Made by a program: the position numbers and the translations under genes
Notes under the pieces: model-generated
What the model was told of the DNA's origin: nothing
Seen by the model: only the letters and a program-made list of their open reading frames with translations
Database searches by the model: none
Origin: a virus
Direction: 5' to 3' (one strand)
IMG/VR virus record: IMGVR_UViG_3300009509_000046
Location: 1 to 52,133 of that record
Length of the DNA: 52,133 bases
Part shown: positions 1 through 52,133 of the stretch, piece after piece
Layout of the letters: each line of letters starts with the position of its first letter
Numbering within the stretch: the first letter of the stretch is position 1

Positions 1-369
1 GCATTATCGGACCTTATGCCTGCCCACCTTATAAACGTTATTCGCGTTTTGCAGGGACGTCCGATAAACGGTCCGAAAGTTTCACGTTTTGCCCAAAACC
101 TACTCGGAAATTTATCGGACGTTACGGTCGATGTTTGGATATGTAAAGCTTTCGGTATAGACCATAAAAGCTTGACAAAACGTCTATATGAGCGTATCGA
201 AAAGAAAATACAAAAGCTTGCGAAACAAGCTGGATATCGTCCGGCAGAATATCAAGCTATCATGTGGTATGCCGTCCGGCGGTTGTCCGGCAAAAAGCCG
301 AAAAGCTTTGTTTCGGTATATCGCTCGATATTTTGTGAAACTCCGTGTTTTGAATTTATGAAAGAATAA
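1..369 (+). CDS. Conserved phage hypothetical protein, probably 5'-truncated
   Basis: The frame is open to the left edge; the first ATG inside is at 16 but has no Shine-Dalgarno, so the true start is probably upstream of the window. The visible 117+ residues contain the stretch GPKVSRFAQNLLGN followed by VTVDVWICKAFGI, a pattern (G-KV-F--NL-G, then VTVD-W) that I recall from a widespread phage family of unknown function. A helical YRPAEYQAIMWYAV segment follows. Three copies of the GTCCGATAA repeat lie within it and read as LSD, RPIN and LSD. Family assignment is from memory of the pattern; function is unknown. Confidence 0.6.
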   Translation, partial: ALSDLMPAHLINVIRVLQGRPINGPKVSRFAQNLLGNLSDVTVDVWICKAFGIDHKSLTKRLYERIEKKIQKLAKQAGYRPAEYQAIMWYAVRRLSGKKPKSFVSVYRSIFCETPCFEFMKE

Positions 370-416
370 GTTAAATAAATAACAAACAAGTTTTTTTGGT
401 GTTTGGTGATTTTTCG

Positions 417-445
417 TTTTGCTTTTCTCTTTTATATGTTATACT
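417..445 (+). promoter_or_regulatory. Weak candidate promoter before the small-gene cluster
   Basis: A TATACT hexamer (440-445) lies in an AT-rich 120-bp gap upstream of the genes at 491, 657 and 776. The -35 at 17 bp (TTTTGC, 417-422) is poor. The -10 matches several other promoters in the window, so I list it with low confidence. Confidence 0.35.
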
Positions 446-490
446 ATATATAGAGGAAACGAAAACAGGGACAAAGTTAAGGGGACAAAA

Positions 491-646
491 ATGAACAAGA
501 GAATTTTGACATCAAGCGTAATTATCGTTATCGTTTTTGTTTGGACGTGCATTTTAGGTGTTAAGGCCTGCACGTTTGCAAGCAAAACAGCAAAAGCCGA
601 ACAGGATAGAATAAACGCCGCTTTTTCAATACTACAAGACAGATAG
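491..646 (+). CDS. Small membrane or exported protein, 51 aa
   Basis: Starts at ATG 491 after AAGGGGACAAAA, a strong Shine-Dalgarno. The N-terminus is MNKR followed by a hydrophobic stretch of about 20 residues (roughly residues 8-27, rich in I, V, L), then a short charged tail with KAEQDR. This is either a signal-anchor or a signal peptide. It belongs to a run of three small genes that share the GGGGACAAA leader. No family recognised. Confidence 0.65.
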   Translation: MNKRILTSSVIIVIVFVWTCILGVKACTFASKTAKAEQDRINAAFSILQDR

Positions 647-656
647 GGGACAAATT

Positions 657-767
657 ATGTTAAAAGTTGTGTATCATTCTTTTGAATGGACCGTGCTTGT
701 CGATAATGGATATATGACACTACACGTAAACGAGAATGGAATCGCTACAATGTTAAAAGTTTATTAG
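657..767 (+). CDS. Very small hypothetical protein, 36 aa
   Basis: ATG 657 is preceded by AGGGGACAAATT, the same leader used by the genes at 491 and 776, and the frame runs to TAG at 765-767. The product begins MLKVVYHSFEWTVLVDNGYM and ends in LKVY. It sits tightly between two genes with 9-10 bp gaps, and the shared ribosome binding site is the main reason to call it. Function unknown. Confidence 0.55.
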   Translation: MLKVVYHSFEWTVLVDNGYMTLHVNENGIATMLKVY

Positions 768-775
768 GGGACAAA

Positions 776-1270
776 ATGAATAATGTAGATCACGACAAAA
801 AGCTTTTTACATCGGATTCGTACGGCAATCTGTGTCCTGCGTCCGATAAGACGTATAAAGGATTCAAAATTGATATCGGACTTTCACATGTGAAAGTCTG
901 GGACAAATCCGATAACTTCGTCAGTGAATATCCTGATGAAAAATCGGCCAAACAAGCAATTGACGGTATGACAAAATCAATGCAATGGAAAATAATACAA
1001 ACGTCCGATAACGAAATTGAATGGCAAAAAGACGATTCTGGAATTTATAGTCTGATAACCTGGAATCCGTCCGATAACGTCAGATGCGATTTAATGTCCG
1101 ATAACCACGAGCCGATAGTGACGTTTGTCGGAAAGTCCGATAACGTCCGCAAGGCAATTTGCAAGTTTTGTTCCGATAACCAGATTCACTTATCGGACCA
1201 ACACGCAAGTTATATCGGACGTGAATTGACAAGAGCCGAATTCGAGACAACGTCCTATAACCAGGACTAA
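776..1270 (+). CDS. Hypothetical protein riddled with repeat-encoded SDN tripeptides
   Basis: ATG 776 follows TTAGGGGACAAA. The 164-residue product contains seven forward copies of the GTCCGATAA repeat, all in the frame that reads SDN or SDK, the frame that avoids the stop carried by the repeat. One reverse copy reads LSD. Residues roughly 25-65 and 70-105 look like two related blocks (KGFKIDIG...VKVWDKSDN and MQWKIIQTSDN), perhaps a small beta-rich fold. The C-terminus has no recognisable motif. It may be a real gene colonised by repeats, or an open frame partly produced by them; the leader favours a real gene. Confidence 0.6.
   Translation: MNNVDHDKKLFTSDSYGNLCPASDKTYKGFKIDIGLSHVKVWDKSDNFVSEYPDEKSAKQAIDGMTKSMQWKIIQTSDNEIEWQKDDSGIYSLITWNPSDNVRCDLMSDNHEPIVTFVGKSDNVRKAICKFCSDNQIHLSDQHASYIGRELTRAEFETTSYNQD
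879..898. other. 20-bp perfect palindrome inside the SDN-rich gene
   Basis: Positions 879-898 read GACTTTCACA and then its exact reverse complement TGTGAAAGTC, with no loop. It lies in the coding region, 30 bp downstream of one array motif. It could be a dimeric regulator site or a hairpin; no partner protein is identified. Confidence 0.6.
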
Positions 1271-1786
1271 TCACTTCGTCCGATAACCCGGTCGGACTTT
1301 CATTTCCCAAAGGCCGATAATGTTATGGGCATTATCGGTCCTTCCTTTTGTCCGGCTCCAAACATTATCGGACCTGGACCTCAGCTTAGCATTATCGGAC
1401 CTTCGAGCTGGCCGGAATTTATTATCGGACCCGCCGATTTTGACGTCCGATAACCTACGTCCGATAATTGGCGTTATGTGTCACTCAGTTATCGGACCTG
1501 CTCAAGTCCGATAATATCGACGTCCGATAACCTACGTCCGATAACGTGCTACCAAAACGTCCGATAATATCATGCAATAGATCGCAGAAAAGCCGACCAA
1601 CGTCCGATAATCATTTGCAAAGGGGCCTTTCCCCCAAGACATTATCGGACCGGCCAACGGCCCACCCCCGAAATGTCACTCTGCGGCTGCTTTATAATTT
1701 TAAAAATAGGCCCATCCCCAAAATAATCATCTAACAAATTCAAAAGTTGCATTTTTAAAAAACTGAAAATAAAAAGCAAAATTCCC
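1271..1786. other. Non-coding repeat cluster and AT-rich stretch: candidate origin or binding array
   Basis: No convincing gene is present. 1279-1649 carries 14 exact GTCCGATAA copies in about 370 bp (8 forward, 5 reverse, plus the forward copy at 1279). From about 1690 to 1786 the sequence becomes strongly AT-rich with runs of A and T. Clustered short repeats beside an AT-rich segment resemble iteron-type origins and partition sites, but nothing here proves origin function. Short open frames in this stretch have no ribosome sites and are made largely of repeat sequence. Confidence 0.45.
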
Positions 1787-1815
1787 TTGACCGGCGTCAA
1801 AGAATATGCTATACT
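1787..1815 (+). promoter_or_regulatory. Sigma70-type promoter
   Basis: TTGACC (1787-1792), 17-bp spacer, TATACT (1810-1815). Transcription would start near 1822, just before the AGAAAGG ribosome site of the gene at 1835. It would drive the early-type operon that follows. Confidence 0.8.
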
Positions 1816-1834
1816 TTACACAGAAAGGTATGAT

Positions 1835-2065
1835 ATGATAGTTAAGATACAAGATGACAATCAACAGGACAAACACATCATTGAGGCCGCGAGTATCCGG
1901 TGGAATTACAACTCTTTGAGCGATGGTTTCATTATCATTGAATTGTATGACTCACCCCACGTATTATCAAAGCAAGTTAGTGTCCGCCACGGCGACCGGG
2001 TCTTCATAATGAATGACCAGGGCAAAACGGTGGACTCCAAAAGAATCATTATAAATGAGGAGTAA
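1835..2065 (+). CDS. Hypothetical protein, 76 aa
   Basis: First gene behind the 1787 promoter. ATG 1835 is preceded by AGAAAGGTATGAT; the longer frame from 1787 overlaps the promoter and is rejected. The product starts MIVKIQDDNQQDKHIIEAAS and alternates short hydrophobic and charged segments typical of a small beta-sandwich. It contains one LSD but no exact repeat copy. Six bases separate it from the next gene. No family recognised. Confidence 0.7.
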   Translation: MIVKIQDDNQQDKHIIEAASIRWNYNSLSDGFIIIELYDSPHVLSKQVSVRHGDRVFIMNDQGKTVDSKRIIINEE

Positions 2066-2070
2066 GACAA

Positions 2071-2640
2071 ATGAACCAAATCATGTCAATTGCAGTTGAT
2101 GTCCATAATGCAACCGCAGCATTGTACCTGGATGCACGTGATCTGAACCGCGTTCATGTAGATATCAGCGACTGTCTCGCCCAGGCAACCTACTGCGGAC
2201 GCAAAGAGGAATTCTCGGTCGAGAAGTTTCGATCAAAGATGTTGCTCGTGGCCGCGTACTGCTTGCTCGCCTCTGGAGACGATATCGATGTGGTGCTGCA
2301 AGAACGTCTCCGTCAAGACAAGATCTGGGGCGATGACTTCGACCGTATGAACACCGCGAACGATTGGCACGCCTATATCTCGCACTATTTGGCGAAGGCA
2401 TTGAGACCAAATCAAAATTATGCCGAGAACATGGTCAAGGCTTCCGGCATTGCCCAGGCTGCGATCCTTATGGTGGATCGTTACGGTGCTCCGGCCCCGC
2501 GTCACTATGAGAACCTTCCTGGTGCAGGAGCGACCTGCGAGAAGTGCGGCAGCCCCGAAGGAAAGAACCACGTATGCTGTTCGGCATGTCACTGTATCCA
2601 TCCAGAAGGAACAATTTGTCCACCGCACGAGGTTCGTTAA
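2071..2640 (+). CDS. Phage hypothetical protein with ERxRQDxxWG helical domain and C-terminal zinc ribbon
   Basis: ATG 2071 follows a GAGGAG Shine-Dalgarno. In the middle (about residues 78-130) the protein carries QERLRQDKIWGDDFDRMNT, then NDWHAYISHYLAKAL and a helix ending GIAQAAILMVDRYG. This arrangement recurs in many phage proteins of unknown role. The last 40 residues hold CEKCGS, CCSAC and GTICPP, a likely zinc ribbon. The stop overlaps the next start (TAATG). A DNA- or protein-binding role is possible but not shown. Confidence 0.75.
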   Translation: MNQIMSIAVDVHNATAALYLDARDLNRVHVDISDCLAQATYCGRKEEFSVEKFRSKMLLVAAYCLLASGDDIDVVLQERLRQDKIWGDDFDRMNTANDWHAYISHYLAKALRPNQNYAENMVKASGIAQAAILMVDRYGAPAPRHYENLPGAGATCEKCGSPEGKNHVCCSACHCIHPEGTICPPHEVR

Positions 2641-2828
2641 TGCAACTATACACAGCGAAAGTCAAGAATGGAAGGGAAGTCATCGGCCAACACATAAACC
2701 TGAATGGGGTCGACTACATCGTGTCTGATACCACATTGTCTTCAACGAACATTACCGGCATGATCCGAATATGGGGAGCATACGAGATCGAACCCGAAAC
2801 ACTGAGGAGAATTGATGATAAATGTTGA
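2640..2828 (+). CDS. Hypothetical protein, 62 aa
   Basis: Start ATG 2640 overlaps the previous TAA, suggesting translational coupling. The product begins MQLYTAKVKNGREVIGQHIN and ends with RRIDDKC. It contains a short beta-like core (GVDYIVSDTTLSS). The stop overlaps the start of the deaminase gene by 14 bases. No motif identifies a function. Confidence 0.65.
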   Translation: MQLYTAKVKNGREVIGQHINLNGVDYIVSDTTLSSTNITGMIRIWGAYEIEPETLRRIDDKC

Positions 2829-3309
2829 CGCTATCAAATTTGTTGAAGCCGCTAAAGAAGCTGGTACGATTCCGAACGAGACCCAAGACATCCAAGACCC
2901 ATTGTATCGAGCCGAGTGTCTCACAGAAGCAATCTTGGCGGCTCAGCTCGCCTACTGTCCCTATAGCAAGTTTCATGTGGGTGCAGCGGTCATAACGAAC
3001 ATGGGACAGATCCACGCAGGCTGCAATGTAGAGAACGCGGCCTACGGCAGTACGATCTGTGCAGAGCGAAACGCGATCACGACGATGATTGCTCAGAACG
3101 GTCCGGCCACAAAGATACAGGAAGTGACAATCTGGTGCCAGACGACTGTGCCGGTCCCGCCGTGCGGTGCCTGCCGCCAAGTAATCCGCGAATTTGCGGA
3201 GAACCTGCAAATCAGAATCTGGAGTTACTGTGCCGACCCGACAGTGAAACCTTTGGGCCTAAGACTCGATGAGCTACTGCCCTTCTCGTTTGGGCCGGAG
3301 AATCTTTGA
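2815..3309 (+). CDS. cdd: Cytidine/deoxycytidine deaminase
   Basis: ATG 2815 has GAGGAG six bases upstream, so I prefer it to the TTG at 2812. The 164-residue product has the zinc-binding and catalytic signature of cytidine deaminases: NVENAAYGSTICAERNAI (the C-A-E with catalytic Glu) and PPCGACRQVIREF (the second zinc motif, P-C--C). The substrate-binding FHVGAAV and GC-VENA segments are also present. Such enzymes convert (deoxy)cytidine to (deoxy)uridine for pyrimidine salvage. An N-terminal extension of about 45 residues precedes the core compared with short tetrameric bacterial enzymes. The start overlaps the previous gene. Confidence 0.93.
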   Translation: MINVDAIKFVEAAKEAGTIPNETQDIQDPLYRAECLTEAILAAQLAYCPYSKFHVGAAVITNMGQIHAGCNVENAAYGSTICAERNAITTMIAQNGPATKIQEVTIWCQTTVPVPPCGACRQVIREFAENLQIRIWSYCADPTVKPLGLRLDELLPFSFGPENL

Positions 3310-3342
3310 CAAGTATCATACATGCAACACTGAGGAAAACTT

Positions 3343-3567
3343 ATGGATATAACTGTAATTGTGAACAATTTGAAAAAGGCTCTTAAAAATACGAAGATGC
3401 CTGAGAATGTCACTGTCTCCAAAGCATTTGAGTTGATTGAGCAGCATATCGACTCATTTTGCACGGCCTGCAAAGGCACAGGTAAAGTAAGAGTGTGGAT
3501 TGCTCAAGACGAGCTTGGGCCATCTGAGTCCTGTAAGAAGTGCAAAGGCACTGGTCGGAGAACCTGA
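3343..3567 (+). CDS. Small protein with DnaJ-like CxxCxGxG zinc finger
   Basis: ATG 3343 is preceded by TGAGGAAAACTT. The 74-residue protein has a helical N-terminal half (KKALKNTKMPENVTVSKAFE) and a C-terminal half with CTACKGTGKV and CKKCKGTGRR. These are two CxxCxGxG units, as in half of a DnaJ cysteine-rich domain, likely holding one zinc ion. Phage proteins of this kind are common; partners are unknown. Confidence 0.75.
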   Translation: MDITVIVNNLKKALKNTKMPENVTVSKAFELIEQHIDSFCTACKGTGKVRVWIAQDELGPSESCKKCKGTGRRT

Positions 3568-3568
3568 T

Positions 3569-3736
3569 ATGATGAATTATTTGGCATTTGCAGCGTTATG
3601 TTGTATTGTCATGTGGTCTAATGTCTGGGGCTACCGACGATGGTGTGGGGGTAAATGGATTCAGGCGATGATATTTGCGTTCATTGGAGCATACGCGATT
3701 TGTTGTATAGCACTTAAATTGCAGGAGTGGCTGTGA
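3569..3736 (+). CDS. Small membrane protein, 55 aa
   Basis: ATG 3569 lies one base after the previous stop. Two hydrophobic segments (about residues 3-19 and 31-50) flank a short basic loop (YRRWCGGKW), predicting a two-helix hairpin in the membrane with the loop in the cytoplasm. The 3' end overlaps the HD-domain gene. No recognised family; a role in host takeover or lysis cannot be judged. Confidence 0.6.
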   Translation: MMNYLAFAALCCIVMWSNVWGYRRWCGGKWIQAMIFAFIGAYAICCIALKLQEWL

Positions 3737-4350
3737 AACCTACAGCGTCGAACGTATTCGCAAAAGAGCTTGATTATTTCACGCTACACCATGTGAGAGA
3801 GTTTGTGCTACATGTCTTCGGTGAAATGTGCCCGCAATACTTCTGGTATATCCGAGCCAGCCAACGCGGTCATCACCACCCGCTGATGCGGACCTATGGT
3901 GGTTTGGTGCATCATGTCAAGTTGGCTTTTCGATTTGCGAATTCCTTCACGGAGATGCACCCGCACGCGACGATGAACGAGCGGACCTACAATCAGATAC
4001 TCGCGGCAGTGCTGCTGCACGACATGATGAAGCGTGGAGCTGAGAGAGATGAGCTGGTGACATTTGGCAATCATAAAATCGCCGCCAGGAGTCACGGTCG
4101 ATACTGTGCCGATGAAATCAAGACGCACATATTCGACGGCAAGATTGAAATAGAATGGCTTCCGATTGTTGAAGCTGTCCGGCTGCACATGGGACGCTGG
4201 ACCCATGAGGTCACTGATGACGAGCTGTTGCTTTTGCAAAACGATCCAGTCGTTTGGTATACTCATTTGGCCGACTACGCCGCGAGCCGCAGCCTGCACA
4301 AGTGGATTGGTGAAAGATACACCGACGAGAGCATGAGGTATTTGAGTTGA
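3733..4350 (+). CDS. HD-domain metal-dependent phosphohydrolase
   Basis: I take GTG 3733, five bases after AGGAG; GTG 3727 is the alternative. The 205-residue protein shows the HD superfamily layout: YGGLVHHVKLAFRFAN (first His), ILAAVLLHDMMKRG (the HD pair), a later GNHKIAARSH histidine and a C-terminal HLADYAASR aspartate. HD proteins hydrolyse phosphomonoesters or nucleotides. Phage HD enzymes include dATP triphosphohydrolases (DatZ-type) and 5'-nucleotidases, but the substrate here is unknown. It lies near a deaminase and upstream of small genes. Confidence 0.8.
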   Translation: MKPTASNVFAKELDYFTLHHVREFVLHVFGEMCPQYFWYIRASQRGHHHPLMRTYGGLVHHVKLAFRFANSFTEMHPHATMNERTYNQILAAVLLHDMMKRGAERDELVTFGNHKIAARSHGRYCADEIKTHIFDGKIEIEWLPIVEAVRLHMGRWTHEVTDDELLLLQNDPVVWYTHLADYAASRSLHKWIGERYTDESMRYLS

Positions 4351-4375
4351 CAAAGCATATCATAAATGATATAAT
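4347..4375 (+). promoter_or_regulatory. Strong sigma70-type promoter
   Basis: TTGACA (4347-4352), 17-bp spacer, TATAAT (4370-4375): a consensus promoter that overlaps the stop codon of the HD gene. A start near 4382 leaves a 26-base leader with GGAG nine bases before ATG 4408. Confidence 0.9.
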
Positions 4376-4407
4376 ACGACTCAGATTAAGAAAAGGAGTC
4401 GTGAAAA

Positions 4408-4542
4408 ATGCCAGTGAGCAGAAGCGGCAAATGCCTATGGATGAAGAGAGCCGGAAAATGGTTCAAATTCAAATGCTACCGAACAGTGAAGGCAGCGAAA
4501 ATAGGTTACGCCCATTACAAGCGGAAATACGTCGGCCACTGA
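4408..4542 (+). CDS. Small strongly basic protein, 44 aa
   Basis: ATG 4408 follows AAAAGGAGTCGTGAAAA and is the first start after the promoter at 4347. The product is rich in K, R, W and Y: MPVSRSGKCLWMKRAGKWFK at the N-terminus and HYKRKYVGH at the end, with few acidic residues. It could bind nucleic acid or a host protein. Its TGA overlaps the ATG of the next gene (TGATG), so the two are likely translationally coupled. Confidence 0.7.
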   Translation: MPVSRSGKCLWMKRAGKWFKFKCYRTVKAAKIGYAHYKRKYVGH

Positions 4543-5042
4543 TGGTTTTTAAGGCTCAAAAGGTTGAGCCTATTTATAAACCTGCGGTCAGAGCGTTGTG
4601 TTGTAAACGATACGCGGGGCATCCTTATGGCTGTCCCAACTTCGGCAAGCGACCAGACTGTCCGCCCGACGCTCCGCTGCTGCCGGAATTCTTCGACACA
4701 ACGCATCCCTTCTGGGCATTGTGGGTTGACTTTGACCTGGAACAGTGGGTCGCTACGATGCAGGCCGGGCACCCAGGGTGGAGCTACGGGCAATGTGCGA
4801 ACCTTAGATACTGGCAACCGAAGGCCAGGAAGTTTCTACGCGAGCACGCCGAGAAGTGGGCTGCAAATTACTCAGCTCGGTGGAAAGACTTAACCTGCGA
4901 ACAAGGCTTTGAGTTGGCAAGCAATCCCGAAGCAATGGGAATTGATGTCACTTCAACAATGAAACGTATCGGAGTGCACCTGGAGTGGCCCCCGAAGAAA
5001 ATCGTCCGAAAGATTTATCTATTAGGAGCACGGAAGAGATGA
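4542..5042 (+). CDS. Cysteine-rich protein of unknown function, 166 aa
   Basis: The frame is open further upstream, but the start coupled to the 44-aa gene (ATG 4542 in TGATG) is much more likely. Near the N-terminus it has CCKRYAGHPYGCPNFGKRPD followed by CPP, a clustered four-cysteine site reminiscent of predicted metal-binding proteins. The rest is rich in W and charged residues (HPFWALWVDFDLEQW, HPGWSYGQC, KARKFLREHAEKWAAN). A perfect hairpin covers codons 4-10. The stop overlaps the next start (ATGA). Confidence 0.7.
   Translation: MVFKAQKVEPIYKPAVRALCCKRYAGHPYGCPNFGKRPDCPPDAPLLPEFFDTTHPFWALWVDFDLEQWVATMQAGHPGWSYGQCANLRYWQPKARKFLREHAEKWAANYSARWKDLTCEQGFELASNPEAMGIDVTSTMKRIGVHLEWPPKKIVRKIYLLGARKR
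4552..4571 (+). other. Hairpin at the start of the cysteine-rich gene
   Basis: Arms AGGCTCAA (4552-4559) and TTGAGCCT (4564-4571) enclose AAGG. It lies 10 bases inside the coding region. It could modulate translation of the coupled gene, or act as a weak terminator/attenuator after the 44-aa gene; the following ATTTAT is not a true U-tract. Confidence 0.5.
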
Positions 5043-5368
5043 AACTACCCGCCTGGACAAAGACAATGCCAAAGAGTGTTATCATCTGCGGTGTTCGCTA
5101 TAAGATAGCTTACAATATGTTAGGTGGAGCTTGTTTCAGTGGGGCTAACTGTAAAATACATGTTGGCTGTGGAGCTGGAAGAGACACTGCGGTCCAGTCA
5201 CTGATACATGAAATTTCAGAAGCTGCTCACATGATATTGTTGACGCGGTTCAACCGTGGCAGTTGGGAGAATGGTGACATGCGGTTCATTATGTCACACG
5301 ATGATTTTGAGCGACACAACAATGAGTTGGTTGCTGCGTTGAAACAGTGTAAGTTGCTTGGGAGATGA
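5039..5368 (+). CDS. Possible HE-type zinc metallopeptidase, 109 aa
   Basis: ATG 5039 overlaps the previous TGA. The central helix reads VQSLIHEISEAAHMILL, with H-E-x-x-E-x-x-H spacing that could ligate zinc; phage SprT- and ImmA-like proteins use similar HE helices. It is preceded by a beta hairpin (ICGVRYKIAYN) and a Cys/Gly stretch (CKIHVGCGAGRDT). The classic HExxH is absent, so peptidase activity is a hypothesis. A C-terminal FERHNNELVAALKQ helix follows. Confidence 0.55.
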   Translation: MKLPAWTKTMPKSVIICGVRYKIAYNMLGGACFSGANCKIHVGCGAGRDTAVQSLIHEISEAAHMILLTRFNRGSWENGDMRFIMSHDDFERHNNELVAALKQCKLLGR

Positions 5369-5369
5369 T

Positions 5370-5774
5370 ATGAAATTAAGTAAAGAAGTCCAAAAGATGA
5401 AGCGTAACAAAAAGCAATTACGCACAAAACAAGTCCAGGCTGGAATGCCTGACGAGCTGGCGATTGAAAACGCAATACGTCGTCGTCACAGCACTGACTT
5501 TCCGAGAGTCATCCGTGAAATGATGACCCGCGTCCAGAACGTCAATCAGGTCTGGGGACAAATCATGCAGGCGATAATGATGTTTGAAGATTTTCGAGTG
5601 ACATACGCACGCGAAGGTCTCAACCTTGTCATTACACTCAGCTACAAGGGTGAAGTTGAGCAGCACACCCTTACACCAGAAGAAGTTGCTGACGCAGCAT
5701 CATACATCGAAGTCGTTGTGATGAATGTGCTGAGAAACTCACAGCTCCTTATTAAAGCGTATAAAGGTCTATGA
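5370..5774 (+). CDS. Hypothetical phage protein, 134 aa
   Basis: ATG 5370 follows GGGAGATGAT and starts one base after the previous stop. The first 50 residues are strongly basic and helical (LSKEVQKMKRNKKQLRTKQV), the remainder amphipathic helix and strand (FEDFRVTYAREGLNLVITL). The stop overlaps the next ATG (ATGA). No family recognised. Confidence 0.65.
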   Translation: MKLSKEVQKMKRNKKQLRTKQVQAGMPDELAIENAIRRRHSTDFPRVIREMMTRVQNVNQVWGQIMQAIMMFEDFRVTYAREGLNLVITLSYKGEVEQHTLTPEEVADAASYIEVVVMNVLRNSQLLIKAYKGL

Positions 5775-6067
5775 GCAAATTCGACTTCCTAACACCTGAG
5801 TTTGTCGCCGCCTGCAATAAGTGCGGCGTGCAATGTCACCTGGACGTCTTCCCGTGGAAGTATCTCGGCTGGTCTGATGAAGACTTCATGGCGGTCGAGC
5901 TGCACTTCACTGACGGCACGGTGATACCAAAGAGTCACCAAGAGAAGCTCCTGAGAGTAGTGCGTGCTCAGGAGCAAGTGCTAAAAGACCGATGGGCATT
6001 CGTGCAAAAGCGTGACACTGTCATGCCGAAACGACCGAAATTTGGAAAACAGTTGGAGATGTTCTGA
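5771..6067 (+). CDS. Hypothetical protein, 98 aa
   Basis: Start coupled to the gene before (ATGA) and end coupled to the one after (TGATG). It contains CNKCGVQCHLDVFPWKYLGW, giving three cysteines and a histidine that could bind metal, then a basic C-terminus (KRDTVMPKRPKFGKQ). It belongs to the six-gene operon behind the 4347 promoter. Function unknown. Confidence 0.65.
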   Translation: MSKFDFLTPEFVAACNKCGVQCHLDVFPWKYLGWSDEDFMAVELHFTDGTVIPKSHQEKLLRVVRAQEQVLKDRWAFVQKRDTVMPKRPKFGKQLEMF

Positions 6068-6501
6068 TGGTAACAAAGCAAGAATTTCTGGAGACGTGGA
6101 GCAAACTCGGAGTGATGCTATCGGAGCTGATACCAAACAACATAAATGTAGTCTCGGCCCCGGAAAACAACACAGTTGTAGTAAACATGGATGAACCTGA
6201 CAAAATCTGTGGTCGGAGCAAGGCTGTTGCAGCTCCGGCAAAGGCCGAAGTGCCCACTCCCGGCCCGGTCCGGGACGGCGAAGGCCGCGTTGTGCGGATT
6301 TCCACCCAAAAAAGTGATGAGGGCTACGACCCAGAGATACACCTGAACCAGAACCTGCGAATCACCTGCGACGGCAAGTTGATACCGACAGCCCACACCG
6401 CCGACACACGCTTGGGCACTGTCTGGTACTATGAAAAGAACGCCAGGGGACGAATTGAGACCAAGACAGCCGTAGGAAAAGTAGAAATTCATGGAATGTA
6501 G
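6067..6501 (+). CDS. Hypothetical protein, 144 aa
   Basis: Start coupled (TGATG). An N-terminal helix (KQEFLETWSKLGVMLSELIP) leads to a proline/charge-rich linker (APAKAEVPTPGPVRDGEGR) and a C-terminal strand-rich part ending TKTAVGKVEIHGM. It is the last gene before the terminase promoter. No known domain recognised. Confidence 0.6.
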   Translation: MVTKQEFLETWSKLGVMLSELIPNNINVVSAPENNTVVVNMDEPDKICGRSKAVAAPAKAEVPTPGPVRDGEGRVVRISTQKSDEGYDPEIHLNQNLRITCDGKLIPTAHTADTRLGTVWYYEKNARGRIETKTAVGKVEIHGM

Positions 6502-6512
6502 TGGATTTTAGC

Positions 6513-6541
6513 TTGACTTTTTAAGCGATATGTCCTATAAT
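6513..6541 (+). promoter_or_regulatory. Sigma70-type promoter before the terminase genes
   Basis: TTGACT (6513-6518), 17-bp spacer, TATAAT (6536-6541). Transcription should begin near 6548, only about 3 bases before ATG 6551, implying a leaderless or nearly leaderless mRNA for the small terminase. Confidence 0.85.
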
Positions 6542-6550
6542 TGGGGCATA

Positions 6551-7087
6551 ATGAGCCGTGTGCCCGTTAAAATTGATGAGAACGCTAAATTACCGGCGTT
6601 GCCTGAGATTAGTGAGGCTCAGATAGAGCTGTACCTTGCTTATCTGGAGACATCCGGTCGAAAGAGATACTCTGCAATTATGGCGGGCGTAGATCCTGGT
6701 CGTATGGTGTACCGTATGAATAATGACTCGGATCTAAAAGAGCGTGAGATGTTTGCATTGCAAGGTTATGCGGAGCTTGTTGACGCCGCTGTCCATGATC
6801 GAGCTATCAATGGAGTGTCACGCGGTGTCTATTATAAAGGCGAGCGAATTGCAACTGAACGTCACTATAGTGACCAACTCCTCATCTTGCTCGCAAAGGC
6901 TACGAACCCGAAGTATCGGGAACATCTATCCGTTGACGCGAACGTCAAGGCAGGCGTTCTCGTTGTTCAAACTTCCTTGGACCCTGACGATTGGGAGAAA
7001 CAATATGGTGGAATGCGAATTGACCAAAGCCGGATTGACAGTGTATGTTCGGAGCCAAGTCAAGCCGAGCAGCAAAATGATGGCTGA
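6551..7087 (+). CDS. Terminase small subunit
   Basis: Placed directly before the large terminase. The 178-residue protein has an N-terminal helical DNA-binding-like part (SEAQIELYLAYLETSGRKRY, then SAIMAGVDPGRMVYRMNND), resembling small terminase helix-turn-helix domains in which cells 'learn' a phage end, followed by helices EMFALQGYAELVDAAVHDRA. It would bind the packaging site and regulate the large subunit. The start is chosen at ATG 6551 because the promoter -10 covers the in-frame region upstream. Identity rests on position and general architecture. Confidence 0.75.
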   Translation: MSRVPVKIDENAKLPALPEISEAQIELYLAYLETSGRKRYSAIMAGVDPGRMVYRMNNDSDLKEREMFALQGYAELVDAAVHDRAINGVSRGVYYKGERIATERHYSDQLLILLAKATNPKYREHLSVDANVKAGVLVVQTSLDPDDWEKQYGGMRIDQSRIDSVCSEPSQAEQQNDG

Positions 7088-7346
7088 GTGTGGTTTCAAG
7101 AAAGATTTGGCTATCGTGGCAGCGGGAACACTTGCCGAAGAATTGAATAAGAGGTTTGGTGACACACTGAGTCCAAGCTTGTGTGCGAAAGCTGTTGCGG
7201 CGTTCATTGCAAAGCCGATGGGTATTAACTGTGGCTCATGTGGTTGGCGAACAGCGGGAACAAAGCACTGTACGCAACGTGATTGTAAAACAAGTGACAC
7301 TGACCAGTGTGACCTTTATCGTCACCTACACAAGATGACAATATGA
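7005..7346 (+). CDS. Cysteine-rich hypothetical protein between terminase genes, 113 aa
   Basis: ATG 7005 has GGGAG about eight bases upstream, at the cost of an 83-base overlap with the small terminase; ATG 7077/7080 would reduce the overlap. The second half has GINCGSCGWRTAGTKHCTQR then DCKTSDTDQCDLY, a probable metal-binding cluster. The N-terminal half contains FKKDLAIVAAGTLAEELNKR helices. The stop overlaps the large terminase start (ATGA). Role unknown; it may assist packaging or be an unrelated moron. Confidence 0.6.
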   Translation: MVECELTKAGLTVYVRSQVKPSSKMMAECGFKKDLAIVAAGTLAEELNKRFGDTLSPSLCAKAVAAFIAKPMGINCGSCGWRTAGTKHCTQRDCKTSDTDQCDLYRHLHKMTI

Positions 7347-8851
7347 GTCAGAAGGTTGAATGGCGACTAAATGAGATGGGCGTACTTACCGCGTTTATCG
7401 ACGGGACGCCCGCGATATGGTTTCCTCAACCTGGAAGCCAAGAGGCATTGTTGCGTTGTCCTATTTTTGAATGTCTCTTGGCAGGCAACCGAGGCGGTGG
7501 AAAGACCGACGTGTTGTTGATGGACTTCGCACAACATATTGGCCGTGGCTTTGGTGAAGAATGGAAAGGTATTCTATTTCGGCGTACCTTCCCTGAGCTT
7601 GATGATGTGATTGGAAAGTCACTCAAATGGTTCAAGAAGATATGGCCTGGAGCGGACTACAATAAACAAGCGAAAACTTGGACGTGGCCGACTGGTGAGT
7701 CACTGAAATTCAGACACATCATTCGACCGAACGAGTATTGGAATTATCACGGCCACTCATATCCCTGGATAGGATTTGAAGAATTGACAACATGGCCTAA
7801 CTCAGAATGTTATACACCGCTGTTCTCGCTTAGCCGATCTACGCATCCGGTTGTGGCGAAGCTCTGTCGTGTTCGTGCCACTACAAATCCCTACGGCCCA
7901 GGGCATAACTGGGTAAAGAAACGGTTCAGATTACCGATGGCACCGGGCATGTTGATTGGCGAAGTCATAAAGGATCTCCGAACAGGTATCAGAGAAGATG
8001 AACGCGAGAAACCTCGCGTTGCTATTCGCAGCTCATTGGCTGAAAATAAGATTCTACTCTTGGCGGACCCAGGCTATGTCAACACACTTCGAGTTGCTGC
8101 CCGCAATCCGCAAGAGCTGGCGGCGTGGATTGAAGGCTCGTGGGACATTACCTCTGGTGGTATGTTTGACGACCTCTGGAGTGAAAAAATCCATGTTATC
8201 CCAAATATCCCATATTTCCTACTTAGGAAATCAGGCTGGTTTATGAATCGTGCGTATGACCACGGCCAGTCAAAACCGTTCGCTGTTGGATGGTGGGCTG
8301 AATCTAACGGAACGCCGATCCAGATTTTCGGCAAGCAATATGGTCAAGTCAGAGGTGATTTGTTCTTGTTTGATGAACTGTACGGCATGGGTAAAGAGGA
8401 TAATAAGGGCTTGAACATGACTGCTGGTCAAATTGCCCAGAGAATCCGAGAAAAAGAAGCTGATATGGGGTTACGTGGTAGAATTAAACGTGGTCCTGCT
8501 GATAATCAGATCTTCTCAAAATATGATGGTGTCAAGACTGTAGCAGGTGACATGAAAAAAGAAGGTGTCTATTGGGACACAGTTGATAAGTCGGCTGGAT
8601 CTCGTATTCAAGGCTGGCAGCAAATAAGAACACGACTCCAGGGAGCAATACCGGCGATAGAAGGTCCGCGAGAAACTCCAGGGATCTTTGTGTGTGAACG
8701 ATGTACCCATAACAGAAGAACGGTTCCTTGTCTGTCACGAGACGATAAGAATCTCGACGATGTCAACACAGAAGCAGAAGATCACTGTGGTGACATGTGG
8801 AGATATCGTTTAAGATGGACGCGGCGTTCAATTATTCAAAGGAAGTGGTGA
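7343..8851 (+). CDS. terL: Terminase large subunit (ATPase and nuclease)
   Basis: The 502-residue protein has the packaging ATPase signature: Walker A GNRGGGKT at residues 48-55, a Walker B-like WIGFEE at 142-147, and TTNPYGPGHNWVK as the coupling motif. The C-terminal half holds a RNase H-like nuclease region: NRAYDHGQSKPFAVGWWAE (first Asp), LFLFDELYGMG and RGPADNQIF (later acidic residues). It cuts concatemers and drives DNA into the prohead through the portal encoded next. Length is normal for the family. Confidence 0.95.
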   Translation: MSQKVEWRLNEMGVLTAFIDGTPAIWFPQPGSQEALLRCPIFECLLAGNRGGGKTDVLLMDFAQHIGRGFGEEWKGILFRRTFPELDDVIGKSLKWFKKIWPGADYNKQAKTWTWPTGESLKFRHIIRPNEYWNYHGHSYPWIGFEELTTWPNSECYTPLFSLSRSTHPVVAKLCRVRATTNPYGPGHNWVKKRFRLPMAPGMLIGEVIKDLRTGIREDEREKPRVAIRSSLAENKILLLADPGYVNTLRVAARNPQELAAWIEGSWDITSGGMFDDLWSEKIHVIPNIPYFLLRKSGWFMNRAYDHGQSKPFAVGWWAESNGTPIQIFGKQYGQVRGDLFLFDELYGMGKEDNKGLNMTAGQIAQRIREKEADMGLRGRIKRGPADNQIFSKYDGVKTVAGDMKKEGVYWDTVDKSAGSRIQGWQQIRTRLQGAIPAIEGPRETPGIFVCERCTHNRRTVPCLSRDDKNLDDVNTEAEDHCGDMWRYRLRWTRRSIIQRKW

Positions 8852-8852
8852 A

Positions 8853-10274
8853 ATGGCTAAATCAAAGGAAGCGACAGTAGCTACGACAAGCTTGGCTTAT
8901 CAAGCGATGGAGAATCGCTGGTGGAAGATGGAAACTCTACTCAACGGCACTGAGGCTATGCGAGAAGCTGGTGAAGATATGGCCCCAAAGCATGAGCACG
9001 AATCGCAAGTTAATTACGACGACCGGATCGGCAGCAATGTACTATTTAATATGACCGACCTTACGCTTAGAACGTGGGTTGGGCGACCGTTCGGTTCAAA
9101 GATCACATACACTGATGATTTTTCAGCTCATCTAAAACCATTGATGGAAGATGTTGATCTTAACGGAAATAACATGGACGTCTTTGCACGTCATTGGTTC
9201 CGTCAAGGTGTTGCGAAATCTTTCAGTCACGTGCTTGTCGAGTTTCCTCGTGTTGAAACAGCAGATTATATTCGCACGCTTGCTGATGATGAAGCTCAGA
9301 ACATTCGTCCCTACCTTGTCCACATTCAACCTGAACAGTTGATCTTTGCACTCGCTGATCGTGTAAATGGTAAGGAAGTATTGACACATATTCGTATTCA
9401 AGAAGATGTTGTGACACTTGCTGGATGGGAAGAAGTCATTACCACACAAATTCGAGTCCTTGAATTAGATATGGTGAACATTGGCTCTAATGAGGAGCCG
9501 AATTTTGTTCAGAAAGTGCGAGTTGACATCTATCAACAGGATGAAAAAGAAAACTGGATCGTCATGGAAACGTGGTGGATGGATATCGACTTTATTCCAC
9601 TCGTGACATTCTACGCTGACCGTCAAGCATTTATGATCGGAAGATCGCCACTGGATGATCTTGCTGATCTAAATATACGTCACTGGCAGTCTATGTCGGA
9701 TCAAATTTCGATCCTAACCGTTGCCCGGTTCCCAATGCTCGCTTGTTCTGGTGGTGATGATGAGGAAGGTCATCTTGTGATAGGGCCTAAAGAGTGGTTA
9801 TACACTCCCGACCCCCAGGCGAAGTTTTACTATGTTGAGCACAAAGGTGCTGCCATTGAAGCCGGAAGTAAAGATCTTGCAGACCTCGAAAAGAGGATGC
9901 AGTCTTACGGAGCTGAATTTACGAAGGATCGTCCTGACCGTGAATCTGCTTCTGCAAGAAATCTTGATACGACCGAAGCTACGTCACCGCTTCAGGATGT
10001 TGTTTATCGGTTCAATGATGCGATGAATTATGCGTTGTGGATGATGTCTGTTTGGATGAACAAAGACCACACAGGTAAAGCAGCCGTTCCTACCGAATTC
10101 ACATCACCCGAAGCGATGGAATTACAGACGCTATACAACACGTGGCAGATTGGAGGCATCGATACAAAAGACTATCTGAAAGAATTACAACGTCGTGGTG
10201 TACTGTCCGAGGAATTCGTAAATTTCTCGAACGCAACCCGTAACCCTGATAAGGAGCAAGAAGATGAAGTTTGA
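8853..10274 (+). CDS. Portal protein (DUF4055-like)
   Basis: Starts one base after the terminase stop. The 473-residue sequence contains KHEHESQVNYDDRIGSNV, then LFNMTDLTLRTWVGRPF, a stretch typical of DUF4055-type phage portal proteins, and conserved late segments (LADLNIRHWQSMSDQISIL, SARNLDTTEATSPL). It would form the dodecameric vertex ring that binds terminase and neck proteins. The 3' end overlaps the next gene by 11 bases. Confidence 0.85.
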   Translation: MAKSKEATVATTSLAYQAMENRWWKMETLLNGTEAMREAGEDMAPKHEHESQVNYDDRIGSNVLFNMTDLTLRTWVGRPFGSKITYTDDFSAHLKPLMEDVDLNGNNMDVFARHWFRQGVAKSFSHVLVEFPRVETADYIRTLADDEAQNIRPYLVHIQPEQLIFALADRVNGKEVLTHIRIQEDVVTLAGWEEVITTQIRVLELDMVNIGSNEEPNFVQKVRVDIYQQDEKENWIVMETWWMDIDFIPLVTFYADRQAFMIGRSPLDDLADLNIRHWQSMSDQISILTVARFPMLACSGGDDEEGHLVIGPKEWLYTPDPQAKFYYVEHKGAAIEAGSKDLADLEKRMQSYGAEFTKDRPDRESASARNLDTTEATSPLQDVVYRFNDAMNYALWMMSVWMNKDHTGKAAVPTEFTSPEAMELQTLYNTWQIGGIDTKDYLKELQRRGVLSEEFVNFSNATRNPDKEQEDEV

Positions 10275-11073
10275 TTTTACCAAGAACAGGACAGTGGCAA
10301 CGCTTGACGGCGTGCCGGAAAACTTCCGAGCCTTCTACGAGCAAGCCGAAGGCGAGGATGGGTTCAATCTCAAGACTGACGCCGTCACCACCGCCGCCGT
10401 CGCCGCAATCTCTGGGCTTAACAGGTCACTGACAGCGGCAAGGGCCGATGTTGAAGCGGCCAAGAAGACCAACACTGCCGATCTTTCGGCTTTGAGTGCT
10501 TATGGCACGACAATCGAGGAGATTGCTGCCGGTGTTGAGAAAAAGGTCACTGAGTTGACCGAGCAGAAAGATTACAATCAGAGAAGTGTGTCCGAGCGGA
10601 TTTCGCAGATCCAAAAAGAGCACACTGCCGCGATCCAGAAGCTGACCACTGACAAGGATGCAGAGATCTCCGCGAAAGACGAGACTCTCCACAACTATAT
10701 GCTCGATCAGTCTGTGACCCAGGCGGCTCAGACGTGGCCCGGCCTCAATCCGGTCTTGGTTGCTCCGTTCGCACGGAAGCAGATGGCTGTCAAGCAAATT
10801 GACGACCAAGTTCGTGTGGTTGTGCTCGGCAACGACGGCGAGGCTCGCTATTCAAAGCTGCCAGAACGTGCCGGGGAACTGATGCGGCCTGATGAGTTGC
10901 TGGCAGAAATGTCAGAACAGGCCGATTACAAGCAGCTTTTCCCCTCAAAGCAGGCTGTTCAGGGCGGCGGAGCACAGACTGCCCGCGTGCCGGTAGGCGT
11001 CCGCAGGACCGACGCAACGGCGAAGATGACCCCAGCCCAGAAGATTACCGCTGGGCTGAACGCGAAAAAGTAG
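10264..11073 (+). CDS. Scaffold-like head protein
   Basis: Lies between portal and major capsid protein, the usual scaffold position. The 269-residue product is helical and Ala/Lys/Glu-rich in the middle (ARADVEAAKKTNTADLSALS, KKVTELTEQKDYN, LTTDKDAEISAKDETLHNYM), consistent with a coiled-coil scaffold. The N-terminus (MKFDFTKNRTVATLDGVP) and a basic C-terminus (TDATAKMTPAQKITAGLNAKK trimmed to its last helix) would contact capsid. No protease motif was found. ATG 10264 follows AAGGAGCAAG. Confidence 0.75.
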   Translation: MKFDFTKNRTVATLDGVPENFRAFYEQAEGEDGFNLKTDAVTTAAVAAISGLNRSLTAARADVEAAKKTNTADLSALSAYGTTIEEIAAGVEKKVTELTEQKDYNQRSVSERISQIQKEHTAAIQKLTTDKDAEISAKDETLHNYMLDQSVTQAAQTWPGLNPVLVAPFARKQMAVKQIDDQVRVVVLGNDGEARYSKLPERAGELMRPDELLAEMSEQADYKQLFPSKQAVQGGGAQTARVPVGVRRTDATAKMTPAQKITAGLNAKK

Positions 11074-11084
11074 AAAAATTTTTC

Positions 11085-11121
11085 ATCGGACCCGGATTTC
11101 TTATTGACTTCCGGGTCCGAT
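11085..11121. promoter_or_regulatory. 12-bp perfect inverted repeat flanking the capsid promoter -35
   Basis: ATCGGACCCGGA (11085-11096) pairs exactly with TCCGGGTCCGAT (11110-11121) across 13 bases. The -35 hexamer is in the loop, and the right arm fills part of the spacer. Each arm carries the GTCCGAT core of the left-end array, and the right arm extends to GTCCGATAA. It looks like an operator for a dimeric protein, or an RNA hairpin closing the upstream transcript; no U-tract follows. Confidence 0.7.
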
Positions 11122-11132
11122 AATGTTATAAT
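11104..11132 (+). promoter_or_regulatory. Strong sigma70-type promoter for the major capsid gene
   Basis: TTGACT (11104-11109), 17-bp spacer, TATAAT (11127-11132). Transcription near 11139 would give a 5' leader of about 105 bases before the capsid gene, allowing capsid to be made in excess over the upstream genes. Confidence 0.9.
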
Positions 11133-11138
11133 ACCATA

Positions 11139-11244
11139 GTTGAAAAGTGAATAGCACTTGGCAAGAGCGACTCTTACCGGGACCGCGATGGTCTTCAAAT
11201 GTGCTGATTGAAGATGAAACGTAACCCGAAAAAGGAGACGAAAA
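11139..11244 (+). promoter_or_regulatory. Structured 5' leader of the capsid mRNA
   Basis: Three short stems are visible: AAGAG/CTCTT (11163-11167 with 11171-11175), GACC/GGTC (11181-11184 with 11190-11193) and TCTTCAA/TTGAAGA (11192-11198 with 11208-11214). The last two share bases, so they are partly exclusive. The leader ends in AAAAAGGAGACGAAAA before ATG 11245. It may tune capsid expression or stability. Confidence 0.45.
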
Positions 11245-12153
11245 ATGGCATCTGTTACTCTTGCTGAATCCGCAAAACTGGCTCAGGACACGCTTGTGTC
11301 GGGTCTGATTGAGTCCATCATCACTGTGAACCACATGTTCCAGTTGCTTCCGTTCGAGGGTATCGACGGCAACGCACTGGCCTACAACCGCGAGAACGCA
11401 CTTGGTGACATTCAGAGAGCTACCGTTGGTGATACAATCACCGCGAAGGCTGCTGCAACCTTCACCGCAGTGACCAGCTCCCTGACCAAAATCCTCGGCG
11501 ATGCTGAGGTCGATGGCTTGATTCAGGCCACTCGTTCGGCTGTCAACGATGTCCAGATCGCTTCAAAGGCGAAAAGTGCTGGTCGTGATTATCAGGATCA
11601 GCTCGTCAACGGCGACGGCACTGGTAATTCGTTCGAGGGGATGTTGTCCCTTTGTGCGACCGGTCAGTATGCCACGACTGGGGCGGACGGCTCGAACCTG
11701 AGCTTCACCATCTTGGACGAAATGCTTGATCTCGTGGTTGCCAAAGATGGCGACGTGGATTTCATCGTCATGCACGCTCGGACTATCCGGTCGTACAAAG
11801 TTCTGCTCAGGGCACTCGGCGGTGTCACGATGCAGGAAGTTTATGAGCTGCCCAGCGGCAAGAACGTTCCGGCGTACTCCGGTGTCCCGATTCTTCGGAA
11901 CGACTACATTCCGATCAATCAGACGAAGGGTGCTGGAACCAACTGCACCACGATCTTCGCCGGTTGCTTTGATGACGGCGATATGAAAACTGGCTTACTC
12001 GGCTTGACGGCCCGCAATGCCTACGGTCTGCACGTTGTTGATGTTGGTGAGAGCGAAGACAAAGACGAGCATATCTACCGCATAAAGTGGTACTGTGGCT
12101 TGGCTTTGTTCAGTGAGCTGGCCTTGGCCGGTGCTGACGGCATCCTCGACTAA
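11245..12153 (+). CDS. Major capsid protein
   Basis: Identified by position after the scaffold, its own strong promoter, strong Shine-Dalgarno (AAAGGAG) and terminator. The 302-residue sequence starts MASVTLAESAKLAQDTLVSG, has an extended loop segment (ENALGDIQRATVGDTITA) and an internal helix-rich part, then VYELPSGKNVPAYSGVPILR, typical of HK97-fold capsid proteins. The G-P-I-L-R-ND pattern before the C-terminal strand is familiar from that fold. Hundreds of copies would build the head. Confidence 0.9.
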   Translation: MASVTLAESAKLAQDTLVSGLIESIITVNHMFQLLPFEGIDGNALAYNRENALGDIQRATVGDTITAKAAATFTAVTSSLTKILGDAEVDGLIQATRSAVNDVQIASKAKSAGRDYQDQLVNGDGTGNSFEGMLSLCATGQYATTGADGSNLSFTILDEMLDLVVAKDGDVDFIVMHARTIRSYKVLLRALGGVTMQEVYELPSGKNVPAYSGVPILRNDYIPINQTKGAGTNCTTIFAGCFDDGDMKTGLLGLTARNAYGLHVVDVGESEDKDEHIYRIKWYCGLALFSELALAGADGILD

Positions 12154-12171
12154 GCTCGAATGAAACAGGCT

Positions 12172-12193
12172 GAGGGAGTTTTCGGACTCCCTC
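12172..12193 (+). terminator. Hairpin terminator after the capsid gene
   Basis: GAGGGAGT (12172-12179) and ACTCCCTC (12186-12193) close over TTTCGG. A weakly T-rich tail (GTCTGATTTTA) follows. It probably reduces read-through from the strong capsid promoter into the neck genes. Confidence 0.7.
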
Positions 12194-12236
12194 GTCTGAT
12201 TTTATCAATCTCTTATAAGTAAAGAAGGAGTTTTTC

Positions 12237-12800
12237 ATGTCTATTTATCATTGTGTTTTAGATGGTGCTGGCGGACACACACTTCGTAATGGCATCAATT
12301 CAGCTATCGTCGTTGCCAATTCGGTTGCCGACGCGAAGCAAGTCTTGAAAGCTGCGATGGGACTTCCTACCGATGGTGCTTGGTCTGGTGCTACTGTTAC
12401 AGCACTTACCGAGGGTACGGACCTTGAGGGTTGGCGTGCTCGTATTACCATTAAGGATACAAGTGGTGACGTTGTTGAACGAGTAACAGTTACTGGTGCG
12501 GCCAGTGCAGATTTCGATGCGATTGCTGCGTTGCTGGTTACGGCATTGAATGCTACCGCAAGCATTGCAGGTGCTGCGTATGCAACGCCGAATCTAACGA
12601 TTGCAGAGACCACCGATGGTCTTGGCGATCATACGGTCGAAGTCGCATTGTTACCACCGACGACTTGGGACAACCCCGCGATTGAGTTGGCGTCGTTGTT
12701 TGGCACGATCACGCATGAGGGTTCGTCTGGCGACGCTTTGGCTGTTGTTATGATTGATATCAGTATGCCGGAAGTGAAATACGAAATCGGCACCAAATAA
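12237..12800 (+). CDS. Structural protein of unknown role, 187 aa
   Basis: ATG 12237 follows AAGAAGGAG. The sequence is low in charged residues and rich in A, T, V and G with alternating strands (SGATVTALTEGTDLEGWRAR, TIKDTSGDVVERVTVTGAAS), as in virion proteins. The start MSIYHCVLDGAGGHT and the regular helix ADAKQVLKAAMG suggest a head decoration or tail-related beta protein. It sits between capsid and connector genes with hairpins on both sides. Family not recognised. Confidence 0.65.
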   Translation: MSIYHCVLDGAGGHTLRNGINSAIVVANSVADAKQVLKAAMGLPTDGAWSGATVTALTEGTDLEGWRARITIKDTSGDVVERVTVTGAASADFDAIAALLVTALNATASIAGAAYATPNLTIAETTDGLGDHTVEVALLPPTTWDNPAIELASLFGTITHEGSSGDALAVVMIDISMPEVKYEIGTK

Positions 12801-12815
12801 CAAAGTTGATGATGG

Positions 12816-12843
12816 TATGTCCGAGTGACATCCCTCGGACATA
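12816..12843 (+). terminator. Intergenic hairpin, probable weak terminator
   Basis: TATGTCCGAG (12816-12825) and CTCGGACATA (12834-12843) pair perfectly over an 8-base loop. The tail TCCTCTCTTTT is only partly T-rich. The stem carries GTCCGA, the first part of the left-end motif, though without TAA. Confidence 0.6.
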
Positions 12844-12865
12844 TCCTCTCTTTTAGGAGAACGCA

Positions 12866-13333
12866 ATGCAACTGCAAACAATCCGAATGACCCTGACAGG
12901 TGGACTTAAAGACAAGACGATTGTGTTGAACAAACGGCAATTCGTAGATGGAGTTTGCGAAATTTCCGTGCCTCCGGCTCAGCTCGGTGGATTGATTCGA
13001 TATTTTCAGCGAGGCTATCAAGTCCAGATCTCCGGCTTGGATACGCCAGTGCAAGCCGTGGTGGAACCAGAACGAAAAGACAACAACGCTATCCGCGAAG
13101 ATGACTCGGCGGTTATGACCAAGCAACAGGAAGTTGATGTTGAGGATGGTGTTGAAAAACCAAGTGATAGGCAGGCCGCAATCATAGCCGCTGTCAACTG
13201 CATCGACAAGGAAAAGTGGGTTGAGCAGGATACAAACCCACATCCAAAGGTAAAGGATGTGGCAACACTCATGGAAGATCCGACAATAACCAAAGACGAA
13301 ATTTGTGAGGTCATCGAGAAGTGGCTTTCGTAG
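12866..13333 (+). CDS. Head-associated hypothetical protein, 155 aa
   Basis: ATG 12866 follows TTAGGAGAACGCA. The N-terminal part (QTIRMTLTGGLKDKTIVLNK) is strand-rich. After an acidic linker the C-terminus has HPKVKDVATLMEDPTITKDE and EVIEKWLS, resembling the small helical domains found at the ends of phage head proteins and used for docking. It overlaps the connector gene by 13 bases. Role is inferred only from position. Confidence 0.65.
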   Translation: MQLQTIRMTLTGGLKDKTIVLNKRQFVDGVCEISVPPAQLGGLIRYFQRGYQVQISGLDTPVQAVVEPERKDNNAIREDDSAVMTKQQEVDVEDGVEKPSDRQAAIIAAVNCIDKEKWVEQDTNPHPKVKDVATLMEDPTITKDEICEVIEKWLS

Positions 13334-13842
13334 TACAAGATCCTGATGCTCCTACAAGTGATGCTAACGCATATATCACTATACAGGAATTCAAAGATTA
13401 TCACGATGATCGAGGTAATGGGTACACCGCTACAGATACGGAAATCGAACAGGCGATTGTCAGGGCAACGGATTATATAGACACCAGATGGACGTTCGCG
13501 GGCAGTCGGCAGGACGCGGATCAATCCACTGAATGCCCGCGATCTGGTGTCTACGATCTGCAAACTGGCTGGGAAGTTTATGGCTACCCAGACGAGCTGA
13601 AAGAAGCTTGTGCTGAGTATGCAATGCCAGCACTGTCTGGCTCACTGTATCCGGTGTCAAACATCGACACTTCTGGGCAAAACGTCAAGAGGTATAGAAG
13701 AAAAGCCGATGTGATTGAACGAGAAATTGAGTTTTTTGCTGCGGGCAGTAAGATCGCGTGGTTGAAGTATCCTCTGGCCGATGGGAAAATGAAAGCAACG
13801 AAACTTTTAATGTCCCAAAGACGAACTTTGGGAAGGAGTTAA
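13321..13842 (+). CDS. Head-tail connector (DnaT-like phage family)
   Basis: Start GTG 13321, overlapping the previous gene. The 173-residue sequence has the layout of the phage connector family annotated DnaT-like: DANAYITIQEFKDYHDDRG, the helix EIEQAIVRATDYIDTRW, a conserved TECPRSGVYD and DELKEACAEYAMPALSG. Such proteins form the ring under the portal. The C-terminus is basic. It is not expected to bind ssDNA despite the family name. Confidence 0.8.
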   Translation: MAFVVQDPDAPTSDANAYITIQEFKDYHDDRGNGYTATDTEIEQAIVRATDYIDTRWTFAGSRQDADQSTECPRSGVYDLQTGWEVYGYPDELKEACAEYAMPALSGSLYPVSNIDTSGQNVKRYRRKADVIEREIEFFAAGSKIAWLKYPLADGKMKATKLLMSQRRTLGRS

Positions 13843-13845
13843 ATT

Positions 13846-14241
13846 ATGGGAAGCTTTGGAAATTATTGGGAAGACGAGATTCTGGATCACGTGTTCAATA
13901 AGGGTGCCTACACAGCCCCGACGATCTACGTTGGTTTGAGCACCGCCGACCCTACCGATGACGGCACTGGCTTGGCTGAGCCTTCTGGCAACGGTTATGC
14001 TCGCGTCACGACCGCCGCAGTTGACTGGAATGCGTCCAGCGGTGGAGCTATCGACAATGCTAACGCGGTGACATTCCCCCAGGCCAGTGGCTCGTGGGGC
14101 ACAGTCAGTCACTTTGCGTTGTTCGATGCAAGCTCAGGCGGCAATATGCTCGCTCACGGCTCTCTGGGCACTCCCCAAGCAATCGTGGCAGGCAACACGC
14201 CGAGCTTCGCGGCTGGAGCACTTGACGTATCACTCGACTAA
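13846..14241 (+). CDS. Virion protein, paralogue of the gene at 25965
   Basis: The 131-residue protein starts MGSFGNYWEDEILDHVFNKG and has GNGYARVTTAAVDW, VTFPQASGSWGTVSHFALFD and SSGGNMLAHGSLG. The same order of motifs (SGYARV, VTWPQATG-QGT-SH-GIFDA, SGGNFLG) occurs in the 128-residue gene at 25965. This family of short beta-rich proteins recurs in phage structural regions and may be a decoration, neck or fibre subunit. The Shine-Dalgarno is GGAAGGAG. A terminator follows. Confidence 0.75.
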   Translation: MGSFGNYWEDEILDHVFNKGAYTAPTIYVGLSTADPTDDGTGLAEPSGNGYARVTTAAVDWNASSGGAIDNANAVTFPQASGSWGTVSHFALFDASSGGNMLAHGSLGTPQAIVAGNTPSFAAGALDVSLD

Positions 14242-14268
14242 TCGCTGGGACAGATGTTTTGAAATTAA

Positions 14269-14297
14269 GGCTCCCGGCGTATATCGGGAGCCGTTTT
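14269..14297 (+). terminator. Rho-independent terminator
   Basis: GGCTCCCG (14269-14276) pairs with CGGGAGCC (14285-14292) over 8 bases, followed by GTTTTCTT. It ends the transcription unit before the two fibre-like genes. Confidence 0.8.
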
Positions 14298-14315
14298 CTT
14301 ATCTGTGAGGTAATC

Positions 14316-14702
14316 ATGCCCCCGATTAGAGAGATAAATAAACAAGACGGCATATATATTCTTATGTCGAACGGCGTTATATTTTCAGAGTCAGCTCTTA
14401 ATATCCAGGGACGTCTTGCTGGTGTTTCTGGAAATCTTGCGAAGAAGGAAGCTAAATTTAATGAGTGGATTCAGGTACAACCACCGTTTGCATATACATT
14501 TCCTATTACAGATTATCCAGAGGATCATCCAGTCAATACTGATCCAGGTAATCTTCCATCCTGGCGATGGATAGCTGGTGATAATGTGATAGAAGTCACT
14601 ATGTGGATTGCAGTACATATTTACAGCGAAGCTCCATTAGATTTTACAGTAAAATGTCAAAATCGTGAACTTGGTCCCATTGTTGGAGACTGGTGGTTAT
14701 AA
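14316..14702 (+). CDS. Hypothetical virion protein, 128 aa
   Basis: I choose ATG 14316, which has GTGAGG upstream; the longer frame from 14259 starts inside the terminator. The product starts MPPIREINKQDGIYILMSNG and is Trp-, Pro- and Tyr-rich (TDYPEDHPVNTDPGNLPSW). Codon usage is more AT-rich than the connector genes and matches the fibre-like gene downstream, suggesting both arrived together. One base separates them. Function unknown. Confidence 0.65.
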   Translation: MPPIREINKQDGIYILMSNGVIFSESALNIQGRLAGVSGNLAKKEAKFNEWIQVQPPFAYTFPITDYPEDHPVNTDPGNLPSWRWIAGDNVIEVTMWIAVHIYSEAPLDFTVKCQNRELGPIVGDWWL

Positions 14703-14703
14703 T

Positions 14704-17436
14704 ATGGCATTAAACTTCCATGATGGTTTTGAAACTGGTGGAGCAGAAGCTTGGAGTTCTGTTACAGGGACACCAGCATTTAATGCTTCGTATGCAAACA
14801 CCGGAAACTATGGGATGCGGTGTAATGCTGCTGGTTCTGCTGTTTATGTTACTCCGCCATCCAATACTTATCATAGAATTTCTGTATGGATTTATATAAA
14901 TTCTATCACTAATGCTATTACTATTATTGGTGGTTCTTTATCTACAAATGAAGCCGCGTTAGAACTAACAAGTTCTCGATATTTAAGATTAGTATCTAAT
15001 TCTGGTGGTGATGATACTGGGCCAACTCAACTTAATACCGGTACGTGGTATAGGATTTCAGTTTCTGCCAGTTCCGCTTCTGGTTGTAAAGCTTACCTCA
15101 ATGGTGTTGAAGAATGTAGTTTTTCCAACAATGCTTCTGCTGGTATTGGTACTGGTGAGGTGGGTGCTTATGGTCCGGTAACGTGTGATATTTATTTTGA
15201 TGATTGTGCTTATGATGGAACAGACAGCACATCTGATCTCGGCAACATTCTCACTTTAGCTGCTCGTCCAACATCAAATGGTATAGATGTTGATCTCGGC
15301 AATAACATGTGGCAAGATCGTACTGGTGGTAGTGACAATGGAAATAATGCCAATTATGTGCGATTAACTGATGATCCACCAAGTACAGATGAAGGTGCCT
15401 GGGAAGAAGCTAACGGCACGGCTCATTATTTCAGTGTAGATTTAGATGATTGTGGTTCTGGCAACCTTGCTAACATTGGTGGATCTGATATAATACACGC
15501 CGTCAATTTTTTATTCTATTATGAAACTGATGGTGGTGGTACGGCAGCTTATTATATGTACGGTCGTGACACATCTGGTCGTAGCTCAACTGTTGAATTA
15601 GATGATTTAAAAGCACCGACTTGGATCACTCAATATCAGATTACCTCATGGGATGATGACGCATCAACATGGTCACAAACTGAATTTGATGACCAAGAAG
15701 TCGGTATGATGTGTCAAGATAATCTCAAGGATATGTGGTGGTACGAAGCCTATGTAATGGTCGCTTTTGAACCTGCTGCGGGGCCAATTGCACTTACTGG
15801 GACCATTACGGCTCAATCCGGTGTAAGTGGTGACATCGAAGTCACTAAAGAAATAACAGGCACTATTGACGCTCAATCCGGTGTAAGTGGTGACATCGAA
15901 GTTGCTAAAGAAATAACAGGCACTATTGACGCTCAATCCATTGTTGACGGTGATTTAGTTGTTACAGTGGCATTGACTGGGACCATTGCGGCTCAATCCG
16001 GTGTAAGTGGTGACATCGAAGTCACTAAAGAAGTCACTGGAACCATCGACGCTCAATCTGCGGTATCTGGTGACATCGAAGTTGAGAAACTTCTGACTGG
16101 TACAACCGACGCTCAGTCTGTCGTGTCCGGTGACATCGAAATTGAAAAATTACTTACAGGATCTTCGGCGGCTCAATCTATAGTTGATGGTGAACTTACT
16201 GTTCAAGTAGAAATAGATGGATCTATTGTAGCTCAATCAGATTTAACTGGCGAGCTATCTGTGTTGATTGCACTTACTGGATCTATTGCAGCTCAATCAG
16301 GTGTGTCTGGAGATATCGAAAAAGCCATATCGTTGGACGGAACCGTAAACGCAACAACTACAGTGGGTGGGGATATTGAAAAGGCTGTAGCATTAGATGG
16401 AACAATTGCCGCCCAATCAATTGCTGATGCTGACCTTGATGTTGAAAAACTTCTTACTGGTACGATTGATGCCCAGTCAACTGTTGATGGTGATATAACT
16501 CTCGATGTACAGCTCACTGGGACCATTGTGGCTCAATCCGGTGTAAGTGGTGACATCGAAGTCACTAAAGAAGTCACTGGTACGATTGATGCCCAGTCAA
16601 CTGTTGATGGTGATATCGAGAAAGCTGTAGCGTTGGATGGAACCATAACGGCTCAATCAACTGCTGACGGCGATCTTACCGTCGAAGGTGGAACAATTGA
16701 GCTAACTGGAGCTATCACTGCTCAATCCGGTATAAGCGGTGACATCGAAGTCACCAAACTGCTTACTGGAACTGTGGTAGCTCAGACCGCAATAGACGGT
16801 GATATCGTTGTCGCTAAGCTATTAACCGGAGCTGTAGCAGCTCAATCTGGAGCTAACGCTGAGCTAACAACCTTTGCGTTCTTGAACGGCTCGATTATAG
16901 CTACCTCGGCAGTCTCCTCTCCTGGGCTTGATGTGCTCAAGAAGTTGACCGGAAGTATTCAGGCGGCTGGATCTGTCGAAGGAAATATACTTGTCATAAA
17001 ATTACTCACTGGCACAGTGTCGGGAGTATCAACTTTAACAGGCGTCCTCACAGGAACAGGTGTGACGGAAGCCGACATTGATTTACCGGATGATTGGATG
17101 TGGATTGCAGAAATGATAAATGAGGATGGCAGAAATATGTGGATCACTGTTCCAGGTGATCCAATTGATCCTGCTGAACCCTGGCGTGGGAATGCTCCCG
17201 GAACCCCTGTTTCTGCCAAAGGGATCTTTGTCGGCCATGAGGCCAACAAGCTCTCTGGAGATCACATAAGACGCCAAGAACAAAGGCTGCTTGTGGCCCC
17301 GGCGAGCAACATTGAGATCCACAAAGGCACTAAAATCGTTGATACTATCGACGGATCGGACTGGTACGTCGAAAGTTTCAAAAAAATTACCGAAGAAACG
17401 GATATTTTGCTTTACATTTTGAAGGTAAAACAGTAA
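14704..17436 (+). CDS. Large neck-fused fibre-like protein with LamG-like head and 21 repeats
   Basis: ATG 14704 is used; upstream codons belong to the previous gene. The 910 residues split into three parts. Residues 1-175 have a concanavalin/LamG-like pattern (FHDGFETGGAEAWSSV at the start, ISVWIYIN, YLNGVEECSF, IYFDDCAYDG), followed by another beta-rich domain to about 360. Residues 364-785 are 21 tandem 20-residue repeats of the type LTGTIxAQSxVSGDIEVxKE. Residues 786-910 (WMWIAEMINEDGRNMWIT, DPIDPAEPWRGN, then a strand-rich end) resemble the stand-alone head-closure/neck protein that normally follows the connector. No separate gene for that role is seen nearby. A neck-anchored fibre is my inference. 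Confidence 0.75.
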   Translation: MALNFHDGFETGGAEAWSSVTGTPAFNASYANTGNYGMRCNAAGSAVYVTPPSNTYHRISVWIYINSITNAITIIGGSLSTNEAALELTSSRYLRLVSNSGGDDTGPTQLNTGTWYRISVSASSASGCKAYLNGVEECSFSNNASAGIGTGEVGAYGPVTCDIYFDDCAYDGTDSTSDLGNILTLAARPTSNGIDVDLGNNMWQDRTGGSDNGNNANYVRLTDDPPSTDEGAWEEANGTAHYFSVDLDDCGSGNLANIGGSDIIHAVNFLFYYETDGGGTAAYYMYGRDTSGRSSTVELDDLKAPTWITQYQITSWDDDASTWSQTEFDDQEVGMMCQDNLKDMWWYEAYVMVAFEPAAGPIALTGTITAQSGVSGDIEVTKEITGTIDAQSGVSGDIEVAKEITGTIDAQSIVDGDLVVTVALTGTIAAQSGVSGDIEVTKEVTGTIDAQSAVSGDIEVEKLLTGTTDAQSVVSGDIEIEKLLTGSSAAQSIVDGELTVQVEIDGSIVAQSDLTGELSVLIALTGSIAAQSGVSGDIEKAISLDGTVNATTTVGGDIEKAVALDGTIAAQSIADADLDVEKLLTGTIDAQSTVDGDITLDVQLTGTIVAQSGVSGDIEVTKEVTGTIDAQSTVDGDIEKAVALDGTITAQSTADGDLTVEGGTIELTGAITAQSGISGDIEVTKLLTGTVVAQTAIDGDIVVAKLLTGAVAAQSGANAELTTFAFLNGSIIATSAVSSPGLDVLKKLTGSIQAAGSVEGNILVIKLLTGTVSGVSTLTGVLTGTGVTEADIDLPDDWMWIAEMINEDGRNMWITVPGDPIDPAEPWRGNAPGTPVSAKGIFVGHEANKLSGDHIRRQEQRLLVAPASNIEIHKGTKIVDTIDGSDWYVESFKKITEETDILLYILKVKQ
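15793..17058 (+). repeat. 21 tandem 60-bp (20-residue) repeats
   Basis: Each unit encodes a variant of LTGTI-AQS-V-GDIEV-K-. Some units are nearly identical in DNA, for example those at about 15979 and 16519, and neighbours at 15793 and 15853. Others have drifted (LDGTVNATTTVGGDIEKAVA). One unit is extended by three residues near 16680. This is consistent with recent unequal exchange plus older divergence. The predicted structure is a regular beta stack or beta-solenoid. Confidence 0.9.
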
Positions 17437-17446
17437 AATATAGGGT

Positions 17447-17866
17447 ATGATAGCGTCGCGTACAGATGCACGAGATAGGATTCTTAGTCCGCTCAAAACC
17501 ATAGTGGACGCACAATCTCTCTATGCAATCTATGATGACACCCAATTGCAGCCCCCTGAAGACGGTGACACATCGTGGGTGCGAATTCAAGTGAGGCATA
17601 GAGCCGGTACGCGAGCTTCTCTTGGCCGCATGGACGGCACTGGAAAGCATACTCAGTATGGTTTTATCTTTGTGGAGATTCATACTCCGCGAGAAGATGG
17701 TTTGACAAAGAGTGACATCTACTCTGCGGCGTTCGCAGAGCAACTTCGGAAGTTTCCTGATGGTGACATCTGGATTTCAGAAGTAACAGCTAATGAAGTT
17801 GGTGATGATGGTAACTGGTATAGAGTAGACGTAATCGCTGAATTCGAGTACGACTTGATTCAATAA
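17447..17866 (+). CDS. Tail terminator / tail completion protein
   Basis: ATG 17447, ten bases after the neck-fused gene. The 139-residue protein begins MIASRTDARDRILSPLKTIV and has strands VRIQVRHRAGTRASLG, YGFIFVEIHTP and VIAEFEYDLIQ, as in tail terminators that cap the tube and join it to the head. Its place directly before the tail tube gene fits. The identification is by position and fold pattern only. Confidence 0.7.
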   Translation: MIASRTDARDRILSPLKTIVDAQSLYAIYDDTQLQPPEDGDTSWVRIQVRHRAGTRASLGRMDGTGKHTQYGFIFVEIHTPREDGLTKSDIYSAAFAEQLRKFPDGDIWISEVTANEVGDDGNWYRVDVIAEFEYDLIQ

Positions 17867-17878
17867 GGAGTGTGTTAA

Positions 17879-19411
17879 ATGGCAGCGGTAAACAAAATCA
17901 ATTCAAATGTTGTGGAGACAGCGTATGCTGAGGAGCAGACGATTAAGACGCTGCCGGGTACTCCCGTATGGCGTCCTCTCGATGCGAACGAGTTCTCCGA
18001 CTTTGGTGGATCGATCAGCAAAGTCTCCCGTAACCCCTTCCGAACCGACAGACAGCTTCGCAAAGGTCAGACTGTTGACCTGGACGCTGCCGGATCGGTC
18101 AACCATGACCTTGTGCAGGCCGGTCTCCAGGATATCTTGCAGGGATTCTTCTTCGCCGATCTTCGACCAAAGGTAGAATTCGGTGGAGCTGGTGAGATCA
18201 CCAACGTTGATGGCACGGGCGAAGACTATGAAGCAGTGAGTGGGCTGGATGTGTTTTACGCAAACGATCTCGTGTTTGCTTCCGGCTTCTCCAACTCCGC
18301 CAACAACGGCCTCAAGAATGTTGTGTCGTCTGCGGCAACGTCACTGACGGTGAGTCAGGATCTTGTCGATGAGACTCCGCCTTCGGCGGCAAAGCTCGTG
18401 ACAGTAGGGTTTCAATTCACTTCCGGCGATCTCGTGGTCGATATGACCGGATCGCTTCCGAAGCTGACCACAACCACGAAGGATCTCACCGAGCTGGGTC
18501 TTATCCCCGGTGAATTCATCTACATTGGTGGTGACTCTGCGGCAACGCAGTTTGACACAAGCGGAATGGGTTTCGCTCGTGTGCGTTCAATCGCCCAGAA
18601 CGAGATTGTCATCGATAAGTGTCAGGCTGATATGGCTGCGGACACCGGCACCGGTAAAACGATCCAGATTTTCTTTGGTCGTGTTCTCAAAAACGAAGTC
18701 GGTACTGACATTGTTCGTCGGACCTACAATGTTGAGCGTCAGCTTGGTGCTCCTGATGATGCGTCTCCCACTGAGATTCAGAGCGAGTATCTCATCGGTG
18801 CAGTTCCCAATGAGTTGTCACTTAACATCCCGACCGCCGACAAAGCAATGGTCGATCTTGCGTTCGTCGCAATGGATGTAGAGTATCGGACAGGTGTTCA
18901 GGGTGTGAAGTCCGGCACCAGGATTTCGCTGATCGAGGAGTCTGCGTTCAACACTTCATCCAACGTTCCACTAATCAATTTAGCTATCATCAGTGACACG
19001 GATGAAAATCCGACGCCGCTGTTCGCTTATGCTGAGGAGCTGAGTATTGCGATCAACAACAACGTCTCACCGGACAAGGCCATTGGCGTACTCGGTGGGT
19101 TCGATGCAAGTCACGGCAACTTTGAAGTGACCGGCAATTTGACGGCCTACTTCCAAGATGTCGCTTCAATCGCCGCTGTCCGAGACAACAGTGATGTCAC
19201 TCTCGACATGCACCTTGTCAAAGAGAACGCTGGCATCACAGTCGATATTCCGCTGCTCGCCCTGGGCGATGGAAGACTCAATGTTGCCCAAAATGAGGCG
19301 ATTAGAATTCCGCTGTCGAAGGAAGCGGCAATCGGAACCGGAGCAATCACTGGCTACGATCACACGCTGTTGATGTCATTCTACGACTATCTGCCTGACG
19401 CTGCGGCGTAA
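17879..19411 (+). CDS. Major tail (tube) protein
   Basis: ATG 17879 follows AAGGAGTGTGTTAA. The 510-residue protein starts MAAVNKINSNVVETAYAEEQ and includes TLPGTPVWRPLDANEFSDFG, typical of long tail tube proteins of the Phage_tube_2 type, then NPFRTDRQLRKGQTVDLDA and several domains rich in strands. A second conserved half (RRTYNVERQLG, EYLIGAVPNELSLNIPT) resembles its own tube domain. It is longer than simple tube proteins and probably carries extra surface domains. A strong terminator follows, matching the high expression needed. Confidence 0.85.
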   Translation: MAAVNKINSNVVETAYAEEQTIKTLPGTPVWRPLDANEFSDFGGSISKVSRNPFRTDRQLRKGQTVDLDAAGSVNHDLVQAGLQDILQGFFFADLRPKVEFGGAGEITNVDGTGEDYEAVSGLDVFYANDLVFASGFSNSANNGLKNVVSSAATSLTVSQDLVDETPPSAAKLVTVGFQFTSGDLVVDMTGSLPKLTTTTKDLTELGLIPGEFIYIGGDSAATQFDTSGMGFARVRSIAQNEIVIDKCQADMAADTGTGKTIQIFFGRVLKNEVGTDIVRRTYNVERQLGAPDDASPTEIQSEYLIGAVPNELSLNIPTADKAMVDLAFVAMDVEYRTGVQGVKSGTRISLIEESAFNTSSNVPLINLAIISDTDENPTPLFAYAEELSIAINNNVSPDKAIGVLGGFDASHGNFEVTGNLTAYFQDVASIAAVRDNSDVTLDMHLVKENAGITVDIPLLALGDGRLNVAQNEAIRIPLSKEAAIGTGAITGYDHTLLMSFYDYLPDAAA

Positions 19412-19425
19412 CACAAAGAGCAATA

Positions 19426-19446
19426 GGCCCTGGACGTCCCAGGGCC
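19426..19446 (+). terminator. Hairpin terminator after the tail tube gene
   Basis: GGCCCTGG (19426-19433) and CCAGGGCC (19439-19446) enclose ACGTC, followed by TTAACCTTTATTTT. GC-rich stem and T-rich tail support termination or attenuation. Confidence 0.8.
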
Positions 19447-19472
19447 TTAACCTTTATTTTGGAGAATAGAAG

Positions 19473-19907
19473 ATGAGCAATCCGTTGCGAAAGATGTTTG
19501 AGACTGACGAGTCTGTCGAAAAAGAAGGTGTCATAATCGAATACGCCCCAGGTATTGAGATAAAGGTTGCAAGAGCTGGCGGAGCAAACAAGAAGTTTGC
19601 AAAGATCATGTCCAGGCTTGCGAAACCTCATCGCAGAGCGATTCAGACTGAGGCCGTATCCGAAGAAACACTGAACCACATTTTCATCAAGGCGTATGCT
19701 GCGTCAATCATTCTTGATTGGAGTGGCATAACAAAAGATCTCATCACTCATAATGATGAGGATTCTGGTGTAGAATTAGCATTCAATCAGGAGAATGTCG
19801 AAGCTGTTTTGCGAGAACAGCCTAACCTGTTCGCGGATATCCAGAAGACCGCAGACAATATCTCGATCTTCCGAGCCGAAATCTTAGAGGCCGATTCGGG
19901 AAACTAA
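19473..19907 (+). CDS. Tail assembly chaperone, short form (gpG-like)
   Basis: The 144-residue protein lies between tube and tape measure, the usual position of the tail assembly chaperone. It starts MSNPLRKMFETDESVEKEGV and has IEIKVARAGGANKKFAKIMS, a pattern common in these proteins. It ends in DSGN with the slippery heptamer GGGAAAC immediately before the stop. It should coat the tape measure protein during tail assembly. ATG 19473 follows TTTTGGAGAATAGAAG. Confidence 0.85.
   Translation: MSNPLRKMFETDESVEKEGVIIEYAPGIEIKVARAGGANKKFAKIMSRLAKPHRRAIQTEAVSEETLNHIFIKAYAASIILDWSGITKDLITHNDEDSGVELAFNQENVEAVLREQPNLFADIQKTADNISIFRAEILEADSGN
19898..19904 (+). promoter_or_regulatory. Programmed -1 frameshift site GGGAAAC
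   Basis: The zero frame reads G GGA AAC and then TAA (19905-19907), the canonical X-XXY-YYZ slippery form. A -1 slip continues in the frame running to 20239. The stop directly after the heptamer limits the short form. Such sites produce the long gpGT-like chaperone in siphophages. Confidence 0.85.
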
Positions 19908-20239
19908 TTGATTGCCTGCTCTATTGGCTTGAATTGGGGCAGGTAGAACAGCGTATGATTGCTGATTGTTACCGTCGAAAGAGACCGCTCCCTGAACGCA
20001 TTCAGAACGCTCCAGACCTATTCGTGGGTCTGGAGCTATATTTTGACGCCTTCATAGAGCTGAATACATGCCGACAACAAGGTTGGGGGCCTGGACCGAT
20101 ACCTTGGTGGTGCATCCAGGAGCACGCCGAATTTCTGGGTCTTACTAATGAGGAGTCTGAAGATCTTCGATATCATATCAGAATGATGGATGAAGCATTT
20201 TTGAAGCATATTGCTCGAAAAACTGAAAAATCTGCTTGA
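19904..20239 (+). CDS. Frameshift extension of the tail chaperone (T part of gpGT)
   Basis: This -1 frame gives about 111 residues starting LIDCLLYWLELGQVEQRM after the slip, and is fused to the 144-residue upstream protein to make about 255 residues. An independent start (TTG 19934) is possible but lacks a ribosome site and would lose the LIDCLLYWLE segment. The extension has WGPGPIPWWCIQEHAEF and a helical end, resembling the DUF1799-type T domains that recruit the tape measure. It overlaps the next promoter. Confidence 0.8.
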   Translation, partial: LIDCLLYWLELGQVEQRMIADCYRRKRPLPERIQNAPDLFVGLELYFDAFIELNTCRQQGWGPGPIPWWCIQEHAEFLGLTNEESEDLRYHIRMMDEAFLKHIARKTEKSA

Positions 20240-20264
20240 TTTCGCAGACATTATCGGGTATAAT
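20236..20264 (+). promoter_or_regulatory. Sigma70-type promoter within the chaperone end
   Basis: TTGATT (20236-20241), 17-bp spacer, TATAAT (20259-20264). The spacer ends TTATCGGG, one base from the left-end motif TTATCGGA. Transcription would begin near 20271, exactly at the ATG of the next gene, implying a leaderless message. Confidence 0.65.
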
Positions 20265-20270
20265 ATCAGC

Positions 20271-20702
20271 ATGGCACGAAGCTTTGGTAGTCGATTAGAA
20301 AGAATTGGAGACGTGCTGATGTACAACGTCTCTAAGACGATACGTGAAGCTGCAATGGCAGCGACGAGAGAGGTTGTGCTACGGACTCCGGTAAAGACAG
20401 GCCGTGCCAGGATAAATTGGCGAATTGGTCTTAATAAGCTCAGCTCAAAAGAGATAGATCCACCTGACACGCCCGACCGGGAGACAAATAGAAATGTTGC
20501 GTCCACTAAAGCTTTGATTGACGCTACAAACATCATTAAAAACTGGAAAGTAGGTAAAGGTAACATCTACATTATGAACCCAGTACCATATATAACAGAT
20601 TTGGATGATGGAACATCTGCTCAGGCACGAGCTGGCATGACTATTTTTGGTGTTGCTGCCGCTCGTGATATCCTGAGAAAGGGAAAGTTGTTACGTGGCT
20701 GA
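20271..20702 (+). CDS. HK97 gp10-like tail/neck protein
   Basis: I use ATG 20271 (MARSFGSRLERIGDVLMYNV); TTG 20211 gives a 20-residue extension overlapping the chaperone. The 143-residue protein has the gp10 pattern: an N-terminal helical pair, VVLRTPVKTGRARINWRIG (conserved T-P-V-T-G), VPYITDLDDGTSAQARAGM (the Y-x-x-x-x-x-x-G-T-S-x-Q-A motif) and a C-terminal basic helix. HK97 gp10-like proteins act in head-tail joining or tail completion. Here it is placed after the chaperones, not before the tube, which is unusual. Confidence 0.85.
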   Translation: MARSFGSRLERIGDVLMYNVSKTIREAAMAATREVVLRTPVKTGRARINWRIGLNKLSSKEIDPPDTPDRETNRNVASTKALIDATNIIKNWKVGKGNIYIMNPVPYITDLDDGTSAQARAGMTIFGVAAARDILRKGKLLRG

Positions 20703-23169
20703 TAAGAAAGAATTACTGCTCATAGAAATTCGTGAAGACGGTGCCCGCGTCGTCAAGAAGAATATTACCGATCTTGGTGCTGCTGGTGACGCCACTACGA
20801 ATCAAATGAATAAACTCAAAGCAGTGCTCGGTGGATTAGTGTCTGCGAAAGTAATCAAAGACACGATCATGCTCGCCGACGCCTATGCAAATATGTTGAA
20901 CAGACTTCGTGTTGTTACTTCCGGCCAATATGAATTACGAGCAGCAATGGAATCTGTCTTTAAAATGAGTCGTGAAACTCGTACCTCTCTTGAAGCAAAT
21001 GTAGATATGTATGCCCGTATTGCGATCAATACACGGCAAATGGGTATGGGCATGGAGAAGGTGACAAAATTTGCAAAGCAGTTGAACCATGCAATTATTC
21101 TTTCAGGTGTGACCGCCCGCGAAGCTCAGTGGGGCATGGTTCAGTTTTCTCAAGCATTAGCTTCTAACGCACTTCGTGGCGACGAACTTCGTGCTACATT
21201 AGAGCAACTTCCTGTCGTCACCGACGTTATTTCAGAACATTTCGGAGTCACTCGTGGTGAATTGCGAGAGCTTGGTTTTCAGGGCCGAATAACAGCAAAA
21301 GAAATTATCGCCGCCTTCAATGAAGCTGAGGAAAGTTTAGCTGAGCGATTTGCGAAACGTATCCCAACTGTGGATCAAGGCATTACTGTTTTAAGATCCT
21401 CAATAGTTAGATTTGTTGGTGAAATGGATCAAGGATACCAAATAACGAGTAATTTTGCTCGTGCATTACTCTATGTTGCAGATCACATGGATCAATTTGG
21501 TCGTTTTGCAGCAATTGCAGGTGTTATACTTGGAACAGTGTATCTAAAGAATTTGATTTCAATTGTGGCTCAGATGAAGTTATTTAATTTATCCCTATTG
21601 AAGGCAAATATGTTGAAATCTATTCTTGCGGTTGGTGCAGTTGCGATGGTTGTCTATGCTGATAAGATCAAAATAGCAAGTGACTCATCAGCCACACTTG
21701 CTGATACATTCAAAGCTCTTGGTGAAAGAGCAAAAATAACGTATGCTCTTTTACGTGAGGGAATTTCAAATTTGATAAGTGGTAGTGACATCCACGCTGA
21801 TTTTAAAGTGACATTTGAAAGTATTCTTACAGATCTTTCGGCGTTTACCGATCATTTTCTTGGAGTTTTTGTTGGCATTGGTCAGGTCATTAAAAAAATC
21901 TTTGGTGATATTCCTGGCTATGCAAAATTAGCTTGGAATGGGATCATTTCTGGACTTGAGAAGATCCTTGATACAATAGTTGCCGTGTTTAAAACCGCAG
22001 GTGATATGTTCAAAATCTTTGGTCTTAACGTCAAGTCTGGGATGATTGCTTTGGCTGCTTCAATGGAGCAAGTTCTCGCAGGTAATATAGCTGTTGCGAA
22101 ACAATTTGCGGATCAGGCGGCACTGTCATTTGAGAACGCTGCTGGATTTAAGAATTTTGGGGCACTCCTAAGACAAAATTTGGAAGATGCTGCCAGTGAA
22201 GATTCATTGGCCGGAGCTAAATTTAAAATAAAAGCAGCAGGCGAAACTCTTGGTCAGGCATTTATGCGAGGCTTCGGAATGTCGAATTTGATTGAGACTG
22301 GAGTTACCGAATTATTTGAACGAGCAAAAGGTATAGCGGCCTCACGTGAAAGCGGTGTAATAACTGCACCAGTGGAGCAATGGTCTCCAACACCAATTCA
22401 GAGTCAACTTATTAAGGAAATGACTGGCAATGCTGGTGAGCTGGTAAACAAAATGGAACAACTGCGGGACATGTGGGATGTTGTGTCTCAGCGAGCACAA
22501 GATAAACAATTGTTTGATTTTGATATGTATTCTCGAAAGATGACTGAGTTAAGAATAAAGTCATTAGAAACAGCAACTGGTGTAGTTGATGGTTTCAAAC
22601 GTGGCTTTATGCAAATGACGCTTGAAATGAGCAACTTTGCAAATCAAGCAGAAAAAACTATTGTAAATGCATTTAGCCGAGCCGAAGACGCATTAGTGAA
22701 TTTTGTTAAAACGGGCAAAGTAGATTTCAAATCTCTTGTAGATTCAATGCTCGGTGATTTAACAAGATTACTTGCACGTCAAGCTCTTATGGGATTATTT
22801 AATCAATTCGCGGGGGCGGGCGGAATACTCGGATCATTTGCATCAGGGCCAACAGCGGCGGCTGCTCCGACGACCGTTTCTTCCGTAGTTAATTCACTAA
22901 TCGGCGGTGGAAAACAGCTCGGTGGGCATGTGTCCCCAGGGACATCTTATTTAGTTGGTGAAAAGAGACCTGAGATCTTCACACCCGCCCAGCCAGGGCA
23001 TGTTACTCCATCTGCCGCAGTAGTGCCACAAGCACCACCAAATGTTGTTGTTATAAATGTTGCTTCTGAGGAAGAAGCGAAAGCTGCTGCTGCTTCATAT
23101 TTGAATAGTTCCGAGGGTGACAGGCTCATCCAAAATACAATAAGAACCGCTCAGGATGGGAGCTACTAA
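20695..23169 (+). CDS. Tail tape measure protein
   Basis: Start GTG 20695 overlaps the previous gene by 8 bases. The 824-residue protein has a helical N-terminal half typical of tape measures (KKNITDLGAAGDATTNQMNK, then FAKQLNHAIILSGVTAREAQ and GDELRATLEQLPVV), hydrophobic helices near residues 275-325, and a C-terminal lambda-type segment (FVKTGKVDFKSLVDSML, LARQALMGLFNQF). A Gly/Ala-rich tail precedes GGGKQLGGHVSPGTSYLVGE. It sets tail length, and may help form a pore during injection. No peptidase or lysozyme domain was found. Confidence 0.9.
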   Translation: MADKKELLLIEIREDGARVVKKNITDLGAAGDATTNQMNKLKAVLGGLVSAKVIKDTIMLADAYANMLNRLRVVTSGQYELRAAMESVFKMSRETRTSLEANVDMYARIAINTRQMGMGMEKVTKFAKQLNHAIILSGVTAREAQWGMVQFSQALASNALRGDELRATLEQLPVVTDVISEHFGVTRGELRELGFQGRITAKEIIAAFNEAEESLAERFAKRIPTVDQGITVLRSSIVRFVGEMDQGYQITSNFARALLYVADHMDQFGRFAAIAGVILGTVYLKNLISIVAQMKLFNLSLLKANMLKSILAVGAVAMVVYADKIKIASDSSATLADTFKALGERAKITYALLREGISNLISGSDIHADFKVTFESILTDLSAFTDHFLGVFVGIGQVIKKIFGDIPGYAKLAWNGIISGLEKILDTIVAVFKTAGDMFKIFGLNVKSGMIALAASMEQVLAGNIAVAKQFADQAALSFENAAGFKNFGALLRQNLEDAASEDSLAGAKFKIKAAGETLGQAFMRGFGMSNLIETGVTELFERAKGIAASRESGVITAPVEQWSPTPIQSQLIKEMTGNAGELVNKMEQLRDMWDVVSQRAQDKQLFDFDMYSRKMTELRIKSLETATGVVDGFKRGFMQMTLEMSNFANQAEKTIVNAFSRAEDALVNFVKTGKVDFKSLVDSMLGDLTRLLARQALMGLFNQFAGAGGILGSFASGPTAAAAPTTVSSVVNSLIGGGKQLGGHVSPGTSYLVGEKRPEIFTPAQPGHVTPSAAVVPQAPPNVVVINVASEEEAKAAAASYLNSSEGDRLIQNTIRTAQDGSY

Positions 23170-24929
23170 TGGCATGGTTTAAAGGATCAGCAACCGATTA
23201 TCAGGATTTTTTAGATACTTTAAAGAATTTGGCGAAGGATGACCACATTTCTGCGGCCACTATTTATGATGGTGGATTAAATTATGCAGTTGGTGACACA
23301 ATCACCCTGGCGGGTGGCACCAAAAACCATGAGCCTGAGATCGAAGTTCGGGGAGTATCTTCTGGGGATTATGCCAGTGGAGCAGCGGTAAACGCGGGTG
23401 GAACTGGCTATACCGTTGGGGATCTTTTAACTCCGACTACAGGAACATATATAGTCACGCCAATCATCGAAGTGCTAACAGTATCTGGCGGAGTAGTTAC
23501 AAGCGTACAGATTAACAATCCTGGCATCTGTACTTCTCAGCCGTCAAATCCGGTGACAATGACTGGCGGAACTGGATCAGGATGCACAATAGATTTCTCA
23601 TGGACAGCGGGCACTGGCATTATAACTGCAATACATATTTCAGACGCCGGAGTCTATACTGTGCAAGCATCAAACCCAGTAAGCCAGAATACGTCGAGCG
23701 GTTCAGGCACGGGGGCTAAATTCACGGCAACTTATACTGATACAGCGTGGGAAACAAAAGTTGATTATGAAGCTTATGAAGCCACTGGAACTGCGATTCA
23801 AGTCGCCGGTACTGGGTATACTCTGAATGATATTGTCACAGTAGTTGGCGGAACATTTACAGAAGCTTCAACTGTGAAGATTACCGCAGTATCCGGTGGA
23901 GTTCCAACATCTGTATCGGTACAAACTGGCGGGAACTACTCCACAACTCCAAGTAATCCCGCAGCCACATCGGGTGGAACAGGAACCGGACTAACTCTCA
24001 CGATGACTTGGACATTATCTGCTGATGAGTTGAAATATCTTATGCTCCACAATACTAATTCAGATCAGTATGTTGGATTTAAGTGTTTTAAAGTGACGTC
24101 CCCAGAAACTGCGTATCTTATACAAGTGGCAGGATTCACTGGATTCAATTCTCTATCAACACCCTGGGAAGATCAACCAGGAGCTACATGTGTTGAAGAT
24201 CAGAGCGATGATACCTATATTCCACTATCGGGTGGAGCGAGTCCTGCAACAGTTTATTATTGGATTTCGATTCAGGATGAACGCATCGTTGCAGCGTTTA
24301 AAGTGTCCTCGGTATATCCGAATATGTACGTCGGTGCACCAGATCCATTTATGACTGGTGGAGAGTATAATTATCCTCAGCTAATAATGGGCTGTATTGC
24401 GAGAAAGTCACCCTATACGTATGGCGGTATTGATTTTGCTGGAATGAATAACCCAGGGGCTGATACGGGTGGATCGACCGCGTATGCCGGACCGGGATGG
24501 TTGCGATCACCAAATGGTTCACTATTACAAGTGTTAAATTGGTTTCAAAGTGGGGGAGTGGCTACACCGTATGAGGGGGCACTCGGAATAACTCCATGTG
24601 GTCATGTGACAAACACTCCGCCTACAGATCCAAATAATTGGTATAGTGCTGTGCTGCATTGGAATCAACTGTTCAATGAAGATTCTGTAATACTTCCGGC
24701 TCAATTAGCTTTAAAACGAATCAATGATGAGTTTATTTTGATCCCATGTATGATCGTATCTGAGTCAACCGATAAAATGTATGGCACTATGCGAGGGGTA
24801 TTTTGTATCAATCCAGATGGTGTACTAAGCTCGGAAGATCGTATCTATATAGGGAGTGACATATATAGATGTTTTCAAAATTGCAATAAATCAAATAGAA
24901 ATTTCTTCTTTGTCCTAAAGGAGAATTAA
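23169..24929 (+). CDS. Tail-associated beta-rich protein with GYTVGD repeats
   Basis: Start coupled to the tape measure stop (TAATG). The first 290 of 586 residues hold three related segments of the type GG-GYTVGD-LT-TG, GGVVTSVQINNPG and NPVTMTGGTGSGCT, which recur in many phage fibre-like proteins. The C-terminal half is Trp/Tyr-rich with no catalytic motif seen. N-terminal MAWFKGSATDYQDFLDTLKN and C-terminal GSDIYRCFQNC resemble the same parts of the next gene, so the two may be paralogues. Probable virion surface or host-binding protein. Confidence 0.7.
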   Translation: MAWFKGSATDYQDFLDTLKNLAKDDHISAATIYDGGLNYAVGDTITLAGGTKNHEPEIEVRGVSSGDYASGAAVNAGGTGYTVGDLLTPTTGTYIVTPIIEVLTVSGGVVTSVQINNPGICTSQPSNPVTMTGGTGSGCTIDFSWTAGTGIITAIHISDAGVYTVQASNPVSQNTSSGSGTGAKFTATYTDTAWETKVDYEAYEATGTAIQVAGTGYTLNDIVTVVGGTFTEASTVKITAVSGGVPTSVSVQTGGNYSTTPSNPAATSGGTGTGLTLTMTWTLSADELKYLMLHNTNSDQYVGFKCFKVTSPETAYLIQVAGFTGFNSLSTPWEDQPGATCVEDQSDDTYIPLSGGASPATVYYWISIQDERIVAAFKVSSVYPNMYVGAPDPFMTGGEYNYPQLIMGCIARKSPYTYGGIDFAGMNNPGADTGGSTAYAGPGWLRSPNGSLLQVLNWFQSGGVATPYEGALGITPCGHVTNTPPTDPNNWYSAVLHWNQLFNEDSVILPAQLALKRINDEFILIPCMIVSESTDKMYGTMRGVFCINPDGVLSSEDRIYIGSDIYRCFQNCNKSNRNFFFVLKEN

Positions 24930-24931
24930 CA

Positions 24932-25963
24932 ATGGCGTATCAAACAGGAACAGCTTCGGATCAAACTGATTTGATGAACAAACTTAGTACGTTTGCTCAG
25001 GCCAATGGCTATACCGAGGAATATTATAACGGCACAACGAAATTTCTATCGCTTAGCAGAAGTGTTGATAATCTATATGTGTCATTTGCATGGGACGCTA
25101 TTAACACTATAGCAATATATCAAGCGTTAGGATTTTCTGCGACGTATCAAGAGCAACCGTGGAACCAAGCCAATGATAGCGGCAATGGAAGTGATACAAT
25201 ACCGTCTCAAATAGAGTATGGTAGACAAGTATCGAAAATAGGAAATGGATCATTCACAGCATATCATTTCTTTGCTTATACAAATCCATATAATATTCAT
25301 GTCGTTCTTGAATTTGCCCCTGGACTTTATCGCCATTTTGGTTTTGGGAAAATAGATAAGGTAGGCACGTGGACGGGCGGTGCTTGGGCCGCAGGGCACC
25401 TTTGGAACTTTGCCAGTGCTTTTGCCGCCTATGACGAACCAAAACATAGCAGTCATTCGGTATTGGCAGATGGTTTATTACAAACAAATGTTTCTCCGTA
25501 TGATGTATATGCCGCAGATTCTGGGGCCACATTGTACTGTGAAAGTCTCCCTGGTCAAGTTGCAACAGGTAAATGGGGACATTCAGTTTACTACAATCTA
25601 AGCGATTCTGCGGTCGGCAATGATAGATCTTCTGTGCAGAGAATTAAAGTGAGCGGCGGCTGTCGATGTGGAATGAATTTACCGTTATTCGGTGGATTTT
25701 TGCCTGACCTTGCAAATGGGTTAATCCCGATAATCCCAATGGATGTTTTTTATTATAGAGGAGCATCTGGAGTTGACGGAATCTACTATCTGGGTAGAAT
25801 GCACAACATTGGGCATATTCACATGGAAGGAATTGACCCAGCACAGGAAATAACCGTTGGATCTGATGTGTGGATTGTTTTTCCGATGGTTCGCAAATCT
25901 GATATTGGAAATAATAATCAAGAGAGCGAAAACGCAGGAATCATTTACAAGAAGGTGACATGA
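24932..25963 (+). CDS. Tail-associated protein, likely paralogue of the previous gene
   Basis: ATG 24932 follows AAAGGAGAATTAACA. The 343-residue protein starts MAYQTGTASDQTDLMNKLST and ends with GSDVWIVFPMVRKSDI, matching the order and spacing of the N- and C-termini of the gene at 23169 but lacking its repeats. The interior is rich in aromatic residues and Gly. It probably shares a virion-attachment domain. Role in receptor binding is an inference from position among fibre-like genes. Confidence 0.7.
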   Translation: MAYQTGTASDQTDLMNKLSTFAQANGYTEEYYNGTTKFLSLSRSVDNLYVSFAWDAINTIAIYQALGFSATYQEQPWNQANDSGNGSDTIPSQIEYGRQVSKIGNGSFTAYHFFAYTNPYNIHVVLEFAPGLYRHFGFGKIDKVGTWTGGAWAAGHLWNFASAFAAYDEPKHSSHSVLADGLLQTNVSPYDVYAADSGATLYCESLPGQVATGKWGHSVYYNLSDSAVGNDRSSVQRIKVSGGCRCGMNLPLFGGFLPDLANGLIPIIPMDVFYYRGASGVDGIYYLGRMHNIGHIHMEGIDPAQEITVGSDVWIVFPMVRKSDIGNNNQESENAGIIYKKVT

Positions 25964-25964
25964 T

Positions 25965-26351
25965 ATGAGTCTTTCAAATTATTGCGAGAATTATTTGCTT
26001 GATTTACTATTCACGAACAAGACAGTGTATTGTGGATATGGAAGTGCCCACAGTGAGTCAAGTTTTACCGAGCTGTCTGGATCAGGTTATGCTCGTGTTG
26101 CATTTGGTTCGTGGACACTTACGAGTGTTGCTGTTGACGATCAATACGTATCCAACGATTCTGCCGTGACATGGCCGCAAGCCACTGGCAATCAAGGCAC
26201 TTGCTCACACATCGGGATCTTTGATGCTATTTCAGGCGGCAACTTCTTGGGCAGTGTGGCCCTCGCCGATTTGGGCCTGGAGAGTATCGAGGTTATCAAT
26301 GGCACTCAAATCAGTATTGCAGCCACAAAATTTCAAGTACACCTTGATTGA
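25965..26351 (+). CDS. Virion protein, paralogue of the gene at 13846
   Basis: The 128-residue product starts MSLSNYCENYLLDLLFTNKT and carries SGYARVAFGSWTL, VTWPQATGNQGTCSHIGIFD and SGGNFLGSVAL, in the same order as the gene at 13846 (131 residues). The two share the core but differ at both ends. It follows the previous stop by one base (TGATATG). Having one copy in the neck region and one in the fibre region suggests a modular decoration or adaptor. Confidence 0.75.
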   Translation: MSLSNYCENYLLDLLFTNKTVYCGYGSAHSESSFTELSGSGYARVAFGSWTLTSVAVDDQYVSNDSAVTWPQATGNQGTCSHIGIFDAISGGNFLGSVALADLGLESIEVINGTQISIAATKFQVHLD

Positions 26352-26362
26352 TAGGTAGCACT

Positions 26363-27619
26363 ATGAGTATAGCAGTAAACACAGATTGGGAAGTTCGCAC
26401 AACAGGATCTCCAACCAACGGCGGTGGGTTTAAAGATCTTAACCCAGGAACATCAGTTGATTATAGTCAGCAAGATTCAGCTCAACTTGCATTGACGGAC
26501 ATTGCGTCTAATGGTGCTGGTACTGGAATTTACTCTGCAACTGGCGGGTTTACTGCTGCGATGGAAGGTAATGTTTGTTATATTAGTGGCACTGGTTTTA
26601 CTACTGGTTGGTATCAGATTGTTGGATACACAGATACAAACAATATCACTATAGATCGAAGCTGTGGAGCGAGTGCTACTGGCGGAACTTGCAATATTGG
26701 TGGAGCGTGGGATCTTGATGCTACATTATGGACAACCTTTTTTAATACAACAAACAAATCAAACTATAATGTACTGCATGTAGCCGCAGGTACATATAGT
26801 TCGCTCGGCTCAAGTGTTTTAACAATCGGAGCTTCATATCTTAGGATCTTCGGCTACAATTCTACCAGGAATGATTGTCCAGAGGGCACCAATAGACCAT
26901 TGATTGATCTTGGCAATACTGCGGCGTATATAAACTGGACAGGTGGGTATGGCCGAGTAGAGTTTATACGAATTGATAATACCTACTCAAGTTCCAACTT
27001 AACCGCGATGTTTGCATCTGGTTTAAGCTTTGTCATGCGGGGATGTAAAATATCGAGATCAGGATATTCTGGAGCAACTGCGTTCGCTCCAAGCAGTACT
27101 CATGCAAAGATATTCCAATCAGAGTTTATTTGCACTGGGGGAACCGCCCTTAAATTGGCAAATTACGGAATGATCGTTCAACATTGTTGGGCACATGATT
27201 CAAGTTATGGGATTATGTACTCTGGTGCTGGTTCCTATAGCAGCATTCTTAATCACTGCATAGTGAGTAATTGTTCCACAACTGGTATTTCTCTTGTGTA
27301 TGGAAGTCATGTTGGTAATTGTGTAGTTTATAGCTGCGGTACCGGAGTGACATTCAGCACTCAAACAAGTTGTAGTATTATAAACACAATAATCCAAGAT
27401 TGTACGACAGGTCTTACGGCGGCAGAACATTGTTATGATGACAATAATATTTTATATAATAACACTACTCAGCGAAGTGGTGGAAATGTTGCTGGCCCAA
27501 ACAGTTTAACTTCAAATCCGCTATTGACAGATCCATCAAACGATGATTTTACGTTGGCAGCAACAAGCCCGGCATTTAATGCAGGTATAAAACTTGGCTC
27601 AGCAGTCGGACTTCCATAA
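26363..27619 (+). CDS. Parallel beta-helix tail protein
   Basis: I use ATG 26363 (MSIAVNTDWEVRTTG). The 418-residue protein has GGFKDLNPGTSVDYSQQDSA, a start common to phage proteins with a right-handed beta-helix, then repeated short rungs (VLHVAAGTYSSLG, FIRIDNTYSSSN, SILNHCIVSNCSTTGISLVY, CVVYSCGTGVTF, IINTIIQDCTTG). The end, LLTDPSNDDFTLAATSPAFN, is the typical closing motif. Such proteins form fibres or spikes that bind, and sometimes cut, surface sugars; no catalytic residues are assigned. Confidence 0.8.
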   Translation: MSIAVNTDWEVRTTGSPTNGGGFKDLNPGTSVDYSQQDSAQLALTDIASNGAGTGIYSATGGFTAAMEGNVCYISGTGFTTGWYQIVGYTDTNNITIDRSCGASATGGTCNIGGAWDLDATLWTTFFNTTNKSNYNVLHVAAGTYSSLGSSVLTIGASYLRIFGYNSTRNDCPEGTNRPLIDLGNTAAYINWTGGYGRVEFIRIDNTYSSSNLTAMFASGLSFVMRGCKISRSGYSGATAFAPSSTHAKIFQSEFICTGGTALKLANYGMIVQHCWAHDSSYGIMYSGAGSYSSILNHCIVSNCSTTGISLVYGSHVGNCVVYSCGTGVTFSTQTSCSIINTIIQDCTTGLTAAEHCYDDNNILYNNTTQRSGGNVAGPNSLTSNPLLTDPSNDDFTLAATSPAFNAGIKLGSAVGLP

Positions 27620-29544
27620 TGGCTGACTATAAAATAAATATAGGTGCTTTTCAGAGTGACACAGACGATGGTGAGTGGCGATTTAACATCGGTGCATCTC
27701 AAACTGATCCAAAAAGTTTTGCCGCAACTGATATTATTATCTCAGGGGCTGGAAGCCTTGTTGTTTCTGATTTTAGTATTGATGTTGATACAGAAGCAGA
27801 TGTTTCTGGTGTAGGCTCAATAGAGATAAGTGATATAGATGTATCTAACACAGAAGAACATGGTCGAATTTTTGGAAATAATCTATCATTGATAATTCCA
27901 GGCTGGGACTCAGGATGCGATCAAGGTTCAGCGGATAATTGGAATAATCCACGACCTGAGATAGTGGTTGAATTGCTTGGTACTGGAGATTATACAAACG
28001 AAATTCAACAGTCTCAAGATAGCAATATGTTCGCTGTGGCTGGGAAAATAAATTCTTGGGAGTTTCACTGGTATGAGCTTGCTCATTTACTTCCGCGTGT
28101 TATTCAAGATCTTGGGAATTTGGTTTCAGATCAGGTCATTGACTGCGATCTATACAACGCAGACCGGAACAACGCTATCACAGTAACATCCATAACGAAC
28201 GATCTTGGGTATGGTATTGAGGTGTCTGGGGTTCCAGCAACGCCGTTTGATATTGAGTCACAAAAAAGTTTACTATTTTCACTAACAGTTAAAACTGTTG
28301 GAGATTTGCAGATAGATGCTTCGTACACTCTCCACACCACCGTTGGAGATTATACGATATATATCGTTGGATCTCGTATTGTTCTATTTCCAATACGACC
28401 AGAAGCACCACTTCGAGAACATTTGTTATTTAGTACAAAAATAATCGAAAAGGTGGACGGTTCAGAACAAAGAATAGCAAACAGAAAATATCCACGTACT
28501 ATGTTTGAGGCCACGTACAAAGATGGTCAGCAATTGATAGAGTTACTTTTATTCGACCGACAGGCTAAAGTTATAGCTTATCCAGCGTGGCATGAACCGG
28601 CGTTTTTGTCCAGTGCACACTCCGCTGGGGAAGTCACCGTGAATGTCAATACGACCGACTACGCTAATTTTTACGTCGGTGGATATGCCATAGTGATTGA
28701 TGATGAATATACGTATGATGCTTTAAAGATTGAGTCCATGACCGGGACTTCTATAACATTTGAATCAGAGCTGAGCCATAACTTCTCAGCTAAAGCACAG
28801 GTAATACCACTACTAACTGCCTATATCGAAGCAGCAACTGCCTCTCTAAAATACCCCATGAATCAACAATATTTCAACATGAGAATCCACGTGGACCCAG
28901 AAGTGAATGATATCGCCTCGGCTGCGGCCTGGAGCACATACAACGGTGAGCCGTTCATGGATGGTCCGAACCTTATGGAAGGTGGACAACTCGCGGAAGC
29001 AATCCGAACCAAAATCTTCGTCATTGACAACCTTACTGGGCTTCGTACGCAGGAATCTGCATGGGATCACGCTAAACGATTCAGTAAGAAGGGTTGGAAG
29101 ACCAATTCCAGGCAAGAGCTATGGGAATTAAGGCAACTTCTACACTATCTCAAGGGCAGACAAGTAGGATTCTATATTCCGACATTCTGGAAAGATTTGA
29201 CAGTCACTCAGAACTTACAGATTGGAACGTCGATAATGACGATACAGCGTGTTGGATATACGTTCAATGCAAGAAATCGTTGGCCTAAATCGACTATCCG
29301 AATTCATTTTACAGATGACTCAATCCTGGTAAGAACTATACAAAACAGTGCTGTTTTGAGTGAGATAGAGGAACAACTTACGTTAGATGATACGTGGCCC
29401 ACAACTTATACGCCTGATGATATAAAGCGTGTAGAATTTCTCGAAAAAGTCAGATTAGATGTTGACGACATCACTATAATACATTATAATGGGTTAGGTT
29501 GTGCTGAATGTATAGTGCCCTTGAAGGAAATAGATAACGTATGA
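27619..29544 (+). CDS. Distal tail protein / baseplate hub component
   Basis: Start coupled (TAATG). The first 80 residues (VADYK-type start, two GAFQSDTDDGEW/IGASQTDP motifs and a GAGSLVVSDF linker) look like an added tail domain. From residue 90 to the end lies a strand-rich tail protein with ENLLYSTKI-type segments and a late NSRQELWELRQLLHYLKGRQ and VGFYIPTFWKDL, characteristic of tail proteins preceding the DUF2163-type hub. It probably joins the tube to the tip. A later LEKVRLDVDDITIIHYNGLG closes the fold. Confidence 0.75.
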   Translation: MADYKINIGAFQSDTDDGEWRFNIGASQTDPKSFAATDIIISGAGSLVVSDFSIDVDTEADVSGVGSIEISDIDVSNTEEHGRIFGNNLSLIIPGWDSGCDQGSADNWNNPRPEIVVELLGTGDYTNEIQQSQDSNMFAVAGKINSWEFHWYELAHLLPRVIQDLGNLVSDQVIDCDLYNADRNNAITVTSITNDLGYGIEVSGVPATPFDIESQKSLLFSLTVKTVGDLQIDASYTLHTTVGDYTIYIVGSRIVLFPIRPEAPLREHLLFSTKIIEKVDGSEQRIANRKYPRTMFEATYKDGQQLIELLLFDRQAKVIAYPAWHEPAFLSSAHSAGEVTVNVNTTDYANFYVGGYAIVIDDEYTYDALKIESMTGTSITFESELSHNFSAKAQVIPLLTAYIEAATASLKYPMNQQYFNMRIHVDPEVNDIASAAAWSTYNGEPFMDGPNLMEGGQLAEAIRTKIFVIDNLTGLRTQESAWDHAKRFSKKGWKTNSRQELWELRQLLHYLKGRQVGFYIPTFWKDLTVTQNLQIGTSIMTIQRVGYTFNARNRWPKSTIRIHFTDDSILVRTIQNSAVLSEIEEQLTLDDTWPTTYTPDDIKRVEFLEKVRLDVDDITIIHYNGLGCAECIVPLKEIDNV

Positions 29545-30341
29545 GTTTTGAAACGTATGAAGAATCAATCGCTGGCGGCAGCAAAGTAGAGCTATATACT
29601 ATTACGCTTGGTAGTGTTGTATATAGAATGCACTCATCTTCCGAAGTGACTATCACTCATGCAGGTGATACATATTATCGTGCTAAGATACATCGAGGAA
29701 AAATAACTCTTGACCAAGAATACTTAGAAGTCTTTCTTCCAGGCGACCATGAATTTCCGCTATTATTCAAAGATATATCACCAGGAAAAACTGCCATATT
29801 AACCCTATACCAGTTTCATCGTGCCGATCCTGCTGATGTCCGATTTCTATATAAGGGAGCAATCAGATCTGTCGCATTCAGCAAAGACACAGCACAGGCT
29901 TCGCTCTCTGTAGTGCCGATCAGTAAAGCATTTAATAAATTGCTTCCAGATCGGACATTTCAATCAATGTGTAACAACGTGTTGTTTGATACAAAATGCC
30001 AAATTTCTGCTGGAGCATTTGTGTATACAGATACGGTTATAGCTGTAAGTTCAAACGTGGTCACAATCAGTGGGTTGGAGAGTTCAAAAGGGGATGGCTG
30101 GGCCACTGGTGGGTATGTATGCTTTGGAACTCTTGATTATAGACTCATTCTTGAACAAGACGGAAATGATCTTATCCTTGTACTCCCATTCCACGAAGAC
30201 GTTCTTGGTGAAGATGTATCAGTTTACGCCGGTTGCGATCACACAATTGCCACTTGCAATTCTAAGTTTAGTAACGAAATAAATTTTGGTGGATGTCCTT
30301 ACGTGCCAACAAAAAATATTTTTGTGACAGGAATAAGATAA
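29541..30341 (+). CDS. DUF2163/BR0599-type hub protein (GTA-like), with cysteine cluster
   Basis: Start coupled (ATGA). The 266-residue protein has YTITLGSVVYRMHSSSEVTI near the N-terminus and a central DUF2163-like part. Its C-terminus carries CNNVLFDTKCQISAG, then GCDHTIATCNSKFSNEINFG and CPYVP. Four or more cysteines in this layout match the gene-transfer-agent and phage hub family that can bind an iron-sulphur cluster at the tail tip. The metal is inferred from the family, not seen. Confidence 0.85.
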   Translation: MSFETYEESIAGGSKVELYTITLGSVVYRMHSSSEVTITHAGDTYYRAKIHRGKITLDQEYLEVFLPGDHEFPLLFKDISPGKTAILTLYQFHRADPADVRFLYKGAIRSVAFSKDTAQASLSVVPISKAFNKLLPDRTFQSMCNNVLFDTKCQISAGAFVYTDTVIAVSSNVVTISGLESSKGDGWATGGYVCFGTLDYRLILEQDGNDLILVLPFHEDVLGEDVSVYAGCDHTIATCNSKFSNEINFGGCPYVPTKNIFVTGIR

Positions 30342-33112
30342 TGGCTTTCTTTTTGACACTCGCACTGTGGGTTGGCACTTTTGTGTTAAGTCAACTTCTC
30401 ACGCCTGATCCAGAGATTGAACATGCTCGACCAGCGTCCTTGAACGATTTTGATTTTCCAACAGCCACAGAAGGTCGTGTTATCCCTCTTCAATGGGGAA
30501 CTGATTTAATTAAAGGGCCAAACGTTATTTGGTATGGTGACTATCGAGCCTACCCCATAAAAAAGAAAATTCATGGTGGATTATTTCATAGTGACAAGTA
30601 CATGATTACTGGATGGCAATACTACATTGGATTTCAAATGGGAATTTGCCAGGGGCCTGCGGTCTTAAAGGCTATATATGTTGGAGAAAATTTAGTGTGG
30701 CAAGGCACACAAGCAACTGATGGTGAGATTGAGTTGAATAAATACGGGGTGAAGGGGACATTTCAATTTTACACCGGGTCAACTACACAATCACAAGATC
30801 CATATCTTGCGACACACCAAAGTCCCTGTCCGGCCTACCGTGGACTCTGTTACGGCGTTTGGAAGGGTGGGTATGTTGGCACCAGCACGAGAATATTACC
30901 CTGGTCATTTGAAGTCCAACGCATCCCCACTGGGCTTACTGCCGGAGCATACTCGGCAGTCAATATATTCGATTGTAACCCTATGGAACTTATGTATGAA
31001 GTGTTCACTAATACAGAGTGGGGCGATGGATACTCCACAAGTGAAATAGACACGGCAGACTGGATAACTGCGGCAATAACGCTATTCAATGAAGGCAATG
31101 GAATATCTCTTGTACTGGCTAACCAAACCAGTATAGTTAATATTAGGAAGGAAGTTGAAAAACAAATCAATGGACATTTCAGAGTAGACCCAGAAACGGG
31201 GAAGTGGAAATGTGTTTTGATACGTGGTGGGTATTCTACTTCTGGACTGAAAGTTGCTAATGAATCAACTGTTGTAGAAATGATTGAACTTTCACGAGGC
31301 AGTTGGGAGGGTACGATCAATTCTATCCGAATTCAATACAAGCGAAGATCGAACGATTATACTGATGGATTTGCTCAGGCTCAGGACGCGGCGAATATGC
31401 AGGTACAAGCACGACGTGTGCCTGCTATCTATAGTTATGTCGGCATTCGGGATGACTCTTTAGCCAATAAGATTGCCTGGAGAGAGTTGCGAGAGAGTAG
31501 TTATCCACTGGCAAAAGCAAGATTTAAGGCGGATAGATCATTCTGGGATTCGTACAGAGGAGAAGTATTTTTATTAACCTATACTTTTAAAAAATTCAGT
31601 GTCGCGGACATACCTTTTAGAATAACAAAGATTGATTTTGGTAGTATGGACGATCCTCACATACTGATAGATGCTGTGCAGGATATTTTTTCATGGCGAG
31701 CAGCATCGTTTTCTGATGCAGATATATCTCAGTGGAATGTTCCCGACACGGGCCTAACCCCGTTTCCGGCAACAGACCAATTTGCATTTGAACTTCCGTA
31801 CGCGATTCAGCGACGACAAGATGATAGCTCAGAAGGTCAAATTTTTGTGGCTGGAGAATCCCAAGGCCGTGAAGAAGCTGGTTTTGAATTACTTCATCGA
31901 AGTGCCGCCAGCTATCCGGTATCAGGAAATTATACATCTGCTGGTACTGTATCATCAGTGATATGGACAGGTTTTTTAGATGGTGATGTGGATCAAGATG
32001 ATACGCAGATAGATGTAATGACGGACGCCAATAGTGTTGATGCAGGATTTCTACTATCTATTCTCCCAGAGATAGGTGTCGGTGAGTATCTACTTAACTT
32101 ATTTATGATCGGCGATGAACTTATCGCCTGCTCTGGGGTCTCGATAATCACTGGTGGATTGCGATTCACTGGGTGTCTTCGCGGGCTATGTGATACAGCC
32201 CAAGCGGTGCATACGGATGGCGACAAGGTGTGGTTTCTATCGACAAAGAATGACGTCCCGACAATCTTCTTTGAGAATGATTATTACGTGGACATGAAAC
32301 TATTGCCATACGATCAATTCGGAAATCAGATTGCTGAGAACGATCCAGGAATTACAATCCTCGAACTTAAATTAGATTATCGTCCGAGACGACCATATCC
32401 GCCGACATTCATGGAGTGGAATTCTTCCGGCTACCCGACAAGTGTAGATATTACCTCAGATGTTGTGGTTACGTTCAATCGACGGGATTATCGTATTTTC
32501 AATGAGGAGTCTCAGCACTCTACTGACGCAAGCACCATCAACGGAGATTTTCCAGCAAATAACAATACTAAATACAGATTAAAACTGTGGGAAGGATCTA
32601 CTCTAAAATACACCGGCGATTGGAACGCCGGGGCTGCTACGGTGACAATGACATTAGAGAAGATATTACGTTACCTTGATGGACTTCCAACGTCACTAAC
32701 TATGTCACTTGATACAAAGCACACATACAATTCAGTAGATTACGACTCCACTCAGGAGGTCTTCCACACTGCCTCAGTTCAGGCATCTTCATTTGATGAC
32801 GATCACTGGTTTGGGGTGTGTAGCCCATCAACTGCTTGTCCATATACGTGGACAAATGTTCCTGACTCAGGTACTTACGCATTCTCCATCGGAACTGCAA
32901 CACTTTCTGGGGATGTTGAAGCTCGAATAAACGGCGGATCATGGCAACAAGTGATCGTAGCCGGAAATTCATCAGGAAATCTAACTGGCGTAACTGCGGG
33001 AGATAATATTGATGTTCGACACTTAGATTCCAGCTCCTCAGATGAAATTTTACTGACTGTGGATAGTCCAACAAGCAGTGAAAATGGCTTTGGAATTTTA
33101 ATTTTTGCTTGA
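30341..33112 (+). CDS. Tail tip / central tail protein (GTA gp15-like)
   Basis: ATG 30341 overlaps the previous TAA (TAATG). The 923-residue protein starts with a hydrophobic MAFFLTLALWVGTFVLSQLL, then RPASLNDFDFPTATEGR, a start typical of tail-tip proteins next to the DUF2163 hub. It continues with ITGWQYYIGFQMGICQGPA and WSFEVQRIPTGL and ends in fibronectin-like strands (DDDHWFGVCSPSTACPYTW and later). It likely forms the tip that contacts the host surface. The final codons overlap the 33109 promoter. Confidence 0.8.
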   Translation: MAFFLTLALWVGTFVLSQLLTPDPEIEHARPASLNDFDFPTATEGRVIPLQWGTDLIKGPNVIWYGDYRAYPIKKKIHGGLFHSDKYMITGWQYYIGFQMGICQGPAVLKAIYVGENLVWQGTQATDGEIELNKYGVKGTFQFYTGSTTQSQDPYLATHQSPCPAYRGLCYGVWKGGYVGTSTRILPWSFEVQRIPTGLTAGAYSAVNIFDCNPMELMYEVFTNTEWGDGYSTSEIDTADWITAAITLFNEGNGISLVLANQTSIVNIRKEVEKQINGHFRVDPETGKWKCVLIRGGYSTSGLKVANESTVVEMIELSRGSWEGTINSIRIQYKRRSNDYTDGFAQAQDAANMQVQARRVPAIYSYVGIRDDSLANKIAWRELRESSYPLAKARFKADRSFWDSYRGEVFLLTYTFKKFSVADIPFRITKIDFGSMDDPHILIDAVQDIFSWRAASFSDADISQWNVPDTGLTPFPATDQFAFELPYAIQRRQDDSSEGQIFVAGESQGREEAGFELLHRSAASYPVSGNYTSAGTVSSVIWTGFLDGDVDQDDTQIDVMTDANSVDAGFLLSILPEIGVGEYLLNLFMIGDELIACSGVSIITGGLRFTGCLRGLCDTAQAVHTDGDKVWFLSTKNDVPTIFFENDYYVDMKLLPYDQFGNQIAENDPGITILELKLDYRPRRPYPPTFMEWNSSGYPTSVDITSDVVVTFNRRDYRIFNEESQHSTDASTINGDFPANNNTKYRLKLWEGSTLKYTGDWNAGAATVTMTLEKILRYLDGLPTSLTMSLDTKHTYNSVDYDSTQEVFHTASVQASSFDDDHWFGVCSPSTACPYTWTNVPDSGTYAFSIGTATLSGDVEARINGGSWQQVIVAGNSSGNLTGVTAGDNIDVRHLDSSSSDEILLTVDSPTSSENGFGILIFA

Positions 33113-33137
33113 CAAAAGGTGCTCAAAAGTGTATACT
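33109..33137 (+). promoter_or_regulatory. Sigma70-type promoter after the tail genes
   Basis: TTGACA (33109-33114), 17-bp spacer, TATACT (33132-33137). It overlaps the tail tip stop and would drive the holin-like and nucleotide-metabolism genes. Confidence 0.85.
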
Positions 33138-33178
33138 TTATAATATGTTGAAATGAAGGAACAAAGGTAAGGTGTTGA

Positions 33179-33415
33179 ATGATGGACGATAAAGAAAAAC
33201 AGATGATTGAGCAAGCCGTGGAATGCACCCTGACGAAACTTGGTTTTGATTTATCGGACCCAATCTCTGCCCAAGAAGATATGCACTTCTTGCGTTCTCT
33301 TCGTCATTTGACACAAGCCTGCGGAACAAAAGCCGTGATGACCATGATAGGTTTAATTACGATAGCAGTCGCTGGGGGAGTCCTGCTGGCTATCGGAAAG
33401 GCTATCGGCAAGTAA
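33179..33415 (+). CDS. Small membrane protein, holin-like (DUF6127-like)
   Basis: ATG 33179 follows GGTAAGGTGTTGA; a second ATG is at 33182. The 78-residue protein has a charged helical first half (EQAVECTLTKLGFDLSDPIS, HFLRSLRHLTQA) and one hydrophobic helix near the C-terminus (MTMIGLITIAVAGGVLLAIG). The layout resembles DUF6127-type phage membrane proteins. With one helix it could be a class III-like holin, but no endolysin is nearby, so lysis is only a guess. It contains one exact reverse array motif (33251) that encodes LSD. Confidence 0.65.
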   Translation: MMDDKEKQMIEQAVECTLTKLGFDLSDPISAQEDMHFLRSLRHLTQACGTKAVMTMIGLITIAVAGGVLLAIGKAIGK

Positions 33416-33440
33416 CAGACAATTAGGAGAGTGAGTGAGA

Positions 33441-33503
33441 GTGAAAGCCAAAGTGTTGACACCACAGACCGCAATCGTTGCGGACATATTCTATACTCTC
33501 TGA
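33441..33503 (+). CDS. Possible micro-ORF, 20 aa
   Basis: GTG 33441 follows AGGAGAGTGAGTGAGA and reads MKAKVLTPQTAIVADIFYTL before TGA. It fills the 100-base gap between the holin-like gene and the next. Nothing but the ribosome site supports it; it could be a leader peptide. Confidence 0.25.
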   Translation: MKAKVLTPQTAIVADIFYTL

Positions 33504-33514
33504 GAGGAACGTGA

Positions 33515-34279
33515 ATGAAAAAGAAAAGTAAGAAAACAGAAATGGTGAAAGCTACGAACCCGAAAGACGCTATCGGCATAAAGAAAGTGCCGATGAGCTG
33601 CCTCAGTAGTCACTCGGTCGCGTTGGTTGCTCTGGCAATGCAGGACGAAGGTCTTGATGATTGTCACGAATGCAATGTTCATGCAAGTGTACACTTCGAC
33701 GCAGCCATAGCGAACCTGATGCTGTTCTGGGAAGGAATCGGAGACGACGACAGTACTCCAAAGTTAGCTCGTGCAATGGCTCACGGAGTTGTGTTACGTC
33801 ACGCTGAGCTTGAGCATAGGTTGGTGGACGACCGCGTCGGCATCGAAGGTCTTCACGTCAAAAAGCTGAATGTATTCGCAGAACAAATCATTGAAAAGCT
33901 GCCGAAGTGCGTAGAGCCTTACACGCAGCTACCGGCAGGCACAGTCGGCTTCCAAGTACCAATCACCATTGATGCCGAGATACCCTTCCACATTCTGCCC
34001 TGGCAAGTTATCCTCGAAATAGCTCTGGGTATGATGGAGGGTGGTCGCAAGTATGGCCGACACAACTACCGAGCTGTTGGGGTCAGAGCAGCCGTGTACT
34101 ATGATGCAACGATCCGACATTTTGGTGACTTCATTGAAGGAACGCAGGTGGACAAGGATAGTGGTCTATCTCACTTGACGAAGGCGTTGTCGAGTATGCA
34201 AGTGCTGCTCGATTGTCAGGTCATGGGTAATTGGATTGATGACCGTCCGCTTCGTGTGCCCGGCTGTATCCAGTCGTAG
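33515..34279 (+). CDS. dATP/dGTP diphosphohydrolase-like protein (DUF5664), tandemly duplicated
   Basis: ATG 33515 follows GAGAGGAACGTGA. The N-terminal TNPKDAIG (14-21) and C-terminal EGGRKYGRHNYR, DATIRHFGDFIEG and DSGLSHLTKAL match the family named dATP/dGTP diphosphohydrolase N-terminal, which includes phage MazZ-type enzymes. The 254-residue length is about twice the usual. Residues 28-107 align with 160-244: IDDR/VDDR ends, V-A-V--DA-I helices and F-EG-DDS elements repeat. The first copy has lost HNYR and RH, so probably only the C-terminal copy is catalytic. It would remove selected dNTPs. Confidence 0.75.
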   Translation: MKKKSKKTEMVKATNPKDAIGIKKVPMSCLSSHSVALVALAMQDEGLDDCHECNVHASVHFDAAIANLMLFWEGIGDDDSTPKLARAMAHGVVLRHAELEHRLVDDRVGIEGLHVKKLNVFAEQIIEKLPKCVEPYTQLPAGTVGFQVPITIDAEIPFHILPWQVILEIALGMMEGGRKYGRHNYRAVGVRAAVYYDATIRHFGDFIEGTQVDKDSGLSHLTKALSSMQVLLDCQVMGNWIDDRPLRVPGCIQS

Positions 34280-34290
34280 TAGGAGAGGAT

Positions 34291-34896
34291 ATGAGAAAAC
34301 ACATAGTATATCTCGATTGTGACCAAGTGCTAACCGATTTCGTCGCTGGGATTTGTAAGAAAGTAGGCTACGATTATCCTGGCACATATAATTGGCCGGA
34401 AGGCTGGACATACGACATGTTTGAAGCCGCAGGGACTTCCAGAGAAGAAGCAGATAAACTTTGTGACATCAACTTCTGGGCTAATTTGGATTGGATGGAA
34501 GATGGTCGTGACATTCTAAAGGCTGTGTTGGACCGATTCAAACCACACGAAATAGTTGTCCTAACTAAGCCAATGCGTAATAGTGGGGCCTATACCGGCA
34601 AAATGATTTGGTTTGAGAATAATATTCCCCAACTCTATGACCGAGTAGTGCCGTCACTTGTGCCCAAAGAAGTCTTTGCGGTGGATTTTAATACATTGCT
34701 TGTTGATGATTGCCAAGAAAACATCGAACAATTTATCAGAGCTGGTGGAGCTGGTATTCTTGTCCCTCGACCTTGGAATAAGCAAGACCAGTTATTCTAT
34801 AGCGGTAAGGCTGTTTCCTATGTGGCCCGTATGCTTGATAAGTGGATTAGAATAGCAAATCACCCAGCGAGAAGTAGAAAGGAGCAACATGTCTAA
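34291..34896 (+). CDS. HAD-superfamily 5'(3')-deoxyribonucleotidase
   Basis: ATG 34291 has AGGAGAGGAT upstream. The 201-residue protein starts with YLDCDQVLTDFVAGI, the DxDxxLxDF motif of NT5C-type HAD nucleotidases (nucleophile Asp and acid Asp). VVLTKPM supplies motif II and NTLLVDDCQENIEQF the C-terminal acidic pair. It should dephosphorylate dNMPs to nucleosides. It overlaps the next gene by 8 bases, forming a pair with the A1-like gene. Confidence 0.85.
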   Translation: MRKHIVYLDCDQVLTDFVAGICKKVGYDYPGTYNWPEGWTYDMFEAAGTSREEADKLCDINFWANLDWMEDGRDILKAVLDRFKPHEIVVLTKPMRNSGAYTGKMIWFENNIPQLYDRVVPSLVPKEVFAVDFNTLLVDDCQENIEQFIRAGGAGILVPRPWNKQDQLFYSGKAVSYVARMLDKWIRIANHPARSRKEQHV

Positions 34897-36499
34897 AGTA
34901 ACGACGGAACACGTAGTTGCCGCGTATCAAAATTATGGCGGTAACATCGGAAAGACGGCCAAGAGCTTAGGCGTCGGCAGAGCTGCAATCTACCACCACC
35001 TAAAGAAAGCAGGAATCGACCGGACCAAAAAGTTAGCTGATGGAAGTGTCCACGGAATTAAAGCGGTAGTGTGTTCGCGGCCCAAAGCGGGTGAGATAAA
35101 GCGATATATTCTGACCTCAGCTCAGAACAACACGCACGTCCACACTCCGGTGTGGAGCAGCCTATTGGCCTTGGCGGACTACTATGATGCTCAGCTCATG
35201 GTGGGGACATTCACCTACAATCAGAACGCCTTCGGCAAGCTATCTGTCAAGCGAGGCAAAGCCAAAAGCAAACAGACTACACTCTGGTACGACCAAAAAG
35301 TTGTGCCGTACATTGTGGACAAACGTCACCTTATCGCTAACAATCTGTATTGGTGCGGTGAGATGAACATTCTTCCTACGGCGGTTCGACCGCTGACTGG
35401 CTTCGAGTCTTACACGGGCCGGTCCAGTGCTATCTTTCCGCAAGTTAAGATGGCGATGGAGTCTATTCCGACCGGACGAAAAGAAAACACGAAATTCAAC
35501 TACACAACCGGGACTATCACTCAACGGAATTACATTCAAAAGCGTGAGGGACTCAAGGCCGAATTTCATCACTGCTACGGTGCCGTGATTGTCGAAGTTG
35601 ATAGCAACGGCAACTGGTGGTTACGCCAATTGAATGCCACAAACGACGGCACAATCTACGATCTTGATGTAGTTGTTGAGGGCGGCATCGTGTATGAGAA
35701 TGATCGTGTCGAGGCTATTACATGGGGTGATTCTCACGCCTTAATGCTCCTGGATGAAAGTGTCAATAAATGCTCTCAGCGTATGTTGGATGAGCTACGC
35801 CCCAAATTTCAATTCGTCCACGACATAATGGCTGGGTCGGTGACAAACCGATGGATTCGGAAGTCACTACATCAGCGGTTTCGCAACCATATCCGGTCTG
35901 GTGGGTGGAATGACCTCAAGAAAGAATTCTCGGAATGTAACCTACATCTTCGCAGCATGTATCGTGACTTTTGTAAAACCTACGTAATAGACTCTAACCA
36001 CGACCGGCCCTGGGTCGAGCGTTGGTTGGACAACCGCGAAGGGTTGGACGATCCGAAGAACGCTTTGATTTGGCTGAAACTCAACGCCGCTCTGTACGAA
36101 GCTATGGAGCGTAACCCGTTCTGTCGAGAATTTCATGTCCTGGAGTATGCTTGCCAGATGTTAGGTCTTGAAGATCACGTGGCAACATTCCTGCGTGAAG
36201 ATGAAAGTATGTTGATTACAGACGCCAAGATCGAGTGTGGTATGCACGGCTCTCTCGGCCCTGATGGAGCAAGAGGCAATCCATCTAACCTAAGTAAGAT
36301 GGGACGCAAAGCCAACGTCGGTCATTTACATAAAGCTGGAATCTATGATGGTCTTTACGTTGCCGGTGTATCGTGTGACATTAAGTCTGATGTCTGGTAC
36401 ACCAGAGGGCCGTCAAGTTGGTCACACTCGCACATCGTGACATATCCCAACGGCAAGCGTACTATTATCACCGTCTGGAAAGGAAAGTACAGAGCATGA
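34889..36499 (+). CDS. A1-like metallophosphoesterase with N-terminal helix-turn-helix
   Basis: The 536-residue protein opens with a helix-turn-helix (VVAAYQNYGGNIGKTAKSLG, GRAAIYHHLKKAGI; residues 9-43). The calcineurin-like motifs follow: WGDSH (279-283), DSNHD (368-372), a histidine segment in IECGMHGSLGPDGARG, and GHLH (478-481). The end (GPSSWSHSHIVTYPNGKR) strongly resembles the T5 A1 family, in which A1 is needed for host DNA breakdown. A DNA-degrading or DNA-phosphatase role is inferred from that similarity, recalled without alignment. It overlaps genes on both sides. Confidence 0.75.
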   Translation: MSKVTTEHVVAAYQNYGGNIGKTAKSLGVGRAAIYHHLKKAGIDRTKKLADGSVHGIKAVVCSRPKAGEIKRYILTSAQNNTHVHTPVWSSLLALADYYDAQLMVGTFTYNQNAFGKLSVKRGKAKSKQTTLWYDQKVVPYIVDKRHLIANNLYWCGEMNILPTAVRPLTGFESYTGRSSAIFPQVKMAMESIPTGRKENTKFNYTTGTITQRNYIQKREGLKAEFHHCYGAVIVEVDSNGNWWLRQLNATNDGTIYDLDVVVEGGIVYENDRVEAITWGDSHALMLLDESVNKCSQRMLDELRPKFQFVHDIMAGSVTNRWIRKSLHQRFRNHIRSGGWNDLKKEFSECNLHLRSMYRDFCKTYVIDSNHDRPWVERWLDNREGLDDPKNALIWLKLNAALYEAMERNPFCREFHVLEYACQMLGLEDHVATFLREDESMLITDAKIECGMHGSLGPDGARGNPSNLSKMGRKANVGHLHKAGIYDGLYVAGVSCDIKSDVWYTRGPSSWSHSHIVTYPNGKRTIITVWKGKYRA

Positions 36500-36690
36500 G
36501 GCGGCAAACAGACTACGGCAAGGGTGACGCAACCCGGCCAAGCGGTATTCCTTGGGAAGTCAGAGGTCTCAGGTTTGACCGCTCCTTGGGTCTCATCACT
36601 CCACGACAATACAACGCTCGGATTCAAACTGCTTGGGCAAGTGCACGAAAGCGAGGCTGGAATGGACCGAAAGACCCAGAAGAGAAGTGA
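36496..36690 (+). CDS. Small basic hypothetical protein, 64 aa
   Basis: ATG 36496 overlaps the previous TGA (ATGA). The product starts MRRQTDYGKGDATRPSGIPW and ends KRGWNGPKDPEEK; net basic and hydrophilic with ITPRQYNARIQTAW. It overlaps the following membrane protein gene by 29 bases. No family recognised. Confidence 0.6.
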   Translation: MRRQTDYGKGDATRPSGIPWEVRGLRFDRSLGLITPRQYNARIQTAWASARKRGWNGPKDPEEK

Positions 36691-36943
36691 CAAAATCAAC
36701 AGTGGGTTCGAGATATTGGGTGGGTTCTTTACTCTGTTTCATATTGCCCGCATCGTTCAGGATAAGTCGGTTGCCGGAGTGTCACCACTAACGGTAGCCT
36801 TCTTTACGCTGTGGGGTTACTGGAACCTATACTACTATAGGTCAATTCAACAGCGTTGGAGCTTGCGTGCAACCTACTTCATCACCGCGATGAATTCTGT
36901 ATGGTTGATATTGTTACTCTACTATTCCTTGAAAGGAGCTTAA
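36662..36943 (+). CDS. PQ-loop-like membrane protein, 93 aa
   Basis: ATG 36662 is used because the frame upstream overlaps the previous gene in full. The 93-residue protein has three hydrophobic helices (about 17-35, 47-58 and 72-89). KSVAGVSPLTVAFFTLWG corresponds to the conserved short loop and helix of PQ-loop (MtN3/SWEET-like) half-transporters, with WNLYYYRSI after it. Phage versions are known only as hypothetical proteins. It may alter membrane transport or block superinfection, but nothing shows which. Confidence 0.7.
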   Translation: MDRKTQKRSDKINSGFEILGGFFTLFHIARIVQDKSVAGVSPLTVAFFTLWGYWNLYYYRSIQQRWSLRATYFITAMNSVWLILLLYYSLKGA

Positions 36944-36945
36944 AA

Positions 36946-37332
36946 ATGGAGAAGTGGAAAGTTGGGGACACTGTGCCCTTTAGCTCCAGGATCAGCGGCG
37001 ATCCTGCAAGTGATAACCCGATTGCAATTATTTATGATGAGGCAAACGCTATTGAGTCCACACTAACTATCGGGTCCGGCCTGACTCAGATTTTCGGAAC
37101 AAAGATTGTGGTGGGTTCGTTTGTACCTGATGTGGCAGGCACGTGGCGAGTCCAATTTCTTGATGACGCCGGACTGGATATCACAAAACAATTCATCATC
37201 GGCAGTCACTCAGTCGAATCAGTCGGCGGCGTCCTCGGCGTCATCGACGGCAAGATAGATGCTCAAGACCTTGTCTTGGCAGCAATCTTGGCAAACACAG
37301 CCACAATCGGTGGTGGGGGACATTTTGGATAA
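36946..37332 (+). CDS. Hypothetical beta-rich protein, 128 aa
   Basis: ATG 36946 follows AAAGGAGCTTAAAA; the longer frame from 36856 overlaps the membrane protein. The sequence (VGDTVPFSSRISGDPASDNP, VVGSFVPDVAGTWRVQFLDD, then GVLGVIDGKIDAQDLVLAA) resembles short immunoglobulin-like or virion adaptor proteins. It is coupled to the next gene (TAATG). It lies outside the tail module; a structural or secreted role is possible. Confidence 0.6.
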   Translation: MEKWKVGDTVPFSSRISGDPASDNPIAIIYDEANAIESTLTIGSGLTQIFGTKIVVGSFVPDVAGTWRVQFLDDAGLDITKQFIIGSHSVESVGGVLGVIDGKIDAQDLVLAAILANTATIGGGGHFG

Positions 37333-37598
37333 TGAAGTTTCTCCGCGATACGTACAGGCCGGGGCCTGATAAGTTAGCTTATGCCGCCATAGACCCAGAC
37401 GCCGCGTCGGTTGTGACGCGGGTCTATGGTCCCCGGCACTCTGCGACCCACGCCGATGTCATTACCTTGCCGCTGTTCAAGTTAGAAGATGGTGTATTTG
37501 CCTTGCCTTTTGATTTCAGAGAGCTGGGCAATTACATCTTCGTAGTAGAGGAAGATGGAACAGTGCAGACAATCCTAAATGCAAAGGTGTACGCATGA
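37332..37598 (+). CDS. Hypothetical protein, 88 aa, overlapping a structured region
   Basis: Start coupled to the previous stop and end coupled to the helicase start (ATGA). The product starts MKFLRDTYRPGPDKLAYAAI and has VITLPLFKLEDGVFALPFDF and GNYIFVVEEDGT, a strand-rich short protein. Its first third coincides with an unusually strong secondary structure (37358-37437), which may constrain its codons. No family recognised. Confidence 0.6.
   Translation: MKFLRDTYRPGPDKLAYAAIDPDAASVVTRVYGPRHSATHADVITLPLFKLEDGVFALPFDFRELGNYIFVVEEDGTVQTILNAKVYA
37358..37437. other. RNA-like three-way junction inside a gene
   Basis: An outer stem GCCGGGG/CCCCGGC (37358-37364 with 37431-37437) encloses two hairpins. 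The first is ATAAG/CTTAT (37369-37373 with 37378-37382) with loop TTAG. The second is CCATAGACCC/GGGTCTATGG (37387-37396 with 37420-37429), extended inside by GCGTC/GACGC (37404-37408 with 37415-37419). All four helices are perfect. It could be an RNA element, a DNA cruciform or a coding accident. Confidence 0.5.
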
Positions 37599-39082
37599 AA
37601 ACGACTCCATTACATATCAAACAAAAAGAAGAATTGGAGCAACACGCTCACGACCGAATTCGAGCAATTCATTGGGAGCAAGGAACTGGCAAAACATGGC
37701 TGGCCTTGGCAACGGCGGAGGAACTATATAAAGCAGGCAAGATCGATGCCCTATTCGTCGTCGCCCCGCCTGGGCTTCACACCAACTGGGTCAATTATGA
37801 GATACCGGACCACTTCAACCTACCTCATGCTCCGATTGCTTTTAGTACGAAGCGAGCAAAAACAAAAAAGCACCAAGCTGAATGTGCTGCGGTGTTGAAT
37901 GCAGGTTCAGGTTACATGCCGATTCTCACAATGTCATACCCAGGAATCAAGACCGATGCTGGAAAGAAGCTGGCGAAACAATTCTTGACAAAGCGGAAAT
38001 GTCTCTATGTCGGTGACGAGTCGAACCGATTCAAGACACCTTCGGCGAAAATTACCAGGACAATTCTCGCATCCGGCGATTATGCGGAATATAAACGAAC
38101 ATTGTGTGGTACACCCATCACCAATACGCCGTTCGACATCTATACTCAGCTCCGATTTCTGAATAAGAAGTTTTGGAGTGACACGCCGTATGGTCTCGGT
38201 AGCTTTCAGTGCTTCAAGACCTTTTTCGGCATTTGGGAAAAAGGTTATAACGGAAAACAGGATCGTGAGTATGATGTGTGTGTCGGCTACAAGAACCTGG
38301 AAATTTTGACGCAGTTGGTCGAGATGATTTCTTCACGAGTGTTGAAGGAAGATGTGTTGGACCTTCCGGCAAAGTTATATTCATACGCTGGCTTTGAGAT
38401 GACGCCGAAGCAGTGGCAACTCTATAAAGAGATTGAAGACGATTTCTTCACCTGCTTCAATGAAGAGATGGTCTTCACGCCGCTGGCAATCACACGGCTT
38501 CTCCGTCTCCAGCAAATCGCCTGTGGGTATCTGCCGACTGGCGATGAGAATGAGTGTGTTATGATTGAAGACAAAAACCCACGTCTCCAGGCACTCGGTG
38601 AAATCACCCAAGACTTGCCTCACAAAGCAATCATCTGGGCAAGATTCATCAAAGATATTGACCTGATTTGCGACATGCTGAACGAGAGAAAAGGCAAGTA
38701 CAATCTCGGTGGAGCTGTCCGGTGGGATGGTACAGTCGATGAAGATGAACGCGAAGAGAACAAACTGAAATTCAAGAAAGACCCTATCGATAAAACGCAA
38801 TTCATTGTTGCCACACCTGAGAGTATGGGTGAGGGACATACGCTGAATGAGGCGAAGACGACAATTTATTATAGCAACAGCTACAAGATGAAAGAGCGTC
38901 ACCAGAGCGAAGACCGCAATCACCGAGCTGGGCAAGAAGACCACGTACACTATATCGACCTCGTGGCGGACGGCACAAAAGATGTTGACATCATAGATGC
39001 CCTGCGGTTCAAGTTTGACAACGCCTCGAAAGTGATCGATGGTAGGATCAGAAAGTGGCTTGAGTCCTATAATGTTATTTGA
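37595..39082 (+). CDS. SNF2/DEAD-type helicase
   Basis: The 495-residue protein has the superfamily 2 helicase motifs of SNF2-like proteins: EQGTGKT at 28-34 (Walker A), VGDESNRFK (motif II), RTLCGTPITNTPFD (motif III), and SEDRNHRAGQEDHVHYIDLV (motif VI, arginine finger). It is short for a SNF2 protein and lacks accessory domains, as in phage versions. It may remodel or translocate along DNA during replication or recombination. Start coupled to the previous gene (ATGA). Confidence 0.9.
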   Translation: MKTTPLHIKQKEELEQHAHDRIRAIHWEQGTGKTWLALATAEELYKAGKIDALFVVAPPGLHTNWVNYEIPDHFNLPHAPIAFSTKRAKTKKHQAECAAVLNAGSGYMPILTMSYPGIKTDAGKKLAKQFLTKRKCLYVGDESNRFKTPSAKITRTILASGDYAEYKRTLCGTPITNTPFDIYTQLRFLNKKFWSDTPYGLGSFQCFKTFFGIWEKGYNGKQDREYDVCVGYKNLEILTQLVEMISSRVLKEDVLDLPAKLYSYAGFEMTPKQWQLYKEIEDDFFTCFNEEMVFTPLAITRLLRLQQIACGYLPTGDENECVMIEDKNPRLQALGEITQDLPHKAIIWARFIKDIDLICDMLNERKGKYNLGGAVRWDGTVDEDEREENKLKFKKDPIDKTQFIVATPESMGEGHTLNEAKTTIYYSNSYKMKERHQSEDRNHRAGQEDHVHYIDLVADGTKDVDIIDALRFKFDNASKVIDGRIRKWLESYNVI

Positions 39083-39101
39083 AAAAATTTCGATTTTCCT
39101 A

Positions 39102-39130
39102 TTGACTTCGATCTCATAATATAGTATACT
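39102..39130 (+). promoter_or_regulatory. Sigma70-type promoter for the replication module
   Basis: TTGACT (39102-39107), 17-bp spacer, TATACT (39125-39130). A 28-base leader with GAGGAG precedes ATG 39165. The following genes include the SSB-like protein. Confidence 0.8.
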
Positions 39131-39164
39131 TTACATATATTATGAGAGTTGAGGAGATATAAAG

Positions 39165-39725
39165 ATGAGCAAAGCACCGTATGATTATTCAGCATTCGAG
39201 GAAGACGCAGCCACAAATCAAGAGGATGTGCTTGGTAAGATTTCAAAGCTTGCTGATGAAATGCACAACCTTAATAAGCAGATAGCTAAACAAGAGCTGA
39301 AACTAAAAAAACTCAAAGAAAATCACAGACAAATCGCTGAGGAACAACTGCCTGAGTTGTTCAATGAAGTAGGCATGTCTGAGCTAAGAACAAAAAGCGG
39401 ACTTCCTTTGAAAATGAAGAACCGCGTACACACAAATATCTCGAAGGATCGTAAGCCCAAAGCAATCGCATGGCTTGATGAGAATGGTCAAGGTGGAATG
39501 GTCAAGCGTTGTGTCATCATCGACTTCGACAAGACCAAAGAAGAAAAAGTGAGAGCACTTCTCCGGCTAATCGGAAAAGGTTGGCCGAATAACCGCGTAG
39601 AGTTGGACGTCCACGCTTCAACCGTAAAGGCGTTCGTCAAAAAGCGATTAGAAGATGGAGAGGAAATACCTCTGGACATTTTCGGCGTACATTGTGTAGA
39701 TGTAGTCGAAATCTCAAGCAAATAG
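39165..39725 (+). CDS. Conserved phage protein next to SSB, 186 aa
   Basis: ATG 39165 follows TTGAGGAGATATAAAG. The N-terminal third is a coiled coil (LADEMHNLNKQIAKQELKLK). The rest contains MSELRTKSGLPLKMKNRV, ISKDRKPKAIAWLDENGQGG and VHASTVKAFVKKRLEDGEEI, segments I recall from a widespread family encoded beside phage SSB genes. A role in replication or recombination is inferred from that neighbourhood. Confidence 0.7.
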   Translation: MSKAPYDYSAFEEDAATNQEDVLGKISKLADEMHNLNKQIAKQELKLKKLKENHRQIAEEQLPELFNEVGMSELRTKSGLPLKMKNRVHTNISKDRKPKAIAWLDENGQGGMVKRCVIIDFDKTKEEKVRALLRLIGKGWPNNRVELDVHASTVKAFVKKRLEDGEEIPLDIFGVHCVDVVEISSK

Positions 39726-39726
39726 C

Positions 39727-39736
39727 GGTACGTACC
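39727..39736. promoter_or_regulatory. Short palindrome GGTACGTACC between two genes
   Basis: A 10-bp perfect palindrome sits in the 39-bp gap before the SSB-like gene, followed by TATTATCATTTTTT. It could be an operator; the stem is too short for a good terminator. Confidence 0.35.
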
Positions 39737-39764
39737 TATTATCATTTTTTGAGGAGCACAGAAT

Positions 39765-40601
39765 ATGGCAAACAAGAAAGACAAGACCGAAACAGACTTG
39801 GCCGTCAAGAACGAAGGCCAAACCGCTCTCGCTGGTCGCTTCGACTATGGCGACATGGCTGGTGACGGCTGGGACAACACGGGACAGGATGATTTTACGA
39901 TCCCGTTCTTGGCAATCGTCCAAGCGATGTCCCCGCAGGTCCAAGAGACCGAGGCGGAGTATATCGAAGGTGCAAAAGCTGGCAATCTTCTCAACACAGC
40001 CTCGAAGGAGCTGTTCGACGGCAGGGAAGGCATCACGTTTGTGCCCTGCTACACTCAGCACTTGTTTGTTGAGTGGAAAAATCGTCAGCTCGATGGTGGT
40101 GGCTTCGTCGCTATCCATGAGTGTGATAGTGACATCGTCATGGAAGCAAAGGCTGCATCCAAAGAGTTTGGCAAGTACACTGTGCCTGTAGATAGCGGGC
40201 ATCCTCACGACTTGGTCGAGACGTTCTACATCTATGGCCTTATCGTGAACGAAGGAGAAATTGTAACGCCTTGCATGATTTCTTTCAACAGCACCAAAAT
40301 AAAGGCATACAAGGCAATTATGACGCCTATGCGTCAAGTCAAGGGCCGTCCACCGATGTTCGCATTCCTTCTCAAGATTAGCACCGTTAGTGAGAAGAAC
40401 GCGAAGGGCACCTATCACAATTTCAAGCTCAGCTTCGCCAATGGCTCAGCGGCAGATTCTCTCCTACCCCCAGACCACGTCTTTGTCCTGGCGGGCAAGG
40501 AATTCAAGGATCAGGTAGCCGAGGGTAAGGCGAAGATCGATCACAGTGGTGCCAATATGGGCGGCGAAAGCTATGACAGCGACGAAGATGCCCCGTTCTA
40601 A
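39765..40601 (+). CDS. Single-stranded DNA-binding protein, phage-type
   Basis: ATG 39765 follows TTGAGGAGCACAGAAT. The 278-residue protein has a long middle domain with PFLAIVQAMSPQVQETEAEY and FSTKIKAYKAIMTPMRQVKG-like basic segments. It ends in YDSDEDAPF, an acidic tail with a terminal Phe as in SSB proteins that recruit replication partners. The fold is not confirmed by sequence alone. Adjacent helicase, polymerase and primase genes support the call. Confidence 0.75.
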   Translation: MANKKDKTETDLAVKNEGQTALAGRFDYGDMAGDGWDNTGQDDFTIPFLAIVQAMSPQVQETEAEYIEGAKAGNLLNTASKELFDGREGITFVPCYTQHLFVEWKNRQLDGGGFVAIHECDSDIVMEAKAASKEFGKYTVPVDSGHPHDLVETFYIYGLIVNEGEIVTPCMISFNSTKIKAYKAIMTPMRQVKGRPPMFAFLLKISTVSEKNAKGTYHNFKLSFANGSAADSLLPPDHVFVLAGKEFKDQVAEGKAKIDHSGANMGGESYDSDEDAPF

Positions 40602-40628
40602 GACTCTCTCACTCTCCTCTGACGGTGG

Positions 40629-40648
40629 GCTGGGGCTTCGGCCCCAGC
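40629..40648 (+). terminator. GC-rich hairpin after the SSB-like gene
   Basis: GCTGGGGC (40629-40636) and GCCCCAGC (40641-40648) close over a TTCG tetraloop. No T-run follows, so it may instead protect the 3' end of the abundant SSB mRNA or pause transcription. Confidence 0.55.
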
Positions 40649-40674
40649 TCATTCGCTTACTATGAGTAAGTGAT

Positions 40675-41844
40675 ATGAACCTATCGCACCAACAACAAGA
40701 GGCTGTAGATGCCATTAGCCGGTGGATGAAATCCGACCAACAACTATTCAGATTATTTGGTTATGCCGGTACAGGTAAAACTACCTTGGCGAAATACGTC
40801 GCGGCAGGGCCTACCCTTTTCTGTGCGTTTACAGGCAAAGCCGCATACGTCCTGCGGCAAAAGGGCTGCGAAGCATTCACCATACATCAGTTGATTTACT
40901 GCCCGAAGGTGCGAAGCCGGGCTAAATTGACAGAGTTAGAGCTGGAGCTGGCAAATACCGACGATAAAGATGAGATCGAAAAATTGGAGAAGCAGATCGA
41001 ATTCGAGCACAAAAAGCTCAATTCTCCAAAGTTCGTTCTCAATCCAGACAGCCCAGTTCAAACTGCCGATCTTGTCGTGGTCGATGAATGTTCTATGGTG
41101 AACGAGCAAATGGCGAAAGACCTGATGAGCTTCGGAACGAAGATCCTTGTGCTGGGCGATCCAGCACAATTGCCGCCTGTGTATGGCACTGGGTATTTCA
41201 TCAAAGCTCAGCCCGACTTCATGCTGACCGAAATCCACCGTCAGGCAAAAGACAATCCTATCATCGGACTTGCAACACGTGTTCGACAACGTGAGTATCT
41301 ACAGCCTGACGGTGGAATGGTCATTCCTTGGGGAAGTGTCACTCCAGAAGAAGTCTTGGAGTACGACCAAATCCTCGTGGGACGAAACAAAACTCGGAAA
41401 GCCACAAACCACAAAATACGTGGACTTCTCAAACGCTATAGTAATATCCCAGTGACAGGTGATAGGCTCGTCTGTCTGCGAAACGATCACGAAGTGGGTT
41501 TACTTAACGGCGGAATTTGGGAAGTCGAATCATGTTGTGATATTGGCGATGAATTTCTCGATCTCATTATAAAAGATCCAGAAACAAACTCCGGCTTCCT
41601 GGCGGTCGAAGCTCATCGTCATTACTTCATGGATCAAGACGATAAGCCATTGCCCTGGTGGATTAGAAAAGAAGCTCAGGAGTTTGACTACGGCTACGCA
41701 TTGACAGTCCATAAGTCACAAGGATCACAGTGGGATCGTGTTCTGATCTTCGATGAGAGTGGCTCCTTTGGGCGTGACGCCCATAAATGGATGTATACCG
41801 CCGTGACACGAGCAGCCCAGGAAGTGAGGGTGGTTGTGCGGTGA
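40675..41844 (+). CDS. Dda/RecD-like superfamily 1B helicase
   Basis: The 389-residue protein has GYAGTGKTT (Walker A, 29-37), VVVDECSMV (motif II), EIHRQA (motif IV region), GDPAQLPPV (motif III), LTVHKSQGSQWDRVLI and TAVTRAAQE (motifs V-VI). These identify an AAA_30/RecD-type 5'-3' helicase similar to T4 Dda. It likely clears proteins from DNA or helps start replication. The 3' end overlaps the next gene (GTGA). Confidence 0.95.
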   Translation: MNLSHQQQEAVDAISRWMKSDQQLFRLFGYAGTGKTTLAKYVAAGPTLFCAFTGKAAYVLRQKGCEAFTIHQLIYCPKVRSRAKLTELELELANTDDKDEIEKLEKQIEFEHKKLNSPKFVLNPDSPVQTADLVVVDECSMVNEQMAKDLMSFGTKILVLGDPAQLPPVYGTGYFIKAQPDFMLTEIHRQAKDNPIIGLATRVRQREYLQPDGGMVIPWGSVTPEEVLEYDQILVGRNKTRKATNHKIRGLLKRYSNIPVTGDRLVCLRNDHEVGLLNGGIWEVESCCDIGDEFLDLIIKDPETNSGFLAVEAHRHYFMDQDDKPLPWWIRKEAQEFDYGYALTVHKSQGSQWDRVLIFDESGSFGRDAHKWMYTAVTRAAQEVRVVVR

Positions 41845-42212
41845 AAATAGATCCGAAGAAAAAGAAGATGATACGGATGATGATACGCGAAGCTATCAAA
41901 TTTCAGAATCATCAAACATTATTCTCATGTGAGCACTGCATGTTCTATGATGAGGGACATTGCGAGGCAGACTTCGATGACCAAATAACACACAATCTTG
42001 TGCAGCCTTATAGTTTACCTCAATGCTTCACATTTAACTCAATTGACTCAGCGTATGCCGGTGTGCTGGAGCTGTTCGCCAGCATGAAAATTGACTTTAG
42101 ACATGCGGAGTATGGGTGGGCTACAATCGTTGGACGAATTATAAGTCGCTGCAATCGCTATGGTTATCTTCCTAAAGTGAATAAAACGAACCTGAACAAA
42201 TATGATGGGTAG
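41841..42212 (+). CDS. Hypothetical protein with Cys-His cluster, 123 aa
   Basis: GTG 41841 overlaps the helicase stop (GTGA). The basic N-terminus KIDPKKKKMIRMMIREAIKF leads to CEHCMFYDEGHCEADF, a possible metal site, and later YGWATIVGRIISRCNRYG. It overlaps the polymerase gene by 11 bases. It may be a small polymerase or helicase partner; no family is recognised. Confidence 0.6.
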   Translation: MKIDPKKKKMIRMMIREAIKFQNHQTLFSCEHCMFYDEGHCEADFDDQITHNLVQPYSLPQCFTFNSIDSAYAGVLELFASMKIDFRHAEYGWATIVGRIISRCNRYGYLPKVNKTNLNKYDG

Positions 42213-44154
42213 GGGTCGAAAAAACAGAAACTACGAGGGTCAAATGCCGATGTTCAAACCGGACTGTGACTGGCGTCCGCCGTCACTGAGTGACCTTCCT
42301 ACGTCTTGGGACGGAGCTGGCCGCGTCGGTATTGACTGCGAGACTAAAGACGTTGACCTAAAGAGACTCGGTCCAGGCGTCCGGCGTAAAGACAGCTATA
42401 TTGTCGGAATCAGTTTTGCTATTGAAGACGGTCCATCGTTCTATCTGCCAATGCGTCACAGGGGTGGTGACAATATGGATGCGGCAAAGGTCATCCAATA
42501 TCTAAAAGACCGAGCCAAAACATTCACCGGAACACTCTGCGGAGCAAACATCGGATACGATCTTGACTGGCTGGCCGAAGAAGGCATCGTGTTCCGACAA
42601 GCTTCGTTCAAAGACATACAAGTTGCTGAGCCGCTGATAGATGAGAATCAATTCTCTTATAGCCTGGAGACACTTGCTGAGAAGTATGGCTTTCCAGGCA
42701 AAGACGAGACAATGCTGCGTGACGCGGCCTCGGCTTACGGCCTTGACCCAAAGAAAGATTTGTGGCAACTCCCTGGGCGTTACGTTGGAGCATACGGAGC
42801 ACACGACTCTGAGCTGCCGCTGGCAATCCTACGGAAACAAGAGAAGATCATTGATGATGTCGATCTCTGGAAGATCTACGATCTTGAGTGTCAAGTGACA
42901 CCTGTCCTTGTGAAGATGAGACGACGTGGAATTCGCATCGACTTCGATCAACTTTCTAAGGTAGAGAAGTTTACCATTGAAAAGGAACAAGAATTTCTAC
43001 AGGTGATCTATGATAAAACCGGAGTAAGAATTCAAGTCGATGAGATCAATAAAACAAAGTTAGTCATTAAGGCTTGTAATGTAGCACAAATTCCTTACGG
43101 CTGGACCGAACCATCAGACAAATTCCCAGATGGACAGCCGTCAGTCAAAAAGGAATTCTTACTTCCTAACGCCGATCATCCTGTAGTCAATTCGATACTC
43201 GAAGCTCGTGCGTATAATAAGGTTCGCAACACGTTTGTGAGGTCGATCAGAGATCACGCGGTCAACGGTCGAATTCATTGTACATTCAATCAGCTCCGGC
43301 GTCAAGATGATAATAGTGACGAGGTCAAAGGTGCTGGGCCTGGGCGTCTTTCATCTTGTGATCCCAACCTACAACAGCAACCATCACGTCACCCAGTGCT
43401 GGGCAAAATGTGGCGGGCGATCTATCTGCCGGACGAAGGTGGAAGGTGGGCTGCTTGTGATTACTCACAACAAGAGCCTCGGCTGTTCGTTCACTTTGCA
43501 CACATAGCCGGATGTCCAGGAACGCAAGCGGCCATCGACAAATTTTTCGCCGGTTATGATTGGCATGATATGACAACCGAAATGGCGTTCGGTATTAAGA
43601 AAGACGATGACCCAGAGAAGTTTGCAAAGCTTCGTAAGCGGGCAAAAGCTGTTTTTCTGGGGCTGACTTATGGTATGGGACAGGCAAAAATGTGTCGGTC
43701 TTGTGGCTTCGCAACAGAAATAATTAACATACGTGGAGCTGAGCGAGAAGTGGCCGGTCCCGAAGGCCGGGCTTTTCTGGAAGAATTCAATCGCAAGGTT
43801 CCGTTCTTGAATGACATTAAGGAAAGAGTTGAACGAGTCGCCTGGAATCGTCGTTATATTCGGACATTACTTGGTCGGCATATCCACTATCCCCCCGGCC
43901 TTAACATGGAACGAAAGGCACTGAATAACTTAATCCAAGGGTCCGCAGCAGATCAAACAAAACTGGCAATGGTGCTTCTGGATAAAGAAAATTTCAGATT
44001 TCAGTTGCAAATTCACGACGAAATTGATATAACTGTATATGATGAGAAAACAGCAAAGGATATGGCTGAGATTATGACAAACTGTGTGCCTCTGGTCGTG
44101 CCGTCAAAGGTGGATGTCGAGATCGGGGCCAATTGGGGAGATAGCATGGAATGA
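42202..44154 (+). CDS. Family A DNA polymerase with 3'-5' exonuclease
   Basis: The 650-residue protein combines a 3'-5' exonuclease (GIDCETKDVD with D45 and E47, GANIGYDLDWL, YGAHDSELPLAI) with a Pol I-like polymerase core. Motif A is WAACDYSQQEPRL, the O-helix motif B is RKRAKAVFLGLTYGMG, motif C is LQIHDEID. The residue at the position of E. coli Phe762 is Leu. No 5'-3' exonuclease domain is present. Several early ATGs exist (42202, 42205, 42244); the first is used. It overlaps genes at both ends. Confidence 0.95.
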   Translation: MMGRGRKNRNYEGQMPMFKPDCDWRPPSLSDLPTSWDGAGRVGIDCETKDVDLKRLGPGVRRKDSYIVGISFAIEDGPSFYLPMRHRGGDNMDAAKVIQYLKDRAKTFTGTLCGANIGYDLDWLAEEGIVFRQASFKDIQVAEPLIDENQFSYSLETLAEKYGFPGKDETMLRDAASAYGLDPKKDLWQLPGRYVGAYGAHDSELPLAILRKQEKIIDDVDLWKIYDLECQVTPVLVKMRRRGIRIDFDQLSKVEKFTIEKEQEFLQVIYDKTGVRIQVDEINKTKLVIKACNVAQIPYGWTEPSDKFPDGQPSVKKEFLLPNADHPVVNSILEARAYNKVRNTFVRSIRDHAVNGRIHCTFNQLRRQDDNSDEVKGAGPGRLSSCDPNLQQQPSRHPVLGKMWRAIYLPDEGGRWAACDYSQQEPRLFVHFAHIAGCPGTQAAIDKFFAGYDWHDMTTEMAFGIKKDDDPEKFAKLRKRAKAVFLGLTYGMGQAKMCRSCGFATEIINIRGAEREVAGPEGRAFLEEFNRKVPFLNDIKERVERVAWNRRYIRTLLGRHIHYPPGLNMERKALNNLIQGSAADQTKLAMVLLDKENFRFQLQIHDEIDITVYDEKTAKDMAEIMTNCVPLVVPSKVDVEIGANWGDSME

Positions 44155-44531
44155 GAACACTACTGTTCAAAAACAATGTTCACCAAACAGAGAAGGCGGA
44201 CATCCCTGGACATGATCCGGTCGCCGTCAATCTCACTGTCCGCAAGGGTCTCAAATGGGCCGATGTTAAGATCGGCGAAACTGTGATCGTTGCTGAAACT
44301 GGAGCAGAGATTGTCGAAGGTCAAGAAGTGTTCGCTGAGATCTTTGATGTCAAAGTGATGACCTTTGCCAGCCTCGTCAACTATGGTCACTTACTCAAAC
44401 TGGAGCATGACCCAGCATGTCAAACCTTCAAAGGTCTCTTCGAGACGATGAAGAAAGTCTATGACGGCTTCCTTCTTCACGAATTAGTGACACTCGTGTT
44501 CTACGAAGTTTTAGAGGAGACTCCTGGATAA
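44151..44531 (+). CDS. Hypothetical protein, possibly ASCH-like, 126 aa
   Basis: Start coupled to the polymerase (ATGA). VRKGLKWADVKIGETVIVAE, then EIFDVKVMTFASLVNYGHLL and the end LHELVTLVFYEVLEE loosely follow the strand-helix order of ASCH RNA-binding or modification domains. The match is weak and uncertain. End coupled to the next start (TAATG). Part of the replication operon. Confidence 0.6.
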   Translation: MRTLLFKNNVHQTEKADIPGHDPVAVNLTVRKGLKWADVKIGETVIVAETGAEIVEGQEVFAEIFDVKVMTFASLVNYGHLLKLEHDPACQTFKGLFETMKKVYDGFLLHELVTLVFYEVLEETPG

Positions 44532-44821
44532 TGAGATTAGGAACTCACTTAACCATTTGGGATGATGACCATTCACTATGCGAGAAAGTGTGGTTTGATT
44601 TCGAGATTCGATTTCTCTGGTGGAAATTTCATTTCCGAATTAGTCGGTCACTGACATCCGGCCATCTCGGATATGATAGACGACCTTACATTAGATTTTT
44701 TCTCGGATCACCTACAAAACACATTAGGTTAATAACAACAAGTGTTGTTGTTAATAGATTCAATCTTGATGGAAGTTGTCGGCTAAAAACAATCTATATG
44801 TGGAAGTGGAGATTTCGTTAG
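44531..44821 (+). CDS. Hypothetical aromatic-rich protein, 96 aa
   Basis: Start coupled (TAATG); end overlaps the next GTG start (TAGTG). The product is unusually rich in W, F, H and R (KVWFDFEIRFLWWKFHFRIS, GYDRRPYIRFFLG). No transmembrane segment or known domain is apparent. The aromatic strands suggest a small beta protein. Function unknown. Confidence 0.55.
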   Translation: MRLGTHLTIWDDDHSLCEKVWFDFEIRFLWWKFHFRISRSLTSGHLGYDRRPYIRFFLGSPTKHIRLITTSVVVNRFNLDGSCRLKTIYMWKWRFR

Positions 44822-45258
44822 TGGAACAACAGCAACGACAATTTTTGGTGAAGGCCCTGACTAAGGCGGGACTCGATGCAACAAGCGTCGAAAATCCCGC
44901 CTATCCAGGGACACCAGACATTCAATTCATCGACGGATGGATAGAGTGTAAGTACTTGGAAGACTGGCCGAAGAAAGAAGAAACAACTGTACGCATTCCA
45001 CACTTCACGCAGCAACAACGAGTTTGGTTACTACGCCGATGGTTAGAAGTCACCAAGAAAGCAACGCTTAGAAAAATCTATGGGGCTGGCTGGCTTGTGC
45101 TTTATGTTGCAAGTACAAAAGACTGGCTTGTGTTCAATGGCGAAATAGCAGCAAGGCATGTGGCGAAGGATGGAGTGAATAAAGCTAAGCTTTTTGAGCT
45201 TGCTTGTCTAACAACGAATAATGTACAGGATGTAATTGATTATGTCACTATCTCTTGA
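44821..45258 (+). CDS. PD-(D/E)XK nuclease, Holliday-resolvase/VRR-like
   Basis: GTG 44821 is coupled to the previous stop and has GGAG nine bases upstream. The core AYPGTPDIQFIDGWIECKYL contains the PD...ExK catalytic signature of restriction-like nucleases (P-D, then E-C-K). Helical N-terminus EQQQRQFLVKALTKAGLDA and basic segments (QQRVWLLRRWLEVTKKATLR) follow the order of small VRR or resolvase enzymes. It may process recombination or replication intermediates. It overlaps the primase start. Confidence 0.8.
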   Translation: MEQQQRQFLVKALTKAGLDATSVENPAYPGTPDIQFIDGWIECKYLEDWPKKEETTVRIPHFTQQQRVWLLRRWLEVTKKATLRKIYGAGWLVLYVASTKDWLVFNGEIAARHVAKDGVNKAKLFELACLTTNNVQDVIDYVTIS

Positions 45259-47602
45259 ATTCCTAAAACAATTTAGGCCGGACGGACCCTGGACGCTCAC
45301 GGCAATTCCGGTAGACGGCGGAAAGCTTAACACCGTGACATTCACGGACGAACTTGAAGACAAACTGGAAGACTGGCTTGTCAAGAACGGTGAAGGTCAT
45401 AATATATACTTCTCTGTCAATCCTTGCCGCGAATCTATTAGTAAAAAGGCTTCTCGTGAAGATATCCAGTCAGTCGAATATCTACATGTCGATGTGGACC
45501 CACGTGCCGGGGAGAGCCTGAAGCTTGAACAAAAAAGAATCCTCGACAAAATCCGAGCATTCAAGCCTACTCCTACGTGTGTCATATTCTCTGGGGGCGG
45601 GTATCAAGCATTCTGGCGGCTCGAAGAACCAATCATCATAGATGGTGACATTGCCAAAGCCGAATCAGCGAAACGCTACAACATGCAACTTGAGCTACTT
45701 TTGGGCGGAGACAACTGTCATAACATCGACCGGATTATGAGATTGCCGGGAACGATGAACCGGCCAAACGCTAAGAAGCGTAAGAAGGGCCGCAAAGAAA
45801 TCCTGGCCGAAACGGTCCACTTGGATACAAAGATATCATATCCTATTAGCCAATTCACAGCGGCTCAGAAGGTCCAATCATCAGCTTCTGCTGGGTTTTC
45901 TGGTGGTCGATCTGATCTTACACCCAAAGTGGATACGGCCAACATTCGGCGGATAGAGGATCTCTCCGAGCTGGGCGATAGTGTGAAAGATTGGGTCAAA
46001 GTGCTGATTGCCCAAGGGCGTGATCCTGATGAGCCTCATCGGTTCAAATCCCGCAGTGAGGCATTGTTCTGTGTATGCTGCGAATTAGTCCGAGCCGGTA
46101 TTGATGATGAGACTATCTTCTCAATCATCACCGACAAAGACTTCGGCATTGCTGAGTCGGTTGTGCAGCTCGGATCAAGAGCAGAAGCCTACGCCCTGCG
46201 GCAGATCGAGCGAGCCAAAGAAAATGCGGTAGATCCAGCTCTCCGCGAGCTGAATGAAAAGCACGCCGTGATCTCCAGCATCGGCGGCAAGTGTCGCGTG
46301 ATTGCAGAAGAATTCGATCACTCATTCGGCAGACCTAAAATAGAATTGCAAACCTTCCAAGACTTTTCAAATCGGTATATGCACCGCAAAGTAAAAGTTG
46401 GTGAAGACAAGAACGGTGCTGCCGTATTCATGCCGCTCGGCAAGTGGTGGTTGCAACATAAGAACAGACGTCAATTCGACCAAATGATTTTCGTACCGGC
46501 CCAAGAAGTTGACGGAGCGTTCAATCTGTGGCGTGGCTTCAATTGCGAAGCTATACCGGGAGCATGTGACCTGTTCCTCAATCACCTGAAAGATAACGTG
46601 TGCTGCGGCAACGCCGAATACTATCAGTATCTCATGGCGTGGCTGGCCGCTGCCGTACAGAACCCCGGCAAGCCTGCTGGGACCGCCGTCGTTATGCGTG
46701 GTAAGCAAGGGACAGGAAAATCGTTCTTTGCGAAAGCAGTTGGCAAGCTGTTCGGCCAACACTTCTTGCATATCAGCAACTCGAAACATCTGGTCGGTTC
46801 CTTCAATGCTCACCTGCGTGACTGCGTCCTATTGTTCGCCGATGAAGCATTCTACGCCGGTGACAAAAAGAGTGAAGGCATCTTGAAAGCACTCATCACC
46901 GAAGAACATATCGTCATCGAAAAGAAGGGCATCGACTCCGAAGCACAACCAAATTACATTCACCTAATCATGGCCTCTAACAGCGACTGGGTCGTGCCGG
47001 TAGCTATGGATGATCGTCGTTTCTTCGTTCTGGATATGGGCGAAACACATCGACGTGACTCTCAATACTTTGGTGACATCATGGCTCAGCTCGAAAACGG
47101 TGGGTATGAAGCTCTACTCCACCACCTGATGTCACTTGATATCACGAAAATAGATCTGCGGATTCCACCAAACACTGAGGCGCTTGCTGAACAGAAGCAG
47201 CTCAATTTGAGTCCCGAACAAGCTTGGTGGTATGATAAGCTCCACGAAGGTCGTGTCCTGGCAAGACATGAAGGCTGGGAAACAACAATCTGTAAAGAAG
47301 AATTGCTGTTCGATTTGGAGAGATTTGTCAAGCGTTACGCGGGCAATTATATGAACCGAATTTCTATGACCCGGCTTGGTCGATTTCTAAGTCGAATAAT
47401 GCCTGCGGGCTTACCTCAAACAACAACCCAGCGAGTCAGCCCAGATCCGAAGGCACCTTATGACACTGGATTGAACTTCAACACAAATCCAAAGTGCTAC
47501 AAGATAGGGACATTGATAGACTGCCGGAAGTGCTGGGACGACATCCAGGGCTTCAAAACAAAATGGCAGGATGCAATCACCGATGAACAACCGCCGTTTT
47601 AG
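45242..47602 (+). CDS. Primase-helicase (AEP-like primase plus SF3-type helicase)
   Basis: ATG 45242 overlaps the nuclease gene by 17 bases. In the 786-residue protein, the N-terminus has VEYLHVDVDPRAG (DxD metal site, residues 84-86), VIFSGGGYQAFWRL and HNIDRIMRLPGTMNRPN, typical of archaeo-eukaryotic-type phage primases. The C-terminal half has MRGKQGTGKSFFAKAVGKLF (Walker A about 487-495), LLFADEAFYAGDKKSEGIL (Walker B) and IHLIMASNSDWVVPV (sensor), as in DUF5906-type superfamily 3 helicases. It should open and prime the origin. Confidence 0.92.
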   Translation: MSLSLEFLKQFRPDGPWTLTAIPVDGGKLNTVTFTDELEDKLEDWLVKNGEGHNIYFSVNPCRESISKKASREDIQSVEYLHVDVDPRAGESLKLEQKRILDKIRAFKPTPTCVIFSGGGYQAFWRLEEPIIIDGDIAKAESAKRYNMQLELLLGGDNCHNIDRIMRLPGTMNRPNAKKRKKGRKEILAETVHLDTKISYPISQFTAAQKVQSSASAGFSGGRSDLTPKVDTANIRRIEDLSELGDSVKDWVKVLIAQGRDPDEPHRFKSRSEALFCVCCELVRAGIDDETIFSIITDKDFGIAESVVQLGSRAEAYALRQIERAKENAVDPALRELNEKHAVISSIGGKCRVIAEEFDHSFGRPKIELQTFQDFSNRYMHRKVKVGEDKNGAAVFMPLGKWWLQHKNRRQFDQMIFVPAQEVDGAFNLWRGFNCEAIPGACDLFLNHLKDNVCCGNAEYYQYLMAWLAAAVQNPGKPAGTAVVMRGKQGTGKSFFAKAVGKLFGQHFLHISNSKHLVGSFNAHLRDCVLLFADEAFYAGDKKSEGILKALITEEHIVIEKKGIDSEAQPNYIHLIMASNSDWVVPVAMDDRRFFVLDMGETHRRDSQYFGDIMAQLENGGYEALLHHLMSLDITKIDLRIPPNTEALAEQKQLNLSPEQAWWYDKLHEGRVLARHEGWETTICKEELLFDLERFVKRYAGNYMNRISMTRLGRFLSRIMPAGLPQTTTQRVSPDPKAPYDTGLNFNTNPKCYKIGTLIDCRKCWDDIQGFKTKWQDAITDEQPPF

Positions 47603-47610
47603 GAGACATC

Positions 47611-47838
47611 ATGGCAATACCAGGAGACGACAGATTAAGATGTAGATCATGTGAAGGGTTCTTATGTGCTCCAACAAAAGTTAATCCTGCGGATTATGGT
47701 CTTATTGAAAATAAACATGGTGCAGTAACGAGGAAGTGTCTTAACCCAAAATGTGAGCAACATTGGATAGTATACGCTCAGGAGCTGCCAAAAGGATCGT
47801 TCAAAATTATCCTAAAAATGATTGACAAACTGGAGTAA
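47611..47838 (+). CDS. Zinc-ribbon hypothetical protein, 75 aa
   Basis: ATG 47611 follows TTAGGAGACATC. It contains LRCRSCEGFLCAP and TRKCLNPKCEQHWIVYAQEL, two CxxC pairs that probably bind one zinc ion. The end (SFKIILKMIDKLE) overlaps the next promoter. Such ribbons bind nucleic acid or proteins; no family beyond this is recognised. Confidence 0.65.
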   Translation: MAIPGDDRLRCRSCEGFLCAPTKVNPADYGLIENKHGAVTRKCLNPKCEQHWIVYAQELPKGSFKIILKMIDKLE

Positions 47839-47850
47839 ATTTGGTATAGT
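47822..47850 (+). promoter_or_regulatory. Sigma70-type promoter
   Basis: TTGACA (47822-47827), 17-bp spacer, TATAGT (47845-47850). Transcription near 47857 would start only about three bases before ATG 47860, another nearly leaderless message. Confidence 0.8.
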
Positions 47851-47859
47851 GAGGTTATT

Positions 47860-48078
47860 ATGAATATCACAACTGCTATCGTATTCGTGAAGGGCACCGC
47901 GATGACTCGCGTCGAAGGTGAGTATATCGTAAAGTGTGCTGTTGAGGGACAAGACGGAGGGGCCGACATCGACTACAATCGTCAGATCTTAGAGCAAGCG
48001 TTCATTGAGATCTACGGCACCCAAGACGTCGAAGTCTTATTCCCTGAGCTTGGAGAGTGCTTAGATGATACCGATTAA
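47860..48078 (+). CDS. Hypothetical protein, 72 aa
   Basis: ATG 47860 with GAGG nearby but likely upstream of the transcript start. MNITTAIVFVKGTAMTRVEG leads to an acidic C-terminus (EVLFPELGECLDDTD). Small strand-helix mix. Its last 14 bases overlap the next gene. Function unknown. Confidence 0.6.
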   Translation: MNITTAIVFVKGTAMTRVEGEYIVKCAVEGQDGGADIDYNRQILEQAFIEIYGTQDVEVLFPELGECLDDTD

Positions 48079-48535
48079 GGTGATTTTCAAATCAGGTAAG
48101 TCGATCACAGCATGGTCAACTAACCCAGATGAATTCGCTCAGTCGATTGCAAACATATCCCCACCTGAGATCGCTGGCCTGGACTACTCTTGGACAGACA
48201 ATGGACAGATGCCGCCTGAGTTGCAGGAAGTGACAATCAATCTCAAGAGTGGGTCGGTTCTCATGTGCGAAGTGACCAAGAGTGAGCTGACATCCTTGGC
48301 GAAGATCGAAGACATCCTCGGCTATGAGAATAGCAACCTAATCGCATACGCTCGACTTCGCAAAGAGGAAGACGTCCTGGACGCACGATTCGCAGCGACC
48401 GCCGCCGTCATAAACAACGTCCCGGATCTTGATATTCGGCTGTATTGCCATAAAAGATATTTGAAATGTAAGGCTGCGTACATCGCAGCTCTCGAATCAA
48501 TTGTAGATGGTATTTTTAGGAGACCGGACGAATGA
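48065..48535 (+). CDS. Hypothetical protein, 156 aa
   Basis: ATG 48065 overlaps the previous gene. The N-terminal half has two similar strand-turn segments (IKVIFKSGKSITAWSTNPDE and VTINLKSGSVLMCEVTKSEL). The C-terminal half is helical with CHKRYLKCKAAYIAALESIV. Coupled to the lipoprotein-like gene (ATGA). Function unknown. Confidence 0.6.
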   Translation: MIPIKVIFKSGKSITAWSTNPDEFAQSIANISPPEIAGLDYSWTDNGQMPPELQEVTINLKSGSVLMCEVTKSELTSLAKIEDILGYENSNLIAYARLRKEEDVLDARFAATAAVINNVPDLDIRLYCHKRYLKCKAAYIAALESIVDGIFRRPDE

Positions 48536-49176
48536 AAAAGGTAGTAGCGTATATTTTACTGGCGATTGTTCTAATCGGCAGTGGCTGCATCGGCACTGTC
48601 TCGGAGCACTTTACGCCTGGGACGATCAACGAGAAGATCGTGAAATACAATGAGGAAGCTGGAACAGGAAAGAAGGAAGATTATAAAGGTTTCCTTTTCC
48701 CAAGTCTCGCGGAGCTGCGAAAATTGAATCAAGACTTTGAAGCCGCCGTCGCTCTGACTAATCAGGAATTGAGACAATTGGCTGAACAGAAAAAGCTCGA
48801 AGAAGATATCCTGAGAGGCATACTTGCGAAAGATACAAAGTTGGCAGAAGACCGCGAGGAGTTTCTATGGAATCCGACGACTGGAGCAATTGCTTTGGGA
48901 CTGTCACTACTCGGAGTAGGTGCTGGCGGGTATCTGGGCTTAATGAGAAAACGACCACAAGATTACACAGAAGCTGATCTGCAAAAAGCTATGACCGAAG
49001 TCAAGGGCGAGTTGACCGACAAAGATCGCAAGCTGGTCTCTATTGTGAAAAGCATCCAGAACGTGATCGACGCGGAAGGCGAACCTGCAAAACAGGCGGC
49101 AATAATTAAGATATTGAAAGACAGTCAGTCGCCCGAAGCAAGGCAGGCCGTGAAGGAAGCAAAAGCAGTTATCTGA
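48532..49176 (+). CDS. Lipoprotein-like protein with second membrane helix (possible spanin)
   Basis: ATG 48532 is coupled (ATGA). The first 18 residues form a signal peptide (MKKVVAYILLAIVLIGSG) ending in Cys19; the lipobox is imperfect (Gly at -3). A coiled-coil periplasmic part (SLAELRKLNQDFEAAVALTN, LRQLAEQKKLEEDILRGI) runs to a hydrophobic helix at about 118-138 (AIALGLSLLGVGAGGYLGLM) followed by RKR. An outer-membrane anchor plus an inner-membrane helix is the layout of unimolecular spanins, though the C-terminal tail of about 75 residues is long for one. Confidence 0.6.
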   Translation: MKKVVAYILLAIVLIGSGCIGTVSEHFTPGTINEKIVKYNEEAGTGKKEDYKGFLFPSLAELRKLNQDFEAAVALTNQELRQLAEQKKLEEDILRGILAKDTKLAEDREEFLWNPTTGAIALGLSLLGVGAGGYLGLMRKRPQDYTEADLQKAMTEVKGELTDKDRKLVSIVKSIQNVIDAEGEPAKQAAIIKILKDSQSPEARQAVKEAKAVI

Positions 49177-49203
49177 CAACTTACTTTATTCAGGAGAAAT
49201 CAA

Positions 49204-49497
49204 ATGGGATATATCATAGCAGCTCTGATAATCGCAGTGCTGATCGTAGCGATCAAAAACATCCCTGGCAGCGTTCACAGCTATGAACAATATGAGCATT
49301 ATGGAGTAACCGTGTGGGTTCGCTCTGACCTGAAAGGAAAGCACCGGGATTATTGTCTGTGCTGGAAATGCGATCAGTTTCACCCAGGACAGGTGACGAA
49401 TTGCCCGATTGCTCAGATACTCTATCAAAATTGCGTTACCTTTGATATAGTGACACCCGTATGGGAGTGTCCCAAGTTCAGCCTTGTACAGAAGTGA
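49204..49497 (+). CDS. Membrane-anchored cysteine-rich protein, 97 aa
   Basis: ATG 49204 follows TTCAGGAGAAATCAA. An N-terminal helix (GYIIAALIIAVLIVAIKNIP) is followed by a soluble part with HRDYCLCWKCDQFHPG, TNCPIAQ, NCVTFDIVTPVWECP, in all six cysteines. The C-W-C-...-NCPIA-...-VWECP pattern recurs in phage hypothetical proteins. The cysteines may bind metal or form disulphides in the periplasm. Unknown role. Confidence 0.65.
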   Translation: MGYIIAALIIAVLIVAIKNIPGSVHSYEQYEHYGVTVWVRSDLKGKHRDYCLCWKCDQFHPGQVTNCPIAQILYQNCVTFDIVTPVWECPKFSLVQK

Positions 49498-49516
49498 AAC
49501 TGAGGAAGGAATCACC

Positions 49517-50281
49517 ATGAAGAATTTATTGATTGTGTTGTTGCTTGGATGTATTTCGTTTATGACGTATGTCCAAGAAGATGACTGCATAACATTGAAG
49601 CAGCGAACGCTCGCACATGCCGGTGGGTTGATGTCCAATCATGCACGGTTACGGCGGATCGAAGGTGGGTTGTCGGTGGGTTACAAATTAGATGAGCTAA
49701 GATCCTGCTCCGCAATATTATCTCTAAAGAAACAAGATAAAGAGGGACTCTTTAGGATCTTCATCAGCGGCAAAGAGCAACCACAACCGCCGCGTGACTC
49801 AGGTGGGTCGGGTGTCTTTATATCGCCGACAGCTCTATTGACCGCAAAGCATGTTATCGAAGGTTTAGTTGGTGACATAACAGTGATGACCGTCGATGGT
49901 TTAACCTTCAAGTCTAAAGAAATAATTAAAGACAAAGACGATGATATTGCTTTGGTGATAATTGACAAGCCGTACGGCCCATTCATGCAAATAGACACTC
50001 GGCCAATGCAGCTTGGGGATGGGTTGGTCTGTATAGGCAATCCATTCAACTCAAAGACCGATAATCGATTACTGGTGACTTTTGCAAGAGTAGCAAACGA
50101 ACGGCACAACAATGAATTCGTATATGACGGATTTTGTTGGCATGGTTACAGCGGCGGGCCGGTAATAAGAAACAACAGACTTGTCGGCATAACGTTTGCC
50201 CGACATTATGGTGGAAATTACTTGGGATTTGCCACTCCGGTTGATAGAATAGACGACGAAATACTTAGTCGATTTCGATAA
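49517..50281 (+). CDS. Exported trypsin-like serine protease
   Basis: ATG 49517 follows GAGGAAGGAATCACC. The 254-residue protein begins with a signal sequence (MKNLLIVLLLGCISF), whose Leu-Leu-Gly-Cys could be a lipobox. The chymotrypsin-fold triad is complete: His112 in LLTAKHVIEG, Asp143 in DDDIALVII, and Ser212 in HGYSGGPVI; GSGVFISP is also typical. It probably cleaves envelope or periplasmic proteins in the host. It closes the membrane-protein cluster before a strong terminator. A structural-protein processing role is less likely because of the signal sequence. Confidence 0.85.
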   Translation: MKNLLIVLLLGCISFMTYVQEDDCITLKQRTLAHAGGLMSNHARLRRIEGGLSVGYKLDELRSCSAILSLKKQDKEGLFRIFISGKEQPQPPRDSGGSGVFISPTALLTAKHVIEGLVGDITVMTVDGLTFKSKEIIKDKDDDIALVIIDKPYGPFMQIDTRPMQLGDGLVCIGNPFNSKTDNRLLVTFARVANERHNNEFVYDGFCWHGYSGGPVIRNNRLVGITFARHYGGNYLGFATPVDRIDDEILSRFR

Positions 50282-50312
50282 AAACCCCTCTCTCATCCCC
50301 TCTCCTCCAGCT

Positions 50313-50346
50313 CCAGGGAGTCTTCGGACTCCCTGGCAGTTTTTTT
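50313..50346 (+). terminator. Strong rho-independent terminator
   Basis: CCAGGGAGTC (50313-50322) pairs with GACTCCCTGG (50327-50336) over a TTCG tetraloop, followed by CAG and seven T. It ends the operon with the exported protease. Confidence 0.95.
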
Positions 50347-50356
50347 GATTTTTCAT

Positions 50357-50385
50357 TTGCATTCCGAAAGCTTTTGTGTTATACT
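50357..50385 (+). promoter_or_regulatory. Sigma70-type promoter
   Basis: TTGCAT (50357-50362), 17-bp spacer, TATACT (50380-50385), right after the terminator. It drives the right-end small-gene operon. Confidence 0.75.
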
Positions 50386-50425
50386 TTACTTAGTGAGAGA
50401 CATTAAATAAATGAGGAGATTCAAA

Positions 50426-50788
50426 ATGGCATCATTCGTAGAAGGCAATATCAATGGCGATTATGGAGCAAAGCTTTTGGCTCTGGCCGAGAAGCTGGAA
50501 GCCCAGCAGATTGAGCAGCTCCACGCCCGCAACGTAGCTTGTGAAGCGAACATCGACAACGCCCGCACCTGGATAAGGATCGGCAACAAATACGACAAGA
50601 TCGACGTCGGTCGCAGTGGCAAGCTGATGATAGTCCGCGAGACTGGCGAGATCTTCGGCATCAAGGGCTATGGAAAGATCCACAAGGGCCATGCCTATGG
50701 CACCCTGGACACTATCGAAGATTGGTACTGGGGACACTACTACCCCGAAAAGCATGAGAAGCGAATTCAGATACGACTAAAAGGATAA
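50426..50788 (+). CDS. Hypothetical protein, 120 aa
   Basis: ATG 50426 has GAGGAG seven bases upstream; ATG 50411 lies within the leader and is less likely. It starts with MASFVEGNINGDYGAKLLAL and a long helix (ALAEKLEAQQIEQLHARNVA). The second half is strand-rich and positively charged (WIRIGNKYDKIDVGRSGKLM, GIKGYGKIHKGHAYG). It ends with two bases to the next start. Function unknown. Confidence 0.65.
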   Translation: MASFVEGNINGDYGAKLLALAEKLEAQQIEQLHARNVACEANIDNARTWIRIGNKYDKIDVGRSGKLMIVRETGEIFGIKGYGKIHKGHAYGTLDTIEDWYWGHYYPEKHEKRIQIRLKG

Positions 50789-50790
50789 TC

Positions 50791-51087
50791 ATGGCGTCAC
50801 AACACACAAAAGCTCTATCAGATCGTTTCTTGAACAAACGTGTAAAGCGTAGCTGGAGAAGTCTTCGCACACTTTGGGATCGTTATCATTCATGTGGAAC
50901 ACTAAGCCGGAAAAATGCATTGAAAGCAGAATTCGACAAACAATCAGCCGAACGTGGCACAGTTGTGAAGATTCTCGAAGAAAATCCACAACGCGGCGTA
51001 TGTGCTGGCCTGGAGATCAATTGGGATGCCGGATACGTTAGCAAATGCCTTCCTTATATGGTAGATATTGATATTGAGGAGATTTAA
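50791..51087 (+). CDS. Hypothetical protein, 98 aa
   Basis: ATG 50791 follows AAGGATAATC. The N-terminal half is basic and helical (LNKRVKRSWRSLRTLWDRY); the second half (GTVVKILEENPQRGVCAGLE, WDAGYVSKCLPYMVDIDIEE) is strand-like and acidic. Nearby Shine-Dalgarno GAGGAG for the next gene is within its end. No family recognised. Confidence 0.6.
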   Translation: MASQHTKALSDRFLNKRVKRSWRSLRTLWDRYHSCGTLSRKNALKAEFDKQSAERGTVVKILEENPQRGVCAGLEINWDAGYVSKCLPYMVDIDIEEI

Positions 51088-51088
51088 A

Positions 51089-51292
51089 ATGTGTTGTTGT
51101 AATGATGGCCGCGAGGCCGAACGTGATGAAGCCCTGGCCGAAGCACACGGCCAATTTCACCGAGTGACAATCCGCGTCACCGTAGAGCATACTGTTTACG
51201 TCCCCGGTCCTGACCATGAAACGGCGGACCTGGAAGACTTCATCGGTGACGTGCACGAGAACGGCGAGGTTGTTGACTGGGAAGAGGTCTGA
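51089..51292 (+). CDS. Hypothetical protein, 67 aa
   Basis: ATG 51089 follows TTGAGGAGATTTAAA; starting at 51068 is rejected. The product starts MCCCNDGREAERDEALAEAH (three adjacent Cys) and then forms strands VTIRVTVEHTVYVPGPD, ending acidic (ENGEVVDWEEV). The Cys triplet might bind metal. Its TGA overlaps the next ATG (TGATG). Confidence 0.6.
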   Translation: MCCCNDGREAERDEALAEAHGQFHRVTIRVTVEHTVYVPGPDHETADLEDFIGDVHENGEVVDWEEV

Positions 51293-51714
51293 TGAGAGAA
51301 AAATTTCCGATATACCATATCGACTTCACACTATACGCCGGGGAAAATGAACTGGCAAGTTGTGAACAAGATATGATGACCGTCGAGGAGTTTATAGATC
51401 ACGACGCGGCCCTACTATCATTGTATAGAATTGTCACAAGCCTTGCAAAAGAGCTTGGCGTCACTGATACGGTGACATCGTGGGTCGGATCTATAGCCCT
51501 GGTAAGGCATGACTCGTGGTGTTATCACTGGCATAGTCATTATACCTACCAATACTTTTCATCTGAGGCCGACGCCCTGGCCGATTTTCTATGTTGGGCC
51601 AAAGAACAGCCCGGAGATTGGGCCGGACTCGATTGTCAAATGTGTTACTGTGAAACCTGCAAGTCACTGAGACGCACAATGATACTTCATTCAGGAGAAT
51701 CGACATGTGGATAA
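51292..51714 (+). CDS. Hypothetical protein, 140 aa
   Basis: Start coupled (TGATG). The sequence is aromatic and acidic (YHIDFTLYAGENELASCEQD, SWCYHWHSHYTYQYFSSEAD) with a C-terminal CQMCYCETCKSL cluster that could bind zinc. It overlaps the membrane protein gene by 10 bases. Function unknown. Confidence 0.6.
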   Translation: MREKFPIYHIDFTLYAGENELASCEQDMMTVEEFIDHDAALLSLYRIVTSLAKELGVTDTVTSWVGSIALVRHDSWCYHWHSHYTYQYFSSEADALADFLCWAKEQPGDWAGLDCQMCYCETCKSLRRTMILHSGESTCG

Positions 51715-51980
51715 TTTTAGCGTTAGCCATATTCTTGCTGCTCTGCACCGACGCCTTTTGTCGTCAGGTGATATGGCAAGTTATAGCCCCAATCTCAGAC
51801 ATAGTCGTCTGCGTTGTGTTCATCATTCTACTGGCCGTGTTGCTGGTCTGCGAGATAGCGATGATGGTAATCGCTCCAGTGGCTTTGATCCTCGGCTATG
51901 ATAGTAGCAAGTGGCATATCGAGCTTGCACGAAAAATCATGTTGACAAAAGTTTTTGGGAGTGATGAGAGTGGATCTTAA
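51705..51980 (+). CDS. Small membrane protein, 91 aa
   Basis: ATG 51705 follows CAGGAGAATCGAC. Two strong hydrophobic stretches (WIILALAIFLLLCTDAF; IAPISDIVVCVVFIILLAVL, continuing hydrophobic to about residue 64) predict two or three membrane helices, then a short basic tail (ELARKIMLTKVFG). It overlaps the next gene by 17 bases. Function unknown. Confidence 0.6.
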   Translation: MWIILALAIFLLLCTDAFCRQVIWQVIAPISDIVVCVVFIILLAVLLVCEIAMMVIAPVALILGYDSSKWHIELARKIMLTKVFGSDESGS

Positions 51981-52133
51981 AGAGCTATTCGAGCTGCAAG
52001 GTCAACTTAACGGCAAAGTTGGATTTGACCATAAGAAGTTTGCCAACGTCTTCGCACGAAGTTGTACGAGAGAAGACGTACTCATCGAGGCCGGGCAGTG
52101 GATTGATGATTTTCTCAAAGCAATGAGCAGCGA
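51964..52133 (+). CDS. Possible all-alpha dUTPase/MazG-like protein, truncated at the window end
   Basis: ATG 51964 starts VDLKELFELQGQLNGKVGFD after MR. LKELFELQ--L resembles the N-terminus of dimeric all-alpha dUTPases. The following helix KKFANVFARSCTREDVLIEA leads to GQWIDDFLKAMSS, where an EAGQWIDD acidic helix could begin the metal site. Only 56 codons are visible; the 3' end is outside. If correct, it would convert dUTP to dUMP. Confidence 0.5.
   Translation, partial: MRVDLKELFELQGQLNGKVGFDHKKFANVFARSCTREDVLIEAGQWIDDFLKAMSS

Follow-up and report, generated by a model that had tools for sequence, protein, structure and literature searches.

What binds, or otherwise makes use of, a short repeat that crowds one end of a viral genome, on both strands and inside genes as well as between them? 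The DNA analysed here (the window) corresponds to a complete IMG/VR virus record of 52,133 bases, classed linear. A first-pass annotation had counted 24 copies of the core TCCGATAA at 4–1649, 16 forward and 8 reverse, and the recount was identical. The window carries 26 exact copies in total, against a mean of 1.38 and a maximum of 5 in 100 dinucleotide shuffles, which bears out the claim of an array far above chance; the G reported to precede nearly all copies precedes 22 of the 24 in the array.

A repeat matching the XerC arm of dif

Counted as GTCCNATAA, 23 copies occur in both orientations at positions 1–1700, where 500 shuffles gave a mean of 0.09 and a maximum of 3, and the remaining 50 kb contains just 4; 22 of the 23 are GTCCGATAA and one, at 1252, is GTCCTATAA. 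The irregular spacing described previously holds, the spacers differing from one another, and a simple tandem repeat was rejected for this reason. The copies are both intergenic and coding, as had been stated: ten of the 23 lie inside ORFs 16–369 and 776–1270 and the others outside these two, and the coding frames do dodge the internal TAA, TCC GAT AAn being read as SDN or SDK and TTA TCG GAC as LSD. The record begins within a DUF7178 gene, whose 3' part (1–369, + strand) is weakly DNA-glycosylase-like and contains three copies, and the 164-aa ORF at 776–1270 (+ strand), which contains seven, is kept beside the arrays of related phages (fam 130; group B1 below). By eye, a GGGGCCTTTCCCCC-type element (1620–1635, + strand) has the same place in other B1 arrays, and a Sigma70-like promoter, TTGACC-N17-TATACT (1787–1815, + strand), comes after an A/T-rich stretch, similar promoter-like sequences also coming after other B1 arrays. 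Window 1–1700 has no blastn match in the phage or plasmid collections.

Bacteria use the dif site to separate joined chromosomes, and there is strong support for GTCCGATAA being its XerC arm (nnGTCCNATAA, 11 bp), which makes up half of the site. Published proteobacterial dif sites include ACGTCCGATAATATGGATTATGGTAACT for Anaeromyxobacter and AGGTCCGATAACATGCGTTATGTAAACT for Myxococcus, as well as the arms GTCCCATAA or GTCCTATAA for Geobacter, Desulfovibrio and Syntrophus (PMC2731167). The repeat is identified as the XerC arm because these published arms have the same sequence and the same free position (PMC2731167). Indeed, the window arm ACGTCCGATAA is the dif arm of Anaeromyxobacter and recurs as such in many planctomycete sites. 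Among the one-mismatch variants found in dense regions (written TTATCGGAC), positions 2 and 7 are nearly fixed, position 4 changes to C only and position 6 to A only, and position 5 is the most variable, in a tally that counts near-identical phages twice (regions L259 and L054+L057). The loci with at least eight copies range in GC content from 0.33 to 0.64, so base composition is no explanation for the motif.

In bacterial genomes, where the dif sites discussed here are sites predicted from sequence matches, GTCCNATAA-N6-TTATGT is present in 127 of 294 Planctomycetota genomes (5–6 of 294 for the reversed control), as well as in nine from a diverse set of 50. Its copy number in Planctomycetota is nearly always one; a few genomes have two copies, and the outliers carry 5 in one case and 17 in the other. 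These two outliers (G380 and G353) harbour inverted pairs of dif-like sites about 220–250 bp apart (for example G380:C7:13621-13888), with 17 sites in one genome and five in the other, which are possibly small Xer-using mobile elements. The commonest XerD arm among the 38 Planctomycetota sites listed is TTATGTTGCnT, and most planctomycete dif sites listed share the AC that precedes 69 of the 145 half-sites of B1 arrays. An earlier genome-wide dif prediction by Kono et al. failed for Planctomycetes (PMC3025954), and the sequence found here is a candidate dif for this phylum. The dif arm that array phages carry is a possible link to their hosts; Planctomycetota are only suggested as the host, other phyla sharing the arm, and relatives of the window terminase in Planctomycetota are rare and distant.

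Several other identities were considered. DnaA-like boxes, suggested by the TTATn 9-mer, were rejected as the Bac_DnaA_C domain (PF08299) is absent from the 26 array records, and a Sigma28 –10 element (GCCGATAA) was considered improbable given copies in both orientations and inside genes with no conserved –35 seen. A DNA uptake signal or genome-wide host repeat does not fit a dif that is nearly always single, nor the finding of no array (three 9-mers with free spacers) in 392 Planctomycetota genomes, the one phylum covered by this search. The motif is likewise not equally common through host and phage, a possibility that the first-pass annotation had raised, either in the window or in the bacterial genomes searched. 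Consequently, the analogies proposed at that stage (iterons, uptake signals, packaging signals and small mobile repeats) are mostly unsupported, and Xer/dif was missing from them. The ends of IS21 or Mu-type transposons were prompted by tandem TGTCCGATA in Bacillus, and the published IS21 text contained no matching end. These TGTCCGATA runs, observed in Bacillus and Ureibacillus (L230, L207, L212, L132), are intergenic, with variable spacers and a period of about 20–21, and are found at numerous loci of two Bacillus genomes; the dif of B. subtilis is without this arm.

A dif-like core among ordered half-sites

One whole dif-like site sits among the 22 further predicted XerC half-sites of the window phage (1457–1484, + strand). 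It consists of the XerC arm ACGTCCGATAA (1457–1467), the centre TTGGCG (1468–1473) and the XerD-like arm TTATGTGTCAC (1474–1484). Upstream, a half-site made of AC plus GTCCGATAA (1443–1453, + strand) lies 5 bp from the core arm, a position kept in B1 phages; downstream, an inverted half-site (1489–1497, – strand), also at a conserved position, lies 4 bp past the 11-bp XerD-like arm and precedes three direct half-sites (1506–1544, + strand), whose spacers of 7 and 5 bp are conserved in B1 phages. The core is flanked by ordered half-sites as sites of the cer/psi type are by accessory sequences that impose direction, a role that the half-sites may share.

When 976 half-sites were scanned, TTATGT followed at offset 6 in eight records, one site each, which count as seven distinct phages because L022 and G003 are one contig. 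It was found six times at offset 20, and another six times across the remaining offsets between 0 and 29 combined; from our reading of the spacing, the offset-20 cases would mostly be the same core sites counted from the upstream half-site. The ordered half-sites around the core are common to six of the seven phages, with departures in G009 and L115. Another scan gave two further cores inside arrays (L409 and L412), so that an XerC arm, a 6-bp centre and an arm starting TTATG(T) are found in the window, six other phages, L409 and L412. The phage XerD-like arms resemble planctomycete arms, with C at position 9 in seven of nine, and the second arm of L409, TTATGTTGCAT, is identical to that of the dif sites L376 and L399. 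The earlier prediction of a repeat-binding protein, encoded by phage or host, appears well supported by the XerC-arm match, the free position and the whole dif-like site.

The core could be an attP that recombines with the host dif, as in a temperate phage of the IMEX type, the array setting the direction of the reaction. Some phages do enter dif via XerCD (PMC4246890, PMC7062461), and B1 phages have a core with both arms without any tyrosine recombinase match. However, the phage centres (TTGGCG, TCCCTG, GACAGG, GACCAG, TCGGGG and GGGATA) match none of the host dif centres listed, and the 392 Planctomycetota genomes contain no triple array, although the true host may lie elsewhere. Furthermore, B1 phages resemble YuA-like phages, which have their own DNA polymerase and helicases. 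The differing centres and the lack of arrays in these genomes favour recombination between phage copies over integration into dif, which we consider improbable.

Alternatively, the half-sites could be iterons of an origin, or stoperator-like operators, bound by a phage protein, the likeness to dif being accidental. Their iteron-like spacing, the adjoining A/T-rich stretch and promoter, and the single dominant orientation in a 170-kb phage lineage (see below) are consistent with such a role, as is a cumulative GC skew that climbs steadily from just past the array, in a window where all large genes also run one way. Against this, the 26 array phages encode no Bac_DnaA_C domain, and the families common to the lineages, most of them without annotation, include no obvious binder. 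Moreover, the resemblance to dif in arm sequence, free position, 6-bp centre and TTATGT would have to be coincidental in every respect. We regard an origin or repressor locus as distinctly improbable.

Arrays in unrelated phage lineages

The triple 9-mer pattern with free spacers was found in 63 viral-contig stretches, against 3 for a shuffled 9-mer; such counts are descriptive, as kinship makes phages non-independent. Where records were examined, the copies mostly cluster in a single region, between a few hundred bases and some 6 kb long; many of the viral records probably represent incomplete genomes, and a number of arrays are found at the ends of contigs. L255 (G037) 5–199, which closes off a 140-kb virus record, consists of regular 23-bp tandem repeats with the 9-mer, arrays elsewhere being irregular. 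Far from being absent in all close relatives, an outcome that the first-pass annotation had named as refuting, the motif recurs in both related and unrelated phages, and no described phage system with this exact motif, of which that annotation knew none, was found in the open-access literature. The same literature yielded no account of phage arrays of XerC half-sites.

By protein comparison and by family searches, the array phages fall into at least three unrelated groups. Group B1 (the window, G001, G009, G020 and G028) is YuA-like: the terminase, DNA polymerase I and Pam3_Gp34-like protein of the window are nearest to those of YuA-like siphoviruses, with 41–54% identity. YuA itself lacks an array built on the XerC arm of its host. 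The arrays of B1 phages and of G042 contain or adjoin DUF7178 genes (window 1–369; L317 12472–13275), whose actinophage relatives carry the annotation DNA glycosylase. Half-sites occupy partly different alignment columns in DUF7178 orthologues, or are absent, and therefore seem to have been gained within a conserved gene.

Group A, a lineage of about 170 kb (up to 180 kb) with a siphovirus-type tape measure, includes G006, G014, G019, G033, G036, G038, G043, G044 and G048, and also G013 and G016, which were placed there by their recombinases only. One half-site orientation dominates its arrays; by eye, overlap with start codons is frequent for TTATGGGAC, and with stop codons for TTATAGGAC. Some 400 bp upstream of an orthologous gene, G006, G014/G038, G036, G043 and G044 carry dif-like sites whose centres differ; finding them required relaxed arms, and those of G014/G038 and G044 were read by eye. 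One array gene of this lineage has no homologue in the phage collection. Two other ORFs were observed: L344 6957–8483 is an IMP dehydrogenase ORF with an additional match to an HNH endonuclease model, and L339 617–2071 (G044) matches both HNH endonuclease and Mom-like DNA modification families.

The search for tyrosine recombinases gave matches in seven of the 26 array records, all of at least 70 kb and with one gene each, and none in B1 or B2. The five recombinases examined (293–297 aa) match the XerC/XerD models over their full length with 208–236 bits, below the equivalog cut-offs of 330–335 bits, and a comparison of one of them with solved structures gave E. coli XerD as the top match. The protein of the 170-kb phages (for example L360 1183–2076) can thus be assigned, on its sequence, to the Xer recombinase family, short of the criterion for XerC or XerD proper. 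Without a recombinase, B1 and B2 phages would depend on host XerC and XerD.

Group B2 (G026, G030, G032 and G040) has a T7-type terminase and primase-helicase, and its half-site arrays lie near the terminase gene. A CTGCCTTTTTC element is also seen among the half-sites of three distinct T7-like arrays (L293, L316 and the near-identical pair L356/L290). No core was found in the B2 arrays searched, nor in the other array loci checked (L049, L255, L275, L117, L262, L266 and L019). Half-sites near the terminase gene without a core, in phages without a recombinase, keep alive the main rival reading, in which the array is a decoy that soaks up host XerC and blocks either the resolution of chromosome dimers or mobile elements and satellites that use Xer, any core being secondary. 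Such a sponge would offer tens of sites per genome and many genomes per cell. The multiplication of the XerC arm alone and the accumulation of copies inside genes at differing positions point the same way, as do the elements with paired dif-like sites of G380 and G353. However, a sponge needs neither the base-pair spacing shared around a single core in B1 nor, in the 170-kb lineage, a conserved core position, an Xer-family gene of its own and one dominant orientation, and we regard a decoy as unlikely.

Possible roles of the arrays and comparison with known systems

The reading that we prefer, with about as much confidence as reserve, is that of an Xer recombination locus in which an array of XerC half-sites serves to load recombinase, probably for genome circularisation or the resolution of phage multimers, in a host with a planctomycete-type dif. 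Host XerC and XerD would bind the core, the recombinase of the 170-kb lineage probably being its phage-encoded Xer-family protein. The half-sites would act as accessory sites that load and arrange more recombinase, mainly XerC, and would make the pairing of two phage copies efficient and topologically correct. Recombination between the copies would then circularise the genome after entry and resolve dimers or concatemers. Cre-lox of P1 and the cer and psi sites of plasmids, which serve circularisation or multimer resolution, offer an analogy for such a locus. To our knowledge, neither cer, psi nor dif has arrays of tens of half-sites spread over kilobases or inside genes, which counts against an Xer recombination locus, as do the B2 arrays in which no core was found, the relaxed arms needed for the cores of the 170-kb lineage and the lack of such an array in YuA.

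More broadly, we lean towards the statement that XerC half-site arrays in at least three unrelated lineages capture the host or phage Xer recombinase, whether for genome resolution or as an XerC trap, and we are similarly inclined to consider capture arrays of tens of XerC half-sites as a type of locus without earlier description. A repeat of uncultured phages would thereby be tied to a near-universal system of chromosome maintenance, and we found no report of tailed phages exploiting or blocking Xer recombination on the scale that this suggests.

Several known systems share some of these features. The short-repeat regions of T7, which adjoin its terminal repeat, and the stoperators of mycobacteriophage L5 are also made of many copies of a short motif, and B2 copies too are near the terminase gene; however, these motifs are unrelated and are not Xer half-sites. 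Like loxP-Cre of P1, the arrays involve a phage-borne site proposed for circularising and monomer upkeep, and the 170-kb lineage also encodes a tyrosine recombinase, but the recombinase family and the site differ and loxP has no half-site array. The cer and psi sites likewise have an Xer core beside accessory DNA that would impose direction; their accessory proteins are ArgR and PepA, whereas the putative accessory DNA of the phages consists of XerC arms themselves. IMEX phages such as CTXphi and VGJphi (PMC2731167, PMC4246890) carry a dif-like site and rely on host XerCD, but these phages are small and filamentous, whereas array phages have centres unlike the listed dif centres and no integrated array in the 392 genomes. 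The closest likeness is to chromosomal dif/XerCD (PMC2731167; PMC3025954), with its identical XerC arm, 6-bp centre and XerD arm starting TTATGT; whereas that site is solitary and present nearly always once per genome, the phage arrays repeat the XerC arm at least 20 times and have a less conserved second arm.
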